NCBI GenBank assembly: GCA_017860275.1
Contig: JAFNAQ010000006.1
Location: 1 to 64,000, forward strand
DNA: 64,000 nucleotides
Source: Bacteroidota bacterium
GTDB lineage: Bacteria > Bacteroidota > Bacteroidia > Bacteroidales > P3
Direction of reading: 5' to 3'
A program made the translations under genes and the position numbers. This document shows positions 1 to 64,000 of this stretch, in pieces. Position 1 is the first letter of the stretch; each line of letters starts with the position of its first letter. The notes under the pieces were generated by a model, which ran no database searches, had not been told where the DNA came from, and saw nothing but the letters and a program-made list of their open reading frames with translations.

Positions 1-70
1 TATAAGAATAATCTTGTGCATAGGTTGTTAAACCGCTTATTAATAATAATACAAATACTAATTGCTTCAT
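1..70 (-). CDS. Secreted protein, N-terminal end only
   Basis: The reverse strand opens with an ATG at 70 and runs off the window after 23 codons (MKQLVFVLLLISGLTTYAQ, then DYSY). Seen: a short basic start, a hydrophobic stretch and a Y-A-Q cleavage site, which is the usual Bacteroidota signal peptide I pattern. The protein is therefore exported to the periplasm, outer membrane or beyond; its function cannot be read from this fragment. It lies downstream of leader module copy 1 (185-413) on the same strand, with about 115 nt between the module and the ATG. Two other genes behind the same module (19907 and 49242) encode T9SS cargo, so T9SS cargo is a reasonable but untested guess here. Confidence 0.7.
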   Translation of the reverse strand, partial: MKQLVFVLLLISGLTTYAQDYSY

Positions 71-184
71 ACTTATAGTTTTTTAAACAAATCCTATGGG
101 TAAATATTTTATTCTAACACTTTTATTTAACAACAAAATTAAATAAAAGTTTGATAAGAATATTTATTCATTAAGTCTTTCCAT

Positions 185-413
185 ATTTTTACTTTGTTTC
201 AATCTCCTTAATCCTTATCTTGTTCTAAGAAATAGCTGATTTGTACTATTAAATAGGCGATTTAATATGCAAATGATGCGCATCATTTGATACAAAAGAT
301 GCACATCATTTACTATGAAAGATGCACATCATTTTTATTTAAGGAATTTTATATTTTGATTTGTTGGGCGCAGGCAAGCGGCGCCCGCAGGATGAATTTG
401 TATTGCAAATATA
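185..413 (-). promoter_or_regulatory. Leader module, copy 1 (promoter, hairpin, three-site array, conserved tail)
   Basis: Read on the minus strand: a TATATTTG promoter box (406-413), a GC-rich hairpin (GGGCGC/GCGCCC, about 366-385), an A/T-rich spacer, three GATGYRCATC sites at 321-330, 298-307 and 275-284 (exactly 23 bp apart), a TTAAAT/ATTTAA hairpin and a conserved tail to about 185. Positions 185-362 match 48970-49147 in inverted orientation over about 178 bp at roughly 90% identity by eye. The module points at the secreted-protein gene starting at 70. Its function is unknown; either a protein operator array or a structured leader RNA would fit. Confidence 0.75.
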
Positions 414-467
414 CGGAAAAATTATTGGATATTGGTTTGAATTATGGATATAATTATAAAGAAAAAA

Positions 468-517
468 GGGGCAAACACATAGGTTTGCCCCAAAGAGGGC
501 GAATTTATATTCGCCCT
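468..517 (-). terminator. Two tandem terminator hairpins after kup
   Basis: Two perfect hairpins follow the kup stop codon. AGGGCGAAT (496-504) pairs with ATTCGCCCT (509-517), and GGGGCAAAC (468-476) pairs with GTTTGCCCC (483-491). On the minus strand the second is followed by a T run (from the A run at 462-467), as in an intrinsic terminator ending the rho-kup operon. Both belong to the GGGCGAA...TTCGCCC hairpin family also present at 10075, 18816 and 48874. Confidence 0.75.
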
Positions 518-521
518 TAAT

Positions 522-2516
522 TTAATCTATTATTCTATCCTTAATTGGTTTGAAGTGGCTGCTTGTTTTGAAGAATTCTTCGTCTTTAAATAAGATTTTA
601 GAGGTCTCGAAAGGTAGGTACTCCATCTTTGTTTTAGTAGGGTCTAACTGAAGAGCCTTAATCTTATTTACAAGTATTTGTTTTAAGAAATAGAAATAGT
701 TCATAAGAATAAGATGCCCTAATTTAAAGTCATAGTCAGGGTTCTTTACTTGATTCATTACAACAAACCTCATATCTGAAAGAATATTATGTTCTCGTAG
801 TGAAGGGTAGCGGCTTACAAAATCAACCCTATTTTCTTTAACCAGTTGTGTCGCTATTTCTCTAAAGTAAAGGTTAATCTTTGGTTGAACCTTGAATCCA
901 ATATTTAAATCTATTCTGATTATCTTATTTGGAACAATCTCAGTTACATTATAGGTTAATTGTTTTGGGTCTTCTGTGTTGTTAACGTGAATAAACCAAT
1001 AAACATCTGCTCTTTTAACCTTGTTTCTAAGGATTGAGAATACAATATGATGTTCAAGTCTCCTTGGGCTATTGCTTTTCGTTAGGTAGATTAGATTGGT
1101 TGCGTATTTAGGTATTGTTTGATCGTTCGAAATAGAAACCAATATATCTTTAAATTTATCTAAACTAAGGTATTTCACAAATGAGTTTTCTATTAGTGAA
1201 GCCTTGTCCCAAGTGTACATTATTGAGATAAACAATAACATTAGGGTCAATGAAACCCAACCACCTTCTGTAAACTTTGTTAAGTTTGCAAATAGGAATA
1301 AGGACTCAATGGAAAGAAAAGTAATACCTAAGACAACTGCTGCTGCTGTAGAATATTTGTTTTTAATATATATTGTCAATAGTATTGAGGTCATAAGCAT
1401 AGCAATTGTAATTGACAATCCGTAAGCTGACTCCATTTTTGCAGAAGATTGGAAGAATAATACCACTGCAATACATAATACCCAAAGAGTTTTATTTACC
1501 CAAGGAATATACATTTGTCCTTTAATATTTGTTGGGTAGTTTATCTTTAGTTTTGGGAAAAAGTTAAGAGAAATTGCTTCTGCAACAATTGTAAAGGAAC
1601 CAGATATTAATGCTTGAGAAGCAATAATTGCAGCAAGTGTTGCTAGGATAACTCCATAAGGAAGTAACCATTGAGGCATTATTGCAAAAAATGGATTGAT
1701 ACTAGGGTTCCATTCAGAAGCATGACTTAATACCCAAGCTCCTTGTCCAAAATAGTTAAGAACAAGGCTTAGCTTTACAAATACCCATGTAATTCTAATA
1801 TTTCTTAATCCACAATGTCCTAAGTCGGAATATAAAGCCTCAGCTCCTGTTGTAACAAGAAATACAGCTCCAAGCAAAAATAAAGTATTAGGATAGGATG
1901 CAATTAATCTTATTGCATACATTGGGTTTAAAGCATTTAATATCTGAGGATAATCACCTAATGAATTTATCCCTAGCACTAATAGCATAGTAAACCAAAG
2001 TAACATAATAGGACCAAAATATGAGCCTAATAATGCAGTTCCAAACTGTTGAGAGAAGAATAGTACAGATAATATTGCAATAACCACTAAAACAACATTA
2101 ATATGAGGAAAGAACCTCCCTAAACCTTCAACCGCAGAGGTTACGGTAATAGCAGGAGTAATAATACCATCACCTAACAATGCGCAAGCTCCAATAATAG
2201 CAATAATATATGACCATTTATGATTCTTTTTTATTAGGGTAAATAATAAGAATATACCACCTTCGCCCTTATTATTGGCACGAAGAGTTATTAATACATA
2301 CTTAATTGTTGTCTGTAGAGTAAGAGTCCAAAATAATGCACTCAAACCTCCAAGAACAAAATCTGAGAAACCAATGGTTGCACCATTGAATGTTCTTAGG
2401 ATTGCTTGCATTGTATATAAAGGAGATGTACCTAAGTCTCCATATACAATTCCAAGAGTAATTACTAAACCAACAATAGATAAATCTGTGCCTTTTTCTT
2501 TTTTCCAGCTAATCAT
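522..2516 (-). CDS. kup: KUP-family potassium transporter
   Basis: 664 residues, the usual length for the KUP/HAK/KT family, which imports K+ together with protons across the inner membrane. Seen: the family signature GDLGTSPLY at residues 26-34, about 12 hydrophobic segments over the first 430 residues with conserved acidic and glycine-rich stretches such as GDGIITPAITV, and a soluble C-terminal domain (about 440-664). It is the last gene of a minus-strand run, starting 11 nt after the glyQS stop, so it is probably co-transcribed with rho, GDPD and glyQS. The window also encodes the high-affinity Kdp pump (53553-60865), so this strain has two potassium uptake routes; Kup is normally the low-affinity, constitutive one. 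Identification is firm. Confidence 0.95.
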   Translation of the reverse strand: MISWKKEKGTDLSIVGLVITLGIVYGDLGTSPLYTMQAILRTFNGATIGFSDFVLGGLSALFWTLTLQTTIKYVLITLRANNKGEGGIFLLFTLIKKNHKWSYIIAIIGACALLGDGIITPAITVTSAVEGLGRFFPHINVVLVVIAILSVLFFSQQFGTALLGSYFGPIMLLWFTMLLVLGINSLGDYPQILNALNPMYAIRLIASYPNTLFLLGAVFLVTTGAEALYSDLGHCGLRNIRITWVFVKLSLVLNYFGQGAWVLSHASEWNPSINPFFAIMPQWLLPYGVILATLAAIIASQALISGSFTIVAEAISLNFFPKLKINYPTNIKGQMYIPWVNKTLWVLCIAVVLFFQSSAKMESAYGLSITIAMLMTSILLTIYIKNKYSTAAAVVLGITFLSIESLFLFANLTKFTEGGWVSLTLMLLFISIMYTWDKASLIENSFVKYLSLDKFKDILVSISNDQTIPKYATNLIYLTKSNSPRRLEHHIVFSILRNKVKRADVYWFIHVNNTEDPKQLTYNVTEIVPNKIIRIDLNIGFKVQPKINLYFREIATQLVKENRVDFVSRYPSLREHNILSDMRFVVMNQVKNPDYDFKLGHLILMNYFYFLKQILVNKIKALQLDPTKTKMEYLPFETSKILFKDEEFFKTSSHFKPIKDRIID

Positions 2517-2527
2517 TTCTTTGATAA

Positions 2528-4057
2528 TTATTTGATTAACGGTCTAATTCCGTTTGAAATATATGTAAATAATTCGTTAATATGAATACGGTCTTGTTTC
2601 ATAGTATCTCTCTCACGAATAGTAACTGTATTATCTTCTAAGGTTTGAGTGTCTACTGTTATACAATAAGGTGTTCCAATAGCATCTTGACGACGGTAAC
2701 GTTTTCCAATTGCATCTTTTTCGTCATATTGCATCATAAAGTCTTGCTTAAGCATATCCATAATCTCTCTTGCTTTTTCAGGCATACCATCTTTTTTCAC
2801 AAGAGGAAGTACAGCTGCTTTTATTGGAGCAAGTACCTTTGGAAGATTAAGAACAACTCTTTCAGAACCATCCTCAAGTTTTTCTTCTTTTAGTGCGTTT
2901 GAGAATATTGCTAAAAATGTTCTGTCGAGCCCAATAGAAGTTTCAACAACATAAGGCACATAGCTTTCGTTTAGCTCTGGGTCGAAGTATTGTAGTTTCT
3001 TTCCAGAAAACTCTTGATGACGTTTTAGGTCGAAATCGGTACGAGAATGTATTCCTTCCAATTCTTTGAAACCAAAAGGAAATTCAAATTCAATATCAGT
3101 TGCAGCATTTGCATAATGTGCAAGTTTAATATGGTCATGAAAACGATATTTGCTTTCTGCAATGCCAAGCGATAAATGCCATTTCTTACGTGTTTCTTTC
3201 CAATACTCAAACCACTGAAGTTCTGTGCCAGGGCGTACAAAAAATTGCATCTCCATTTGTTCAAATTCTCTCATACGGAAGATAAACTGACGAGCAACAA
3301 TTTCATTACGAAAGGCTTTACCTATTTGTGCAATACCGAAAGGAATTTTCATCCTACCAGTCTTTTGAACATTAAGATAGTTAACAAATATTCCTTGAGC
3401 AGTCTCTGGGCGAAGATAAACAACATTAGAGTCTTCGGATAATGAACCCATTTGAGTAGAGAACATTAAGTTGAACTGACGAACATCTGTCCAGTTTCTT
3501 GTTCCAGATATTGGGCAAACTATACCAAGTTCTTCAATAAGTTCTTTTACTCCCACAAGGTTATTGTCATTCATTAATTGAGCAAAACGTTCGGTGATAG
3601 AGTCAATCTTTGCTTGATTTTCCATTACTCTTGGGTTGGTAGAAATAAATTGAGCCTTATCGAAGCTTTCTCCAAAACGTTTTTCTGCCTTTTCAACCTC
3701 TTTATTAATCTTATCTTCAATCTTTGCAATATGGTCTTCAACAAGTACATCGGCACGATAACGTTTCTTTGAGTCTTTATTGTCAATCAAAGGATCATTA
3801 AAGGCATCAACGTGACCAGATGCCTTCCATATTGTAGGATGCATAAATATTGCAGTATCTATTCCCACAATATTTTCATGCATTTGAGTCATTGATTTCC
3901 ACCAATACTGTTTTATATTATTTTTTAGCTCAACACCATATTGGCCATAATCATACACAGCTGCCATACCATCATATATTTCTGATGACGGGAAGATGAA
4001 GCCATACTCTTTTGCGTGAGAGATAATTTTCTTAAATAAGTCTTCGTTTTGTGCCAT
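2528..4057 (-). CDS. glyQS: Glycyl-tRNA synthetase (single-chain alpha2 type)
   Basis: 509 residues. It charges tRNA-Gly with glycine in the cytoplasm. Seen: class II synthetase features in the order typical of the homodimeric GlyRS, with an N-terminal GMAAVYDYGQYG stretch, motif 1 near ASGHVDAF (residues 79-86), motif 2 in FRNEIVARQFIFRMREFEQ, and motif 3 around GLDRTFLAIF, followed by the anticodon-binding domain (VLAPIKAAVLPLV onward). This is the eukaryote/archaea-like alpha2 form rather than the bacterial alpha2beta2 (GlyQ + GlyS) form, which is normal for Bacteroidota. It sits 6 nt after the GDPD gene and 11 nt before kup, inside the rho operon. Confidence 0.95.
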   Translation of the reverse strand: MAQNEDLFKKIISHAKEYGFIFPSSEIYDGMAAVYDYGQYGVELKNNIKQYWWKSMTQMHENIVGIDTAIFMHPTIWKASGHVDAFNDPLIDNKDSKKRYRADVLVEDHIAKIEDKINKEVEKAEKRFGESFDKAQFISTNPRVMENQAKIDSITERFAQLMNDNNLVGVKELIEELGIVCPISGTRNWTDVRQFNLMFSTQMGSLSEDSNVVYLRPETAQGIFVNYLNVQKTGRMKIPFGIAQIGKAFRNEIVARQFIFRMREFEQMEMQFFVRPGTELQWFEYWKETRKKWHLSLGIAESKYRFHDHIKLAHYANAATDIEFEFPFGFKELEGIHSRTDFDLKRHQEFSGKKLQYFDPELNESYVPYVVETSIGLDRTFLAIFSNALKEEKLEDGSERVVLNLPKVLAPIKAAVLPLVKKDGMPEKAREIMDMLKQDFMMQYDEKDAIGKRYRRQDAIGTPYCITVDTQTLEDNTVTIRERDTMKQDRIHINELFTYISNGIRPLIK

Positions 4058-4063
4058 TGTTTT

Positions 4064-4906
4064 CTATTTATTTTTCTTTATTTCTTTTATATCTATTATT
4101 AAGTGTTTTAGACCATATTCATTAATTGCCTTATCATAATTATCTTTTGTGATATCATAAACAATTATCTTGTCTAAAAGATTTTTTTCTTTGTAAAAAT
4201 TCATCTGCTCCTCACTCGTATTGTAGAAGAAAGAGGAGTAGAAGTTTGGACGTAATTTCTTAGGAATATAGTTTATCCACTTTTCTTTACCTGCATTAAA
4301 TCCCTCTAGTGCATTAGCAATCATGGGATGTTGTAACTTTAGTAAGAGATGAGGTAAGAGTTTAGCATGAGCAATAATTACTCTCGACTGCATCTTATAT
4401 TTTAATATCAAATCATATAATTGCTGAATATTCTTATATGAAGGATTCTTTATATCAAGATAATAATACATATTAGGGAAGTCTTTAAAAATGGTTTCGA
4501 GCTCAACAACTTTTTGATTGGTTGGCATTCTTTTCCAAATTATATTATGCTTTTGTAAATCATTAAAAGAAATTTCATTTATTTCTCCATTAATACCAAG
4601 CATTCTATTTAAAGCTTTGTCATGGAAAAGTACAAGCTTATCATCTATAGTGCTGCTTATATCTATCTCAATGCCATTGAATCCTTTATTATATGCTTTT
4701 TCTACCGAAGAATAGCTATTCTCAGGAGCATCAAAAATATATCCTCTATGAGCAAAGTAGATAATATCCTTTTCGTTATGAATAAAGCTAGATGGCTTTG
4801 GTTCTTGATTCAAATAGATAAGGAGAAAACCAATTAAAACTAAAAATACACCAATAATTATTGGTGTAATTTTTAAGTGTTTAAAAAATCTATAACGCTT
4901 ATTCAT
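4064..4906 (-). CDS. Membrane-anchored glycerophosphodiester phosphodiesterase (GDPD)
   Basis: 280 residues. Seen: one N-terminal hydrophobic segment (about 14-32) that would anchor it with the catalytic domain outside the cytoplasm, then the GDPD signature: FAHRGY (His53-Arg54), PENS, GIEIDIS with the acidic metal ligands, and LFHD with the second catalytic histidine. The family hydrolyses glycerophosphodiesters to glycerol 3-phosphate and an alcohol. The rest is a TIM-barrel-length domain, complete to the end. Its ATG directly follows the stop codon of the upstream small gene, and glyQS follows 6 nt later. Substrate and exact localisation are inferred from the family. Confidence 0.85.
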   Translation of the reverse strand: MNKRYRFFKHLKITPIIIGVFLVLIGFLLIYLNQEPKPSSFIHNEKDIIYFAHRGYIFDAPENSYSSVEKAYNKGFNGIEIDISSTIDDKLVLFHDKALNRMLGINGEINEISFNDLQKHNIIWKRMPTNQKVVELETIFKDFPNMYYYLDIKNPSYKNIQQLYDLILKYKMQSRVIIAHAKLLPHLLLKLQHPMIANALEGFNAGKEKWINYIPKKLRPNFYSSFFYNTSEEQMNFYKEKNLLDKIIVYDITKDNYDKAINEYGLKHLIIDIKEIKKNK

Positions 4907-5230
4907 CTATAAAGATTCAATTTCTTTTATTATAGTTGTTGTCATTGCTTTCATTGGTTTAAGCTCACCAATTTTACTATCATCCATTAGTGATAATGTA
5001 TATAAAATAATTTCAGCTTCTTCCTTTGCAAGAGTTATTTTTTCTTTCATCTCTTTCGATGTTTCCACTTCCATTGCAAGCTCTATTGTAAGACGTAGAT
5101 CAGCCTCTGAGCTTAGCAATTGTCTTACTTGGCTTCTAAACTCTACACTTAGCATTAAAGGTTTGCAGAAACTACAAATCAAAGACGAAAGTTCATCACA
5201 TTGTTTTTGTAAATCTAATATCCTCTTCAT
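4907..5230 (-). CDS. Small helical protein of unknown function
   Basis: 107 residues, no signal peptide or membrane segment. The sequence is rich in Leu, Glu and Lys and looks all-helical, with two long helices over about residues 25-85 (EADLRLTIELAME and LAKEEAEIILYTLSLM). This recalls the small four-helix-bundle proteins common in Bacteroidota, but I do not recognise a named family. Two cysteines (C19, C22) form a CSFC pair near the start of the second helix. It sits between rho (10 nt upstream) and the GDPD gene (stop and start codons abut), so it is very probably translated and co-transcribed; its role is unknown. Confidence 0.65.
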   Translation of the reverse strand: MKRILDLQKQCDELSSLICSFCKPLMLSVEFRSQVRQLLSSEADLRLTIELAMEVETSKEMKEKITLAKEEAEIILYTLSLMDDSKIGELKPMKAMTTTIIKEIESL

Positions 5231-5240
5231 TAGACAATAT

Positions 5241-7094
5241 CTAAGAGTTCATATTTAGAAGAAATTCTTCGTTGGAACGAGTATTTTTCATTTGTTTTCT
5301 AATAAAGTCCATTGCTTCGATTGAATTCATATCAGCAATATAATTTCTCAAGATAAGCATCCTGTTCAAGATTCCATCTTCAAGTAGTAAATCTTCTCTT
5401 CTTGTTGAAGAAGCAACAAGGTCGATAGCAGGGAATACTCTCTTATTAGAAATTTTTCTATCTAATTGAAGTTCCATATTACCTGTACCTTTGAATTCTT
5501 CGAAGATAACCTCATCCATCTTAGAACCTGTTTCAATTAAGGCAGTTGCTATAATTGTTAGAGAACCTCCATTTTCAATATTTCTTGCAGCACCAAAGAA
5601 ACGTTTTGGTTTTTGAAGAGCATTTGCTTCAACACCACCAGAAAGCACCTTGCCAGAAGAAGGAGCAACTGTGTTATAAGCTCTTGCCAAACGAGTGATA
5701 GAGTCTAATACGATAACAACATCATGTCCACATTCTGTCATACGTCTAGCCTTTTCTAAAACAAGATTAGCTATCTTCACATGACGTTCTGCTGGTTCGT
5801 CAAATGTAGATGCGATAACCTCAGCATTTACCGTTCTTTGCATATCGGTAACCTCTTCAGGTCTTTCATCGATAAGTAAAACGATAAGATATGCCTCAGG
5901 GTGGTTAGAGGCAATGGCATTTGCAATCTCTTTTAATAGGGTAGTTTTTCCAGTCTTAGGAGGAGCAACAATAAGAGCTCTTTGACCTTTTCCTATTGGA
6001 GTAAATAAGTCAATAATTCTAGTCGAAAGACTTTCTAGTTTATGCCCAGTTAGTTTGAATTTTTCCTCAGGGAATAAAGGAGTAAGGTAATCGAAAGGAA
6101 CTCTATCTCTAATTTGTTCTATTGTTCTACCATTTATTAGGTCAGCCTTAACCATAGGGAAATACTTTTCTCCATCCTTAGGAGGGCGAATAGTTCCTCT
6201 AACAGTATCTCCTGTTTTTAGACCAAAAAGTTTTATTTGAGAAAGTGATACATAAATATCATCTGGAGAGTTAAGGTAGTTATAATCCGATGAACGAAGA
6301 AAACCATAACCGTCTGGCATAATTTCTAAAACACCCTCTGCAGTAATTAAACCTTCGGTTTCAAAATTATATTCAGCTCGTTTTGGAATTGGTTTAGCTT
6401 CTTTTGGTTTTTTATCTTGATTTGGTTCAGTAATCTCAGATATAGTTTTAATATCGTCTACAATAGCAATATTAATTTCATCATTTATTGGCTCGTTATT
6501 AATTTCTTCAGTTGTAGGATTCTCTTTTTCCTTAAGTCCAATTTCTTTTTTAAATCTAATCTCCTCTTTTGTCTTTATTACCTTTAGATTTAATTCAGGA
6601 AGTTTCAATTCCTCAATAATTGGAGTCTCAGGAAGATTTAAAGCACCAAGGTCAGAAACCTCGAAAATATCTAAATCTTTTTTTACTTCAATTGAAATAT
6701 TAGGTTTATTAGGTTTTTTATTTTGAGGTTTTTTGTTCTGTGGCTTACTATTCTGAGGTTTATTGGTCTGTGGTTTGTTGTTTAGAAGCTTATTAGAGTT
6801 TTCAATATTAGGAGCATTATTAGCCTCAACAACTACTGTTGGTGTTGCTTGTGTAGTCTTATTTACATTGCTTTCTGCAATAGGTTTTGGTTTGATACGA
6901 GTTCTTTTTTGAGCGTTATTGGTCTTTGATTCGGTTTCAGAATCCTCTGCCGTTGGATTGGCAGCTTGAAAATCAATGATTTTATATATCAATTCTTGCT
7001 CGTTAAGTTTGTTGATTTTTGAAATCTTCAAATCCTGAGCAATTGATTTTAATTCTTCAATTGATTTAGTTTCTAATTGTGATTTATTATACAT
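5241..7094 (-). CDS. rho: Transcription termination factor Rho with long disordered insertion
   Basis: 617 residues against about 420 in E. coli Rho. Rho is a hexameric RNA-dependent ATPase that ends transcription. Seen: an N-terminal SAP-like helical piece (1-43); a low-complexity, Lys/Asn/Pro/Gln- and Glu-rich insertion of about 200 residues (about 45-245) with repeated NKPQ/KKPQ units; the cold-shock-like RNA-binding domain (about 252-317, GYGFLRSS); then the RecA-type motor with Walker [10 protein letters not shown] (377-385), Walker [14 protein letters not shown] and the C-terminal [15 protein letters not shown] region. Large N-terminal insertions are typical of Bacteroidota Rho, and disordered Rho insertions have been linked to condensate formation in Bacteroides. 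First gene of the five-gene operon. Confidence 0.95.
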
Positions 7095-7212
7095 ATATAT
7101 TGATTATTTTTTTCTGAATAAGATTTTCAGTTATTGATAAACTATAAACTAAGAAATAAGGGAAAAGTCTGAATGATGTTTAAATCCTCTTGAAAAACTT
7201 TCTCAGACTTTG

Positions 7213-7220
7213 CAAAAGTA
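7213..7220 (-). promoter_or_regulatory. rho: Promoter box of the rho operon
   Basis: On the minus strand TACTTTTG matches the Bacteroidota -7 consensus TAnnTTTG. The predicted start of transcription is near 7207, leaving a leader of about 110 nt before the rho ATG at 7094. Confidence 0.55.
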
Positions 7221-7261
7221 TAAATATTTAGTTTATCTGCAATAAAAAATGAAAAAAATAT

Positions 7262-7269
7262 TATATTTG
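7262..7269 (+). promoter_or_regulatory. Promoter box for the 7301-10073 unit
   Basis: TATATTTG fits TAnnTTTG. It predicts a start near 7276 and so supports ATG 7301 rather than an upstream TTG at 7295. It is divergent from, and about 50 bp away from, the rho promoter. Confidence 0.6.
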
Positions 7270-7300
7270 CTGATTATTTAACGAGTAAATACAGTTGATT

Positions 7301-7783
7301 ATGAAAGGTTATATTAAAAATCTAAATGGATTAAATATTAAGTATATTATTGTAAATTCAGCAGTAATAGCAATTTCTTCAGCAGGAGAATTATTGTTTG
7401 GGAATGCTAATTTGAACTATAAGATGAATATGTATATTTCTTTTGTGATGATGCTAGCGATAATTTTCTTTATATTTAGAGGAAGGAGACAATATCAAAA
7501 GCATATTACAAATATCAAACAATTATCTTTTGGACAGAAATTAAATGCTTACCAAGCAGCATGCAAAAAGAGAGTAGAATCATTTACTGCGGTTTCTTTG
7601 GTTGCATGTTTAGGATTGATAATTTCAGGCAACTGGCTTTATTTAGCTTTCTCTGCATTTTCTTTAGTCTTAATAATCTTAAGTTGGTCTAACGCAACAA
7701 AAATTAAATTTGAACTTGGTCTTACTGAACAAGAATATAAGAGCCTTGAACAAAAAACAATAAACCCTATATATAAAAAGTAA
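7301..7783 (+). CDS. Conserved-looking membrane protein, unknown function
   Basis: 160 residues from ATG 7301; an in-frame TTG two codons upstream is possible but less likely given the promoter box at 7262. Seen: four hydrophobic segments arranged as two pairs (near residues 12-32, 43-60, and a longer region about 95-130 holding two), separated by a basic loop (RGRRQYQKHITN). There is no signal peptide, catalytic motif or repeat that I recognise. It is followed after 10 nt by the NfnAB-like gene, so the two are probably one transcript, which could hint at a membrane or redox link, but that is inference from position only. Confidence 0.65.
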   Translation: MKGYIKNLNGLNIKYIIVNSAVIAISSAGELLFGNANLNYKMNMYISFVMMLAIIFFIFRGRRQYQKHITNIKQLSFGQKLNAYQAACKKRVESFTAVSLVACLGLIISGNWLYLAFSAFSLVLIILSWSNATKIKFELGLTEQEYKSLEQKTINPIYKK

Positions 7784-7793
7784 TATTATCTCT

Positions 7794-10073
7794 ATGTTTA
7801 AAATTCAATCGAAAAGACAACTTACGGAAAACATCTTTTTAATGGATGTAGAATCTCCTTGGGTGGCTCGTGCTGCAAAACCAGGACAATTTATTATTGC
7901 AATCATTGATGAAAAAGGAGAAAGAATACCTCTAACAATTTGCGATTTTGATAAGGTTAAAGGAACAATAACATTGGTTTATCAAGTTGTAGGTAAATCT
8001 ACAGAGAGAATGGCGAAATTAGATATTAGGGATAGCTTCAAGGATATAGTTGGACCACTAGGGAGAGAGAGTGAGTTTTTACATGAGAGTGAAGATAAAT
8101 TAAACACGAAAAAATTTCTTTTTGTTGCAGGAGGAGTTGGTACTGCTCCAATATATCCACAAGTGAAGTGGATGAAACAAAACGGATATGATGTAGACGT
8201 AATAATAGGTACAAAGTCAAAGGACACTCTTATTCTAGAAGAGGAGATGAGGGCTGTTGCTAAGAACTTATATATATGTACCGACGATGGTTCATACCAA
8301 ACAAAGGGATTGGTAACAGATCTTATAAAAGACCTTGTTGTAAATAAGGGAGTGAAATATGATGAGGTTATTGCAATTGGTCCAATGATAATGATGAAGT
8401 TTGTATGTCTATTAACAAAGGAGTTAGGTATTAAGACAGTTGTTAGTTTAAATACCCTTATGGTCGATGGAACGGGTATGTGTGGAGCTTGTAGAGTTAG
8501 CGTTGGTGGTAAGACAAAGTTTACCTGTGTCGATGGTCCTGAATTTGATGGTCATGATGTAAATTTCGAAGAGGCTATGCGTCGTCAAACAATGTATAAA
8601 ACTTTCGAGATAGCAAAAGACACGCCTGAACATAAATGCAATCTAGCTCCAGAGGTAGATACCTCCATAAAGGCAGAGCTTGTTGTTGATAAGAAAAAAC
8701 AATTAAAGGCTAGGGAACAAGCCCCAATTATTAGAGCACAAAACTTCGAAGAGGTTTGTTATGGTTATAATGAAATAGAGGCAATGCTTGAGGCCTCACG
8801 TTGCATTGAGTGTAAGAACCCAGGTTGCGTTACTCAATGTCCAGTTTCTGTTCAAATACCAAGCTTTATTTCTAAGGTAAAGAAAGGAGACTTCGAAGGA
8901 GCTGCTAGAATACTTGCTGAGGATACAGCACTTCCTGCTGTTTGTGGTAGGGTGTGCCCTCAAGAGGTTCAATGCGAGGAAAAATGTATTCTTGGAAAGA
9001 AAGGTGAGCCAGTTGCAATTGGTAAACTTGAACGTTTCGTTGCCGATTGGGCAAGAACAAATAATATTGAGCTTTCTAAACCTTCTCAAACTAAAATAGG
9101 AAAGAAGGTTGCCGTAGTTGGTGCAGGTCCTTCTGGATTAACATGTGCTGGTGATTTAGCTAAGATGGGATATGATGTTACAATATTCGAGGCTCTTCAT
9201 GAGGCTGGTGGAGTATTGGTATATGGTATTCCAGAGTTTCGTCTTCCAAAGAAAGATGTAGTGCAATACGAGGTTGATAATGTTAGAAAGCTAGGTGTAG
9301 AGATAATAACCGACGTAATTGTCGGAAAGAGTATAACTATCGATGAACTCTTAGGCGAAAAAGGCTACTCAGCAGTCTTTATAGGTTCTGGTGCTGGTCT
9401 TCCTAAGTTTATGGGTATTCCTGGTGAGAATCTTAATGGAGTGCTTTCAGCAAATGAAATACTTACCCGTTCAAACCTTATGAAGGCATTTGAGGATGGT
9501 TACGATACACCCGTTTTCCCAGGTTCAACAACTGTTATTGTAGGAGGAGGAAATGTAGCAATGGATGCCGCAAGAACAGCAAAGCGCCTTGGTGCAGATA
9601 CTCATATTGTATATAGAAGAAGTGAGGTGGAGATGCCAGCAAGGGTAGAGGAGGTTCATCATGCAAAAGAAGAGGGTATCCATTTCCACACAATGACCAA
9701 CCCTACCGAGATACTTGCCGACGATAAAGGTTGGGTAAGAGGAATTAGATGTATTAAGATGGAGTTAGGAGAGCCTGATGCAAGTGGTCGTCGTCGCCCA
9801 ATAGAATTAGAGGGTAGCGAGTTTGAAATTGCGGCCGATTGCGTAATAATGTCGTTAGGTACAAGTCCAAACCCATTAATAATCAATACAACCAAGGGAT
9901 TAGACTCAGAACGTTGGGGAGGCATAATAGCCGACGAGAGAGGACAAACCTCAAGAGAAGGAATATTCGCAGGAGGAGATGCAGTAACTGGAGCCGCAAC
10001 AGTAATCCTAGCAATGGGAGCAGGAAAAGAAGCCGCAAAAGCCATCCACGAATATATATCGAATAAGAAATAA
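7794..10073 (+). CDS. Fused NfnA/NfnB-like NAD(P)H-ferredoxin flavoprotein (GltD-like)
   Basis: 759 residues joining two proteins that are separate in many bacteria. Residues 1-280: a ferredoxin-reductase-like FAD/NAD module as in NfnA or PyrK, with a [2Fe-2S] cysteine cluster (GTGMCGACRV near 229, then TCVDG). Residues 300-759: an NfnB/glutamate-synthase small-subunit-like part with two cysteine groups for [4Fe-4S] clusters (CIECKNPGC near 336; CGRVCP...CEEKC), an FAD-binding GAGPSG (about 442) and an NADP-binding GGGNVAMD (about 584). The known NfnAB enzyme bifurcates electrons between NADPH, NADH and ferredoxin; automated annotation often calls such fusions dihydroorotate dehydrogenase B subunit/glutamate synthase. 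No GltB large subunit is nearby, so an NfnAB role is preferred. Confidence 0.85.
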   Translation: MFKIQSKRQLTENIFLMDVESPWVARAAKPGQFIIAIIDEKGERIPLTICDFDKVKGTITLVYQVVGKSTERMAKLDIRDSFKDIVGPLGRESEFLHESEDKLNTKKFLFVAGGVGTAPIYPQVKWMKQNGYDVDVIIGTKSKDTLILEEEMRAVAKNLYICTDDGSYQTKGLVTDLIKDLVVNKGVKYDEVIAIGPMIMMKFVCLLTKELGIKTVVSLNTLMVDGTGMCGACRVSVGGKTKFTCVDGPEFDGHDVNFEEAMRRQTMYKTFEIAKDTPEHKCNLAPEVDTSIKAELVVDKKKQLKAREQAPIIRAQNFEEVCYGYNEIEAMLEASRCIECKNPGCVTQCPVSVQIPSFISKVKKGDFEGAARILAEDTALPAVCGRVCPQEVQCEEKCILGKKGEPVAIGKLERFVADWARTNNIELSKPSQTKIGKKVAVVGAGPSGLTCAGDLAKMGYDVTIFEALHEAGGVLVYGIPEFRLPKKDVVQYEVDNVRKLGVEIITDVIVGKSITIDELLGEKGYSAVFIGSGAGLPKFMGIPGENLNGVLSANEILTRSNLMKAFEDGYDTPVFPGSTTVIVGGGNVAMDAARTAKRLGADTHIVYRRSEVEMPARVEEVHHAKEEGIHFHTMTNPTEILADDKGWVRGIRCIKMELGEPDASGRRRPIELEGSEFEIAADCVIMSLGTSPNPLIINTTKGLDSERWGGIIADERGQTSREGIFAGGDAVTGAATVILAMGAGKEAAKAIHEYISNKK

Positions 10074-10074
10074 C

Positions 10075-10135
10075 GTAGGGGCGAATTAATATTCGCCACT
10101 TATTTAATTGGGCGAACACATAGGTTCGCCCCTAC
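10075..10135. terminator. Nested bidirectional hairpin between convergent genes
   Basis: GTAGGGGCGAA (10075-10085) is perfectly complementary to TTCGCCCCTAC (10125-10135). Inside, GGCGAAT/ATTCGCC (10080-10097) and GGGCGAAC/GTTCGCCC (10110-10131) form two local hairpins. It separates the convergent NfnAB and rhomboid genes and can act in both directions. Its right edge contains the rhomboid stop codon. Same hairpin family as 468-517. Confidence 0.65.
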
Positions 10136-10779
10136 AATTCGTTGTTTTCTTCTAACCAGTAGGGGTCTTCGTCGGAGGGGTCATCATTGTCTTCTTCTTT
10201 TTGTTTTTGAATTCCTTTGTCTTTATATAGAATAGAAAGGACTACCCCCGTTATTGCTCCTGCAAGATGACCTTGCCAGCTAATATGTGCTGAGGGTTGA
10301 AACATTGGGAATATACCCCAGACTACTGAACCGTAAAGGAAGATTACTAGTAGTCCGAATGCTGCTTGTTGCTTGTTGCGCTTTATAAATCCACTAATTA
10401 TATGAAACCATGCAAGGCAATATACTATTCCTGAGGCTCCAATATGCACTTCGCCTTCTGAACCAATTATCCATGTGGCAAATCCTGTGAATAAATAGAA
10501 TTCGAGTACTAGGGTAGTGGCGAAGGATTTATAGAATAGATATAGCCCCGATAGTAGGACGAAGAATGCTAAGGAATTGGATGAAAGGTGAGAGAAATCG
10601 GCGTGTAGAAATGGCATTGTGAGTATTCCTATTAATCCCTCTATGGAGTGTGGTTTTAGTCCATAATTGGAGAATGAGACATTAAAGACTACCTCATAAA
10701 TCTTTATTACCCATATTAATAATAATAGGGCAGTTGGGACGATTAATGCACTGTAAAATTCTCTCTTTTCCTTGCTCAT
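10132..10779 (-). CDS. Rhomboid-family intramembrane serine protease
   Basis: 215 residues. Seen: six hydrophobic segments; the catalytic serine in GASG (Ser116) and the partner histidine in WQGHLAG (His171); and the conserved HADFSHLSSN motif in the second helix (His59, His64, Asn68), which forms the oxyanion side. These are the complete rhomboid protease residues, so it should be active in cleaving membrane proteins within the inner membrane; substrates are unknown. The C-terminus carries an acidic tail (about 25 residues, DDPSDEDPYWLEE). The stop codon lies in the edge of the 10075-10135 repeat. A promoter box just upstream implies a very short leader. Confidence 0.9.
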   Translation of the reverse strand: MSKEKREFYSALIVPTALLLLIWVIKIYEVVFNVSFSNYGLKPHSIEGLIGILTMPFLHADFSHLSSNSLAFFVLLSGLYLFYKSFATTLVLEFYLFTGFATWIIGSEGEVHIGASGIVYCLAWFHIISGFIKRNKQQAAFGLLVIFLYGSVVWGIFPMFQPSAHISWQGHLAGAITGVVLSILYKDKGIQKQKEEDNDDPSDEDPYWLEENNEL

Positions 10780-10789
10780 ACTTGATATG

Positions 10790-10797
10790 CAAAATTA
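10790..10797 (-). promoter_or_regulatory. Promoter box of the rhomboid gene
   Basis: Minus-strand TAATTTTG lies 10 bp before the ATG at 10779. If transcription starts 6-7 nt after the box, the mRNA leader would be only about 5 nt. Confidence 0.55.
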
Positions 10798-10859
10798 TAT
10801 AAATTGATGAGATGTGCAAGTTTTATTTTAAGTTTTATTCAATTTTCGGAAAGAATCAT

Positions 10860-10867
10860 TATATTTG
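10860..10867 (+). promoter_or_regulatory. Promoter box for 10896-12452
   Basis: TATATTTG followed by CA, the commonest promoter form in this window, 28 bp before the ATG at 10896. Confidence 0.6.
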
Positions 10868-10895
10868 CAAATCAAACATATTGTAACAGAAAGAT

Positions 10896-11786
10896 ATGAA
10901 TAGAACTAATATTATTTCCATTTTGGCAGTGCTTTTATTGCTTGCTGCATCAATCGAAACAAGTGCTCAACGCCGAAACAAGGCTCCACAAACACGTTTT
11001 GGTCTGAAGTTCGGGCTAAATATGAGTGATTTAACCTCTGCTAGGGGGTTAGATATTTATAATGGTTTGGCTTATTTCGATGAGAATAAGAATTATGTTG
11101 GTTTTACAGATACCAAACCATGGAAGATGGGTTTTAATGCAGGTGTTACTATGCAGTCGGCTTTCGATGATACTTGGTACTTGCAAACATCTCTTCTTTT
11201 TACAACAAAGGGATATAAATTAAACACTCAAGATGTTGAAATTACTTGTAATGCATCGTATATTCAACTACCAGTGGACTTAGTATATAAATACGAGATA
11301 TATAATAGTTTTAAATTTCTTGCACAAGCTGGAGCATTTGTTGGGGTAGGTGCTTATGGATATACCGATTTCTTTGACCATTATGGAGAAAATGAATTAC
11401 CAAGAAGAATACATGAACAATCTCCAGACCCAAATATTGCTAATGGATATATTGGTTTTGACCCAACTGTTCACGGAAGTACTTTTTGGAAGGATAGCGA
11501 TGATACCTTTGAAACAGATGGTACATATCGTATGGATGCAGGAGTTAGTTTAGGTATTGGTTTTGAGTTTTCTAAGTTTCAACTAATGCTTAACTATCAA
11601 TATTCCTTGACTCCACTATATAACTACGACCATGATTTTTCTGGAAGATATGAACAAAAGGGAATGGATCAAAAGACCTCATTTGAGTACTTTAATTTAG
11701 AAACTCCAAGCTCTCCACATCAACATATGGTTTCTCTAACATTGTCATATTATTTCGATGCCTTCAAAAATAAATTGAAGTGGTAA
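10896..11786 (+). CDS. Outer-membrane beta-barrel protein (PorT-like porin family)
   Basis: 296 residues with a signal peptide (about 1-24, ending ETSAQ). The mature part starts with RFGLKFGLNMSDL and then alternates short amphipathic strands ending in aromatic residues (WYLQTSLLFTTKGYKL, FKFLAQAGAFVGVGAYGY, FQLMLNYQYSLTPLYNY, HMVSLTLSYYF). This is the pattern of the Bacteroidota 8-strand outer-membrane barrel family that includes PorT of the T9SS. A terminal strand ending in aromatic residues supports insertion by the Bam machinery. The precise role is not evident; it is followed 33 nt later by a second barrel gene without its own promoter box, so both are probably one transcript. Confidence 0.75.
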   Translation: MNRTNIISILAVLLLLAASIETSAQRRNKAPQTRFGLKFGLNMSDLTSARGLDIYNGLAYFDENKNYVGFTDTKPWKMGFNAGVTMQSAFDDTWYLQTSLLFTTKGYKLNTQDVEITCNASYIQLPVDLVYKYEIYNSFKFLAQAGAFVGVGAYGYTDFFDHYGENELPRRIHEQSPDPNIANGYIGFDPTVHGSTFWKDSDDTFETDGTYRMDAGVSLGIGFEFSKFQLMLNYQYSLTPLYNYDHDFSGRYEQKGMDQKTSFEYFNLETPSSPHQHMVSLTLSYYFDAFKNKLKW

Positions 11787-11819
11787 AATAAAGGATAAGT
11801 TTTTCTCGTTAATAGAGAT

Positions 11820-12452
11820 ATGAAAAAAGCAATCGTTTTCTTTTTGTTTATTCTAAGTATTTCGTTTACTTATGCACAAGGGGATAGTATTTCTTCAAGG
11901 GATACTAATTATTTGCCCTCTAAGCAGGAAAATGATAAACAGTATAATTTAAGCATGGGAGCGAGTTTTGGAAGAGGATTCTTTGGAGAAAGCTTCACTT
12001 CGTCTTATATTGCCCCTTCTGCTATTTTTAAAGTAAATAAACAATCTTATTTAAGAGTAGGAGTCCTCAGTGGTGACCTTACAATAAGAGGAAATGATGA
12101 TAAGACTCCATACGAGAATAGATATAAACATAACTCTGCTTACGTGGGTATGGATATAGATATTAATCCTAAGTTAATGCTTTCTGTGACTGCTTTCTTT
12201 GATAATTATTCTCCAAACGGTATGAGAGCTAATTTTGGTACAAGAAATCTTTATTCCTATGGGTTTAATGCAAATCTAAGCTATGAGCTTTCTAAAAATT
12301 CATTCTTAAATCTTAGCGTAACAGTTATTGAGTCGAACAATCCTTATTCATTATACACATCTAACCCATTATCAATGTATAGTCCAATGGGGATGATGCA
12401 CTCTCCTGTAAATTCTCTAAACAGAGGTTTCTATGGAGGATTTGGCTGGTAA
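11820..12452 (+). CDS. Secreted/outer-membrane beta-strand protein, unknown
   Basis: 210 residues with a clear signal peptide (MKKAIVFFLFILSISFTYAQ). The rest consists of alternating strands typical of a small outer-membrane barrel (YNLSMGASFGRGFFG, SYLRVGVLSGDL, LMLSVTAFFDNYS, SYGFNANLSYEL, FLNLSVTVIES). The C-terminus is Met/Ser/Pro/Gly rich (YSPMGMMHSPVN) and ends GGFGW, an aromatic end as in barrel proteins. I do not recognise a named family. It directly follows the 10896 barrel gene, and its stop is two bases from the end of the convergent O-methyltransferase gene. Confidence 0.65.
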   Translation: MKKAIVFFLFILSISFTYAQGDSISSRDTNYLPSKQENDKQYNLSMGASFGRGFFGESFTSSYIAPSAIFKVNKQSYLRVGVLSGDLTIRGNDDKTPYENRYKHNSAYVGMDIDINPKLMLSVTAFFDNYSPNGMRANFGTRNLYSYGFNANLSYELSKNSFLNLSVTVIESNNPYSLYTSNPLSMYSPMGMMHSPVNSLNRGFYGGFGW

Positions 12453-12454
12453 GA

Positions 12455-13114
12455 TTATAATTTTCTTCCCATCATTAAACCGTCTCTAATAGGTATAATA
12501 ACATTTTCAACCCTATCGTCTTGGGTAATTAGCTTGTTGAAATTATTGATAGCTATAGTCTCTTTGTCCTTTGGCATAGGGGCTAGTCCTACCTTACCAT
12601 ACCAAAGAATATTATCAGCAATTATTAATCCACCCTTATTCAATCTCTCAATACAAAGATTATAATACTCTGGGTAGTTAGCCTTGTCGGCATCAATAAA
12701 TACAATATCGAAATTTCCTTCAATCTTAGGGATAATATCTAATGCCTTACCAATATGAACCCTTATCTTGTCGCCATATCCCTTTTCTTGGAAGTTTGAG
12801 TTTAAAAATTCTTCAAATTCCCCATCTTTCTCAATAGTATGAACTAGACCTCCCTCCCCAAGACCATCGGCAAGACATATTGTAGCATAACCAGTGAATG
12901 TTCCTATTTCAAGAATAGTCTTAGGATTTATCATCTTACTAATCATTCTTAGAAATGTTCCTTGCCAATTGCCACTAATCATATTTGGACGAACAAAACA
13001 AAGATGCGTTTTTCTGTCAAGTTCTTCTAAGGCCTTAGGCTCTTTGCTTACATTTTCTTCACAATAATTCTCTATCCTGCTATCAATAAATGGAAATATC
13101 TGTATCTCGCTCAT
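12455..13114 (-). CDS. Class I O-methyltransferase (COMT/CCoAOMT-like)
   Basis: 219 residues from ATG 13114. A longer in-frame start (13345) exists, but its first 77 codons overlap the OmpA-like gene and do not resemble the family. Seen: the SAM-binding loop ILEIGTFTGYATICLADGL, the acidic motif FDIVFIDADKANY and the metal-site region ADNILWYGKV, all typical of bacterial Mg-dependent O-methyltransferases such as YrrM. The acceptor is unknown; in this family it may be a catechol or a modified tRNA wobble uridine (TrmR-like), and its place behind the two tRNA genes miaA and cca makes a tRNA role worth considering. It is the last gene of the cca-miaA-OmpA operon. Confidence 0.85.
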   Translation of the reverse strand: MSEIQIFPFIDSRIENYCEENVSKEPKALEELDRKTHLCFVRPNMISGNWQGTFLRMISKMINPKTILEIGTFTGYATICLADGLGEGGLVHTIEKDGEFEEFLNSNFQEKGYGDKIRVHIGKALDIIPKIEGNFDIVFIDADKANYPEYYNLCIERLNKGGLIIADNILWYGKVGLAPMPKDKETIAINNFNKLITQDDRVENVIIPIRDGLMMGRKL

Positions 13115-13121
13115 ATCTTTT

Positions 13122-14279
13122 CTATAACGATAAAATTTTAAACTCAACTCTTCTATTCTTTGCCCTTCCCTCATCGGTCTTATTATCCGCAATTGGTTGT
13201 TTAGCACCAAAACCCTTATATTCCAATCTTTTTTTCTCAATACCTTTAGATATAAGGAAATCATATACAGCCATTGCCCTTGTGTTGGATAAGTTTTGGT
13301 TATATTTATCAGTACCCTTATTATCCGTATGCCCCGAAAGTTCAATACTCATATTTGGATACTTATTTAATATCTCAAGAAGATTCTTTAGTTCAACATA
13401 GCTCTGAGGCAGAAGAACGCTCTTGTCAAATTCAAAGAATATGTTCTCAAGAATAATCACTTGTCCAACCTCAAATATTCTTTCGTCTTTCGTCTTTGTA
13501 ATAGATATATCTCCTGCAATCTCATTAGTCTTCCCACATGTTAAGCAGGTAAGCTCCACGTCGTCTATATAGTAATATGCACCAGGGAGGAGATAGGTTA
13601 GGTAGCTTAGGTCAATAACATTCGATTGTTGAGATGGAAAAAAATTACCTATAGTAAGAAATCTCTCGCCACCCTCTGCAATAAACTCTCCTTCAATCTT
13701 TGTCCATTTATCCACGTCGGTTAAAGGTCTATCGTAAGGATTAACAACCTGTGGTTTAAGATAGGTAGAAAGTGATTGGCTAACTCCTTTAGTGTGTTTT
13801 GTGATTGTATTGTCCTTTAACATCTCACGAGTATCCTCTTCAATTCTTTTTTGTGTAAATAAGCCTCCAATTGTTGCCACTGAACCAGAGGAGTATTCAG
13901 ATAAAGAGGTGTAGAAACTAAGTCTATACTCTTCTCCCTTTTGCAAAATATCCTTAAGCTCAGTTTGAATATATTCCCTATAATCTGTCTTAGAAGTATA
14001 AATTCCAACCATTCCCAAACCAGTCCTAGGCATCTGAACGCCTAATTTGTTTTTTGGAACATTGCATTGCTTACTACCACATTTATTATAGTAGTCGGCA
14101 GAGCCACCAGTAGGCTGCCACCAAGCCACAACCTCCGACATATAACCATAGGGCTCTATTTTCTGAGGACATTTCATATATTCCTCAAAAGAAGGATTAT
14201 AAATTAGATTTTCCTGCGAAAACAAAATAAGAGGTAAAAGGTAAAAGGTAAAAGGTAAAAGGTATTTATATATTTTCAT
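13122..14279 (-). CDS. OmpA-family envelope protein
   Basis: 385 residues from ATG 14279, which gives a proper signal peptide (MKIYKYLLPFTFYLLPLILF, then SQ). Residues about 25-265 form an extracytoplasmic domain beginning LIYNPSFEEY with four Cys in the region (CPQK, CGSKQC) and a later CLTCGK, resembling the carbohydrate-binding-like start of many Bacteroidota OmpA proteins. Residues about 285-385 form the OmpA peptidoglycan-binding domain (FFEFDKSVLLPQS, LSGHTDNKG, NLSNTRA, GRAKNRRVE). It should tie the envelope to peptidoglycan. The start overlaps the end of miaA by 14 nt, suggesting coupled translation. The signal-peptide codons consist of a heptanucleotide repeat (14232-14264) that could switch frame. 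Confidence 0.8.
   Translation of the reverse strand: MKIYKYLLPFTFYLLPLILFSQENLIYNPSFEEYMKCPQKIEPYGYMSEVVAWWQPTGGSADYYNKCGSKQCNVPKNKLGVQMPRTGLGMVGIYTSKTDYREYIQTELKDILQKGEEYRLSFYTSLSEYSSGSVATIGGLFTQKRIEEDTREMLKDNTITKHTKGVSQSLSTYLKPQVVNPYDRPLTDVDKWTKIEGEFIAEGGERFLTIGNFFPSQQSNVIDLSYLTYLLPGAYYYIDDVELTCLTCGKTNEIAGDISITKTKDERIFEVGQVIILENIFFEFDKSVLLPQSYVELKNLLEILNKYPNMSIELSGHTDNKGTDKYNQNLSNTRAMAVYDFLISKGIEKKRLEYKGFGAKQPIADNKTDEGRAKNRRVEFKILSL
14232..14264. repeat. Heptanucleotide tandem repeat in the signal-peptide codons of the OmpA-like gene
   Basis: Four perfect AGGTAAA units plus five bases of a fifth (33 bp, + strand). On the coding strand it encodes the hydrophobic core of the signal peptide (YLLPFTFYLLP). 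Because 7 is not a multiple of 3, gain or loss of one unit shifts the frame just after the start codon, the geometry of a phase-variable contingency locus. The current copy number leaves the gene open. Confidence 0.8.
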
Positions 14280-15168
14280 GCAAAACGCCCTCCCAGTTAA
14301 TTTCTTTACTAGCATCAATCCAAATAATTTCCTTATCCTTGCGAAACCATGTCATTTGACGTTTGGCATAGCGACGAGTATTAGTCTTAATATCCTCAAT
14401 AGCCTGCTCAAGGCTAATCTTTCCATCGAAATAATTAAACAATTCCTTATATCCAACGGTATTCAATGCACTTAGCCCCTTAAATGGATAAACTTCTCTT
14501 GCCTCCTCAATCAAACCCTCATTAATCATTATATCGACCCTAAGGTTAATTCTATCAATAAGTTCTTTTCTATCTCTTTGAAGAGCAAACTTCTTTATTT
14601 TAAATGGACGTTCTTGTTTGGTATTTGTTCTTAGAGAACTAAAGGTTTTACCGCTTTGACGAATAATCTCTAAGGCTCTAATTAGTCGTATATGATTGCT
14701 AGTGTCTACAATTGAATAATATTCAGGGTCTTTTTCCTTAAGTTCTTCTTGCAATGGAGTAATTCCTTTTTCTTTAAAGATTCTATTTAATTCTTCTCTA
14801 ATATCATTATTCACATCGGGTAGGGTATCGATACCATTACAGACCACATCTACATACATTCCACTTCCACCTGTTAGCACAAGTTTATCATATTTCTTGA
14901 AAAGTTCTTCTATTTTTTGTAATGCATCCTTCTCATAAGAGCCTACATTATAAGAGTCTTGTATTGATTTATGACCAATAAAATGATGCTTAGCTAATGA
15001 GAGTTCCTCTGTTGTAGGTCTTGCAACACCAATATTTAGTTCATGGTAGAACTGACGTGAGTCGGCAGAGATTATGTCCGTCTTAAGAAAATTTGCAAGA
15101 CGTATAGCCTCCGATGTCTTACCAACTGCTGTTGGACCTACTAATACTATTAATTCTTTATTGTTCAT
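14266..15168 (-). CDS. miaA: tRNA dimethylallyltransferase
   Basis: 300 residues. MiaA transfers a dimethylallyl group to adenosine 37 of tRNAs reading UNN codons. Seen: P-loop VGPTAVGKT at residues 10-18, the SADSRQFY motif with the catalytic region, GVARPTTEE, LTGGSGMY, the DTSNHIRLIRALEI stretch and the C-terminal NTRRYAKRQMTWFRKD signature. Length is normal. It begins 1 nt after the stop of cca on the same strand and overlaps the OmpA-like gene start by 14 nt. Two tRNA-maturation enzymes (CCA addition and i6A37) are thus co-transcribed. Confidence 0.95.
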   Translation of the reverse strand: MNNKELIVLVGPTAVGKTSEAIRLANFLKTDIISADSRQFYHELNIGVARPTTEELSLAKHHFIGHKSIQDSYNVGSYEKDALQKIEELFKKYDKLVLTGGSGMYVDVVCNGIDTLPDVNNDIREELNRIFKEKGITPLQEELKEKDPEYYSIVDTSNHIRLIRALEIIRQSGKTFSSLRTNTKQERPFKIKKFALQRDRKELIDRINLRVDIMINEGLIEEAREVYPFKGLSALNTVGYKELFNYFDGKISLEQAIEDIKTNTRRYAKRQMTWFRKDKEIIWIDASKEINWEGVLHENI

Positions 15169-16596
15169 TTACGGTTTAGGTTTTAAACCACGTTTTTCTC
15201 CTTCTTGGTACATTATTTTTAGGGCTTCCTCTTTGTCGTTTTGTATTTTGCCATCGAGTATTGCATCTTTGATCACCGTCTTTATTTCTCCTATCTCTTT
15301 GCAAGGTTCAATGCCGAATATCTCCATTATATCTTCTCCACTAATTGGTGGTTGGAAGTTTCTTACCCTATCTTTTTCTTCTATCTCAATTAGTTTTTGT
15401 CGAACAATTTCAAAGTTTCTTTTAAACTTCTGCACCTTATGGAAGTTCTTTGAGGTTATATCTGCCTCACATAGAGTCATTAAATCCTCAATATCATTTC
15501 CTGCATCGAATAGTAGTCTTCTTACGGCTGAATCTGTAACAATATCTTCTGCCAAGATAATTGGTCTAAGGTGAAGCTCTACAAGCTTCTCTACATATTT
15601 CATATTTTCATTTAGAGGTAGCTTCATCCTTCTAAATATATGCTTTACCATCTTAGCTCCCTTAGCCTCATGACCATGAAAAGTGAAGCCAACCTTTGGT
15701 TCGTAGCGTTTTGTGAGGGGTTTTGCAATATCGTGAAGTATTGCAGCCCAACGTAGCCATAGGTTGTCGGTATTCTTAGATATATTGTCTAAAACTTCTA
15801 ATGTGTGTTTGAAATTATCTTTGTGAGCCCTATCTCCAACTTGCTCCACTCCTTTGAGAGCAACCATTTCTGGGAATATTATCTTTAAAAGACCTGACTT
15901 CTCAAGGTGTCGAAATCCCATAGCAGCTCTTGGAGAGAGTATCATCTTGTTCAACTCCTCAATTATCCTTTCTCCTGAGACAATCTCTATCCTATGAGCG
16001 TTTCTTGTTATTGCGTCGAAGGTATCGTTATGTATTACAAAGTCGAGTTGTGAGGCAAAACGTATTGCCCTCATCATCCTTAGTGGGTCGTCGGAAAAGG
16101 TAATATCGGGATTGAGTGGGGTTTGAATAACTCCATAAGCTATGTCCTGTAGTCCTTCGAAAGGGTCAATAAGTTCTCCATAGTTATTACTATTTAGAGA
16201 TATTGCCATAGCATTTATTGTAAAATCTCTCCTGTTTTGATCATCTTCAAGAGTCCCATCTTCAACAATTGGTTTCCTACTATCCCTATTATAACTTTCC
16301 TTTCTTGCTCCTACAAATTCTATCTGCCAATTATTACCATTATCCATATAGTTAATCATCGCCGTGCCGAAATTTTTGAAAACCGATACATTGCAATGCT
16401 TACCAATTTTATTGGCTGTTTGGTTTGCAAGCTCAATTCCTGAACCAATACAAACTATATCTATATCCTTGCTTGCTCTCTTTAATATTATATCTCTTAC
16501 CCAGCCTCCCACAACATAAGCCTCGATGCCCATATTCTCTACAACCTCTTGAACAATCTTAAATATTGGATGAACTAAATGTTTCTCTAAATTCAT
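15169..16596 (-). CDS. cca: CCA-adding tRNA nucleotidyltransferase with HD domain
   Basis: 475 residues. Seen: the class II nucleotidyltransferase head VGGWVRDIIL with the two metal aspartates in KDIDIVCIG, the RRDFTINAMA motif and DPLRMMRAIRFASQ, which are the head and neck of CCA-adding/poly(A) polymerase enzymes, followed by an HD domain (AAILHDIAKPLTKRY) and a C-terminal extension. In Bacteroidota this architecture is the tRNA CCA enzyme, completing or repairing the 3' CCA end; a split A-adding/CC-adding role cannot be excluded from the sequence. First gene of the operon; a promoter box overlaps the start region so closely that the mRNA is probably leaderless. Confidence 0.9.
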   Translation of the reverse strand: MNLEKHLVHPIFKIVQEVVENMGIEAYVVGGWVRDIILKRASKDIDIVCIGSGIELANQTANKIGKHCNVSVFKNFGTAMINYMDNGNNWQIEFVGARKESYNRDSRKPIVEDGTLEDDQNRRDFTINAMAISLNSNNYGELIDPFEGLQDIAYGVIQTPLNPDITFSDDPLRMMRAIRFASQLDFVIHNDTFDAITRNAHRIEIVSGERIIEELNKMILSPRAAMGFRHLEKSGLLKIIFPEMVALKGVEQVGDRAHKDNFKHTLEVLDNISKNTDNLWLRWAAILHDIAKPLTKRYEPKVGFTFHGHEAKGAKMVKHIFRRMKLPLNENMKYVEKLVELHLRPIILAEDIVTDSAVRRLLFDAGNDIEDLMTLCEADITSKNFHKVQKFKRNFEIVRQKLIEIEEKDRVRNFQPPISGEDIMEIFGIEPCKEIGEIKTVIKDAILDGKIQNDKEEALKIMYQEGEKRGLKPKP

Positions 16597-16603
16597 AATA
16601 ATG

Positions 16604-16611
16604 CAAAATTA
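16604..16611 (-). promoter_or_regulatory. cca: Promoter box of the cca operon
   Basis: Minus-strand TAATTTTG ends 7 bp before the ATG at 16596. With the usual 6-7 nt from box to start site, transcription would begin at or one or two bases before the AUG, i.e. a leaderless message. Confidence 0.5.
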
Positions 16612-16675
16612 CTATATTTATTTAAAATAGACTTTATATCTTTTGAATTAAAGCCTGTCTTTTTAAGAGACGAGT

Positions 16676-16706
16676 TTTGTTTATTCAAAAATATGTCCTA
16701 ATTTTG
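16676..16706 (+). promoter_or_regulatory. serC: Promoter of serC-serA (-33 and -7 boxes)
   Basis: TTTG at 16676-16679 and TAATTTTG at 16699-16706, 19 bp apart, match both parts of the Bacteroidota primary sigma promoter. The predicted leader is about 70 nt; I see no obvious riboswitch in it. Confidence 0.6.
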
Positions 16707-16782
16707 CCAACTAGAGTGTATAGTTATATCTGAAAATTTCGGATTAACGATTAAAAATAAACCCTTTAAAACAAAACACAGA

Positions 16783-17856
16783 ATGAAAAAAGTACATAAC
16801 TTTAACGCAGGTCCATGCGTTTTACCAAAACAAGCTGTAGAATCGGCTATTGAAGCTATCCGTGATTTCGATGGAACAGGAATAGGTTTATTAGAAATCT
16901 CTCACCGTACTCCAGGTTGGGAAAGAGTAATGGCTGAAACAGAACAATTATGGATTGAATTATTAGGTATACCAGCAGGTTACAAGGTATTATTCCTTGG
17001 TGGTGGTGCTTCTACTCAATTCTTTATGGTTGCAGCTAACCTTTTAAACAAAAAAGCAGCTTACCTTCAAACTGGTGTTTGGGCTAAGAAGGCTGTAAAA
17101 GAAGCTAAGATGTTTGGCGAGGTTGAAGTTGTTGCTTCTTCAGAAGACAGAACATATTGCTATATACCTAAAAACTACACTATCCCAACTGATGCTGATT
17201 ATTTCCACATCACTACTAACAACACTATTTATGGAACAGAGATTAAATATGATATGGATTGCCCAATCAATTTAGTTGCTGATATGAGTTCTGATATCAT
17301 GTCTCGTCCAGTTGATGTATCTAAATATGCTTTAATATATGGTGGAGCTCAAAAGAACGTAGGTCCTGCAGGTGTTACTTTCGTAATCGTTAGAGAAGAT
17401 GTTTTAGGAAAGGTTGAACGTCAAATGTCTACAATGGTTGATTACCGTACACATATTCCAGAAAGCTCAATGTTTAACACACCTCCTGTATTCCCAATAT
17501 TCGTTATGCACGAAACATTGAAATGGGTTAAAGAATTAGGTGGATTGGAAGTAATGCACAAAATGAACAATGATAAGGCAGATTTGTTATATAACGAAAT
17601 CGACCGTAACAAGATGTTCGTAGGAACAGCAGATAAAGAAGACCGTTCAATTATGAACATCTGCTTCGTTATGGCTGAAGGATACAAAGACAAAGAAGCT
17701 GATTTCATGGCATTCGCTAAGGAAAGAGGTATGGTTGGTATAAAAGGACACCGCTCTGTTGGTGGATTCCGTGCTTCAACATACAATGCTTGTCCAAAAG
17801 AATCAGTTCAAGCTTTAGTTGATTGTATGCAAGAATTTGAAAAATTAAACGCATAA
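16783..17856 (+). CDS. serC: Phosphoserine aminotransferase
   Basis: 357 residues. SerC converts 3-phosphohydroxypyruvate and glutamate to phosphoserine (serine and pyridoxal-phosphate synthesis). Seen: N-terminal [20 protein letters not shown], the [10 protein letters not shown] phosphate-binding loop, [10 protein letters not shown], and the pyridoxal lysine in [12 protein letters not shown]; the C-terminus has [15 protein letters not shown]. Full-length and intact. The downstream gene, serA, catalyses the preceding step and starts 16 nt after the serC stop, so the pair is a serine operon ending in the terminator at 18816. Codon usage is cleaner (more preferred codons) than in the neighbours, as expected for a highly expressed gene. 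Confidence 0.95.
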
Positions 17857-17872
17857 CCTAAAACTTAAAGAC

Positions 17873-18793
17873 ATGGCAAAAGTATTAGTAGCAACCGACA
17901 AGCCATTTGCTAAGGCAGCGGTTGACGGAATAAAGACAATTGTTGATGGAGCTGGTTTTGAATTAGCTTTATTAGAAAAATATACCGACGTTAATGATTT
18001 CTATGCAGCAGTTGCTGATGTAGATGCTTTAATTGTTCGTTCAGATAAGGTTACAAAGGAAGTTATTGAAGCAGCAAAGAATCTAAAAATTGTTGTAAGA
18101 GCAGGAGCTGGTTATGACAATTTAGATCTTGAGGCTTGCACTGCAAAGAATATCGTTGCAATGAATACTCCTGGTCAAAATTCAAATGCTGTTGCAGAAC
18201 TTGCAATAGGTATGATGATATTTATGGCTAGAAATGCTTTCAACCCTGGAACAGGTTCTGAACTTAAAGGAAAGAAATTAGGTATCCACGCTTACGGAAA
18301 CGTAGGACGTATGGTAGCTAATATCGCTAAGGGATTCGGAATGGAAGTATATGCTTTCGACCCATTCGTTACAGAAGAACAAATGGAAAAAGAAGGAATA
18401 CATTTCTGTAGAACAGCAGAGGATTTATATTCTACTTGCGCTTATGTTTCACTTCATATCCCTGCAACAGAAAAAACTAAGAACTCTATCAACTATGACC
18501 TATTATCAAAGATGCCTAAGGGTGGTTGTTTAATCAACACTGCTCGTAAAGAGGTTATCAATGAAGCAGAGTTGGTAAAGGTTTTAGAAGAAAGAACAGA
18601 CCTTAAATATGCAACAGATATTGCAGCTTCTAACCAAGCAGAACTTAATGAGAAATTCTGCACAAGAGTTTTTGCAACATCTAAGAAGATGGGAGCAGAA
18701 ACAGCTGAGGCTAACATTAACGCAGGTCTAGCAGCAGCAAAACAAATTGTATCATTCTTAAACGACGGAGTAACCAAATTCAAGGTTAACTAA
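17873..18793 (+). CDS. serA: D-3-phosphoglycerate dehydrogenase, short form with altered active site
   Basis: 306 residues, without the ACT domain of E. coli SerA, so serine feedback through that domain is not expected. Seen: the NAD-binding loop GIHAYGNVGRM and the substrate/active-site region LINTARKEVINEAEL with the conserved arginine. Unusual: where the family normally has DVF..EP and TPH.G.ST, this protein has TDIAASNQ and TSKKMGAET, so the canonical catalytic Glu and His are replaced (apparently by Asn and Lys). I recall the same KKMGA stretch in other Bacteroidales SerA, so it is probably a lineage trait of a working enzyme rather than decay; the serC neighbour supports the pathway assignment. 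Confidence 0.85.
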   Translation: MAKVLVATDKPFAKAAVDGIKTIVDGAGFELALLEKYTDVNDFYAAVADVDALIVRSDKVTKEVIEAAKNLKIVVRAGAGYDNLDLEACTAKNIVAMNTPGQNSNAVAELAIGMMIFMARNAFNPGTGSELKGKKLGIHAYGNVGRMVANIAKGFGMEVYAFDPFVTEEQMEKEGIHFCRTAEDLYSTCAYVSLHIPATEKTKNSINYDLLSKMPKGGCLINTARKEVINEAELVKVLEERTDLKYATDIAASNQAELNEKFCTRVFATSKKMGAETAEANINAGLAAAKQIVSFLNDGVTKFKVN

Positions 18794-18815
18794 TTGGTTT
18801 ATTTGATTAATACCT

Positions 18816-18847
18816 AGGGGCAAATATATATTTGCCCCTTTTTTTAT
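18816..18847 (+). terminator. Terminator of the serC-serA operon
   Basis: AGGGGCAAAT (18816-18825) and ATTTGCCCCT (18830-18839) form a perfect 10-bp stem with a 4-nt loop, followed by a run of T. A textbook intrinsic terminator of the same hairpin family as those at 468, 10075 and 48874. Confidence 0.85.
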
Positions 18848-18979
18848 TCAAAAAATCCATAAATAATTCAATTATTTTCAGTATATTTGCATTACAAGTT
18901 CATTGTACGTGCGCCGCTTGCCTACGCCCAACAAACAACAAAAACAATCCCAAAAAAATTAGATGCACATCTTAATAAA

Positions 18980-19020
18980 TTATGGTAGGTACCCTAGCAC
19001 GCCTAGGGTACCTACCATAA
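18980..19020. repeat. Perfect 18-bp inverted repeat, 5-nt loop
   Basis: TTATGGTAGGTACCCTAG (18980-18997) is the exact reverse complement of 19003-19020, separated by CACGC. A degenerate extra copy of the right arm (CTAGGGTAGCTACCA) follows at about 19026-19040. There is no T run, so it is not a simple terminator; a protein-binding palindrome or an end of a small non-autonomous element are options. Confidence 0.8.
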
Positions 19021-19250
19021 CACCACTAGGGTAGCTACCACAGCAATAATTAATCCTTATAAAAATACTTCAAAACAAGGATTCCCCACAACAACACAAG
19101 GATTCAGGAGACAGAAACGAAGAAAAAAAGTTTTATATCATTATCCTTGACAAAAGGTCTAAAATATATTATCTTTGCAATCAAGAAAGTAAAAGCCAAG
19201 TCGTTTGGCTCAAAATCTAAGATTTAACCTAGAATTTTCTAATAAAAAAA

Positions 19251-19306
19251 GATGCACATCTTTCACACCAAAAGATGTGCATCTTTTATGTCATTAGATG
19301 TGCATC
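19251..19306 (+). repeat. Three GATGYRCATC sites at 23-bp spacing (copy 3)
   Basis: Sites at 19251-19260 (GATGCACATC), 19274-19283 and 19297-19306 (both GATGTGCATC), with 13-bp spacers. The first site begins 74 nt after the promoter box ending at 19177. The spacing is identical in copies 1 and 2. Confidence 0.85.
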
Positions 19307-19581
19307 TTTCGCACATGAAAACAGCGTTTAAAAAGTTTTAATCAGTTATTAGAAATAATTTAAACGCCATTTAAAAAGATTAAATCAGGCATTAGAATTT
19401 CCGCAATCAAGGACATAATATTTTGTATAGCCTTTTGATGAAAATTAAATGCCCTTTCCCTAGAATTTTCTCTAAGAAAAATAAATTTATCTCTCGGATA
19501 ATTTCAAAGATATGGAGTATAAATTAGAAAAGAAGGTGCAATATTTCCCATAAAATAATTTGCAGAACAAAAAAATATTTC

Positions 19582-19589
19582 TACATTTG
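19582..19589 (+). promoter_or_regulatory. Promoter box of the candidate structured RNA
   Basis: TACATTTG fits TAnnTTTG exactly. The predicted start site (about 19595) falls at the first base pairs of the hairpin at 19593-19630. Confidence 0.55.
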
Positions 19590-19592
19590 CAA

Positions 19593-19858
19593 TTATTCTA
19601 ACACTTCAAAGCGTTGAAGAATTAGAATAACATTTAGAAAGCGTATTAGTATCTTCTAGAAACAAATGTGGAAATTTGCAACAAAGTAGAAGATAAATAT
19701 AGTACTGCTTGCGCTAGTGTTATTACTCTGCCCTAAAGCTAAGGCGATGGGGCAGTTTATATAAACTATTGGCGTGGGTTTTATTATTTTATCTTACTTT
19801 GTAGGCCTCCACAGCCTGTTTCTAGGATAATCTTAATAAATTCCCACGCTTTTTTATT
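19593..19858 (+). ncRNA. Candidate structured RNA or attenuator leader, about 265 nt
   Basis: Seen in order: hairpin 1, TTATTCTAA (19593-19601) with TTAGAATAA (19622-19630), inner stem CTTCAA/TTGAAG; hairpin 2, TATCTTCTA (19649-19657) with TAGAAGATA (19687-19695), inner CAAAT/ATTTG; hairpin 3, CTGCCC (19728-19733) with GGGCAG (19750-19755); small hairpin AGTTTATATAAACT; then a long closing stem GCGTGGG (19772-19778) with CCCACGC (19843-19849), extended by TTTATTA/TAATAAA and followed by a T run, i.e. an intrinsic terminator. It has its own promoter box and ends 48 nt before the LamG gene ATG. No promoter box is visible after the terminator, so it may be a cis attenuator; an independent small RNA is the alternative. 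I do not recognise the family. Confidence 0.6.
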
Positions 19859-19906
19859 TAAAAATATTCCATTTTGGGGGTTTGGAAAAACAAAAAATAA
19901 TAATCA

Positions 19907-21418
19907 ATGAGAAAACATTCTTTTTTAATTGTATTTGCAATATTAATATTTGCCAATACATCAATTGCACAACTCCCACAGAATGTTCCTACAAATGGTT
20001 TAGTAGGATGGTGGGGATTTAATGGAAATGCCAACGATGGAAGTACCAATGGAAACAACGGTATTGTAAATGGAACAACATTAACTACAGATAGAAACGG
20101 TATGGCGAATAGCGCATATTATTTTAATGGGAACAGTAATATTACCATTGCACATAATAGTGGCTTTCTTTGTTCTAACTATAGCCTTTGTTTTTGGGCT
20201 AAATATAATACAAACTCAATTGATAATAATGGAGGTCAATTACCTGGATTGATAGGGAAAGGTGGGCAGACTACAAATGGGAAAGTGATAATATACGAAA
20301 GTCTTGGTGTTATTAATACTCAAAATGATTATTCAAGTGGGACAGTCGGCGTGGCATCAACTTCAATACCATATAATGATAATAATTGGCATTTTTTTGT
20401 TTTTACATATCAAAGTGGTGACACAATAAAAGCGTTTGTAGATGGTGTTTATAATGCGTCAGTAAATATTAATTCAACATTTGTATTCAATAATGTATCC
20501 CCATTGAAGTTTGGTAGAGTTGATGATTATTATTTTAAATCTTATACAGGATATTTGGATGATGTTGGTTTTTGGAATCGTTCTTTAACACAGCAAGAAG
20601 TTTTAAACTTGTATAATGGATGTACTTTGGCAACACCAATAATTAATCCTTTATCATCAACAAGTTTTTGTCAAGGAGGTAGTGTTCAATTGATGTCAAG
20701 TGAGCAAAATAGCTCTTATTCTTATAGTTGGTATTTGAATAACAATATAATAAATGGAGCAAACCAAACAGTTTATACTGCAAATACAGCAGGAAATTAC
20801 ACATTAAAGGTAGATGCAGCTAGTTGTTCAAAGATGTCTAATCCTGTAACAGTTTCGGTAAATAGTCTTCCAAGTGTTTCAGTTTATGTTTCTCCTTTTA
20901 TAAATATCCAAAATTCACAAGTAAATATAATAGGTAATCCTTCAGGAGGAATAGCTTATGGTAATGGTGTCACAGGTATGCTTTTAAATCCTGAGACTGC
21001 TGGTCTGGGGAATAAAAGCATTTTATATACTTATGTTGATGCTAATGGTTGTAGTGCGACAGCTACGGCATCAACAATAATTTATGATACAATAAAGTGT
21101 TATGTATCTGTTGATGATACATTAATAATAAATACAAATGTTGGTTTTCAAGGAAATGCAAATATAACTAATCAAATAAAAATATATCCAAATCCAGCCA
21201 AAACAAACATTATAATAGATAATGGAAATTATAATTATATGAACGGTTATTCTATTCAAATATATAATACGGCAGGACAAATGGTTTATAATCAACCAAT
21301 AAATCAACAATTATTTAATATCAATATTTCTACATTGACAGGTAAAGGGCTTTATTATCTAAAAATTATAGATTCAACAAATACAATAATTGAAACTAAA
21401 AAGATTGTAGTGCAGTAA
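19907..21418 (+). CDS. LamG-domain secreted protein with T9SS sorting domain
   Basis: 503 residues. Seen: signal peptide (about 1-21, ending SIAQ); a concanavalin-like LamG domain (about 30-235) opening with NGLVGWWGFNGNANDGS and ending LDDVGFWNRSLTQQEVLNLYNG; an Ig-like stretch (about 245-330, CQGGSVQLMSS... ANTAGNYTLKVDAASC); a further domain (about 330-385); and a T9SS type A sorting domain (about 425-503: KIYPNPAKTN, IQIYNTAGQMV, GLYYLKI, KKIVVQ). It should be exported by Sec, then across the outer membrane by the type IX system, and probably binds carbohydrate or other cell-surface ligands. The preceding structured region (19593-19858) may control it; a strong terminator follows (21440). 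Confidence 0.85.
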   Translation: MRKHSFLIVFAILIFANTSIAQLPQNVPTNGLVGWWGFNGNANDGSTNGNNGIVNGTTLTTDRNGMANSAYYFNGNSNITIAHNSGFLCSNYSLCFWAKYNTNSIDNNGGQLPGLIGKGGQTTNGKVIIYESLGVINTQNDYSSGTVGVASTSIPYNDNNWHFFVFTYQSGDTIKAFVDGVYNASVNINSTFVFNNVSPLKFGRVDDYYFKSYTGYLDDVGFWNRSLTQQEVLNLYNGCTLATPIINPLSSTSFCQGGSVQLMSSEQNSSYSYSWYLNNNIINGANQTVYTANTAGNYTLKVDAASCSKMSNPVTVSVNSLPSVSVYVSPFINIQNSQVNIIGNPSGGIAYGNGVTGMLLNPETAGLGNKSILYTYVDANGCSATATASTIIYDTIKCYVSVDDTLIINTNVGFQGNANITNQIKIYPNPAKTNIIIDNGNYNYMNGYSIQIYNTAGQMVYNQPINQQLFNINISTLTGKGLYYLKIIDSTNTIIETKKIVVQ

Positions 21419-21439
21419 AATGTAATTTAAAGAGTAGTT

Positions 21440-21476
21440 AAGTAAGCAAGGAAAAACTTTCTTGCTTACTTTTTTA
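21440..21476 (+). terminator. Terminator of the LamG gene
   Basis: AAGTAAGCAAG (21440-21450) and CTTGCTTACTT (21461-21471) form a perfect 11-bp stem with a 10-nt loop and a T run. Confidence 0.85.
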
Positions 21477-21493
21477 GTAACAAAGAATAAAAT

Positions 21494-22840
21494 ATGGGGA
21501 AAATGAGAAATTATATAGGGAACTTATTTGAAATTGAAACAAAGGATGAAAATTCAAAAATATTATTATTTGATGGTTATTTAGGGAGTAGACAAGATTT
21601 ACTTGATAATAATGAACAAGATGAGCTTAATAATAAAGGTATTGAAACAGGTTTTCTGAAAATAGATATTGAAAATAATCAAATTGAGAAATTATTTGGA
21701 GTTGCACCTGATAATGAACAAGAATTAATTGATAAATGGTTTGAAATTATATTAAGTAGTAATAGTGAAGACCCTTTAATCTGTATGATGTTTACTGATC
21801 TAGGAAATGAATTAGGAACGTTATCACATATTGCTAGTTTTTCAATAATTGGCACTGGATCAGATGACGATAAATTGTTAGAACATATAAATTCACTCCT
21901 TGATTTAACGGATATATATAATAATACTAGTAAAAAAATAAAAAGTACAATTAGAAGCTTTAAAGAAAAAATTAAAGGAATAGATTCGAAAAATATTAAT
22001 GTTATTAGTTATAATGTTGGTCAAGGTAATGCAATAGGCATTTTCCATGGAAAAACTCCTCTTTTTTATTTTGATTTAGGCGGTGGAGCATATTGGAATA
22101 AGAAAACATATAGAGATGTTATAAGTTTCCCTATAGATAATAATCCATTTATTATTCTTTCACATTGGGATTTTGATCATTATGAATCGTTAAGATCTAA
22201 AATTGAACATTATAATGAATGTACAATAATTGCACCACTTCAGAAAATCACACCAAGTGCGAAAAAACTTGCCGATAAATTAAAAAACTTAATCCTAATT
22301 GATCAAGAATTTAATAATGGAATAAACTGTGGCTTTTTTGAAATTTTTAGATGTTCAGGATGGACAAAAAACGATACAGGAATTGGAATTTCTATTGATT
22401 TAAAAAAGGAAAATGATATTTCAAAAATACTTTTACCAGGTGATGCACAGTATTGTTTTATAGAAAAGAAATATAAAACTAATATAGATGCAATTTGCGT
22501 TTCTCATCATGGAGGAAAAATTTGTAATGAAGAAAATTTCCCAATTTCTACCGAAAAAGATAAGGGATTTTGTGTTTATAGTTATGGTAAAGGTAATGTT
22601 TATGGTCACCCATTAAATGAATCCAAAGAAACACATAAAGAAAAAGGATGGGGTAATAATAGTGAGAGTGAAAGTGAAGATGAATTCAATTCTAAAGATG
22701 GATTTGCTTATGATACAACTTTAGGTGATGTAATGTATCGTAAATATAATCCTCTTTTAAAGTGTAGATATGAAGATTTTTGTAGATCAAAAGAATGGAA
22801 TGCAAAAATAGATAAACTATTAAAATGTACTGATGAATAA
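21494..22840 (+). CDS. MBL-fold metallohydrolase (ComEC-like) with novel N-terminal domain
   Basis: 448 residues, no signal peptide, so cytoplasmic. Residues about 1-165 are an acidic region I do not recognise (LLFDGYLGSRQDLLDNN...). Residues about 168-420 carry a metallo-beta-lactamase fold resembling the hydrolase part of ComEC: SYNVGQGNA, the metal motif HWDFDH (His224, Asp226, Asp228, His229), LPGDAQY (Asp317) and SHHGG (337-341). All main metal ligands are present, so it should be an active hydrolase, perhaps a nuclease or phosphodiesterase. A highly acidic Ser/Glu stretch (SESESEDE) precedes the C-terminus. It stands alone between two terminators. Standalone proteins of this type occur in bacterial conflict systems, but no partner gene is visible. 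Confidence 0.75.
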   Translation: MGKMRNYIGNLFEIETKDENSKILLFDGYLGSRQDLLDNNEQDELNNKGIETGFLKIDIENNQIEKLFGVAPDNEQELIDKWFEIILSSNSEDPLICMMFTDLGNELGTLSHIASFSIIGTGSDDDKLLEHINSLLDLTDIYNNTSKKIKSTIRSFKEKIKGIDSKNINVISYNVGQGNAIGIFHGKTPLFYFDLGGGAYWNKKTYRDVISFPIDNNPFIILSHWDFDHYESLRSKIEHYNECTIIAPLQKITPSAKKLADKLKNLILIDQEFNNGINCGFFEIFRCSGWTKNDTGIGISIDLKKENDISKILLPGDAQYCFIEKKYKTNIDAICVSHHGGKICNEENFPISTEKDKGFCVYSYGKGNVYGHPLNESKETHKEKGWGNNSESESEDEFNSKDGFAYDTTLGDVMYRKYNPLLKCRYEDFCRSKEWNAKIDKLLKCTDE

Positions 22841-22939
22841 TTATACTAAGAGTTTATAATTATTGACACTGTATAATATTGTTTGTAATAATTTAGTAAT
22901 TAAATTTGAATACCGTACAATATTTTGTGTAAATGAGAA

Positions 22940-22969
22940 AGTACGGGGCTTCGGCTTCGTGCTTTTTTT
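22940..22969 (+). terminator. Terminator after the MBL-fold gene
   Basis: AGTACGGGGC (22940-22949), loop TTCG, GCTTCGTGCT (22954-22963) form a 10-bp stem with G-T pairs and an extra-stable TTCG loop, followed by T6. It lies about 100 nt after the stop codon. Confidence 0.8.
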
Positions 22970-23066
22970 ATTCCGTGAAGATTAGCCAGTTGGTTTGGTT
23001 TTTAGTGTTGTAGGTTAGTTTTTCTATTTGGATATAGGGGGGCTCTTCACTTATATAGCATTGGAT
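22968..23066 (-). pseudogene. Remnant: 3' end of an NAGPA-like gene
   Basis: Positions 22968-23038 match 26540-26610 (the 3' end of the intact gene at 26540) with about 7 differences in 71 bp, in the same orientation. Translated, the remnant ends TKNQTNWLIFTE-stop, identical to the last 12 residues of the intact protein, and upstream ISEEPPYIQIEKLTYN aligns with RTEENSYTQIGKLTSS. The frame closes at a TAA just above 23066. It is therefore the broken C-terminal end of a paralogue, or a duplicated 3' end left by an insertion, with the TPR gene between the two copies. Confidence 0.8.
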
Positions 23067-23108
23067 TTATGTTTTTATTCTAGGAATAAGGAAGTTTTCT
23101 TATAAACA

Positions 23109-23144
23109 AGAAATGGAGTCAATACAACTCCATTTCTTTTTTTA
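23109..23144. terminator. Hairpin after the TPR gene
   Basis: AGAAATGGAGT (23109-23119) and ACTCCATTTCT (23127-23137) form a perfect 11-bp stem. The T run lies on the + side, the weaker A/T-rich side serves the minus-strand TPR gene, so it may act in both directions. Confidence 0.6.
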
Positions 23145-23156
23145 TTCTATTTTTGG

Positions 23157-26100
23157 TTAGCTTTTCTTTTCTAGCTCTTTCTTTGTTGAATCTCTAAGCT
23201 TTATTAGTTTTTCAAGGTCAGAAGAATCTAATTTTGACTCTTGTATTACTGTGATTAAATCATTAAGTAGATAATAGTAGGCTTTTTGGACTTCAAGTTT
23301 ATTTTGATTATCCATGTTATTGTATACTTCTAAAGATTCTCTATATAGTTTTTCAGCCTCTTTTGCTCTGTCAAGGTTTGCTTGGTAAAGGTCACCAAGA
23401 GCGTAAATTGTTCTAAAATAAGGGACTTCTCCTTCGCCTTTTTTTGTGGTGAAGAGTTTTTCGTAGTATTTCTTGGCTGCAAGATAGCTTTCTTCGGAAG
23501 AAATAAATAGTTCCAATTCTCTGTTTAAGTCTCCAATTACTCTATTTGTGTAACCAAGTTCGTCAAGCATCTCGTCGCCTTGTTCTGCATACATATATTC
23601 TCTTATTCTTAGGGATTCTTTAAATGCATCCTTTGCATTTCTTAAGCTTTCTAAGTCTTCTTCATCATTTCTATCATAATAATATGCTAATCCCGCCTTG
23701 TTAGCTATTGCCTCTTTCAAGTCAATATTATTTACAGAATCCTCAAGCATCAAAACATTGTTAAGGCTGTTTGCCTCGGTGAAAGAATTTATTGCCTCAT
23801 TATATATTTCCTTATCCATTAGATTGCATCCTTGATAGTATAATGCAACGATTAATCCTCTTCTGAATTCTTTTGGCTCAAACTTGTTGATAAAACGATA
23901 TATATCAACTACTTCTGTATGCTCTTTCTCAGATAAATCGTATTTGCTCATGTTATTGTGAAGCTTAGCCAGTTCAAGATATTCCTTTACGTAAGGAACT
24001 ATATAATTATTTGTATCTAATCTTGTGAAGTCCTTTAGGATTTCTACCTTTTTTATATAGGTTTGTTCGTATAAATTCCAATCCTTAGTTTCTTCTGCTA
24101 TCTGTTTTAAGTAGTTTAGAGCGGTTAGGTAATTTTCATTTGTAAATCCTTTAATAACCTTTGAGTAGTTTTTAACAGCTTCTATTAATAAGTCTTTAGC
24201 CTTTTTCTGATTTTCAATGCCATAATTACAAAGAGCAAGTTCTACTTGTATGTTTGCAACATTATAAAATTTCTCAGCATTCTTCTTTGCTTTAGAGGAT
24301 AAGATTTTTAATACCTTGTTATAATTATCAATTGCTTTGTCGAATTGTTTGATGTGACGTTGAGTATATCCAGTAGAATAAAGAGCATTTAGATAATCGC
24401 TTTCAGCCTCGGCTTTGTAATTTTTCTCAATTGTATTATACCAATTTATTGTTTCTTGATATGTATTCAATGCAAGTTCATCTTTGTCTTGTTTGAAATA
24501 AGCATTAGCTAGTTTGTTGTTAGCTTCTCCAAATCCAGCTTTGTATTCGTTATATCCCTTAGCCAGCATAAGTTTTAATGCATCAATTGATATTGCATAG
24601 TATTTTTCAGTTTCTGAGATGTTTTGGAAATTTGAAAGGTAATTTCCATAGCGGTATGTGTAAGTTGCTAGATTTTTTAGATAGTATAATGAGTCAAATA
24701 TTATGTTTTCTTGACAAAGGCTTATAACATTATTCATTGTTTGTGTAAAGTATGATGAGTCCTCGGAATAGGCGCAATATGATATTTTTAAGTCAGAAAA
24801 TGCAAAGTAATAATGATTATATACAATTGGTTCCTTGGTGTTTAGTATTGAGAAATCATTTTCAAAAGAATCGATAGTACTCTTTAATTCAGAAAGATCA
24901 GGAGTCTCTTTTTTGTCTATCTGAGCTTTTACTTTTTCGTCGATACCATAAAGAATATTTAATCTTGTTCTGCATACTCTGGAGTTAAAGAATAAAGGGT
25001 ATTCAACGGCTAGAGCTTTCTCTGCTTTTACTATATTGTTCAGACCTTCAAAGTCGAATTTCTTATCATCAACATCGTGAAGAAGAAGTTGTTTTTTAGA
25101 TAATATATATTCAATATTAAAAGCCTCTGGAGATAATTTGTAAGCTTCGTTAATGCAGTTGTAGTAATTCTTGTCTTCTTTTATTTGATTGTCTAGTTGT
25201 TCTAATTGACTGTATAGTTCTGCTAAATCTTTATGAATATCAGCTTTGTTAGCAAAATAACTAATACTATCGGTTAGCACTGTTTTGTTGAATGCTTCAA
25301 GTGCAAGCTTACGGTATTCAATAGCCTTATTAATATTATTTGTACTTCTATATAGGTTTGATAAGCTAACGTAAGCGTCAGATAGTAGGTCTTGGTAGAA
25401 ATCGTTATCTGAAATGTTTAGCTTAATATAGCTATCTATTACCTCTTTGTATGTTTTCTCTGACTTTTTGAGATTGTTTTGGTTAAAGTAAATGGAAGCT
25501 AAAATATTATTCAATCTTGTAATGATTCTTTGGTCAGTGTTTTCTTTTATTGAAGATTTTGTCAAGTTTATAGCACTATCCATTTGGTTGATTGATGATA
25601 GATAATATATGTAGTTTCTTATAGCGTAATCTTTTGCGAAATTATTTGAAATAAGTGTCTCGTAATATGGCTTTAGTTCGTTTAGTTTTGGATATGTATT
25701 ATATATATCTACGCAATTAAGATATAATATTACTGCCCTGAGTAATTCCTTCTTTTTTTCAGAGTCGTTCTCTTTTTCTATCTTATTGAGTAAGTCTGCA
25801 TCCTCAAAAGTTTTTACACATTGATCTAAATCTCCTTCTAATAGGTATTTGAATGAATTGTTGGAAATTTCTCCATTTTCGCAATTGTAGTTGTTCGATA
25901 CATTATTGGAAATGTTTCTTATCCTATTTGTGACATTTAGTAAATTAAAGTCCATATAGTTTAGGTATGATTGATACCACTGCGGTCTGTATTTTAGAGA
26001 GTCGGTGTATTCGCTTAGTCCTATTGAGTAATCGGAGTGTGTTTTTTTTAATATAGCATTGAATATCTTATTTACTCTTTCGTTATGCTCTTTTGTTACT

Positions 26101-26438
26101 GATATGTATAGATTCCATACTTTGTCAGGTGTGATTTTGCCTGTCGATTCATAGTCATATCCTAAGCAACTATAACCTTCTTTTTGAACATTTTCGACTG
26201 CAATACGATCTCCAGGTTTCTTGGTCTTGTAGTGGATTGTACAAATTCCATCTTTGTCGGAAATAGCTGTTTCTCCACCGGAACATTTAACACTTACACC
26301 GGCAATAGGTATTGAACCATTATCAATATTAATTACCTTAAAGGTTTGAGTCGTCTGGGCATTAATCCCTAGGAATGAGCTCAAAGTAACGATAGTGAGT
26401 AAACACTTGATCGATTTTAAATTTTTCATATCTTTCAA
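23157..26438 (-). CDS. Large secreted TPR-repeat protein
   Basis: 1,093 residues. Seen: a signal peptide (about 1-27, ending INAQ; the ATG three codons downstream is an alternative start); a beta-sandwich domain of the carboxypeptidase-regulatory type (about 30-110, GVSVKCSGGETAISDKDG); then nearly 900 residues of helical pairs with tetratricopeptide spacing, e.g. ILASIYFNQNNLKKSEKTYKE, AYVSLSNLYRSTNNINKAIEY, LYSTGYTQRHIKQFDKAIDN. There is no membrane anchor and no T9SS domain, so a periplasmic scaffold is likely. It is flanked by direct repeats of the 3' end of the neighbouring gene (22968 and 26540), suggesting it was inserted there. The promoter box is probably the minus-strand TATCTTCG at 26473-26480. 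Specific function unknown. Confidence 0.8.
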   Translation of the reverse strand: MKDMKNLKSIKCLLTIVTLSSFLGINAQTTQTFKVINIDNGSIPIAGVSVKCSGGETAISDKDGICTIHYKTKKPGDRIAVENVQKEGYSCLGYDYESTGKITPDKVWNLYISVTKEHNERVNKIFNAILKKTHSDYSIGLSEYTDSLKYRPQWYQSYLNYMDFNLLNVTNRIRNISNNVSNNYNCENGEISNNSFKYLLEGDLDQCVKTFEDADLLNKIEKENDSEKKKELLRAVILYLNCVDIYNTYPKLNELKPYYETLISNNFAKDYAIRNYIYYLSSINQMDSAINLTKSSIKENTDQRIITRLNNILASIYFNQNNLKKSEKTYKEVIDSYIKLNISDNDFYQDLLSDAYVSLSNLYRSTNNINKAIEYRKLALEAFNKTVLTDSISYFANKADIHKDLAELYSQLEQLDNQIKEDKNYYNCINEAYKLSPEAFNIEYILSKKQLLLHDVDDKKFDFEGLNNIVKAEKALAVEYPLFFNSRVCRTRLNILYGIDEKVKAQIDKKETPDLSELKSTIDSFENDFSILNTKEPIVYNHYYFAFSDLKISYCAYSEDSSYFTQTMNNVISLCQENIIFDSLYYLKNLATYTYRYGNYLSNFQNISETEKYYAISIDALKLMLAKGYNEYKAGFGEANNKLANAYFKQDKDELALNTYQETINWYNTIEKNYKAEAESDYLNALYSTGYTQRHIKQFDKAIDNYNKVLKILSSKAKKNAEKFYNVANIQVELALCNYGIENQKKAKDLLIEAVKNYSKVIKGFTNENYLTALNYLKQIAEETKDWNLYEQTYIKKVEILKDFTRLDTNNYIVPYVKEYLELAKLHNNMSKYDLSEKEHTEVVDIYRFINKFEPKEFRRGLIVALYYQGCNLMDKEIYNEAINSFTEANSLNNVLMLEDSVNNIDLKEAIANKAGLAYYYDRNDEEDLESLRNAKDAFKESLRIREYMYAEQGDEMLDELGYTNRVIGDLNRELELFISSEESYLAAKKYYEKLFTTKKGEGEVPYFRTIYALGDLYQANLDRAKEAEKLYRESLEVYNNMDNQNKLEVQKAYYYLLNDLITVIQESKLDSSDLEKLIKLRDSTKKELEKKS

Positions 26439-26539
26439 ATTGGTAAATTAAGTTATTAATTTAAAATTATTGCGAAGATATGAAAACTTTTTATTTGAAT
26501 TAATTCTTTTAGAAAATATTTATGTTTTTTTATAATATA

Positions 26540-27277
26540 TTATTCCGTGAAGATTAGCCAGTTTGTTTGGTTTTTTGTGCTGGAGGTTAGTTTTCCTATT
26601 TGTGTATAGGAGTTTTCTTCTGTTCTTACCCAGCCGTGACTCCATGTTCCCATATCGAGGCATAGGGCTGTTCTTATTCCCATTCTTAGTAAGGCTTTCG
26701 AGAAGTCTTCAATCGTCATTCTTTGTTCAGACTCTATAATCCAAGGGGTTTTGTCTACCAATACTAAGGCTCTTCTAAAGGTTGATAGGTTCCCAAATAT
26801 TGTACATGGAATAATTGTTGAATCGTAAACAAGTAACATTTGTCTAAATAGGTCGCCTTTCTTATTTATTGCCTTCTTTTGATAGTATTTTAGGTTCTTA
26901 TTAATTGGATTAATTATTATATTATTACCTATAATTGCTGCATAACCTGTAGCAGGCTCTTTGTAACCCTTCTTTAACCTGCCGTTTATTACATGATTTC
27001 CCATAATACTCCTTAGGTTCTTACCAGTAAAGGCAGCTGCAACGGATAGTTTTATATTTGTATCACAAGAATCGGGGCGTGAGGTTGTAAAGCTTGGTAT
27101 ATGATTTATTGGTTTATATATTATTAGAGATATATTCAAGGTGTCTACTTGCTGGAATATTGTATCTATTTCCATTTTTGGAATCTTTATCTCTTGAATC
27201 TTTTTCTTCTTAGTGGGAGATGCAAATAAGGTAATATTTAGTAGAAGTACAAATATTAGAATTATATTTTTTCGCAT
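26540..27277 (-). CDS. Secreted protein resembling phosphodiester glycosidase (NAGPA) domain
   Basis: 245 residues with a signal peptide (about 1-19, LLLNITLFAS). The C-terminal half fits the NAGPA/phosphodiester glycosidase fold: an arginine-rich entry (STFRRALVLVDKTPW), a stretch equivalent to the family's TLEELA helix (MTIEDFSKALLRMGIRTAL), and CLDMGTWSHGW where the family usually has LDGGGSS. The match is by pattern only and the Gly-Gly pair is not conserved, so activity is uncertain. Its first 16 nt overlap the end of the upstream methyltransferase gene, implying coupled translation. The last 24 codons are duplicated at 22968-23038. Confidence 0.6.
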   Translation of the reverse strand: MRKNIILIFVLLLNITLFASPTKKKKIQEIKIPKMEIDTIFQQVDTLNISLIIYKPINHIPSFTTSRPDSCDTNIKLSVAAAFTGKNLRSIMGNHVINGRLKKGYKEPATGYAAIIGNNIIINPINKNLKYYQKKAINKKGDLFRQMLLVYDSTIIPCTIFGNLSTFRRALVLVDKTPWIIESEQRMTIEDFSKALLRMGIRTALCLDMGTWSHGWVRTEENSYTQIGKLTSSTKNQTNWLIFTE

Positions 27278-28446
27278 GATATAATTATTTTCTCGTTGTC
27301 TTTATTGGTGGTGAAGAATAGATAGTTTTCTCCCCCCTCTTTTATCTTAGTCTTATTTCTTATCTCCGAAACAGTTAAAGGGAAGTTTCTTATTGTAATA
27401 TTAGCCTTGTGAAATAGTGTGTTGATATGTTTTATTGTCTTATTATTATAAGGGAGAATGTCTTGAATGATAAACCTTCTTCCAGGAAAATCTATTATTT
27501 CCTTTTCAGAAATATATAAATGAGAATGGGGAGCTATTTTTTCTATGGGGAATGTTTTGCAAATTATATTAAAAGCACCGGCTTTGAGCACGGATGTATT
27601 TGGTTCGTAGAAATACTTCCCCTTTGTAATACTGTCTTTTGAGGCTAGCCTTGGAGAAATATCTTCCGAAAAATAAATAAAAGTATTGATATTTTCTTTA
27701 GAATCGAAATCTATGCAATGATATTCTATCTCACTATTGTAACCCTTTTCAAGAATCAGTAAAAGTTCTTTGCATTCATTCCTTATTGAGATTATGTGAA
27801 TCTCTTTTATGTTCCCTAAGTCTCTTATTGCTTGTTTAATATCAAGCATTGGAGATAACTTAATACATATTTGTTTGGCTTTGCTTAGTAGTATTGGAAG
27901 TATTTCAATTATGTTTGGCTGACAATCTTGAATTAGGAATACCTTGTTATTATTATTATCTCTTCTCGAAGGGTCAATGTAAATAATATCTACCTCTTCT
28001 ATATTATTAATATCAGAGGTTGAATCTCCTTTTCTTACCTCAATATTATTAATGCCTAATGCTTTAAAATTATATTCTGCTATTTCGGCAAGCTCAGTAT
28101 CTCTTTCGTGATAATATACTTTCTTAAACTGCTTGGCAAAGAATATATCATCTATTCCAAAACCAGAGCTTAGGTCGCTAATTGTATTCTTATTTTCAAA
28201 GAGTGATGCTTTGTATTTTGCTGTTTGCTCCGAGGAGGTCTGTTCAAGATTTATTTTTCTTGGGAAAAGAAGAGAGTTTATACTCAACAATGATGGGAAT
28301 TTATCCTTTGCCTTGTTGTATCCTTCTATTTGTTGAGCGCAAAACTTTATGTCAATTTCTTTGTTCTTACTCAAAAGAAGGCTTGTTAAGTCACTATTAA
28401 TGTTTTGTTCAATAAATATTTTTTCTTCTTGAGATGGCAGTTTCAT
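27262..28446 (-). CDS. Class I SAM-dependent methyltransferase with THUMP-like C-terminus
   Basis: 394 residues, cytoplasmic. Seen: an N-terminal helical region (1-95), a Rossmann methyltransferase core with SAM loop ISDLSSGFGIDDIFFA, acidic YHERD, and the IYIDPSRRD motif in place of the usual catalytic NPPY/DPP, then a C-terminal domain (about 310-394; FPGRRFIIQD... NFPLTVSEIRNKTKIKEGG) of the type annotated as THUMP-like in Bacteroidota. The substrate is probably RNA, but this is inferred. A promoter box (28451-28458) ends only 4 bp before the ATG, so the mRNA is probably leaderless. The NAGPA-like gene overlaps its 3' end. Confidence 0.75.
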   Translation of the reverse strand: MKLPSQEEKIFIEQNINSDLTSLLLSKNKEIDIKFCAQQIEGYNKAKDKFPSLLSINSLLFPRKINLEQTSSEQTAKYKASLFENKNTISDLSSGFGIDDIFFAKQFKKVYYHERDTELAEIAEYNFKALGINNIEVRKGDSTSDINNIEEVDIIYIDPSRRDNNNNKVFLIQDCQPNIIEILPILLSKAKQICIKLSPMLDIKQAIRDLGNIKEIHIISIRNECKELLLILEKGYNSEIEYHCIDFDSKENINTFIYFSEDISPRLASKDSITKGKYFYEPNTSVLKAGAFNIICKTFPIEKIAPHSHLYISEKEIIDFPGRRFIIQDILPYNNKTIKHINTLFHKANITIRNFPLTVSEIRNKTKIKEGGENYLFFTTNKDNEKIIISCEKI

Positions 28447-28450
28447 TATG

Positions 28451-28458
28451 CAAAAATA
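28451..28458 (-). promoter_or_regulatory. Promoter box of the methyltransferase gene
   Basis: Minus-strand TATTTTTG, then CATA and ATG. The start of transcription should fall on or next to the AUG: a leaderless mRNA candidate. The divergent patatin promoter lies 12 bp away. Confidence 0.5.
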
Positions 28459-28469
28459 ATGTTTTATAT

Positions 28470-28477
28470 TATATTTG
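28470..28477 (+). promoter_or_regulatory. Promoter box of the patatin gene
   Basis: TATATTTG followed by CA, 31 bp before the ATG at 28509. Confidence 0.6.
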
Positions 28478-28508
28478 CACCTAATTTGAATGTATTAATA
28501 TACAATTT

Positions 28509-29345
28509 ATGAGGAAATTTTCAATCTGTTTAATCCTTATTATTATGACTTTTACTAATTTATTTGGGCAGGAAAAAAAGATAGGACTTGCTTTAAGTGG
28601 TGGTGGTGCACTGGGTTATGCTCATATTGGTTTTTTGCAAGCAATGTATGAGTATAAGGTAAATGTTGATGTTATTTCAGGAACTTCTATGGGGAGTATT
28701 ATTGGAGTTTTATATTCTGCTGGATATAAACCTATGGAGATTTATGATCTTGTAGATAAAGAAAATATGACTAAGCTTTTTAATGTTGTCAAGTTAAATA
28801 AAAGTTTTGGGAAAGGTTTCTTTAATCATGAAAAACTTAAGAAGGTATTAGAGAAAAGTATTCCTCATAATAGTTTTGATAAGTTGAATAATAAATTCTA
28901 TTGTTGTGTTACCGACTTTAATAATGCGACTTATAGATTGATTGGTTCTGGAGACCATCTCAAGGAATATGTTTGTGCCTCAGCATCTATTCCAATTGTT
29001 TATGAGGCTTATGAAGTTGAGGGAGAACAATATGTTGATGGAGGAGTTATGCAGAATCTTCCTGTTGAACCTTTGATAATGGAAAATTGTAGTATAATTA
29101 TAGGTGTCGATGTTATATCTACAACAAAAAGACTTGAAATAACTGGGCTATCTAAGATTCTTGAAAGAACATTAACCCTTACTATTATGCAGAGTACAAA
29201 GCAATGGGCAGATAAATGTGATTTTGTTATAAAACCAGATTTACAAGATTATACAATTCTTGATTTTGACAAAGCACACGAATTATTTGATATAGGCTAT
29301 GAGGCTGGTATTATTTTCTTCAAAAATTATAAGGGTAGCTTCTAA
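28509..29345 (+). CDS. Patatin-like phospholipase (RssA/NTE type)
   Basis: 278 residues with a probable signal peptide (about 1-20, ending NLFGQ), so periplasmic or outer-membrane associated. Seen: the patatin oxyanion loop SGGGALG (30-36), the nucleophile elbow GTSMG with Ser60, and the catalytic aspartate in DGGV (Asp177). These form a complete Ser-Asp dyad, so it should hydrolyse acyl esters of lipids. It lacks the C-terminal barrel and POTRA regions of the longer Bacteroidota PlpD-type proteins; it is the short form. The last bases overlap the stop of a convergent small gene. Confidence 0.85.
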   Translation: MRKFSICLILIIMTFTNLFGQEKKIGLALSGGGALGYAHIGFLQAMYEYKVNVDVISGTSMGSIIGVLYSAGYKPMEIYDLVDKENMTKLFNVVKLNKSFGKGFFNHEKLKKVLEKSIPHNSFDKLNNKFYCCVTDFNNATYRLIGSGDHLKEYVCASASIPIVYEAYEVEGEQYVDGGVMQNLPVEPLIMENCSIIIGVDVISTTKRLEITGLSKILERTLTLTIMQSTKQWADKCDFVIKPDLQDYTILDFDKAHELFDIGYEAGIIFFKNYKGSF

Positions 29346-29548
29346 GATTTTCTTCTGAATTTTGGTGGTTTTGGGTCTCTAACCTTATAATTACTTCTGA
29401 CTTTGTTTGTCCTCTTTAACTTATATTGATATAATCCAATAGGTTCATCTCCTGAACTTGATGCGCAGCTTGAGGATGTAATTGAAAGCCCACTTAAAGT
29501 AATTAATGCTAAGAGTAGCATACAGAAATTTCTTTTTATGTTTTTCAT
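29342..29548 (-). CDS. Small lipoprotein-like secreted peptide
   Basis: 68 residues. Seen: a basic start, a hydrophobic segment (about 9-24) and a possible lipobox ending at Cys28 (ITSSSC), followed by a Ser/Gly-Asp linker typical of Bacteroidota lipoproteins; the rest is short and strongly basic (RTNKVRSNYKVRDPKPPKFRRKS). The reading frame overlaps the end of the convergent patatin gene by 4 nt. No family recognised. The signal-peptide pattern is the main evidence that it is real. Confidence 0.5.
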   Translation of the reverse strand: MKNIKRNFCMLLLALITLSGLSITSSSCASSSGDEPIGLYQYKLKRTNKVRSNYKVRDPKPPKFRRKS

Positions 29549-29580
29549 AATTATCTTATTTTCTTTTTTAAATTTCTTTC

Positions 29581-30243
29581 TTAATGTTGATGACTAGTTA
29601 TGTTTGGTAATAATATTGACACATCAATAAATAAAGTCAATATTAAATATATACCAAATATTATGAGTATGGTTCCAATAACTCTGTTTATATAAGTTAT
29701 TACTTTGTCTGTCATAAATCTTTTTAATTCATTAGCTATTGTGCATTTCAAAAGATCCATAGCTAGAACAGTTATCAGAATAGTAGCAAGAAATGTAATT
29801 TGCAGTTCAACAGTTGGGTGAGAACTTGCAACTCCAACGGGTAGTAACCAAAACATCCAAATGCTTGGATTGGCTATATTAAATACGAATCCTTTGGCGA
29901 AGTATTTGTAATGAAATTTTAATTTGGGTTCTATAGTTGTGGCATGAGGATGTGTTATGTGCTTTTTTAAGGCTGTGTACACTCCGAACCCAAGAAGTAC
30001 AAATCCCCCAGAAACAGTTAGGATTTTTTGTGTTTCAGGAGTGTCAAAAAACGAACTTAAACCATACCAAGCAATAAATACCATTAAAATATCACTTAAA
30101 GATATTCCTAGAGCAAGCTGAGAGCCAACTCTAAATCCTTTTGAGATACTTGTTTGTATTAAAGAGAAGAAACCAGGACCTGCCATAAAGGATAGAGTAA
30201 ACCCTAAAAGAATTGCCTGTGTTATTGTTTGGAAATATAGCAT
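29581..30243 (-). CDS. LysE/RhtB-family amino-acid exporter
   Basis: 220 residues from ATG 30243; a longer in-frame start (30408) adds 55 residues lying over the ribBA promoter and start, so it is rejected. Seen: six hydrophobic segments and the family signature near the start ([23 protein letters not shown] is the expected GPxxxxxxxxxxxxG region), plus the later [11 protein letters not shown] stretch in helix 4. The family exports amino acids or related metabolites; the substrate is not predictable. A promoter box lies at 30273-30280 (-). It is divergent from ribBA with about 110 bp in between. Confidence 0.8.
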
Positions 30244-30272
30244 AAATATAATTGTTTTGTCTCTTCGAAATG

Positions 30273-30280
30273 CAAATATA
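30273..30280 (-). promoter_or_regulatory. Promoter box of the LysE-type gene
   Basis: Minus-strand TATATTTG, 29 bp before the ATG at 30243. Confidence 0.55.
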
Positions 30281-30325
30281 GACATTTTCTCAAATATAAT
30301 TACCAAAAATGTTGTTGTTTTATTG

Positions 30326-30333
30326 TATCTTTG
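30326..30333 (+). promoter_or_regulatory. ribBA: Promoter box of ribBA
   Basis: TATCTTTG followed by CG; the predicted leader is about 13 nt, too short for an FMN riboswitch, and none is visible. Confidence 0.55.
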
Positions 30334-30352
30334 CGCTCTAAATTTGAAAATA

Positions 30353-31564
30353 ATGGAAACAAAATTAAATACGATAGAAGAAGCTATAGAGGATTTCAAA
30401 CAGGGCAAATTGTTGATTTGTGTTGATGATGAGGATAGAGAAAATGAGGGAGATTTTATTTTCCCTGCTGAGAAAATAACTCCAGATATAGTTAATTTTA
30501 TGATTACTCATGGTCGTGGACTTATGTGTACTCCAATAACAGAGGAAAGAGCTAAGGAACTTAATCTTGACATGATGGTTTCTGATAATACATCTTCTCA
30601 CGAAACTCCATTTACTATTTCTGTTGATAAAATCGGAGATGGTTGTACAACTGGAATTTCGACTCATGATAGAGCAAAAACTATAAAGGCAATTGCAGAT
30701 CCAAATACTCGCCCTGAAGAACTTGGAAGGCCAGGTCATATTTTTCCTCTAAGAGCAAAGGCTTCTGGCGTTTTGCAAAGAAGTGGACATACTGAGGCTT
30801 GTGTTGATTTATCTCGTTTGGCTGGTTTATATCCAGCGGCTGTTTTGGTAGAGATATTAAATGAAGATGGGACAATGGCTAGATTACCACAATTATTAGA
30901 AATGTCTAAGAAATATGGAATAAAAATTGTTTCAATCAAGGATTTAATTGCTTATAGAGTAGCTCATGAAACTTTAATTAAAAGAGAACAAGAAGTTTTC
31001 CTTCCAACTGAGTGGGGTGATTTTAAACTTATTGCATATACTCAACTAAATACTGGAGCAACTCACATGGTACTCAAAAAAGGAGAATGGGAAAAGGATG
31101 AACCAATAGTTGTTAGAGTACATTCTTCTTGTGCAACTGGAGATATTTTTGGATCATGTAAATGTGATTGTGGAGGTCAATTACATAAGGCGATGGAAAT
31201 GATTGAAGGTATTGGAAAGGGTATGGTTGTTTATATGAGTCAAGAGGGTAGAGGAATTGGTTTAGTAAATAAACTTAAGGCTTATCACCTTCAAGAACAA
31301 GGAATGGATACCGTAGATGCTAATATTGCACTTGGATTTAGAGCAGATGAAAGAGATTATGGAGTAGGTGCTCAGATAATAAGAGACCAATATGCAACGA
31401 AGATTCGCTTACTAACAAATAACCCAATAAAAAGAAAAGGTCTTGAAGGTTATGGTATTGAAATTATCGAAACTCTACCTTTGGTTGTAGAGGCAAATGA
31501 ACATAGCGAAAGATATTTGAAGACTAAGGCTGAAAAGATGGGTCACACAATAAAGATTGATTAA
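30353..31564 (+). CDS. ribBA: Bifunctional DHBP synthase / GTP cyclohydrolase II
   Basis: 403 residues from ATG 30353; an upstream in-frame start (30257) would cover the promoter and is rejected. Residues 1-200 are RibB (ribulose 5-phosphate to the four-carbon riboflavin precursor): [33 protein letters not shown]. Residues about 205-403 are RibA (GTP to diaminohydroxy ribosylaminopyrimidine): [15 protein letters not shown] with zinc cysteines continued in [17 protein letters not shown] and the C-terminal [14 protein letters not shown]. Both halves have their catalytic residues, so it provides both entry reactions of riboflavin synthesis. No other rib gene is adjacent. Confidence 0.95.
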
Positions 31565-31662
31565 TTGATACTTGTGTGAAAATATTGTATGTATTTTTTA
31601 TCGGTTATTCTGTTTTTTTGAAAAATATTGAATAAACATTGGACTTTTCTAAAAAAATATAC

Positions 31663-31670
31663 TATATTTG
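31663..31670 (+). promoter_or_regulatory. Promoter box of the zapA unit
   Basis: TATATTTG followed by CA, 29 bp before the ATG at 31699; TTGG near 31640 may serve as the -33 element. Confidence 0.55.
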
Positions 31671-31698
31671 CACATCAAGTAAAACCTAAACTTATAAA

Positions 31699-32001
31699 AT
31701 GAAAGACTTGCAGACACTAATATCTGGCATCGAATATAAGCTAAGAGTGCTTATTGAGCAGAAGAAGAAATTAGAAGAGTATGCCTTGGGTTTGGGTGAA
31801 GAGATTAATAAAAAAGATAGGATTGTTTTAGAACAATCCCAAAAAATAAATAAGTTAGAAGAACAAATTAAAATATATAAACTAGGAGAATCAATAAATA
31901 ATAAGCGTTCAGATATAACAGAGGTTAAACTGAAAATAAATGAATTAGTGCGAAGAATTGATAAGTGCGTTGGGTTGATAAAAAAAAATGAACAATATTA
32001 G
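31699..32001 (+). CDS. Coiled-coil protein upstream of zapA (ZapB-like size and place)
   Basis: 100 residues, almost entirely predicted coiled coil with heptads of Leu/Ile (LISGIEYKLRVLIEQKKKLEEY, then KINKLEEQIKIYKLG). No signal peptide or catalytic motif. It starts 29 nt after a promoter box and is followed by zapA after 15 nt, so the two are co-transcribed. The gene position next to zapA is common in Bacteroidota, and a role in cell division like ZapB, a coiled-coil partner of the Z-ring, is a reasonable inference from context but is not shown by sequence. Confidence 0.7.
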   Translation: MKDLQTLISGIEYKLRVLIEQKKKLEEYALGLGEEINKKDRIVLEQSQKINKLEEQIKIYKLGESINNKRSDITEVKLKINELVRRIDKCVGLIKKNEQY

Positions 32002-32016
32002 AGGTAAATTCGTTAT

Positions 32017-32310
32017 ATGGATGAAGATATATTAATAAGCGTAGATATCGCTGACAGAATTTACAAGGTTAAGGTTGCAAGAAAAGAGGAAGAGGTATTT
32101 AGAAAAGCCGTTAATGTTGTTAAAAATAAAACTAATGAGTATGCTAAGATGTATGCTTACAAAGACAAACAAGACTTATTGGCAATGGTCTTATTACAAT
32201 ATGTAACTTCTTATATTAAACTTGAAGATGAACATATTTTTAGTGATGGTGCTTTGTTAGGTAAATTAGAAGACATTGATAGTATATTAAAAGAAGAACT
32301 AAAAAATTAA
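32017..32310 (+). CDS. zapA: Cell division protein ZapA
   Basis: 97 residues, the normal ZapA length. ZapA bundles and stabilises FtsZ filaments at midcell. Seen: the N-terminal beta hairpin (ISVDIADRIYKVKVARKEEE), followed by the central helix region (VFRKAVNVVKNKTNEYAKMY) and DKQDLLAMVLLQYVTSYI, matching the family pattern, then a short helical tail. Just downstream are a 6S-like RNA and rny, an order I recall as conserved in Bacteroidota (and zapA next to 6S RNA also in proteobacteria). Confidence 0.85.
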   Translation: MDEDILISVDIADRIYKVKVARKEEEVFRKAVNVVKNKTNEYAKMYAYKDKQDLLAMVLLQYVTSYIKLEDEHIFSDGALLGKLEDIDSILKEELKN

Positions 32311-32315
32311 TTTAA

Positions 32316-32510
32316 GATATTCCCGCATCGATTCGAATCAGTTTGGAAACTCAACATTAAAACTGAAACGAGTTAGCTTGATTGGGATAAAACAGGCCTC
32401 AACTCTTCGGAGTTTCCTTTTAGGGACAGTGGACGTTTGACACCAATGGCGCTCAAAACTTTCTTATTAGGAGTTTTTCAATACTCCATTTTGGAAAGAT
32501 GCGGGTTTTT
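32316..32510 (+). ncRNA. ssrS: 6S-like RNA
   Basis: About 195 nt between zapA and rny. Seen: CCCGCATC (32322-32329) pairs with GATGCGGG (32498-32505) to close the ends, and the 3' arm runs into TTTTTT, so it ends like an intrinsic terminator. The interior contains a stable AACTCTTCGGAGTT hairpin (32401-32414) and further complementary stretches, giving a long rod with a large open middle, the 6S RNA shape. 6S RNA binds the housekeeping RNA polymerase as a promoter mimic. Assignment rests on gene order plus end pairing, not on a covariance search. Confidence 0.7.
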
Positions 32511-32661
32511 TAGTTAACCCACTATATATTTAGCCGCGAATTATTTATTGATTAAAGAAAACCAAGTTTATACTCCTTTAAAAGGGAAGTATGGAATTGT
32601 TTTTTGATTCTATGTTTAGAGAGTATTAATATTAACTATATAAACAACACATTATTATTTT

Positions 32662-34215
32662 ATGGGAACATTAGGAGTCATAATAGTATGTATAATTGTT
32701 GCAATTGTATTTTCCGCATTAGGAGTTTATATTACAGCAACAAAATTAAGAACAGCTTTAACTAAAGATGCTAAACAAGTACTAGAAGAAGCAGAAGAAA
32801 AAGCAGAAATGGTTAAGAAGGAAAAAATACTTCAAGCCAAAGAAAGATTTCTTCAATTAAAATCAGAACACGAAAAACAAGTTCAAGAGCGTAATAATCG
32901 TATTATGCAAGCTGAGACAAAGCTTAAGCAGAAAGAACAAGAGATAAGACTAAAAATTGAAGAATTTCAAAAGAAACATGCAGAGTTTACTCAAGCAAGA
33001 GAAAATCTTAATAAACAATTAGAAGTATTAGCATCTCGTCAAGCTGAAGTTGAAAAAGCATTCCAAAAGAGTGTTCAGAAATTAGAACAAATTGCAGGAT
33101 TAAGTGCCGATGATGCTAAAAAAGAATTAGTAGAAGCCATGACAGCTGAGGCTCGTAATGAAGCTATGTCAAGAGTTATGGAAATTGTTGAAGAAGCTAA
33201 ATTAACAGCTAATCAACAAGCTAAGAAAATCGTCGTTGAGTCGATCCAAAGAACAGCTACAGAAAATGCAATTGAAAATACAGTTTCAGTATTTAACTTA
33301 GAAAATGAAGAAGTAAAAGGACGTATCATTGGTCGTGAAGGTCGAAATATTCGTACCCTTGAAAACTTAACAGGAGTAGAGGTTATTATTGATGACTCTC
33401 CTGATGCAATCATCCTTTCATGTTTTGATCCAGTTCGTAGAGAGATAGCTCGTCTAGCACTACATAAATTAGTAACAGACGGACGTATTCACCCTGCAAG
33501 AATTGAAGAAGTTGTTTCGAAAACAAAGAAACAAATCGAACAAGAAATCATTGAAACAGGTAAGAGAACATGTATTGACTTAGGTATAGTAAATCTTCAT
33601 CATGAGTTAGTAAGAATGATAGGTAAGATGAAATATCGTTCATCTTATGGTCAAAACCTTCTTCAACACTCACGTGAGGTAGCTAATCTATGTGCTACAA
33701 TGGCGGCTGAACTAGGATTAAATCCAAAGATTGCAAAACGTGCAGGTCTTTTACACGATATAGGTAAGGTTCCAGACAACGAACCAGAACTTCCACACGC
33801 ATTACATGGTATGAAGCTTGCAGAACGTTGCAAAGAAAAACCAGAGATTTGCAATGCTATAGGAGCTCACCATGATGAGATTGAAATGGATAGTCTTTAT
33901 GCACCAATTGTTCAAGTTTGTGATGCAATATCAGGAGCAAGACCAGGAGCAAGACGAGAAGTTGTTGAGGCGTATATTAATCGTTTAAACAAACTTGAAG
34001 AAATTGCGATGTCATTCCCAGGAGTTGTTAAGACTTATGCAATTCAAGCAGGTCGTGAGTTACGTGTAATTGTTGCAGCAGAAAAGGTATCAGACTTAGA
34101 TGCAAACCAAATATCAATGGACTTATCAAAACAAATTCAATCGGAAATGGTATTCCCAGGTATGATTAAGGTTACAGTAATTAGAGAAACAAGAGCCGTA
34201 AACTACGCAAAGTAA
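32662..34215 (+). CDS. rny: Ribonuclease Y
   Basis: 517 residues. RNase Y is a membrane-bound endoribonuclease that starts mRNA decay. Seen: an N-terminal transmembrane helix (about 4-24), a long charged coiled coil (about 30-190), a KH domain ([19 protein letters not shown]), and an HD domain with the metal residues in LLHDIGK and AIGAHHDE, ending [18 protein letters not shown]. All parts are intact. The 150 bp upstream, after the 6S-like RNA, contain an imperfect hairpin (TACTCCTTT/AAAGGGAAGTA, about 32570-32592) but no clear promoter box. A strong terminator follows the gene. Confidence 0.95.
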
Positions 34216-34233
34216 CTAAATATTTATAGCAGA

Positions 34234-34268
34234 AAAAGGTGAAATTCATTTGGATTTCACCTTTTTTT
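34234..34268 (+). terminator. Terminator of rny
   Basis: AAAAGGTGAAAT and ATTTCACCTTTT form a perfect 12-bp stem with an 8-nt loop and a T run. Confidence 0.85.
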
Positions 34269-34397
34269 ATGTTTTTTTATATCTTCTTATCAATCGTTTT
34301 CGATTATCAATTGTTTTAGTTAAGTACTAGTTCTTGTCTTTGTGTTCTAACGTATTCTCTAAGATTCTATATAGAGTATAACTTAAACTCAATATAT

Positions 34398-37300
34398 ATG
34401 AAAAAATTAGTATTAATTCTTATTGCTATTATGCTTATTAGTATTGGTAATAAGGCAGCTGCACAGAGTTTTGGCGCTGTAAATGGTAATGGTGATACCA
34501 TTATGTACAACATTATCTCTAATACCTCTCCTTTTGAAGTTGAAGTAACCCAAAGAGGAACTAATGGAGAGAAATATGTTGGCGCAATTTCAATTCCACC
34601 TTCTGTTGTGTATAACAGCACAACCTATTCTGTTACGAAGATTGGAGATTATGTATTTTATGATAATAATGGATTAACCTCTATATCTATACCTAATTCA
34701 ATTGTAAATATTGGTCAAAGTGCCTTTGTTGGTTGTGTTTCTTTATCCACAATAAATATAGATAGTTCAAATCCAGCATTTACTTCTGAGGATAATTTTG
34801 TTTATAGCAAGCTTAAAGACACTCTTTTCTTTTGTCCAACTACTAAGACAGGATCAATTATTATTCCAAATACAGTTAAATCCATAGGTTATGGAGCTTT
34901 CTATTATTGTAATAGTATAACCTCAATAACTATTCCGAGTTCTGTTAAATCAATTGGATATGTTGCTTTTGAAGGATGTTCTTCTCTTAGTGCAATTACT
35001 CTTCCAAATTCAATAACTTCTATGGGGAATAATGCTTTTTGGAGTTGTACATCCTTGGTATCAATCACACTTTCTGATTCTTTAACTACTATCCCATGGA
35101 GTTGTTTTGCAGATTGCTCATCATTACAATCAATTACTATTCCTAATTCTGTTACAACTATTGAAGCTAGAGCATTTTGGGGCTGTACAAGTCTAAGCTC
35201 ACTGATTATCCCTAATTCCGTTACTTCCATAGGGGGAGATGCTTTTTGGTCTTGCGCTGCCTTAACATCAATTACTATTCCAAGTTCTGTTACTTCGATT
35301 GGATATTTTGTTTTTGGATATAGTGGTATACAAAATATAATATTTAAATCAAATTCGCCTATTATTGAAGGTTGGTATTTAGGCTTAGATAATAATGATA
35401 ATATATTTGTTCCTTGTGGTCAAAAGCAAGCTTATAGGTCAGCTACTGGCTGGGGTGATTTTTCAAATATTTATGGAGAGAATGATGTTTTCCTTCAAAT
35501 TAGTGATACAATTAATGGAGGTCAATCCTACAATGATTTTGGATTTAATGAATATAAAACAGGTCAATATAGAAAAGAGTTAACAATGCAAAATAGTTGT
35601 GATTCTGTTATTTTCTTAGATCTTTTTGTTAGGCCTTTAATATCAATAATTGGAGGTGATACCCTATATTATAGTGTTACATCTAATGTTGCTCCTTATA
35701 CACTTGAGGTTACTTATGCTGGAGAGTATTATCATTCTTTTAATGAATATATTGATACAATTACTATTCCTTCATCAGTAATAGTAGATAACATTACTTA
35801 TTCCGTAACATCAATTGGAAACTATGCTTTTGCAAATTGTTTTGATTTGAAATTTCTTAATATACCTAATACTGTTACTTATATAGGAGATAATGCATTT
35901 TATAATTGTTATAATATTAGATCTTTGACAATTCCATCATCAGTCACTAATATAGGAAATTATGCTTTTCAATACTGTAGTTTTGATAGTATATATTTAC
36001 CTCATTCTTCTCCGCCAACTATTACTTGGGGAACAGGTTTACCTTATAATGTAACTTTAATAGTGAGCTGTATAGCAAAACCATTGTATCTGGCTTCTGA
36101 TTATTGGAATTGGATTAATGATATTAGGGGAAATGGAGATATAAGGATTACTATTTTTGATACTATTTCTTCTGGACAATCTTATAATAATAATGGTTTT
36201 AATGCTACAGAATCAGGTGTTTATACAGTAAAGAATCCAATGATTGGTGGTTGTGATTCTGTGATAATACTTAATTTGACAGTTGCTCCATTAGTAAGTA
36301 TTTCAAATGGAGATACGATATACTATAAGGTTACTTCAAATACTTCTCCTTATACAGTTGAGACAACTTTCTCAGGAAATAGTTATTATGAGGTTGATGA
36401 ATATAAAGATTCAATTATAATTCCTCCATCAATTACAGTAAATTCAATAACCTATGCAGTTACAGCTATTGGTTGTGGAACATTTGGTTCAAATTATGAT
36501 TTAAGTAGTGTTGTAATACCAAATACTATTATTCAGATAAAGGATAATGCCTTTGCATCTTGCTATAATTTAAAATCCATGGTTATTCCAAGTTCAGTTC
36601 AGTCAATTGGACAATATGCTTTTGATAATACAGGTTTAGATTATATGTATCTTGAACCAATTAATCCTCCAATCTTAAGTTATGGATCAATTAATAGTTA
36701 TCTCCCAATTTTTGTTTCATGTGCTGCTAAACCTCAATATTTATCTTCTCAATATTGGAGTGATTTCATTGATATTAGATCTTTAGGTGATTCAATAATC
36801 GATATTTATGATACTATAACTACAGGAAATACTTATACATTATATGGTTTTAATGAACATTTATCTGGGGATTATACAAGAAAAATCCCTATGGCTAATG
36901 GATGTGATAGTATTTTGAATCTTCATCTTAAGGTAAATCCGTGCTTTGATATTTCAGATGGAGATACTATCTATTATAATATAACCTCTAATGTTGAACC
37001 TTATAGTGTTGAGGTTACCTATTTTGGGAGTAATTATTCTGATTTTAATGAATATAGAGATTCTTTGATTATTCCATCTTCAGTGATAATTAATAATATC
37101 ACATATTATGTAACAGCAATAGGAAATAATGCCTTTGCTGAGTGTAATAATTTAGAATCAATTATTCTTCCAAATACAATTACAAATATTGGAGATGGAG
37201 CATTTCAATATTGTTCATCATTAAATAATATTATAATTCCTTCTTCTGTTACTTACATTGGTTATTACCCATTTACATACTCGGGATTGAATCATATTAG

Positions 37301-40300
37301 TATGTTGCCATCAAATCCTCCAACTCTTACTTATGGTTTAGGTGTTAATAATCAGTGCCCAATTTATGTTTCTTGCTCTTCAAAGTCTTTGTATTTAAAT
37401 GCTCCATATTGGTCGTGGTCTAGCAATATTAGAGGGGACAATGATATTTTAATAAATATTTATGATACAATCACAACGGGTCAAACATATACAAAGTATG
37501 GCTTTAATTTAAATTATTCTGGGAATTATTATAATAATCTTCCAATGACTAATGGTTGCGACAGCATTATTAATCTATATCTTACAGTAGAACCTATTAA
37601 ATCAATTTATAATGGTGATACAATATATTATATTATTACTTCAAATGCGGAACCATTAACCCTTGAGGTTACATATTATGGAGAAAATTACTACACAATA
37701 AATGAGTATCGTGACACATTAACAATTCCTTCTTCTGTTATGATTGGTAACCTTAATTATTCAGTTACTTCAATTGGAGATAATTCATTTAGGGATTGTT
37801 ATTACTTAAAATCATTGGAAATACCATCAACTGTTACAAGTATTGGCTATTCTGCTTTTTCAAACTCTGGATTAGAGAAGTTAACGCTGTTACCATCAAC
37901 ACCTCCGAATGTAATGTATTTAGGCATTAATTATAATACATCTATCTATGTTGATTGTAATTCTAAGCCTCAATACCTATCTTCAAATAATTGGAATTGG
38001 ATGAACATAAATGGTTTGGGTGATACTATTGTTAATATTTATGATACAATAACAACAGGTAATATGTACTCAAATTTTGGTATTTCTGCTAATCAATCAG
38101 GGGAATATATTGGAAGAGTTACTATGTTAAATGGTTGTGATAGTGTTATTAACTTAAGCCTCGTTGTTCTTCCATTGAAATCAATAAATAACGGTGATAC
38201 AATTTACTATAATATTACTTCAAATTACTCCCCTAAGACTGTTGAGGTAACATATTCTGGAGCTAATTATAATTCGGTTAAAGAGTATAGAGATACAATA
38301 ATTATTCCTCCATCAATAATGATTGATTCAACTCTTTATTATGTTACGGCAATAGGAAATAATGCCTTTAGGGAATGTAATAATCTGACTTCTGTAATAA
38401 TGCCTAACACAATATTACGTATAGGAGAAAGCGCATTTATGGATTGTTATATTATTAATAGAATAACAATTCCTTCATCTGTAACAATTATTGATTATGA
38501 TGCCTTTTCAAATTCAGGAACAAATGAATTGAGATTAGAACCAATAATTCCTCCATCAATGCAGTGGGGAGGAGGACTTTGGAATCAAATTCCAATTCAT
38601 GTTGTATGTCAGGCAAAACAAAATTATATGAATAGTCAGTATTGGAATTGGTTCACTAACATAATTGGAGACAATGATACTACAATTAATTTATTTGATA
38701 CAATTAATACAGGACAAATATATAATCAATATGGATTATATGTAACGCGAACAGGTAGTTATTTTTCAAAGATTCAAATGATTGATGGATGTGACTCCAT
38801 TTTGAATGTACACATCTATGTTAAACCTTTGATGGTTAATAATGGAATTAATAATATATACTACAATATTACAAATTATAATCCAAATACTGTTGAGGTT
38901 ACATTTTTTGGAGAAGACCCTTATGATAATAATGAATATATTGGTGCAATAACTATTCCAGACTCAATTAATATTAATAATATGACATTCACTATTACAT
39001 CTATAGGGCAAGGAGCCTTTGCAGGATGTAATCAATTGACATCTGTTAGTTTGCCAAATTCAGTATCATTAATTGGTGAAAATTCTTTTGAAAATTGCTC
39101 AACACTAAACTCAATTACCATCCCTTATTTGGTTTCAAATATCGGAAATTATGCATTCTCAGGTTCTGGTTTAAAAGAGATTAATATGCTTCCGACAATT
39201 CCTCCAACTATTGGATGGGATTTAGGAGTTGATTATAGTGTACCAATTTATGTTTCTTGTTCATCAAAGCCTCAATATAATTCTGTATCAAATTGGAGCT
39301 GGAATTATAATATTTCAGGAGTAGGTGATGTTAATATCCATATTTTTGACACAATCACAACAGGACAAGTCTATAATAAAAATGGATTTACAGAATATTA
39401 TTCTGGAGATTATTCAATGAAGTTTCCAATGATTAATGGTTGTGATTCAGTTTTTAATCTGCATTTAATGGTAGAACCACTTAAAACAATTATTAATGGA
39501 GATACAATTTATTATAATATTACTTCAAATCATTATCCTCGAACTGTTGAAGTAACATATCTAGGTAGAGATTTTTCTTCGGTACAAGAATATAGAGATA
39601 CGATAGTTGTACCACCTTCTTTTATGATTGATACAATAACATATAATGTTACTTCAATTGGTAATGGAGCTTTTGCGGGTAATAATAGCTTAAAATATGT
39701 TGTACTTCCAAATACAGTTGTTTCACTTTACGAAAGCGCTTTCAATTATTGTCCAAATATTAAGTATTTGATAATACCTTCATCTGTTGGTTTTTTAGGA
39801 TATGATGTATTTGGTCCAAGTCTTGAAGGTATTAGATTTGAACCACAAACTCCTCCTCATTTACATTGGGGTTCAGGGATGAATAACAATTTGCCAATAA
39901 ATGTATCTTGTATTTCTAAGCAATCATATTTAACTTCTTCCGAATGGATGATGTTCAATAATATAATAGGAGATGGTGATACAATCATTAATATCTTTGA
40001 TACAATAACTACGGGTCAAGTCTATACTCAATTTGGATTTAATGAAATGTTTTCTGGAGATTATTCAAGGAATGTTTCTATGATTAATGGCTGCGATAGT
40101 ACATTGAATCTTCATCTTAATGTTATACCTTTAATGCATATAAATGATGGTGATAGTATTTATTATAATATTACTTCAAATGTTTCTCCATATACTGTTG
40201 AGGTTACCTATCTTGGTTCTTATTTCTACTCAACAAGAGAGTATAAAGACACAATAAATATACCAAATTATATTACAATAGATACAATTACCTATAATGT

Positions 40301-43300
40301 TGTTGGTATAGGACAAGAAGCATTTAGAGATTGTGTTGGATTGAAGGCCGTAATAATACCAAATTCTATTAGCTATATAAGGCAAGGAGCTTTCCAAAAT
40401 TGTAGGGGAATAAAATCATTAACAATTCCAAGCTCAGTAAATTATATAGGTGAGTATGTGTTTAAAGATAATGGATTGAGTAATCTAAGATTTGAGCCAA
40501 TTATTCCTCCAACTTTTGATAATGACCCTGGTTTTGATCAAAATGTATTATTAAATGTCACTTGTCCTGCAAAACCAAATTATGTTGCAATTACACCTTG
40601 GCCACAATCAGTAATTGGAGATGGAGATATTTCTTTACATTATTATGATACAATACCTACTGGTCAATTTTATACTCAATTTGGATTAAATGTTAACCGA
40701 ACAGGAGATTATCGAATAACTAAACCAACTGGCAATGGATGTGACTCTGTTTTTAATATCCATTTGATAGTAAATCCATTAATTGCAGTTATCGATGGAG
40801 ATACAATTTACTTTAATATAATTTCAAATGTATATCCGAGAACTGTAGAGGTTACATATTTTGGAGCTTATCCAGATTCTTATAATGAGTATAGAGATAC
40901 TATATCAATACCACCATTCTTCATTATTGATACTATTCAATATAATGTTATTTCAATAGGCTCTGGTGCATTTGCTAACTCTAATAATCTTACCTGGGTA
41001 AATATTCCAAATTCAATCACTCATATTGGAGATATTTCATTTAATAATTGTCAAAGGTTGAGAAATCTTATAATCCCCTCATCTGTAATTATGATAGGTT
41101 ACTCTGCTTTCGACAATGCAGGATTAATTAACCTATATGTTCAAGCGCAGACTCCTCCTTTTGTTCATTGGAACTCAGGAATAAATCAGTCGGTTAATTT
41201 ATATGTTCCTTGTAATTCCAAGCAACAGTATTTATCATCTTTCTCTTGGAATCATATAAATAACATTATTGGAGAGGGCGATGTTGAAATACCAATATTT
41301 GACACAATTTCTTTAGGTCAAACATATTCCCAATATGGATTCAATGCTTCAACAACAGGTAGATATACAATCCCTCTTCCTACAATTAGTGGATGTGATA
41401 GTATTTTAGTACTAAATCTTGTTGTACTACTTCCTGTTGATACATTTAGTGTTGTAAATCAAGGAAAGCTTATTTATTATAGAACATCTCCAATCTATCC
41501 TAATGTTGCAGAAGTAACTTATAGAGGTAATGATGAAAATCAATATATTGATGAATACTCTGGAGATGTTGTAATTCCACCTACTGTTTCCCATAATAAC
41601 ATTAATTATTTTGTGAAAATCATTGGCAAATCAGCATTTATTAATTGTTCATCACTTACATCTGTAGAATTCCCTTATTCATTAAGAATGATAGATAACT
41701 ATGCATTTAAGCATTGCACTGGATTGACCAAAATTAGAATTCCTGATTCAACAATGTATATTGGAGAGGGTGCTTTTGAACTTTGTACAAATATTGATTC
41801 TCTTATTATGCCAAGAAAACTTAGGATAATTGGAAATAATGCATTTAGTTCTTGTATGAGTGTAGATTTTCTAGTTTTCTTTGGAAATATTGAATATATA
41901 GGAGAGTTAGCTTTTTCTGGCTGTTCTGGTATAAACTCAATCTATTCAGTTGCAAACTTCCCTCCAATGATAAATACAAATACATTTGCACAGGTTCCTA
42001 ATAATACACCATTATTTGTTCCTTGTGGAAGTAAATTTAATTATCAAGATTCATATTGGAATAGCTTTACTGATATTAGAAATATGTTTAGTGATACTAT
42101 TAATATTTATGAGACAATAAACCAAGGAGAAATTTATGCCGATAATGGATTCTATGAATCAGCTACTGGATTGTATACTCATTACTTCAATAATATTCAT
42201 GGTTGTGATAGTACAGTAAATTTATATTTGACTATTCTTCAGGACATAGATACCTTTAGTTCTGTTTATGCTGGTAATAATATCTATTATAGGGTAACAT
42301 CATCAGTTAATCCATATACTGTTGAAGTAACATTTAGAGGTGATTCACCTTCTGCATATCCAAACGAATATTCTGGATTAGTATCTATACCTTCAACTGT
42401 TTTAAGGGATACAATAATCTATACAGTAACAGCTCTTGGAAATAATGCCTTTAATGGATGTACTAGTTTAACATCATTAAACTATACAAATTCTGTAACT
42501 AGGTTTGGAAACTACGTTTTTGCCCATTGCATTGGTTTAACCTCATTCAATATACAAGGTTCTACAGTAGATTTTGGATCAAATATTTTTGATAGTTGTA
42601 TAGGATTGGTGAATATCACGGTTGACACTTCAAACACAGAAATATCCTCAGTTGATGGAATAATATATTCAAAGGACAAGGATGAAGTATATTTCTGCCC
42701 AATGGGTAAGACTGGAGTTGTTAGTTTACCAAATACAATTAATATGATTGATAAGGGGGCATTCAGTTCTTGTTCCAAAATTACTTCTCTAATAATACCT
42801 AGTTCTGTTAATGATATACGAGAATATGCATTTTATGGATGTAGTGGATTGACCTATTTGACAATAAAAACTATTGTCCCTCCAACAATTACTCCTACAA
42901 GTTTTGGAAATGTTCCAAAAACAATTCCTCTTTACGTTCCTTGTGGTTCAATCAATAATTATAAATCATCTCCAAATTGGAATAGTTTTACAAATATTCA
43001 TTCTTCTGACTCGTTATTTACAATTCTAAACGCAACAATTTGTCAAGGTCAAAGCTATACTCTCAATGGATTTAATGAAGATTCCACAGGAGTATATACT
43101 AAAAACCTTCAATCAATAAATGGTTGCGATAGTATTGTAACATTAAATTTAATTACAAATCCATCTTATACTTTGAATATCTATGATACAATTTACCTTG
43201 GTGAAACCTATAATTCATATGGATTTAATAAGGATACAGCAGGAATTTTCACCCAAAATCTACAAACAATTAAGGGTTGTGATAGTATAATTATCTTAAA

Positions 43301-45599
43301 TCTTGCAGTAAAACAATTAACTACAAATATTTCTGGTACCAATATCTACTACAGAATAACATCAAACGTCGTGCCATATACTGTTGAGGTTACATATAAG
43401 GGAAATCACTATGTTCAATATGAAAATGAATATGTTGGTGTAATAAATATTCCTTCATCATTTATTAATAATAGTAAAACTTATTCAGTAACTGCTATTG
43501 GAACTAATGCATTTAGAAATTGTGCTAATCTAACTCAAGTAACAATTCCAAATTCTGTGTATAGTATTGGTGATGCAGCCTTTGCATATTGTAATAATTT
43601 ATCCAATGTATCGATTATTGATAGTACTCTAACAACAATATCTTCGAGTGCCTTCCAAGGTTGTACAAACTTAGTGTCTATTAATATTCCAAATTCAGTA
43701 TCTGCCATTGGTTCTTTAGCATTTAAGGGTTGTAGTAGTTTGCCATCAATCAATATTCCTTCTTCTCTTACAACAATATCTTACGGTGCTTTCTCTGAGT
43801 GTAGTTCTTTAAACTATGCCATAATTCCTAACACTGTTACTTTTATTGGAACATATGCATTTGGCTGGTGTAGTAATTTGGATTCAATAAAGATGTCAAA
43901 CAATGTTACTTGGTTTGATTATGGAGCATTTTATGAATGTACAAGTTTGTTGAAAATTGATATTCCAAGTACAATTAGCGTTTTAAATAATGCAGCATTC
44001 TATAATTGTACTAGTTTGTCTTCAATTAGATGTAATTCTGTAAATCCTCCTACTGCCTATACTAACACATTCTACAATGTACCAAAAAATATTCCTGTCT
44101 ATGTACCATGTACGTCAAAGAATTTATACATTAATGCTCAATACTGGAATGCTTTTACAAATATTCAAGGTAATGGTAATGTAAATAAACAATTCACAGC
44201 AACAATCTGTCAAGGTCAAAGCTATACTCTCAATGGATTTAATGTGGACTCTACAGGAGTATATACTCAAAACCTTCAAACAATAAATGGTTGCGATAGT
44301 ATTGTTACCTTAAATCTAACAGTTAACCCAACTTACTTCACACCATTTACAGCAACAATCTGTCAAGGTCAAAGCTATACTCTAAATGGATTTAACGAAG
44401 ATTCCACAGGAGTATATACCCAAAACCTTCAAACAATAAATGGTTGCGATAGTATTGTTACCTTAAACTTAACCGTTAACCCAACTTACTTAACACCATT
44501 TACAACAACAATCTGTCAAGGTCAAAGTTATACTCTCAATGGATTTAATGAGGACTCCACAGGAGTATATACCCAAAACCTTCAAACAATAAATGGTTGC
44601 GATAGTATTGTTACCTTAAATCTAACCGTTACCCCAACGTACTTAACGCCATTTACAGCGACAATCTGTCAAGGTCAAAGCTATACTCTCAATGGATTTA
44701 ATGAAGACTCCACAGGATTATATACTCATACCCTTCAAACAATAAATGGTTGCGATAGTATAGTAACATTAAACTTAACCGTTAACCCAACATACTTAAC
44801 GCCATTTACAGCAACAATCTGTCAAGGTCAAAGCTATACTCTCAATGGATTTAATGAAGATTCCACAGGAGTATATACTCAAAACCTTCAAACAATAAAT
44901 GGTTGTGATAGTATAGTAACTCTAAACTTAACCGTAAATCCATCTTATTCTGTACAAATATTTGATACAATATGTATGGGAGAAACTTATATAGATTATG
45001 GATTTAATGAAGATTCCACAGGGGTATATGTACAATCCTTACAAAGTACCAACGGATGTGATAGTATAATAACTCTAAACTTATATGTTGACGAGCTAAT
45101 AGTACCAAATAACCTAACACTTGCAAATATTGCAAATTATATTGAGGTTAGTTGGGATGGAAGTTCCCCAAGCTATATCATATATAGGAATAACGATTCT
45201 TTAGCATACGTTTCAAGCAATGTATTTAAAGATAGTACAGTTGTTGATGGAGTAAACTACTGCTACAAGGTAAAGGCAATAAATGATAATTGTGAGAGTG
45301 CTCTTTCAATTGAAAATTGTTTGACCTTTGTTGGTTTGGAAGATGATATAAAGAATCCAATTTATATCCAAGTATATCCAAACCCAGCAAACAACAGGGT
45401 AAGAATTGAATTGGATGGAGTTACTAAATCTACTGAGTTAATTATCTATGATATGAATGGTAGGATAGTAAGAACAATTAATTTGAATCCTTATCAAAAA
45501 CAATTAGAATTAGATATCAGTACTTATGCAAAGGGAATCTACAATGTTAAGTTACTAAATAATGAATATAGCATAAGCAAAAAGCTAATTATTCAATAG
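34398..45599 (+). CDS. Giant modular surface protein: BspA-type leucine-rich repeats, GCDS repeats, T9SS sorting domain
   Basis: 3,733 residues in one open frame of 11.2 kb. Seen: signal peptide (1-22, ending KAAAQ); about thirteen macro-modules, each opening with a G-D-T-I-Y-Y-N-I-T-S-N type strand and TVEVTY, then BspA/LRR_5 repeats (IPSSVTxIGxxAFxxC pattern), a PPxxxW-GxG / PIYVSC-K-YxxxxWNW segment, and a closing DTITTGQxYxxYGF ... NGCDSIxNLHL domain. Modules 2-10 start about 650 bp apart. Next come five nearly identical 51-residue GCDS repeats plus one diverged copy (about 3265-3560), an FN3-like domain (about 3565-3640) and a T9SS type A domain (QVYPNPANNRV ... KKLIIQ). BspA-type repeats mediate adhesion in oral and gut Bacteroidota and protists; an adhesin role is inferred. 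No frameshift seen. Confidence 0.85.
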   Translation: MKKLVLILIAIMLISIGNKAAAQSFGAVNGNGDTIMYNIISNTSPFEVEVTQRGTNGEKYVGAISIPPSVVYNSTTYSVTKIGDYVFYDNNGLTSISIPNSIVNIGQSAFVGCVSLSTINIDSSNPAFTSEDNFVYSKLKDTLFFCPTTKTGSIIIPNTVKSIGYGAFYYCNSITSITIPSSVKSIGYVAFEGCSSLSAITLPNSITSMGNNAFWSCTSLVSITLSDSLTTIPWSCFADCSSLQSITIPNSVTTIEARAFWGCTSLSSLIIPNSVTSIGGDAFWSCAALTSITIPSSVTSIGYFVFGYSGIQNIIFKSNSPIIEGWYLGLDNNDNIFVPCGQKQAYRSATGWGDFSNIYGENDVFLQISDTINGGQSYNDFGFNEYKTGQYRKELTMQNSCDSVIFLDLFVRPLISIIGGDTLYYSVTSNVAPYTLEVTYAGEYYHSFNEYIDTITIPSSVIVDNITYSVTSIGNYAFANCFDLKFLNIPNTVTYIGDNAFYNCYNIRSLTIPSSVTNIGNYAFQYCSFDSIYLPHSSPPTITWGTGLPYNVTLIVSCIAKPLYLASDYWNWINDIRGNGDIRITIFDTISSGQSYNNNGFNATESGVYTVKNPMIGGCDSVIILNLTVAPLVSISNGDTIYYKVTSNTSPYTVETTFSGNSYYEVDEYKDSIIIPPSITVNSITYAVTAIGCGTFGSNYDLSSVVIPNTIIQIKDNAFASCYNLKSMVIPSSVQSIGQYAFDNTGLDYMYLEPINPPILSYGSINSYLPIFVSCAAKPQYLSSQYWSDFIDIRSLGDSIIDIYDTITTGNTYTLYGFNEHLSGDYTRKIPMANGCDSILNLHLKVNPCFDISDGDTIYYNITSNVEPYSVEVTYFGSNYSDFNEYRDSLIIPSSVIINNITYYVTAIGNNAFAECNNLESIILPNTITNIGDGAFQYCSSLNNIIIPSSVTYIGYYPFTYSGLNHISMLPSNPPTLTYGLGVNNQCPIYVSCSSKSLYLNAPYWSWSSNIRGDNDILINIYDTITTGQTYTKYGFNLNYSGNYYNNLPMTNGCDSIINLYLTVEPIKSIYNGDTIYYIITSNAEPLTLEVTYYGENYYTINEYRDTLTIPSSVMIGNLNYSVTSIGDNSFRDCYYLKSLEIPSTVTSIGYSAFSNSGLEKLTLLPSTPPNVMYLGINYNTSIYVDCNSKPQYLSSNNWNWMNINGLGDTIVNIYDTITTGNMYSNFGISANQSGEYIGRVTMLNGCDSVINLSLVVLPLKSINNGDTIYYNITSNYSPKTVEVTYSGANYNSVKEYRDTIIIPPSIMIDSTLYYVTAIGNNAFRECNNLTSVIMPNTILRIGESAFMDCYIINRITIPSSVTIIDYDAFSNSGTNELRLEPIIPPSMQWGGGLWNQIPIHVVCQAKQNYMNSQYWNWFTNIIGDNDTTINLFDTINTGQIYNQYGLYVTRTGSYFSKIQMIDGCDSILNVHIYVKPLMVNNGINNIYYNITNYNPNTVEVTFFGEDPYDNNEYIGAITIPDSININNMTFTITSIGQGAFAGCNQLTSVSLPNSVSLIGENSFENCSTLNSITIPYLVSNIGNYAFSGSGLKEINMLPTIPPTIGWDLGVDYSVPIYVSCSSKPQYNSVSNWSWNYNISGVGDVNIHIFDTITTGQVYNKNGFTEYYSGDYSMKFPMINGCDSVFNLHLMVEPLKTIINGDTIYYNITSNHYPRTVEVTYLGRDFSSVQEYRDTIVVPPSFMIDTITYNVTSIGNGAFAGNNSLKYVVLPNTVVSLYESAFNYCPNIKYLIIPSSVGFLGYDVFGPSLEGIRFEPQTPPHLHWGSGMNNNLPINVSCISKQSYLTSSEWMMFNNIIGDGDTIINIFDTITTGQVYTQFGFNEMFSGDYSRNVSMINGCDSTLNLHLNVIPLMHINDGDSIYYNITSNVSPYTVEVTYLGSYFYSTREYKDTINIPNYITIDTITYNVVGIGQEAFRDCVGLKAVIIPNSISYIRQGAFQNCRGIKSLTIPSSVNYIGEYVFKDNGLSNLRFEPIIPPTFDNDPGFDQNVLLNVTCPAKPNYVAITPWPQSVIGDGDISLHYYDTIPTGQFYTQFGLNVNRTGDYRITKPTGNGCDSVFNIHLIVNPLIAVIDGDTIYFNIISNVYPRTVEVTYFGAYPDSYNEYRDTISIPPFFIIDTIQYNVISIGSGAFANSNNLTWVNIPNSITHIGDISFNNCQRLRNLIIPSSVIMIGYSAFDNAGLINLYVQAQTPPFVHWNSGINQSVNLYVPCNSKQQYLSSFSWNHINNIIGEGDVEIPIFDTISLGQTYSQYGFNASTTGRYTIPLPTISGCDSILVLNLVVLLPVDTFSVVNQGKLIYYRTSPIYPNVAEVTYRGNDENQYIDEYSGDVVIPPTVSHNNINYFVKIIGKSAFINCSSLTSVEFPYSLRMIDNYAFKHCTGLTKIRIPDSTMYIGEGAFELCTNIDSLIMPRKLRIIGNNAFSSCMSVDFLVFFGNIEYIGELAFSGCSGINSIYSVANFPPMINTNTFAQVPNNTPLFVPCGSKFNYQDSYWNSFTDIRNMFSDTINIYETINQGEIYADNGFYESATGLYTHYFNNIHGCDSTVNLYLTILQDIDTFSSVYAGNNIYYRVTSSVNPYTVEVTFRGDSPSAYPNEYSGLVSIPSTVLRDTIIYTVTALGNNAFNGCTSLTSLNYTNSVTRFGNYVFAHCIGLTSFNIQGSTVDFGSNIFDSCIGLVNITVDTSNTEISSVDGIIYSKDKDEVYFCPMGKTGVVSLPNTINMIDKGAFSSCSKITSLIIPSSVNDIREYAFYGCSGLTYLTIKTIVPPTITPTSFGNVPKTIPLYVPCGSINNYKSSPNWNSFTNIHSSDSLFTILNATICQGQSYTLNGFNEDSTGVYTKNLQSINGCDSIVTLNLITNPSYTLNIYDTIYLGETYNSYGFNKDTAGIFTQNLQTIKGCDSIIILNLAVKQLTTNISGTNIYYRITSNVVPYTVEVTYKGNHYVQYENEYVGVINIPSSFINNSKTYSVTAIGTNAFRNCANLTQVTIPNSVYSIGDAAFAYCNNLSNVSIIDSTLTTISSSAFQGCTNLVSINIPNSVSAIGSLAFKGCSSLPSINIPSSLTTISYGAFSECSSLNYAIIPNTVTFIGTYAFGWCSNLDSIKMSNNVTWFDYGAFYECTSLLKIDIPSTISVLNNAAFYNCTSLSSIRCNSVNPPTAYTNTFYNVPKNIPVYVPCTSKNLYINAQYWNAFTNIQGNGNVNKQFTATICQGQSYTLNGFNVDSTGVYTQNLQTINGCDSIVTLNLTVNPTYFTPFTATICQGQSYTLNGFNEDSTGVYTQNLQTINGCDSIVTLNLTVNPTYLTPFTTTICQGQSYTLNGFNEDSTGVYTQNLQTINGCDSIVTLNLTVTPTYLTPFTATICQGQSYTLNGFNEDSTGLYTHTLQTINGCDSIVTLNLTVNPTYLTPFTATICQGQSYTLNGFNEDSTGVYTQNLQTINGCDSIVTLNLTVNPSYSVQIFDTICMGETYIDYGFNEDSTGVYVQSLQSTNGCDSIITLNLYVDELIVPNNLTLANIANYIEVSWDGSSPSYIIYRNNDSLAYVSSNVFKDSTVVDGVNYCYKVKAINDNCESALSIENCLTFVGLEDDIKNPIYIQVYPNPANNRVRIELDGVTKSTELIIYDMNGRIVRTINLNPYQKQLELDISTYAKGIYNVKLLNNEYSISKKLIIQ
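35651..43330 (+). repeat. Macro-module array within the giant gene
   Basis: Module openings (the G-D-T-I-Y-Y codons or equivalents) fall near 34484, 35651, 36307, 36957, 37612, 38190, 38838, 39496, 40147, 40793, 41460, 42271 and 43331. Between 35651 and 41460 the spacing is 578-667 bp, mostly within 10 bp of 650. Modules are clearly related at protein level but diverged in DNA, showing old, stepwise duplication. The later modules are longer because more LRR units are inserted. Confidence 0.75.
44201..44965 (+). repeat. Five near-identical 153-bp tandem repeats
   Basis: Units begin at 44201, 44354, 44507, 44660 and 44813, exactly 153 bp (51 codons) apart, each encoding CQGQSYTLNGFNEDSTG ... 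NGCDSIVTLNL. The DNA differs at only a few positions per unit, far less than among the macro-modules, so this array is young and should be prone to copy-number change without breaking the frame. Related single units lie at about 43027 and 44966. Confidence 0.9.
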
Positions 45600-45625
45600 A
45601 TAAGTAATAGTTTCTAATCTAAATC

Positions 45626-45656
45626 AAAGCCTCCCAATGTGGAGGCTTTTTTTTAT
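45626..45656 (+). terminator. Terminator of the giant gene
   Basis: AAAGCCTCC (45626-45634) and GGAGGCTTT (45641-45649), 9-bp perfect stem, followed by T8. Confidence 0.85.
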
Positions 45657-45671
45657 TAAAGCATAATTCCC

Positions 45672-45679
45672 TATATTTG
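45672..45679 (+). promoter_or_regulatory. lgt: Promoter box of lgt-gpmA
   Basis: TATATTTG followed by CA, 20 bp before the lgt ATG; the predicted leader is about 13 nt. Confidence 0.6.
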
Positions 45680-45698
45680 CAATCTAAAAAATAACAAA

Positions 45699-46571
45699 AT
45701 GAATCTACTTTCAATTGTTTGGGACGTTAGTCCCGAAATCTTTAAACTTGGTTCCTTATCCGTGAGATGGTATGGGGTATTATTTGCAATGGCATTTGTA
45801 ATATCTTATTTTCTTATGAAGAAGATGTTCGAAAAATCAAAGGTGCCTTCGGAATACTTAGAAAAGCTTTCGGTTTATATGTTCGTATCTGTACTTGTTG
45901 GAGCAAGACTTGGGCATTGCCTATTCTATGAGTTTTCATATTATATTTTCCACCCAATAGAGATGCTTTTACCAATAAAGATAACCACAGAGGGCTGGAA
46001 GTTTATAGGTTATCAAGGTTTAGCATCACATGGAGCTGCAATAGGAATATTCTTAGGAGTTGCATTATATGGCTTTAAGACAAAGATACCTCTTATGTGG
46101 ACATTGGATAGATTAATAATTGCAATATGTTTTTCAGGAGCATCGATACGTTTAGGCAATTTAATGAATTCAGAGATTTATGGTTTCCAAACAGACCTAC
46201 CTTGGGGATTTATTTTCGTAAGAGATGGGCAAACACTTGCCGCTCATCCAACACAGCTTTATGAAGCTTTGTCCTATACCATACTAGGATTTGTGATATA
46301 TTTCCTAACCATGCAGAATAAGAAAGTATTTAAGCAAGGATTTCTTTTTGGGATATTCCTAATAGGGCTTTTCTCTGCAAGGTTTTTTATTGAGTTTTTA
46401 AAACATAACCAAGAATCGTGGGAAGATGCAATGGCAATAAATATGGGGCAATGGTTAAGCATTCCATTTATTCTTGCAGGTATTATTTTGTTATTTATCA
46501 CTACCAAAAAAGATATTGGGAAGAAATTAGATATTAAGATACTAACAACTATAGAAAAGAAAAAGAAATGA
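45699..46571 (+). CDS. lgt: Prolipoprotein diacylglyceryl transferase
   Basis: 290 residues. Lgt attaches diacylglycerol to the lipobox cysteine of prolipoproteins in the inner membrane, the first step of lipoprotein maturation. Seen: about seven hydrophobic segments, the essential histidine/glycine region YQGLASHGAAIG, and the Lgt signature GASIRLGNLMNSEIYG with the conserved Arg, Asn and Glu, followed by AAHPTQLYEAL. Length is normal. gpmA overlaps its last 4 nt (ATGA), so the two are translated together although functionally unrelated. Confidence 0.95.
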   Translation: MNLLSIVWDVSPEIFKLGSLSVRWYGVLFAMAFVISYFLMKKMFEKSKVPSEYLEKLSVYMFVSVLVGARLGHCLFYEFSYYIFHPIEMLLPIKITTEGWKFIGYQGLASHGAAIGIFLGVALYGFKTKIPLMWTLDRLIIAICFSGASIRLGNLMNSEIYGFQTDLPWGFIFVRDGQTLAAHPTQLYEALSYTILGFVIYFLTMQNKKVFKQGFLFGIFLIGLFSARFFIEFLKHNQESWEDAMAINMGQWLSIPFILAGIILLFITTKKDIGKKLDIKILTTIEKKKK

Positions 46572-47314
46572 AAAAACTAATTTTAGTTCGTCACGGAGAG
46601 AGCCAGTGGAATAAGCTAAATTTATTCACAGGTTGGACAGATGTTGATTTATCAGGAAAAGGATTAAAAGAAGCCTTTGAAGCAGGGAAAGCCTTAAAAG
46701 CAAATGGATTTAAGCCAGAGATTGTTTTTACTTCATATTTAAAGAGAGCAGTTAAGACCATGAATAATATTCTTGACGCAATGGATATGGATTATCTTCC
46801 AATTGAGAAGTCATGGCGTTTAAACGAGAAGCATTATGGAGCCTTGCAAGGATTAAACAAGACAGAGACTGTTGAAAAATATGGAGAAGAACAAGTGTTA
46901 TTGTGGAGAAGGGGTTTTTCTGTTAAGTCTCCAGTATTAGAGCTTAATGACGAGCGCTGCCCACATAATGACCCTCGATATAAAGATGTAGACCCAAAAG
47001 AACTTCCTCTAACAGAATCTTTGGAAGATTGCATAAATCGTCTTTTACCATATTACAATAATAATATACTTAAGGCATTTGAAACTCACGATGAAATAAT
47101 GGTTGTGGCTCATGGGAACTCGCTTAGAGGAATAGTAAAGACCTTAAAGGGAATGAGTGAGAGTGAAATATTAGAATTCAATATTCCTACAGGTATTCCT
47201 TATGTGTTTGAGCTAAACGATAAATTGGAAATGGTTAAGGATGAGTTTATAGGAGATCCAGAAACTATTAAACAATTAATGGATGCAGTAGCAAACCAAG
47301 GTAAAAAGAAGTAA
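46568..47314 (+). CDS. gpmA: 2,3-bisphosphoglycerate-dependent phosphoglycerate mutase
   Basis: 248 residues, the standard dPGM length. It interconverts 3- and 2-phosphoglycerate in glycolysis. Seen: the phosphohistidine motif LVRHGESQWN (His9-11 region), FTGWTDVDLSGKG, the LNEKHYGALQGLNK stretch and the second catalytic histidine in VVAHGNSLRG, with PTGIPYVFEL near the end. Start codon overlaps the lgt stop by 4 nt. Confidence 0.95.
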   Translation: MKKLILVRHGESQWNKLNLFTGWTDVDLSGKGLKEAFEAGKALKANGFKPEIVFTSYLKRAVKTMNNILDAMDMDYLPIEKSWRLNEKHYGALQGLNKTETVEKYGEEQVLLWRRGFSVKSPVLELNDERCPHNDPRYKDVDPKELPLTESLEDCINRLLPYYNNNILKAFETHDEIMVVAHGNSLRGIVKTLKGMSESEILEFNIPTGIPYVFELNDKLEMVKDEFIGDPETIKQLMDAVANQGKKK

Positions 47315-47383
47315 TAGATTTTATCTATACTGATATAAAAATAAAAATAGTATTTTTTTATTTCCTATTTAATAAAAAAATAC

Positions 47384-47391
47384 TATTTTTG
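47384..47391 (+). promoter_or_regulatory. metK: Promoter box of the metK leader
   Basis: TATTTTTG followed by CA. The predicted start (about 47398) is 5 nt before the first paired base of the SAM-II aptamer. Confidence 0.6.
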
Positions 47392-47402
47392 CATTCAATA
47401 AA

Positions 47403-47451
47403 TGTGGAAAGATTTGACTTGCTTGCAACCACAGAAAAAAATGCTAAAAAC
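47403..47451 (+). promoter_or_regulatory. SAM-II riboswitch aptamer
   Basis: Seen: P1 stem TGTGG (47403-47407) with CCACA (47429-47433); between them the SAM-II core GATTTGAC and CTTGCTTGCAA; then an A-rich joining strand and the conserved pseudoknot strand GCTAAAAA (47443-47450). This order (P1, GAUUU, UUGCA, P1', A-rich, GCUAAAAA) is the SAM-II class consensus. The class represses methionine/SAM genes when SAM is high, and metK makes SAM, so the biology fits. The aptamer lies 107 nt from the metK ATG, farther than usual, but overlaps the start of a small ORF. Confidence 0.85.
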
Positions 47452-47548
47452 AATAATCTTGTTTACATATTTTCTATTTTGTAAGTCAATTCCAATCATT
47501 CTTTTCATTTATGGTAATGTAATTTATTACTCATTAATAATTAAATAA
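47441..47548 (+). CDS. Possible 35-residue leader peptide between riboswitch and metK
   Basis: An ORF of 35 codons starts with ATG at 47441-47443, inside the SAM-II pseudoknot strand, and stops at 47546-47548, 9 nt before the metK ATG. The peptide is hydrophobic (LKTIILFTYFLFCK, then IPIILFIYG). If translated, SAM binding would hide its start codon and metK could be controlled by translational coupling, which would explain the long distance between aptamer and metK. A frame this long can occur by chance in A/T-rich DNA (very roughly one in ten), so the evidence is positional only. Confidence 0.35.
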   Translation: MLKTIILFTYFLFCKSIPIILFIYGNVIYYSLIIK

Positions 47549-47557
47549 AAAAGAATT

Positions 47558-48832
47558 ATGGCTTATTTTTTTACTTCTGAGAGTGTATCAGAAGGACATC
47601 CAGACAAAGTAGCTGATCAAATTTCAGACGCATTATTAGACGAATTTCTACGCAATGACCCAAACTCAAAGGTAGCTTGTGAAACTCTTGTAACTACTGG
47701 TTTAGTAGTTCTAAGTGGAGAGGTAAAATGTAATGGTTATGTAGATGTTCAATCAACGGCAAGAGACGTTATTAGAAATATTGGATATACAAAGGGTGAA
47801 TATATGTTCGAAGGTTCTTCATGTGGAGTTATCTCAACAATTCACGAACAATCAAGCGACATAAACCAAGGCGTTGAAAGAGCTAAGCCAGAGGATCAAG
47901 GTGCTGGAGACCAAGGTATGATGTTTGGTTATGCTTGTTCTGATACCGAAGACTATATGCCTTTATCACTTATCCTTTCTCATCAACTTGTTCATGAGCT
48001 TGCAGAGATTCGTCGTGAAGGAGAATTTATGACCTATCTTCGTCCAGATTCAAAGTCTCAAGTTACAATAGAATTTGAAGACGACACTAATCGCCCTCTT
48101 GCAATTGACACAATTGTTGTATCGACTCAACATGATGACTTTGATGAAGAAGGCAAGATGCTTACTAAGATTAAAGAAGATGTGAAAAACATCCTTATCC
48201 CAAGAGTTATTGCAAAACAACAACGTCAAGATGTAAAAGATTTATTCAAAAACGACTTCACTCTTCACGTTAACCCAACAGGAAAGTTTGTTATTGGTGG
48301 ACCTCATGGCGACACTGGTCTAACAGGAAGAAAGATTATTGTTGATACTTATGGTGGTAGAGGTGCTCACGGTGGTGGTGCTTTCTCAGGTAAGGACTCT
48401 TCTAAGGTAGACCGTTCGGCTGCTTATGCTGTTCGTCATATTGCTAAGAATATGGTTGCATCTGGTCTTTGCTCTGAGGTTTTAGTTCAAGTTGCATACG
48501 CAATTGGTGTTGCAAAACCTGTTGGTCTATATGTAAATACTTATGGAACTGCAAAGGTTAAGGACGCTAGCGGTAATATTATGCAAGATGGTCAAATAGC
48601 AGAAAAGATTAATGAAATCTTCGACCTAAGACCTTATGCAATTGTTACAAGTTTCGGACTAAAGAACCCTATCTTTGCTCCAACAGCAAAATATGGTCAC
48701 TTTGGTCGTACTCCATACAAACAACTAGTAACAATATTTGAAAACGGTAAAGAAACTCAAAAAGAAGTAGAATTCTACACATGGGAAAAATTAGACTATG
48801 TTGAAAAAATAAAATCAGCATTCAAAATCTAA
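47558..48832 (+). CDS. metK: S-adenosylmethionine synthetase
   Basis: 424 residues. MetK makes SAM from methionine and ATP. Seen: [21 protein letters not shown] at the N-terminus, the signature [12 protein letters not shown], the P-loop-like [19 protein letters not shown], and [13 protein letters not shown] near the C-terminus. Complete. It is slightly longer than the E. coli enzyme (384) through an internal insertion (about residues 185-235, [15 protein letters not shown] region), a form I recall in Bacteroidota. Controlled by the SAM-II element above and ended by the terminator at 48874. Confidence 0.95.
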
Positions 48833-48873
48833 TCTCAAATCTCTAATTTACACAAATACAAGAGAAAATAACC

Positions 48874-48905
48874 AAGGGGCGAATATTAAATCGCTCCTTT
48901 TTTTG
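48874..48905 (+). terminator. Terminator of metK
   Basis: AAGGGGCGA pairs with TCGCTCCTT (one G-T pair) around an 8-nt A/T loop, followed by a T run. A member of the GGGCGAA hairpin family. Confidence 0.75.
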
Positions 48906-48929
48906 TTTCCAAATCCCAATATTTTTTTG

Positions 48930-49147
48930 TATATTTGCATATGTAACGGCGAATCATCATTCGACCAATAAATCAAAATATAAAATTCCTTAAATAAAAA
49001 TGATGCACATCTTTCATAGTAAATGATGTGCATCTTTTATATCAAATGATGTGCATCATTTGCACATTAAATCGCCGATTTAATAGTATAAATCAGCTAT
49101 TTCCCAGAACAAAATAAGGATTAATGAGATTAAAATCAAATAAAAAT
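48930..49147 (+). promoter_or_regulatory. Leader module, copy 2
   Basis: In order: promoter box TATATTTG (48930-48937); small hairpin CGAAT/ATTCG (about 48951-48964); A/T spacer; three sites at 49002-49011 (GATGCACATC), 49025-49034 and 49048-49057 (GATGTGCATC), exactly 23 bp apart; hairpin TTAAATC/GATTTAA (about 49067-49083); conserved tail to 49147. 48970-49147 is about 90% identical to 185-362 (inverted). It points at the T9SS gene starting at 49242, with a second promoter box between. Confidence 0.75.
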
Positions 49148-49200
49148 TCCCTACAATGGAAATAAAACAAAATTTACTTGCATTTGATAATTTGATTATC

Positions 49201-49208
49201 TACTTTTG
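49201..49208 (+). promoter_or_regulatory. Proximal promoter box of the 49242 gene
   Basis: TACTTTTG, with a TTTG about 18 bp upstream as a possible -33 box; predicted leader about 27 nt. The gene thus may have two promoters, this one and the module promoter at 48930. Confidence 0.5.
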
Positions 49209-49241
49209 TGGAAATATTTGATAGAGTGTTGAATAAAAAAT

Positions 49242-50117
49242 ATGACTATGAAAAAGATTATTTTCTTATTAGTTCAAATTGCTTTTATAGCAAGTGTTTA
49301 TTCTCAAGGCTTTCTTAAGCAAGGGCTTACTTGGAACAATACTAATGGTGGTAGTTTTACTCAATATACAAACTTTACTTATAGGGTTAATGGTGATACT
49401 GCGATAAATAGTACTAATTACAAGATAATAAAAGAAAATTACCCAGATAGAGACTCAAATTGGAATACAAGCTTTTATGCAAGGGAGGAAAATAATAAAT
49501 GGTATTTCCGTTTCCCTAATATAATAAATGAAGAAAAATTACTCTATGATTACAATGTAAATGTAGGAGATACGGTTTCTATGTATAATTTTATATCCAA
49601 AGAATACCTATACTATGCCGAGGTACAATCAATAGATTCAATCCAATTGTCTAATGGAGAGAAAAGAAAAAGGATACATTTTTATTTAGACCATGAGGTT
49701 TGGGTAGAGGGTATAGGCAGTATTATTACACATTTAGATAAACCTTGCTTCTATATCTATATGGTAGATATTGCATTTATTAACCTATGTGCAAAGCAAA
49801 ATGACACTATCCTTTATTCCGCATACCCAGACTTGAACTGCTATGATACTGGTGCATTTACCGCTAGTTTAATTAGTATCGAAAAAGATAATAGTGTAAA
49901 TCTTTACCCTAATCCTGCGAAGAATGACATAAACCTTTCTTCATCTTTTATGATTAAGGATATTGAGATATATGATATTATGGGCAAAAGGGTATATCAA
50001 AAAGAGGTTAAGGATTATTCAAAAACTATCAATATTTCGACTTTTAATAAAGGACTTTATATTGCAAAGCTAAACACAGAGCAAGGTCTGATCTCTAAAA
50101 AGTTTATTGTGGAGTAG
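49242..50117 (+). CDS. Secreted protein with T9SS sorting domain, unknown function
   Basis: 291 residues (ATG 49248 is an alternative start two codons in). Seen: signal peptide (about 1-22, ending VYSQ); a beta-rich central region of about 190 residues with no recognised domain (starting GFLKQGLTWNNTN, including a FYAREENNKWYFR stretch typical of secreted Bacteroidota proteins of this size); and a T9SS type A sorting domain (about 218-291: VNLYPNPAKNDINL, IEIYDIMGKRVYQ, GLYIAKL, SKKFIVE). It should be released to the cell surface through the type IX system. It follows leader module copy 2 and a proximal promoter box. Confidence 0.8.
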   Translation: MTMKKIIFLLVQIAFIASVYSQGFLKQGLTWNNTNGGSFTQYTNFTYRVNGDTAINSTNYKIIKENYPDRDSNWNTSFYAREENNKWYFRFPNIINEEKLLYDYNVNVGDTVSMYNFISKEYLYYAEVQSIDSIQLSNGEKRKRIHFYLDHEVWVEGIGSIITHLDKPCFYIYMVDIAFINLCAKQNDTILYSAYPDLNCYDTGAFTASLISIEKDNSVNLYPNPAKNDINLSSSFMIKDIEIYDIMGKRVYQKEVKDYSKTINISTFNKGLYIAKLNTEQGLISKKFIVE

Positions 50118-50137
50118 ATTTTTTTAGAATAATGCAG

Positions 50138-50145
50138 TATTTTTG
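50138..50145 (+). promoter_or_regulatory. Promoter box for 50174
   Basis: TATTTTTG, 36 bp before the ATG at 50174. Confidence 0.5.
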
Positions 50146-50173
50146 TTCCTGCAACATTTGACAATTTTGAATT

Positions 50174-50812
50174 ATGCCAATGAAGAAACTAATAATTATC
50201 ACACTCATACTAGTATCAATAAACACAAAATCCTTTGCTCATGGGGGTGCACCATACTTTTCTTTTGATTATGGTCAAAGTATAATGAGTAATAATAAAT
50301 TTGGATTTCGCTCTTTTAACCCATCAATTTCTACAGGATTTTTACTGCCAAGTTATGGTTTATTTGAAAGTAAATACGATGGAGTTGTATTATTGGGGGT
50401 AGGAACCGGATTGAATTATTCAAATTGGAATAGTAGTACCAATAAAAGTACTTCATTTAATAACTATCAAGTGCCGCTGTTCTTAAGGATAAGAGTTGCA
50501 TATCCTAATTTTATTTTAACTCCATACTGTGGTTTAGATATAGGAGCAAATATAAATTTTGGCACAAATGTAAAAGGGGATTATCTAGAAACAGAATATT
50601 ACTATAATAGAGGAGGCTTGTTGTTTAATCCTTCTATAGGGATATTGTATGTTTTCAAAAGGGATAAATTTGACGCTATTTTTGATACAAGCCATATTTT
50701 TGCCCAACTGAGTTGGAATAATAATGTTATGTATTACGGAGTAAAAGATTCTCCCCCTCATATTATTTCATACCTTGAATTAAAGGTTGGAATAACCGCT
50801 TCATTATGGTAA
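50174..50812 (+). CDS. Outer-membrane beta-barrel protein, unknown
   Basis: 212 residues with a signal peptide (about 1-22, ending SFAHG). The mature sequence alternates short amphipathic strands with turns (NPSISTGFLLPSYG, YDGVVLLGVGTGLNYSNW, NYQVPLFLRIRVAYP, ILTPYCGLDIGANINF, LFNPSIGILYVF) and ends in an aromatic residue (ELKVGITASLW), as expected for a small outer-membrane barrel. No named family recognised. The next gene starts 26 nt downstream without a promoter box, so both are probably co-transcribed. Confidence 0.65.
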   Translation: MPMKKLIIITLILVSINTKSFAHGGAPYFSFDYGQSIMSNNKFGFRSFNPSISTGFLLPSYGLFESKYDGVVLLGVGTGLNYSNWNSSTNKSTSFNNYQVPLFLRIRVAYPNFILTPYCGLDIGANINFGTNVKGDYLETEYYYNRGGLLFNPSIGILYVFKRDKFDAIFDTSHIFAQLSWNNNVMYYGVKDSPPHIISYLELKVGITASLW

Positions 50813-50838
50813 TTTTGTTTATTAGAAAATAAAATACT

Positions 50839-51942
50839 ATGAAAAAGAGTTTTATTTTATTATTACTGATTTTTGCTACTATAAATTCATTCGCTCAATT
50901 TTGGAAAGAGCCTAAAAATCTTAAGCAAGCTGTAGAGATACTTAATGAGAAAGCTAACGATTCAGATAAGGAAAAAATAAAAAATACTCCAGATGAAAAG
51001 CTTGACAATCTATATTTCACAAGTTATTATTGTAAAGAAATTACCAATTGGGTTAGAACAGAGGATAATACAAAATTATGCAAGTTTTTATATTCAAAAG
51101 GTCTAAATTATAATTTCTACAAAATAGTTCTCGTTTCATTCAAAACATATTTGAACGAGGGTAAGTTTGATCAAAAGTCTATTATTGAACAATTTAGAAG
51201 GATAGAAGAAAAACGGTCTTATGTATATGCAAATAGGTATACACTTGACTCAATATACAATGTGTATATACCAAGGGATATTAATGAGTGTATATCTGAA
51301 ATAGGAGAAATGTTTAGTGATACGGTTAAGTACTCTATAATGGAAATGCCTGAATCCGAATTTACATCTAGGTATCATTTTGGATTTGGAAGGTATTTGA
51401 GAAATAGCTGGGCTTTATGGATGGGTTCAAGGCTTTCGAAATATTTTAATGATATGGGTATATTTCATCCAGATGATATGTCCGGAATTATTTTGAATTC
51501 CTATTATAGGTTTTTGACTAATGAAGATATAAAATTGGAATCACAAGTTGAATATTATAAGAATTACTGGAAGCAAGTAAAAGAAGAGGAGGATAAAGAA
51601 ATTGATTCTCTGTTTGCCACTTATCACATCGGGGACACTGTATACTATAGATATTATGAGGGGTACATTAGTGAAAGACAAAAACAGAAAAAATATGATG
51701 ATATTTGCGAAGCGAAAGGAATTGTTTTAGAGAAAAGAAATGAAGATAAGCATATTTTAATAAGGTTAATTGAGGCATGCGATAGGAAGGGGATAATAGT
51801 TTACAATCCTATGAGATATGGGAGAGATGAAAGAAGATATAGTAATAGAATAATATTAAAGAAAAACAAGACAGCTTGGTTTCACTTTGAAACATGGAGT
51901 GTGAGTCCTTTAATATATACAGGAAGTACAGATGAAGAATAA
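50839..51942 (+). CDS. Secreted protein with probable DUF6794-type domain
   Basis: 367 residues with a signal peptide (about 1-19, ending NSFAQ). Residues about 20-60 carry a charged helix (LKQAVEILNEKANDSDKEKI). The middle part (about 180-225) reads FGFGRYLRNSWALWMGSRL ... FHPDDMSGIILNSYYRFL, a pattern I associate from memory with the DUF6794 family (a conserved LRN-W-LW and HPDDMS signature in otherwise uncharacterised proteins). The last 110 residues are basic and beta-rich. No enzymatic motif is evident. A weak hairpin ends the unit (51964-51991). Confidence 0.6.
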   Translation: MKKSFILLLLIFATINSFAQFWKEPKNLKQAVEILNEKANDSDKEKIKNTPDEKLDNLYFTSYYCKEITNWVRTEDNTKLCKFLYSKGLNYNFYKIVLVSFKTYLNEGKFDQKSIIEQFRRIEEKRSYVYANRYTLDSIYNVYIPRDINECISEIGEMFSDTVKYSIMEMPESEFTSRYHFGFGRYLRNSWALWMGSRLSKYFNDMGIFHPDDMSGIILNSYYRFLTNEDIKLESQVEYYKNYWKQVKEEEDKEIDSLFATYHIGDTVYYRYYEGYISERQKQKKYDDICEAKGIVLEKRNEDKHILIRLIEACDRKGIIVYNPMRYGRDERRYSNRIILKKNKTAWFHFETWSVSPLIYTGSTDEE

Positions 51943-51963
51943 TTCCACTGTAATATATGGTAA

Positions 51964-51995
51964 AACCCCATTCTGTAAACAGGATGGGGTTGTTT
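51964..51995 (+). terminator. Probable terminator hairpin after 51942
   Basis: AACCCCAT (51964-51971) and ATGGGGTT (51984-51991), 8-bp stem, followed by a short interrupted T stretch. Confidence 0.55.
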
Positions 51996-52007
51996 TAGAA
52001 TATCTTT

Positions 52008-52052
52008 CTTTTATCTTTTCCGCCAGAAGAGGATGGCGTTTTGTTTTTGTTT
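52008..52052 (-). pseudogene. Remnant: duplicated 3' end of ygiQ
   Basis: 52008-52052 matches 60866-60910, the very end of ygiQ, with about 5 differences in 45 bp and in the same orientation. Translated it reads KQKQNAILFWRKR-stop against KQKQNAAFFWWKK-stop in the intact gene. The similarity starts 3 bp before the stop codon and reaches 13 codons inside. The whole response regulator-kdp-kinase cluster lies between the two copies. Confidence 0.75.
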
Positions 52053-52054
52053 CA

Positions 52055-52062
52055 TAACTTTG
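52055..52062 (+). promoter_or_regulatory. Promoter box of the response regulator gene
   Basis: TAACTTTG followed by CA, with TTTG/TTTTTG about 20 bp upstream; it begins 3 bp after the ygiQ remnant. Confidence 0.55.
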
Positions 52063-52079
52063 CAGGATTAAAATTCTAA

Positions 52080-53417
52080 TTGATGTTAAAGGTACTTATA
52101 ATAGATGATGAGACTCAGATAAGAATGCTGTTATCGAGAATAATTTCATTAGAGGGATTTGAGGTAATCTTAGTCGAAAACTTAAAGATAGCACTAAGAC
52201 AGGTTACTATAAATAAACCAGATATTATTATTTGTGATGTTTTTCTCCCAGATGGTAATGGAGTGGATTTTATTCCTAAGATAAAAGCTCTTGTTCCCGA
52301 TTCAGAGATTATTTTACTTACAGCACATGGAAATATTGAAGATGGTGTTCAGGCTATAAAGAATGGGGCTTTTGATTATCTGACCAAAGGAGATGATAAT
52401 AATAGAATAATACCTCTTATCTCCAATGCTGCTGAAAAGATTGAGCTCAAGAAGCGTCTTATTAAGCTAGAGTCATTAATTAATAAAAAATATACCTTTG
52501 ATTCAATAATTGGAAAATCAAAACCTATTCTTTCTGCAATAGATATTGCGAAAAAGGTTTCTTCGACAGATACTTCCATCTTACTCTATGGAGAGACTGG
52601 AACAGGGAAGGAGATTTTTGCAAATGCGATACATGCCTCTAGTAAGCGTGCTGGGTTTTCTTTTGTTGCCGTAAATTGTTCTGCACTAAGCCATGAATTA
52701 TTAGAATCTGAGATGTTTGGCTATAAGGCAGGGGCATTTACTGGTGCAATAAAAGATAAAAAAGGACTTTTTGAACAAGCCGATAATGGCACAATTTTCT
52801 TAGATGAGATAGGAGAGATGCCTTTAGATTTACAAGCAAAACTTCTTAGGACAATAGAGTGTGGTGAGTTTATTAAGGTTGGAGATTGTAAGGCAACGAC
52901 TACCAATGTGCGTATAATTGCAGCAACAAATAAAAATTTAAAAGAGAGTATAAATAAAGGAGAATTTAGGGAGGATTTGTTTTATAGATTATCTGTTTTT
53001 ACAATAGAGTTACCAGCTCTTAGGGAGCGTGGTAATGATATTATCTTAATTGCTCGTAATTTTATTGATGCCTTTTCTTCTAAGATGGGCAAGACAATTC
53101 TAAATGTTGAAGATGGATTTTATGATGCACTTATTAATTATAAATGGAATGGGAATATTAGAGAATTAAGAAATACAATAGAAAGGTGTCTTATTCTTTG
53201 TTCTGATAATATACTAAAATCAACTGATTTACCTTTGGAAATACAAATGGCAAAGGATGGAGATATAAATTCTATGGAGCTTGCAAATATTGAGAAACAG
53301 CATATATGTAAGGTCTTGGCTTTTACCTCAGGAAATAAAACAGAGGCATCAAGACTTTTGAAGATAGGATTAACTACATTATATAGAAAATTAGAAATAT
53401 ACGGAATAAATATTTAG
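52080..53417 (+). CDS. NtrC-type sigma-54-dependent response regulator (Kdp-linked)
   Basis: 445 residues. Seen: a receiver domain (1-120) with phosphoacceptor Asp53 in IICDVFLPDG, Thr at LLTAHG and the switch Lys at YLTKG; an AAA+ domain (about 140-375) with Walker A GETGTGKE (171-178), the sigma-54 contact loop GAFTGA (217-222), Walker B TIFLDEIGEM and REDLFYRLSVF; and a Fis-type helix-turn-helix at the end (NKTEASRLLKIGLTTLYRKL). It should activate sigma-54 promoters when phosphorylated. Directly downstream is a sigma-54-like promoter before kdp, and a histidine kinase closes the cluster, so it very likely replaces the OmpR-type KdpE used in E. coli. Confidence 0.9.
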   Translation: MMLKVLIIDDETQIRMLLSRIISLEGFEVILVENLKIALRQVTINKPDIIICDVFLPDGNGVDFIPKIKALVPDSEIILLTAHGNIEDGVQAIKNGAFDYLTKGDDNNRIIPLISNAAEKIELKKRLIKLESLINKKYTFDSIIGKSKPILSAIDIAKKVSSTDTSILLYGETGTGKEIFANAIHASSKRAGFSFVAVNCSALSHELLESEMFGYKAGAFTGAIKDKKGLFEQADNGTIFLDEIGEMPLDLQAKLLRTIECGEFIKVGDCKATTTNVRIIAATNKNLKESINKGEFREDLFYRLSVFTIELPALRERGNDIILIARNFIDAFSSKMGKTILNVEDGFYDALINYKWNGNIRELRNTIERCLILCSDNILKSTDLPLEIQMAKDGDINSMELANIEKQHICKVLAFTSGNKTEASRLLKIGLTTLYRKLEIYGINI

Positions 53418-53436
53418 TAAACTATATCAAAACGAC

Positions 53437-53472
53437 AAATAACCCTTTCATTTTGGAAGGGTTATTTTTTTA
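53437..53472 (+). terminator. Terminator between the regulator and kdp
   Basis: AAATAACCCTT (53437-53447) and AAGGGTTATTT (53457-53467), perfect 11-bp stem, T run. It separates the regulator transcript from the kdp transcript, so kdp needs its own promoter. Confidence 0.8.
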
Positions 53473-53514
53473 TCTAAAAATGTAAATAGCATTAGAACAG
53501 TAATTTGAATATAG

Positions 53515-53530
53515 TGGCATAGATTTTACA
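53515..53530 (+). promoter_or_regulatory. Sigma-54-like promoter of the kdp operon
   Basis: TGGCATAGATTTTACA matches the -24/-12 consensus TGGCAYRNNNNTTGCW at every defined position except one (TTACA for TTGCA, giving AC at the -12 dinucleotide). GG and AC are separated by the required 10 bp. The predicted start, near 53541, is 12 nt before the first small ORF. No TAnnTTTG box is visible here, unlike most other gene starts in the window. Confidence 0.6.
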
Positions 53531-53552
53531 TAATAGGATAAAAAATATACAA

Positions 53553-53648
53553 ATGAATGATATAATATTATTTGCAACGCTTATTGTATTGGGTATTGCT
53601 TGTTTTGGCATCCTATATGCCAGTATTAAATGGTTTGAAAAAATTTAA
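53553..53648 (+). CDS. Single-span membrane microprotein upstream of kdpF
   Basis: 31 residues beginning MNDIILFATLIVLGI, one transmembrane helix, ending IKWFEKI. It starts right after the predicted sigma-54 promoter and ends 4 nt before kdpF. Size, one helix and operon place resemble KdpF itself, but the sequence is different, so the operon encodes two KdpF-like microproteins in a row. I have a vague memory of similar short peptides ending in FEKI in other Bacteroidota kdp operons. A role in stabilising or tuning the Kdp complex is inferred. Confidence 0.6.
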   Translation: MNDIILFATLIVLGIACFGILYASIKWFEKI

Positions 53649-53652
53649 AATT

Positions 53653-53733
53653 ATGTTTACTGCACTATTTATTTTAAGTATAGCTGTATTTGGCTATTTG
53701 GTTTATGTTCTTATTAAACCAGAAAAATTTTAA
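53653..53733 (+). CDS. kdpF: KdpF, small subunit of the potassium pump
   Basis: 26 residues (MFTALFILSIAVFGYLVYVL then IKPEKF), a single transmembrane helix followed by the YVLIKPEKF end typical of KdpF (E. coli ends YALINAEAF). KdpF stabilises the KdpABC complex. It ends 5 nt before the kdpA ATG. Confidence 0.85.
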   Translation: MFTALFILSIAVFGYLVYVLIKPEKF

Positions 53734-53738
53734 TCGAG

Positions 53739-55436
53739 ATGAAAACAGAAATTATTGGACTTTTACTACAGATAGGGTTAACCATTATGTTAAGCTATCC
53801 ACTAGGTTATTATATATCTAAGGTATATAAGGGGGAGAAAACATTTCTTGATTTTCTTTCTCCAATAGAAAATATGTTTTATCGCATATGTAGAATTGAC
53901 CCCAAGGAGAAAATGAATTGGAAGATTTTTTTAATTACTCTATTGACCGTTAATTTTGTTTGGTTTTTTTGGGGTATAATTTTGCTTGTAGCACAAGGTG
54001 TTTTGCCTCTGAATCCTGATGGAAATCCTAGCCAAAGCATATCTCAGGCTTTTAATACTTCAATTAGTTTTATGGTTAATTGTAATCTGCAACACTATAG
54101 TGGAGAAAGTGGATTGACTTATTTTACTCAATTATTTGTTATTATGCTTTTCCAGTTTATTACTGCTGCGACAGGTATGTCCGCTTTTGCTGCAATGTTA
54201 AAAGGGATGTCAGCAAAAACTACACATAATCTTGGTAATTTCTGGGTTTATCTTATTAAGAGTGTAACTAGAATTTTACTTCCATTATCTTTAATAGTTG
54301 GGTTTTTGATTATTATTGGAGGTGTTCCTATGAGTTTTGAAGGAAAGCAAACTCTAACTACATTAGAAGGTCAAGAGCAAACTATTTCACAAGGACCTGT
54401 TGCAGCCGTGGTTGCAATTAAACAGTTAGGAACAAATGGTGGTGGATTTTATGGTGCAAACTCAGCTCATCCACTTGAGAATCCTTCTTATTTTACAAAT
54501 ATGATAGAAGGTATTGCAATTATGCTTCTACCAATGGCATTTATTTGGACTTTAGGTTTTTATATTAAAAAACATAGGTTTGCCTTGGGCATATTTCTGG
54601 TAATGCTATTGCCTTATCTTTCTTCTGTTTCTATTGCAGTAGGGCAAGAAATGAGGGGTAATCCGAAAATTGAAGAGATGGGGATTTCTCAACATTCGGG
54701 TAGTATGGAGGGAAAGGAAATAAGGATAGGAGCAGGAGCAACCGCTCTTTGGGCTATGTCAACAACTGTAACATCTAATGGTTCTGTAAATGGAATGCAC
54801 GATAGTTTAACTCCTTTATCAGGAATGCTTGCTATCTTAAATATGCAAGTGAATTGTTGGTTTGGAGGAGTTGGTGTTGGGTTTATGAATTACTATATTT
54901 TCATCATTATTGCAGTTTTTCTCAGTGGACTCATGGTAGGACGAACCCCTGAATTTCTAGGAAAGAAAATTGAAGCAAAAGAAATGAAGATAGCCATCAT
55001 TATTACACTACTTCATCCTTTCTTGATATTATGTGGAACTGCAATTGCAAGTTATTTAGCTGTTTCTGACCCGCAACTTGCATCGGCGTGGTTGGCAAAT
55101 CCATCTTTTCATGGACTTAGTGAAATGTTTTATGAGTTTACTTCTTCTTCTGCCAATAATGGTTCGGGTTTTGAAGGACTGGGTGATAATACTAATTTTT
55201 GGAATATATCAACAGGGATAGTGTTGATTATTAGTAGATACCTCCCGATTATTGGGCAAATAGCTATAGTTGGTTTATTAGCATCAAAAAAATATATTCC
55301 CGAAAGTGCAGGTACTCTGAAAACAGATACATCAACATTTGCATTAATGACATTTGTAGTTATTATTATTATAGCGGCATTGGCGTTCTTTCCTGCACTT
55401 ACATTAGGTCCTATTGCTGAGTATTTAAATTTATAA
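53739..55436 (+). CDS. kdpA: Potassium-transporting ATPase subunit A
   Basis: 565 residues, the usual length. KdpA is the channel-like subunit of the Kdp pump that selects and passes K+ across the inner membrane. Seen: ten or so transmembrane segments and the four pore-loop regions that form the selectivity filter, e.g. SISFMVNCNLQHYSGE, KQLGTNGGGFYGANSAHP, TSNGSVNGMHDSLTP and ANNGSGFEGLGDN. kdpB follows after 6 nt. Intact. Confidence 0.95.
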   Translation: MKTEIIGLLLQIGLTIMLSYPLGYYISKVYKGEKTFLDFLSPIENMFYRICRIDPKEKMNWKIFLITLLTVNFVWFFWGIILLVAQGVLPLNPDGNPSQSISQAFNTSISFMVNCNLQHYSGESGLTYFTQLFVIMLFQFITAATGMSAFAAMLKGMSAKTTHNLGNFWVYLIKSVTRILLPLSLIVGFLIIIGGVPMSFEGKQTLTTLEGQEQTISQGPVAAVVAIKQLGTNGGGFYGANSAHPLENPSYFTNMIEGIAIMLLPMAFIWTLGFYIKKHRFALGIFLVMLLPYLSSVSIAVGQEMRGNPKIEEMGISQHSGSMEGKEIRIGAGATALWAMSTTVTSNGSVNGMHDSLTPLSGMLAILNMQVNCWFGGVGVGFMNYYIFIIIAVFLSGLMVGRTPEFLGKKIEAKEMKIAIIITLLHPFLILCGTAIASYLAVSDPQLASAWLANPSFHGLSEMFYEFTSSSANNGSGFEGLGDNTNFWNISTGIVLIISRYLPIIGQIAIVGLLASKKYIPESAGTLKTDTSTFALMTFVVIIIIAALAFFPALTLGPIAEYLNL

Positions 55437-55442
55437 TTCAAT

Positions 55443-57473
55443 ATGAAAAAGGAAAATCATTTTATCACTCCCGATCAACTAAAATTTTGTTTAAAAGAGT
55501 CATTAGTTAAGCTCAATCCAAAAACAATGGCTCGTAACCCAATAATGTTTACGGTACTTATTTCGACAAGTATCATGTTTATTATTTCAATTTTAGTCCT
55601 TTTTGGGTATAAGAATCAAGGTTCTTTTGTATATAATTTTTTAGTATTTAGTATCCTGCTTATTACCATTTTGTTTGCAAATTTTGCAGAAGCAATTGCA
55701 GAGGCTCGTGGAAAGGCTCAAGCTGAAAGTTTACGTAAGACGCGTGAGGAAACTCCAGCAAAAAAAATAGTTGATGGGAAAATTATAAATATTAGTAGCT
55801 CTTTATTGAAGAAGGGAGATATATTTGAATGTAGCATAGGTGATATTATCCCTTCAGATGGAGAGATTGTTGAAGGAATTGCATCAATAGATGAAAGTGC
55901 AATTACAGGGGAATCAGCACCAGTAATCAGAGAGGCAGGAGGAGATAAAACTTCAGTTACAGGAGGTACAAAAGTACTCTCAGATCATATAATAGTTAGG
56001 GTTACAGCTCAACCAGGAGAGAGTTTCTTAGATAAGATGATTGCACTTGTTGAAGGTGCATCTCGTCAAAAGAGTCCAAATGAGATTGCATTAACTATTT
56101 TGCTTTCAGGATTTACTCTAGTATTTGTTATTGTTTGCGTTACATTAAAGCCTTTTGCTGATTATACAGGAACTACGATTACCATTGCTTCGCTTGTCTC
56201 TTTGTTCGTATGTTTAATTCCAACAACTATAGGTGGACTATTATCTGCTATAGGTATTGCTGGTATGGATAGGGCACTTAGAGCAAATGTTATTACAAAG
56301 TCGGGCAAAGCAGTTGAAACAGCAGGCGATATAGATACATTATTATTGGATAAAACAGGAACTATTACTATTGGAAATAGAAAGGCTACAAATTTCTATG
56401 CTATTAATTCCAATAATCTAAATGAATTTATTGATGCTTGCATACTCGCTTCAATTTCAGACCAAACTCCAGAAGGAAAATCTATTGTTGAATTGGGTAG
56501 AAATCAGGGATTCATTGCCGATCAGAGTGCTTTGATAGGGTGTAAATGGATTGAGTTTTCAGCACAGACTAAGTGTTCAGGTGTAGAATTAAGAAATGGA
56601 GTAACCATAGTCAAAGGAGCAATGGAAGCAATATGCCAAATCATAGAATCTAATAATAAAGTTTTTCCAAATTATGCAAGGGAGATTTCACACAAAATAG
56701 CAGAAAATGGAGGAACTCCTCTTGTATTAGCAATGGATAACGATGTTATGGGTGTAATAGAATTGCAAGATATAATAAAACCTGGGATTCAAGATCGCTT
56801 TGAAAGACTTAGAAAAATGGGGGTTAAAACAGTTATGGTTACAGGAGATAATGCCCTAACAGCTCAATATATTGCAAATAAGGCTGGTGTTGATGATTTT
56901 ATTGCCGAAGCAAAACCAGAAGATAAAATGGAATATATTCGCAATGAACAAAGTAACGGGAAATTGGTTGCTATGATGGGGGATGGGACAAATGATGCTC
57001 CTGCTTTAGCTCAGGCAGATGTTGGAGTTGCAATGAATAGTGGTACTCAAGCAGCAAAAGAAGCCGGAAATATGGTTGATTTGGATAATGACCCGACCAA
57101 ACTTATTGAAATTGTAGAGATAGGAAAACAATTGCTAATGACAAGAGGTACGTTGACAACTTTCAGTATAGCCAATGACGTTGCTAAGTATTTTGCAATT
57201 GTTCCTGCACTTTTTATGAGTTCAATACCAGCATTAAAAGCATTGAATGTTATGAATTTAAGTTCACCTGAGTCAGCAATTCTTTCGGCAGTTATATTTA
57301 ATGCATTAATTATTCCTGCACTTATCCCTCTTGCATTAAAGGGTGTTCAATATAAACCAATAGGAGCATCTGCAATATTACGTAGAAACCTATTTATCTA
57401 TGGTTTAGGGGGAGCAATAGTTCCATTTATAGGTATAAAATTAATAGATATGGCAATTGCCACAATACTTTAA
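55443..57473 (+). CDS. kdpB: Potassium-transporting ATPase subunit B
   Basis: 676 residues. The P-type ATPase subunit that drives the Kdp pump. Seen: the actuator TGES motif (AITGESAPV), the phosphorylation site DKTGT (about Asp303), the KGA nucleotide-site motif (VKGAMEA) and the hinge [16 protein letters not shown]; about seven transmembrane helices. The TGES serine that is phosphorylated for inhibition in E. coli KdpB is present. Intact; kdpC follows after 5 nt. Confidence 0.95.
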
Positions 57474-57478
57474 TAATC

Positions 57479-58039
57479 ATGAAAAATTTAATAATATCAA
57501 TAAAAATAACGATTCTGTTCTGTATAACACTATTACTTGCATATGTATTAGTACTTTGGTTATTTGCAGGATTATCAACTCCTAATTTTGGTAAGGTAAA
57601 TACTATCAAAGCAAATAATAAGATAGTAGGAGTAGAGAATATTGGACAGAACTTTAGTTCAGAAAAGTATTTTTGGTCTCGTCCTTCTGCCGTAAATTAT
57701 AATGGTAGTGGTTCAGGAGGGAGTAATAAAGGGGTGACAAATCCTAACTATCTAAGAGATGTTTCATCAAGAATTGACAGCTTTCTTATCCATCACCCTT
57801 ACCTTAAAAAATCTGAAGTTCCATCAGAAATGGTGACTGCAAGTGGTAGTGGATTAGACCCTCATATAACAATAGAATCTGCTTATTTGCAAGTAATACG
57901 AGTTGCTAAAGCAAGAAAAGTAAAACCTGATGAAATTAAGAATATCATAGACTCAGTGATTGAAACTCCAATAATTGGTATTTCAGTAATCAATGTCTTA
58001 AAGCTTAATATAGCAATGGATAGCAAATTAAATAAATAA
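57479..58039 (+). CDS. kdpC: Potassium-transporting ATPase subunit C
   Basis: 186 residues. One N-terminal transmembrane helix (about 8-30), then the periplasmic domain with the family landmarks FSSEKYFWSRPSAVNYNGSGSGGSN, MVTASGSGLDPHIT and the C-terminal VNVLKLNIAMD. KdpC stabilises the KdpB-nucleotide state and the KdpA-KdpB contact. Intact; followed after 7 nt by kdpD. Confidence 0.95.
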   Translation: MKNLIISIKITILFCITLLLAYVLVLWLFAGLSTPNFGKVNTIKANNKIVGVENIGQNFSSEKYFWSRPSAVNYNGSGSGGSNKGVTNPNYLRDVSSRIDSFLIHHPYLKKSEVPSEMVTASGSGLDPHITIESAYLQVIRVAKARKVKPDEIKNIIDSVIETPIIGISVINVLKLNIAMDSKLNK

Positions 58040-58046
58040 TGTAATA

Positions 58047-59171
58047 ATGGAAGAATATCAACCTAATGTTCAGCACTTTTTAGATTTAATCAGAAAGTCT
58101 AGAAGAGGAAAATTTAAAGTATATATTGGAATGGTTGCAGGTGTGGGAAAAACATATAGAATGTTGCAAGAGGCTCATCAACTATCCGAAAATGGTGTAG
58201 ATATTCAAATAGGTTATATAGAAACACATAATAGAATTGAAACAGAAAAGCTAACTGAAGGTCTTACAATAATTCCACGTCAAAAGATTTATTATAAAGG
58301 GAAAGAATTGGAGGAAATGGATTTGGAGACCATATTAAGGATAAGACCAGAAATTATTATTGTTGACGAACTTGCTCATACAAATGTTAGTGGAAGTAAA
58401 AATGAAAAACGATGGCAGGATGTTCAAGATATTCTTGACGCAGGAATAAATGTAATTAGTGCAATAAATATCCAACATATTGAAAGCTTAAATCAAGAAG
58501 TAGAGAGTATTACTGGAATTGAGGTTGCTGAGCGAATACCAGATAGCGTATTGGTTATGGCAGATGAAGTAGTCAATATTGACCTTACAGCAGATGAATT
58601 AATATCTCGATTAAAAAGTGGAAAGATATATCAAGCTGATAAAATAGATTTAGCCCTATCAAACTTTTTTAAGTCTGAAAATATTCTTCAACTTAGAGAA
58701 TTGGCATTAAAGGAGGTTGCATTAAGGGTTGAAAAGAAAATTGAAATAGAAATTCCTCATAGTATTGGTCTGCGCCATGAAAGATTCCTTGCATGTATAA
58801 GTAGCAAACCTAAAAGCCCTAAAAGGATAATTCGTAAGACAGCAAGACTTTCAACACATTACAATTCGACATTTTCTGTTCTTTATGTAAAAACACCTAG
58901 AGAGAGTTCTGATAAAATTAGTCTTGCATCTCAACGTTATTTGATAAATCATTTTAAACTGGCAACAGAATTAGGAGGAGATATTATTCAGATTGATGCT
59001 CCTGATGTTATTACTGGAATTATAGAAGTATGTAAAACAAGACAGATAAGTACGGTATGTATAGGAAAACCAGAAATAAAGGTTTGGAATCTAATAGTAT
59101 CAGCCTTTAGATACAGGTATCTTTTTAATTCATTAGCAAAATCAAATATTGACCTTATAATTTTATCATAA
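58047..59171 (+). CDS. kdpD: Short KdpD: sensor/USP half without kinase
   Basis: 374 residues against about 890 in E. coli KdpD. Seen: the KdpD N-terminal domain (about 15-225) with Walker A GMVAGVGKTYRM and the EIIIVDELAHTN motif, then a universal-stress-protein-like domain (about 245-374, FLACISSKPKSPKRI ... STVCIGKP). The four membrane helices and the HisKA/HATPase kinase half are absent, and no remnant is seen: the downstream gene is a different type of kinase. So it probably acts as a soluble cytoplasmic regulator (the KdpD N-terminus and USP domain sense ligands such as ATP or c-di-AMP in other bacteria) of the kinase at 59177, 5 nt downstream. Confidence 0.85.
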   Translation: MEEYQPNVQHFLDLIRKSRRGKFKVYIGMVAGVGKTYRMLQEAHQLSENGVDIQIGYIETHNRIETEKLTEGLTIIPRQKIYYKGKELEEMDLETILRIRPEIIIVDELAHTNVSGSKNEKRWQDVQDILDAGINVISAINIQHIESLNQEVESITGIEVAERIPDSVLVMADEVVNIDLTADELISRLKSGKIYQADKIDLALSNFFKSENILQLRELALKEVALRVEKKIEIEIPHSIGLRHERFLACISSKPKSPKRIIRKTARLSTHYNSTFSVLYVKTPRESSDKISLASQRYLINHFKLATELGGDIIQIDAPDVITGIIEVCKTRQISTVCIGKPEIKVWNLIVSAFRYRYLFNSLAKSNIDLIILS

Positions 59172-59176
59172 AAGTA

Positions 59177-60865
59177 ATGAAAATAAAAAACAAACTAACA
59201 TATTCAATTGGTTCCCTTTTTGTGGTAATAATCTTACTCGGATTATTTTCAGTATCATACATTATAAAGATGAAGCAGGATACGGAAAATATTTTAGTTG
59301 ATAATTATAATTCTGTAAAATATGCACAACAAATGCAAGATGCATTAAATAATTATTTGCAAGATAGTAATTCTATTTTAGCCTTTGAAAAAAGTATGAA
59401 ATTACAAGAAGATAATATTACAGAACCTTATGAAAAACAAGTTACAGAGAGTTTAGTTAATCAGTATAATTTATATAAGAAAAATCCCGACCAGACTAAT
59501 TTTGTTCTTCTTAATAAGTCTATAAATACAATTATTCTAATAAATATATCTTCAATATCACGCAAGGCAGAGGTCGCAAAGACCACGGCTAATTCAGCAA
59601 TGTTATGGATAGTTGTTTTATCCGTATTTAGTGCTATTGTGGCAATGGTTATGCTTGTCCGCTTTCCAAAGTCATTTACTCGTCCAATAAAAGAACTTAC
59701 AGAGGGGATAATAAGTGTATCAAATCAAAATTACGATAGTCGATTAAATTTTGATAAAGATTCAGAATTTGGAGAAGTTGCTATTTCATTTAATAGTATG
59801 GCAGAACAAATAGCGACATTCAAAGAAAGTAGCCTCACAAAAATAATAGCGACAAAACTTTATTTGGAATTAATAATTAACTCAATAGATGAACCAATAA
59901 TTTGTTTAGATAATCAAAAAAATGTCTTATTCGTAAATAATGAAGCTATAAAAATTTTAAATATTGATTATGATAAAATAATAAATCAGTCAGCTTTAGA
60001 TATTAGTTTAAAGAATGATTTATTTCGTAGACTTATTAGAGAATTGGATTCAGATTTAGTAAAAGATGAACCTTTAAAAATATATTCAAATAATAAGGAA
60101 AGCTATTTCCAAGTACGATATGTAACAACAACTAATAATACAGGGACAGTAATCCTTTTATCAAATATTACCAAATACAAGGAATTAGATAATGCTAAAA
60201 CAAATTTTATTTCAATTATTTCACACGAATTAAAGACTCCTGTTTCTGCAATAATGATGAGTCTAAAATTACTTGAAGATAAAAGAATAGGAGAAATGAA
60301 TGAAGAACAATTGTCATTATCTAAAAGTATTCGTGAAAATAGTGATAGATTATTGATAATAATTGGAGAATTATTAAAGATGACTCAGGTTGAAACGGGT
60401 AAACTTCAATTAAATCCTAAGGTAACAAAACCAATAGAATTAATAAATTATGCTGTAAATGCCACAAGAGTGTTGGCAGATAAATTTGGATGTAATATAG
60501 AAATAGAATATCCAGACAAATTACCAAAATTATTTGTTGATAGCGAAAAAATAGCATGGGTGGTAACGAACCTATTATCAAATGCAATACATTATTCCAA
60601 CGAAAATGCACGAATAATTGTTGGAGCCCGACAAGTTGACAAAAATATAGAAATATATATTCAGGACTTTGGAAAAGGGATTGATTCAAGGTATCATCAG
60701 AGTATCTTTGATAGATATTTCCGTGTTCCAGGAACAAAGGTAAAAGGTAGTGGGCTAGGACTTGCAATTTCTAAAGATTTTATTGAAGCACATGGAGGCA
60801 CAATTAGGGTTGAAAGTGAAGTAGGCAAAGGAAGTAAATTTATTGCCTCATTAAGTATCCCATAA
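59177..60865 (+). CDS. HAMP-PAS sensor histidine kinase paired with short KdpD
   Basis: 562 residues. Seen: transmembrane helix 1 (about 10-30), an extracytoplasmic helical sensor region (about 32-140), transmembrane helix 2 (about 142-162), a HAMP linker (about 163-215), a PAS-type domain (about 230-335), HisKA with the phosphoacceptor His350 in ISHELKTP, and an HATPase domain with NLLSNAIHYS, DFGKGI and GSGLGLAIS. Complete kinase. It completes the kdp cluster and, with the NtrC-like regulator at 52080, should form the two-component system. The stop codon lies 3 bp before the ygiQ end on the other strand. Confidence 0.9.
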   Translation: MKIKNKLTYSIGSLFVVIILLGLFSVSYIIKMKQDTENILVDNYNSVKYAQQMQDALNNYLQDSNSILAFEKSMKLQEDNITEPYEKQVTESLVNQYNLYKKNPDQTNFVLLNKSINTIILINISSISRKAEVAKTTANSAMLWIVVLSVFSAIVAMVMLVRFPKSFTRPIKELTEGIISVSNQNYDSRLNFDKDSEFGEVAISFNSMAEQIATFKESSLTKIIATKLYLELIINSIDEPIICLDNQKNVLFVNNEAIKILNIDYDKIINQSALDISLKNDLFRRLIRELDSDLVKDEPLKIYSNNKESYFQVRYVTTTNNTGTVILLSNITKYKELDNAKTNFISIISHELKTPVSAIMMSLKLLEDKRIGEMNEEQLSLSKSIRENSDRLLIIIGELLKMTQVETGKLQLNPKVTKPIELINYAVNATRVLADKFGCNIEIEYPDKLPKLFVDSEKIAWVVTNLLSNAIHYSNENARIIVGARQVDKNIEIYIQDFGKGIDSRYHQSIFDRYFRVPGTKVKGSGLGLAISKDFIEAHGGTIRVESEVGKGSKFIASLSIP

Positions 60866-60868
60866 CTT

Positions 60869-62638
60869 TTATTTTTTCCACCAGAAGAAGGCGGCGTTTT
60901 GTTTTTGTTTGTCTTCTTTGGTTTTGGCTGAGTATATCTTTTTTGCTTCGGAGTTCTTGGCTTTTGGGTTTAGGGATATTATATCGTAGCCTGTGTAATA
61001 GGTTTCGGTTGCAATGGTCATTGGAGTAGGGGTGAAGTCTTGAACCTGCTCTAGGCGGTAGCCTAATTCCTTTGTCTTTTGCGCAAGAAGCTGCATATCC
61101 TTTGTTGTGCAAGAAGGGTGTGAGGAGATAAAATAAGGTATTAGCTGCTGCTTTAGATTATATTTCTTATTAAGAGAATCAAACCACTTCTTTAATTCAA
61201 CGAATTGTGAGAATGAAGGCTTACGCATCTGCTTAAGTACAGAATCTTCGGTATGCTCTGGCGCAACCTTTAGTCTTCCACTAACATGATGCTCAAAAAG
61301 AGTTTCAAAATATTCCTTGCAATGATTATTATCCTTCTTATCCTTGCTAAGAAGTGAAGGGATAAACATATCGTATCTAACACCACTGCCAATAAAAGCC
61401 TTCTTAATATAGGGAAGAGAGCGAACCTTTGAATATAAATCGAGTAGAGGTTTATGATTATAGTTAAGGTTTGGACAAATTACTGGATAAATACACGAAG
61501 CCTTTGAACATTTCTGACATAAAGAAAGATCTTTACCCTGCATCTTATACATATTTGCAGAAGGACCACCAAGGTCGGAAAGATACCCCTTGAAGTCATT
61601 CATCTTTGAGATAATCTCTACTTCTTTTAATATTGAGCCCTCTGTTCTTGAGATAATCTGTTTCCCTTGATGAGCAACGATTGTGCAGAAGGCACAGCCT
61701 CCAAAACAACCTCTATGAATATTTACAGAATGTTTAATCATCTCAAAGGCAGGAATAGCTCCACGCTTAATATATTTTGGATGAGGAGCTCTCTCGTAGG
61801 GTAACTCGTAGCTATTGTCTAAATCTTTTGTAGAGAAATTTGGGTCAAAAGGATTGATGATAACATATTTCTCTGAGTGCTTTTGTATAAGCCTTTCTCC
61901 GATAATCTTATTGGAAGTGTTCTCAATAATCTTAATTGACCTTGCTTGGTTGAACTTATCTTCAAGACATTCCTCAAAGGAAGGAAGCTCGATTGTTGGG
62001 ATATTTTCAAGCGGGCCTTTTATTTCTTTGGTTTTTGAAATAAAACCAGTCTGGTAAATATCGTTTATTTCGGAAATACTCTCTCCATTATTTAGTCTAT
62101 TTGCTATTTCGACAATTGTTCTTTCACCCATTCCATAGACAAGCATATCTGCCTTGCTATCTATAAGAATTGAGGGTTTTAGACTTTCTGACCAATAATC
62201 ATAATGGACATTCCTTCTCATGCTAGCCTCAATACCTCCAATAATTACTGGAGTATCGGGATAAATCTCTTTAAGAATTTGTGAATAAATTGTTGTTGCA
62301 TAGTCGGGACGAAAGCCAGCCTCAGCCCCTGGAGTATATGCATCGTCGGAGCGAAGACGCTTGGAGGCAGTATAATGATTGACCATTGAATCCATGCAAC
62401 CAGAACTAATTCCAAAGAACAGTCTTGGCTTGCCTAGTTTCTTGAAGTCTCTAAGGTCATCACGCCAATTTGGCTGAGCAAGAATTGCAACACGATAACC
62501 TTGCGCCTCTAATGTTCTTGCAATAACAGCGTGACCAAAACCAGGATGGTCAACATAGGCATCACCACTAACAATGATAACATCTACGTAGTCCCATCCT
62601 CTTTGATCAATCTCTTTTTTTGTTATGGGTAAAAACAA
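60869..62638 (-). CDS. ygiQ: YgiQ-family radical SAM protein
   Basis: 589 residues. Seen: N-terminal UPF0313 region (WDYVDVIIVSGDAYVDHPGFG), a B12-like fold segment, the radical SAM cluster motif in GCFGGCAFC (about 307-315) preceded by HSVNIHR, followed by DLGGPSANMYKM and the cysteines CQKCSKASC. The family's reaction is unknown. Its ATG directly follows the hutH stop, so the two are co-transcribed. Its last 13 codons and stop are duplicated at 52008-52052, on the far side of the kdp cluster. The C-terminus (KQKQNAAFFWWKK) is Lys/Gln rich. Confidence 0.9.
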   Translation of the reverse strand: MFLPITKKEIDQRGWDYVDVIIVSGDAYVDHPGFGHAVIARTLEAQGYRVAILAQPNWRDDLRDFKKLGKPRLFFGISSGCMDSMVNHYTASKRLRSDDAYTPGAEAGFRPDYATTIYSQILKEIYPDTPVIIGGIEASMRRNVHYDYWSESLKPSILIDSKADMLVYGMGERTIVEIANRLNNGESISEINDIYQTGFISKTKEIKGPLENIPTIELPSFEECLEDKFNQARSIKIIENTSNKIIGERLIQKHSEKYVIINPFDPNFSTKDLDNSYELPYERAPHPKYIKRGAIPAFEMIKHSVNIHRGCFGGCAFCTIVAHQGKQIISRTEGSILKEVEIISKMNDFKGYLSDLGGPSANMYKMQGKDLSLCQKCSKASCIYPVICPNLNYNHKPLLDLYSKVRSLPYIKKAFIGSGVRYDMFIPSLLSKDKKDNNHCKEYFETLFEHHVSGRLKVAPEHTEDSVLKQMRKPSFSQFVELKKWFDSLNKKYNLKQQLIPYFISSHPSCTTKDMQLLAQKTKELGYRLEQVQDFTPTPMTIATETYYTGYDIISLNPKAKNSEAKKIYSAKTKEDKQKQNAAFFWWKK

Positions 62639-64000
62639 TTATAACTCGATATTATATTTTTGTAAAAAGTCTACGGATTTATGCATAAGAGTGAACATAA
62701 TCTCATCATCACCCACGAAGTTTACATCCTTTCTAAAATCTTGAACGAATTTCTCAATAATTGGAGAAGATTTTAAACCAGTCTTTTCTTTTCTAAAGTC
62801 AAAGGCTTGAGCAGCATTGAATAACTCAATTGCAAGAACTCTTTCTGTGTTATTTATTACACGATAAAGCTTTGTAGCAGCATTTGAACCAAAAGAAACA
62901 TGGTCTTCTTGTCCTTGTGATGAATCTATTGTGTCAACAGAAGCAGGAGTACATAATTGTTTTGATTGAGAAACAATAGATGCTTGAGTATATTGAGGAA
63001 TCATAAAACCTGAATTCAATCCTGGGTTTGCAACAAGGAATGAAGGTAGATCTCTCTTGCCTGCAATTAATTGATATGTTCTTCTTTCAGAAATTGAACC
63101 AAGCTCAGCAACGGCAATTGCTAAAAAGTCTAGGTTAATAGCCAAAGGTTGTCCGTGGAAATTACCAGCAGAAATCACCATGTCTAAATCAGGAAAAACT
63201 GTTGGATTATCTGTTGCAGAGTTTATCTCTGTTGTAACAACTGATGCAACCCAATTAATTGCATCCTTTGAAGCACCATGAACTTGAGGCACACAACGGA
63301 AAGAATATGGGTCTTGAACATGAGCCTTATATTGTTTAATTATTTCGCTACCATCTAGTAATTCTCTTAATCTTCTAGCTGTTTCAATTTGCCCAGCATG
63401 AGGTCTAACTTGATGAACTGCATCGGTAAAAGGTTCTGGTCTTCCATCATATCCTTCTAAAGATACTGTCATAATCATATCAGCAAGGTCAGAAAGTTTG
63501 TTTGCTTTAAGAACAGACCAAACAGAATAAGAAACCATAAATTGAGTACCATTCAAGAGGGCTAATCCTTCTTTTGATTGAAGCTCAATTGCGCTCCATC
63601 CAAACTTTTCATTAACCTTGGAAGCAGGCATCTTTTCACCTTTATAATATACTTCTCCAAGATTTAATAGAGGAAGACACATATGTGCAAGTGGAGCTAA
63701 GTCTCCAGAAGCTCCAAGAGAGCCTTGTTGGTAAACAACAGGGTAAACTCCTTCGTTATAGAAATCTATTAAACGATTTATTGTAACAAGTTGAACACCA
63801 GAGTTACCATAAGAAAGAGATTGTATCTTAGTTAAAAGCATTATCTTTACTATTTCGCAAGGTACTTCTTCGCCCATTCCACATGCGTGGCTCATTACTA
63901 GGTTCTTTTGTAATTGAGATAATTGTTCTCTCGAAACAGATATATTACATAGTGAACCGAATCCAGTAGTTATTCCGTAAATTGGTTCTTTTTGATTTTC
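62639..64000 (-). CDS. hutH: Histidine ammonia-lyase, N-terminus outside the window
   Basis: The frame is open to the right edge: upstream of an internal ATG at 63895 it still reads YGITTGFGSL and QLQKNLVMSHACG, so the true start lies beyond 64000. Seen: the MIO-forming Ala-Ser-Gly in LGASGDLAPLAHM, the conserved YGITTGFG loop with the catalytic tyrosine, the SH pair (NLVMSHACG) that marks histidine rather than tyrosine or phenylalanine lyases, and QDSS-like SSQGQEDHVS. The enzyme deaminates histidine to urocanate, the first step of histidine use. No other hut gene is in view. At least 454 residues are encoded. Confidence 0.9.
   Translation of the reverse strand, partial: ENQKEPIYGITTGFGSLCNISVSREQLSQLQKNLVMSHACGMGEEVPCEIVKIMLLTKIQSLSYGNSGVQLVTINRLIDFYNEGVYPVVYQQGSLGASGDLAPLAHMCLPLLNLGEVYYKGEKMPASKVNEKFGWSAIELQSKEGLALLNGTQFMVSYSVWSVLKANKLSDLADMIMTVSLEGYDGRPEPFTDAVHQVRPHAGQIETARRLRELLDGSEIIKQYKAHVQDPYSFRCVPQVHGASKDAINWVASVVTTEINSATDNPTVFPDLDMVISAGNFHGQPLAINLDFLAIAVAELGSISERRTYQLIAGKRDLPSFLVANPGLNSGFMIPQYTQASIVSQSKQLCTPASVDTIDSSQGQEDHVSFGSNAATKLYRVINNTERVLAIELFNAAQAFDFRKEKTGLKSSPIIEKFVQDFRKDVNFVGDDEIMFTLMHKSVDFLQKYNIEL

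Follow-up and report, generated by a model that had tools for sequence, protein, structure and literature searches.

Bacteroidota rank among the major inhabitants of the gut and of many environments, and how their surface proteins are controlled is understood only in part. The c-di-GMP riboswitches are present in many copies per genome before diverse genes, surface genes included. Kissing hairpins that mature into an extended duplex are known from the retroviral dimer site and from RNAI/RNAII of ColE1. The crcB and pfl motifs are transcription-terminating riboswitches with a conserved fold that overlaps the terminator, according to the consulted sections of PMC2864571, which also list the GUCCY-hairpin among unnamed or minor motifs of Bacteroidetes. 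The excerpts of two further reports describe 64 structured 5' regions in Flavobacterium psychrophilum (PMC9723704) and 3161 RNAs predicted in microbiomes, of which some are from Bacteroidetes and one is near TonB (PMC8040213).

The DNA analyzed here, called the window, covers positions 1-64,000 of the forward strand of contig JAFNAQ010000006.1 of a Bacteroidota bacterium (GCA_017860275.1). An earlier note on this DNA had proposed a structured RNA in front of a LamG gene, and the fold bore this out: the folding energy of 19593-19858 was -91.2 kcal/mol versus -53.1 (sd 4.7) in 200 shuffles, and 0/200 shuffles were as stable (z = -8.1). The same note had the RNA extend from a promoter box to a terminator. 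The terminator was found, its stem GCGUGGG/CCCACGC ending at 19849 and being followed by six T, but the start had to be moved, since the box at 19582-19589 precedes 19593. The long hairpins were present as described; they do not, however, form one fixed series, because one strand (C) has two partners and the loops of two of the hairpins are complementary to each other. The ATG of the LamG gene at 19907 lies 48 nt past 19858, as stated in the note. No other TAnnTTTG was found on the + strand between the box and 21380, the limit of the stretch searched, and up to that point the LamG gene has no independent promoter box after 19858. By Pfam, the product of the LamG gene has LamG-like and Ig-like domains and a T9SS sorting tail behind a signal-peptide-like start. 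The features are collected in Table 1.

Table 1. Features of the leader RNA copy in the window and of the adjoining gene (window positions).
Feature	Position	Strand	Basis or remark
Promoter, TTTG + TACATTTG	19559-19562, 19582-19589	+	pattern positions; spacer 19 nt; window 19582 is position 1523 of locus L001
5' hairpin, 9 bp + 6 bp, at predicted RNA start	19593-19630	+	fold
Leader RNA, family core	19635-19858	+	full match to model R2
Strand A (5' half-hairpin), partner of B	19639-19653	+	A:B pairing in A7
P1 5' strand CTAGAAACA, partner 19817-19825	19656-19664	+	alignment pairing
Hairpin hp1; loop strand K 19667-19672, complementary to 19808-19813	19663-19678	+	alignment pairing
P2 5' strand ACAAAGT, partner 19796-19802	19681-19687	+	alignment pairing
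Strand B, antiterminator partner of C	19706-19720	+	B:C pairing in A7, A5
Extra apical hairpin CUGCCC/GGGCAG	19728-19755	+	fold; missing from shorter family members
Strand C, partner of either B or D	19771-19795	+	pairing in A5, A7
P2 3' strand	19796-19802	+	alignment pairing
Hairpin hp2 AGGC/GCCT; loop strand K 19808-19813	19803-19817	+	alignment pairing
P1 3' strand TGTTTCTAG	19817-19825	+	alignment pairing
Strand D, terminator 3' strand	19825-19849	+	C:D pairing in A7, A5
Terminator U tract	19850-19855	+	sequence
LamG gene, 503 aa, candidate controlled gene	19907-21418	+	Pfam

A known RNA family, which the earlier note had considered as an alternative, was not found: in Rfam 15 the window copy had no match that reached the gathering score, and no credible one at E<=10. 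When 29 related loci were compared with Rfam (gathering score or E<=0.5), no match fell on the element, and the matches off the element were a tRNA, DUF805, and lsy-6. 6S RNA was considered and rejected, as RF00013 had no match in this genome at E<=10 and the 6S-like match of the window lies elsewhere. This match, at 32326-32502 on the + strand, was below threshold for both 6S-Flavo (RF01685; 45.5 bits, cut-off 85; best at 32349-32476) and Bacteroidales-1 / 6S-Bacteroidales (RF01693; 42.4 bits, cut-off 60), and probably marks the 6S RNA of this genome, which the curated cut-offs have missed. The window also contains a SAM-II riboswitch above the cut-off (47398-47457, +), repeated palindromic units around AAGATGCACATCTT at 18952-19315, and a perfect 18-bp inverted repeat, TTATGGTAGGTACCCTAG, at 18980-19020.

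Homologs of the element were searched at increasing distance. By blastn, a second copy with 88% identity was found in this genome (2.9 Mb, 111 contigs). It precedes an unrelated short ORF and also carries the hairpin of 19593-19630, and between the two copies 5 of the 85 predicted pairs were changed on both sides. An HNH-type protein just under the Pfam cut-off (L003, 6591-7874, +) is located divergent from this second copy. The RNA was found by blastn in none of 10 other genomes of the genus; promoter-like matches in two genus genomes were discarded, their match being limited to the promoter. Matches of 19648-19692 in 3 of 393 genomes of the order, to a putative glycogen-synthase-like gene, were regarded as chance because they fall at an apparent coding-gene start and do not share the fold of the element.

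A covariance model built from the two copies in this genome (R1) matched 34 of 190 genomes of the taxonomic family at E<=1, and these matches included a third copy in this genome. The second model, R2, was built from 27 sequences found by R1, with a mean column identity of 57%; the window copy is absent from these 27, though the model that found them came from it. The window copy matched R2 over its full length (model 1-174 of 174; 83.8 bits, E 7.2e-15), and R2 detected the RNA in 8 of the 10 other genus genomes where blastn had found none. Window 19635-19858 belongs to a family of structured leader RNAs that has no Rfam match.

With R2 at E<=0.01, the RNA was found in 179 of 190 genomes of the taxonomic family (104 of the 109 good ones) and in 159 of 393 genomes sampled from the order. 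At E<=0.001 it was found in 55 of 395 genomes sampled from the phylum, a sample that extended to other orders of the class and to other classes; each of these counts takes in this genome. These scans scored 7-14 candidates per genome, and the copy numbers from them are lower bounds. When more candidates were scored, 33 of 34 genomes were positive, the genomes being chosen and mostly known positives. Four copies were found in this genome and up to 70 places in another (G185). Candidatus Symbiothrix dinenymphae (G972, locus L168), one of six genomes reached via named records, has 48 places, and 9 weak matches (32-51 bits) were found in each of two MAGs labelled Kiritimatiellae; these numbers for this genome, G185, G972 and Kiritimatiellae count both strands, with overlaps checked by eye in G972 only. 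The Kiritimatiellae matches may reflect a family that crossed phyla, or mixed bins. TAnnTTTG was found upstream of 0/17 Kiritimatiellae elements. The Kiritimatiellae matches (L132, L149, L170) precede surface-protein-like genes. At another locus (L137, 54-800, -), three elements are arranged in tandem on the same strand within 750 nt. An exact 27-base pattern gave no match in viral contigs, and phage and plasmid records contained no match to the element. The covariance model from homologs that the earlier note had suggested revealed a family across Bacteroidota, and the interpretation in that note was understated.

The element is ordered as A, P1, hp1 (loop K), P2, B, C, P2, hp2 (loop K), P1, D, and U tract. 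It consists of two long half-hairpins, of which the 3' one is the terminator; the tips and flanks of the two are paired with each other. Pairing was examined in A7, a set of 49 matches, of which 44 came from outside the order, 4 from same-order genomes, and 1 from this genome (L240). The P1-K-P2 core in A7 was 96.4% paired, and 18 of 19 pairs were changed on both sides. The core covariation score was 0.91 versus 0.19 in shuffles, with 0/500 as high. Compensatory changes, the lack of which the earlier note had named as a point against its reading, are abundant among the homologs.

A7 was aligned with R2, whose structure has the core and B:C without A:B or C:D; pairing of the latter two is therefore a freer test. 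A:B was paired in 91.1% of cells with 16 double-changed cells (88.4% in shuffles), and in 94.4% in alignment A5. C:D was paired in 98.8% of cells versus 97.3% in shuffles, with 3 double-changed cells, and when it was slid by +3 columns 94.4% of cells were still paired; for B:C the values were 98.5% versus 96.7%, with 5 double-changed cells. In A5, B:C and C:D were each at least 96.8% paired, with double changes in 4/7 and 4/6 pairs, respectively. Covariation in A, B, C, and D was thin in A7 because these strands are highly conserved. The Kiritimatiellae matches use other letters in strands C and D (e.g., GGCGCAUUC with GGAUGCGCC), and the two strands are mutually complementary in 12 of 17 rows, L312 and L321-L324 being left out. 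Because C, which forms the terminator stem on the 5' side, also has a conserved pairing with B, the terminator and the antiterminator exclude each other, as expected of an attenuator. A fully symmetric exchange among four strands including A:D was also considered and found unsupported in the wider set, with A:D paired in 25.1%, no better than shuffles. The strand exchange is not fully symmetric, since A:D is unpaired outside near relatives.

Each half alone forms a long hairpin tipped by hp1 or hp2. For the fold of the 3' half by itself, z was below -2 in 27/27 and 49/49 members, and for that of the 5' half in 19/27 and 33/49. Pseudoknot-free energies favor B:C over C:D in 25/27 and 42/49 members; in the window copy, they were -79.1 kcal/mol for the free fold versus -66.9 with C:D forced. 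The terminator is therefore not the predicted ground state.

The position of the element was analyzed relative to promoters and genes. In 174 of 218 places, TAnnTTTG, the Bacteroidota promoter motif as quoted in the available part of PMC6414381, was found within the 160 nt upstream of the element, compared with 11% in shuffles of two-base blocks and 38/218 on the reverse strand; within the 100 nt following the terminator it was found in only 18/218. The element is closed by at least 4 T at the place of the U tract in 207 of 226 cases. An intrinsic terminator, as read from sequence, is located between promoter and gene, again as expected of an attenuator. Since the box precedes the RNA family-wide and rarely follows the terminator, transcription would usually have to pass the RNA and the terminator. 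In the 60 nt upstream of the elements, the letters GACAT were found just before strand A in 87/226 versus about 8 expected from single-base shuffles.

Over 204 places with an ORF of at least 70 aa, the next ORF was on the same strand in 193 and on the opposite strand in 11 (same strand by set: 77/80, 46/48, 70/76); 23 of 227 places had no such ORF in the stretch examined. The neighbor sets overlap in part, for example L019 is L183, so the 193/204 are not all independent. Before counting, 9 antisense echoes and 2 duplicates were removed from the 99 matches of one R2 scan. The contig-record set was obtained by a pattern fixing the commonest loop letters, and its 80 places are among the matches listed, of at least 119 stretches. 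The upstream ORF was in the same and the opposite orientation in 45 and 35 cases and in 46 and 39 cases in two Bacteroidales sets, and in 16 and 32 cases in the wider-phylum set. The downstream ORF was on the same strand in 17, opposite in 2, and absent in 1 of 20 further Symbiothrix places, and the corresponding numbers were 10, 2, and 5 for 17 Kiritimatiellae places. The median distance from element to gene was 58 nt among 148 same-strand genes, counted as ORFs of at least 100 aa within 350 nt. These positions point to a cis-acting leader RNA. The arrangement is not specific to LamG, because the same order of promoter, RNA, terminator, and gene recurs before many unrelated genes.

Judging from their sequences, the downstream genes are diverse and enriched in exported proteins. 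Signal-peptide-like starts were found in 84/148 downstream proteins versus 150/631 other nearby ORFs, by a crude, home-made rule and against a background that includes spurious ORFs. Pfam was run on 135 of the 148 proteins (60 + 75), long ones being cut to about 1500 bases, and its output gives domain counts without naming the matching member. TonB-receptor plug domains were found in 13/75, presumably in the long, SusC-like proteins among the wider-phylum rows; BspA leucine-rich repeats were seen in 4/60 and 5/75, and T9SS sorting tails in 4/60 and 3/75. The remaining domains included DNA methylases, restriction proteins, two ECF-type sigma factors, a sugar transferase, and others. No pathway dominated among these 60 + 75 proteins, and no common function pointing to a ligand was seen among the downstream genes. 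Those of this genome include the gene for the LamG/T9SS protein and, at L240, a lipoprotein-like ORF.

These results suggest that the element is probably a cis-acting transcription attenuator which would work like a transcription-terminating riboswitch, and that the leader RNA probably decides between an early stop and continuation into the gene. This is in line with the riboswitch or protein-controlled attenuator dependent on readthrough that the earlier note had proposed. The family, its helices, the two competing pairings as complementarities, the position between promoter and gene and, up to 21380, the lack of a further promoter box in the window copy are established here; interconversion of the pairings, regulated readthrough, and a sensor role of the core are inferred. 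In the proposed mechanism, the promoter at 19559-19589 would drive a leader with two alternative folds. In the OFF state, the RNA would form two half-hairpins, A..B tipped by hp1 and C..D tipped by hp2, and C..D with the U tract would act as an intrinsic terminator, halting RNA polymerase before the gene. In the ON state, C would remain with B and the half-hairpins would zip into one rod via P1, K, and P2, so that the terminator would be blocked from forming and the gene would be read. In order of time, C would meet B first, and D, as it emerges, could take C from B to form the terminator, unless the tips had already been zipped into the P1-K-P2 rod. The loop-loop contact K would start the zipping, like a kissing complex maturing to an extended duplex. 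Because the predicted energies favor B:C, the outcome is expected to depend on timing and on any binding partner; a putative signal on the conserved tips, either a small molecule, an RNA-binding protein, or an elongation factor, would bias the choice.

Other explanations have to be weighed against this attenuator. The element might be a constitutive 5' structure that stabilizes or insulates the mRNA, with a fixed leak through the terminator and no sensing; the strong fold, the downstream genes without common function, and the rod as predicted ground state would all fit. We consider it unlikely, as the two exclusive pairings of C are both kept, even where the letters differ. A free-standing gene for a trans-acting small RNA, with the downstream gene being incidental, could likewise have its own promoter and terminator, several copies per genome, and a rod-like fold. 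Such a gene would have no fixed relation to its neighbor, whereas the next ORF here is nearly always on the same strand at a short distance and a promoter box seldom follows the terminator, which makes this explanation quite improbable, though the terminated product could have a second role.

A terminator and an antiterminator before a gene would also be seen in an attenuator of the leader-peptide or T-box type. Short frames are, however, rarer than in shuffles: ORFs of at least 10 codons starting between promoter and element numbered 53/161 versus 106 expected from single-base shuffles. Together with the lack of a T-box match in Rfam and of a fixed gene class downstream, this leaves such an attenuator very unlikely. 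We give equally little credence to a mobile DNA element with the RNA fold as its by-product. Some genomes contain dozens of copies, the likeness between two copies here extends from the promoter to about 42 nt past the terminator, and some copies likely arose by duplication; but orientation and distance to the gene are fixed, no terminal inverted repeats were seen, members are on average only 57% alike, and the phage and plasmid records contained no match.

Going beyond the attenuator itself, we tentatively suggest, as a possibility that falls short of even chances, that the family represents either a class of orphan riboswitches or the RNA component of a global system of antitermination, which would sense one shared internal signal and switch large sets of genes, namely exported, surface, and restriction-modification genes, in Bacteroidota and some Kiritimatiellae. 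Its fold would be new to gene control: a pair of kissing hairpins, of which one is the terminator, would exchange strands to form a rod. The family is present in nearly every genome of one taxonomic family, with dozens of copies in some, and has carried no Rfam label. The leader RNA would explain part of the control of surface proteins in Bacteroidota, and it would be a tractable object for probing and for ligand or protein screens. A family model would let annotators mark many regulatory sites. If one signal governs all copies, its discovery would expose a regulon-wide switch.

We found no published description of the family in a search that was thin on subscription journals, preprints, and supplements, so that its absence from print is not established. 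6S-Flavo and Bacteroidales-1 are also Bacteroidota RNAs of similar length with a rod-like fold, but the element itself has no match to them. The 5' regions of F. psychrophilum, compared by their description in the consulted part of that report only, are likewise Bacteroidota leaders without an Rfam match. The family could be among the RNAs of PMC8040213, as far as the excerpt describes them, and its hp2 loops often contain GUCC, a likeness to the GUCCY-hairpin that was compared by description only, from the sections consulted. Copy number and gene diversity are similar to those of the c-di-GMP riboswitches, but the leader family has no match to Rfam, through which alone the two were compared. 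With kissing hairpins it shares loop complementarity flanked by further complementarity between two hairpins, which here are located within one molecule, one of them being a transcription terminator. The leader RNA would work like a transcription attenuator or riboswitch, without assignment to a known class. It has in common with crcB/pfl-type riboswitches the position in the 5' leader, a fold competing with an intrinsic terminator, and readthrough expected upon stabilization of the fold. It differs from them in having no Rfam match or known ligand, in its many copies per genome before genes of no single pathway, and in its two half-hairpins with complementary tips, one of which is the terminator.
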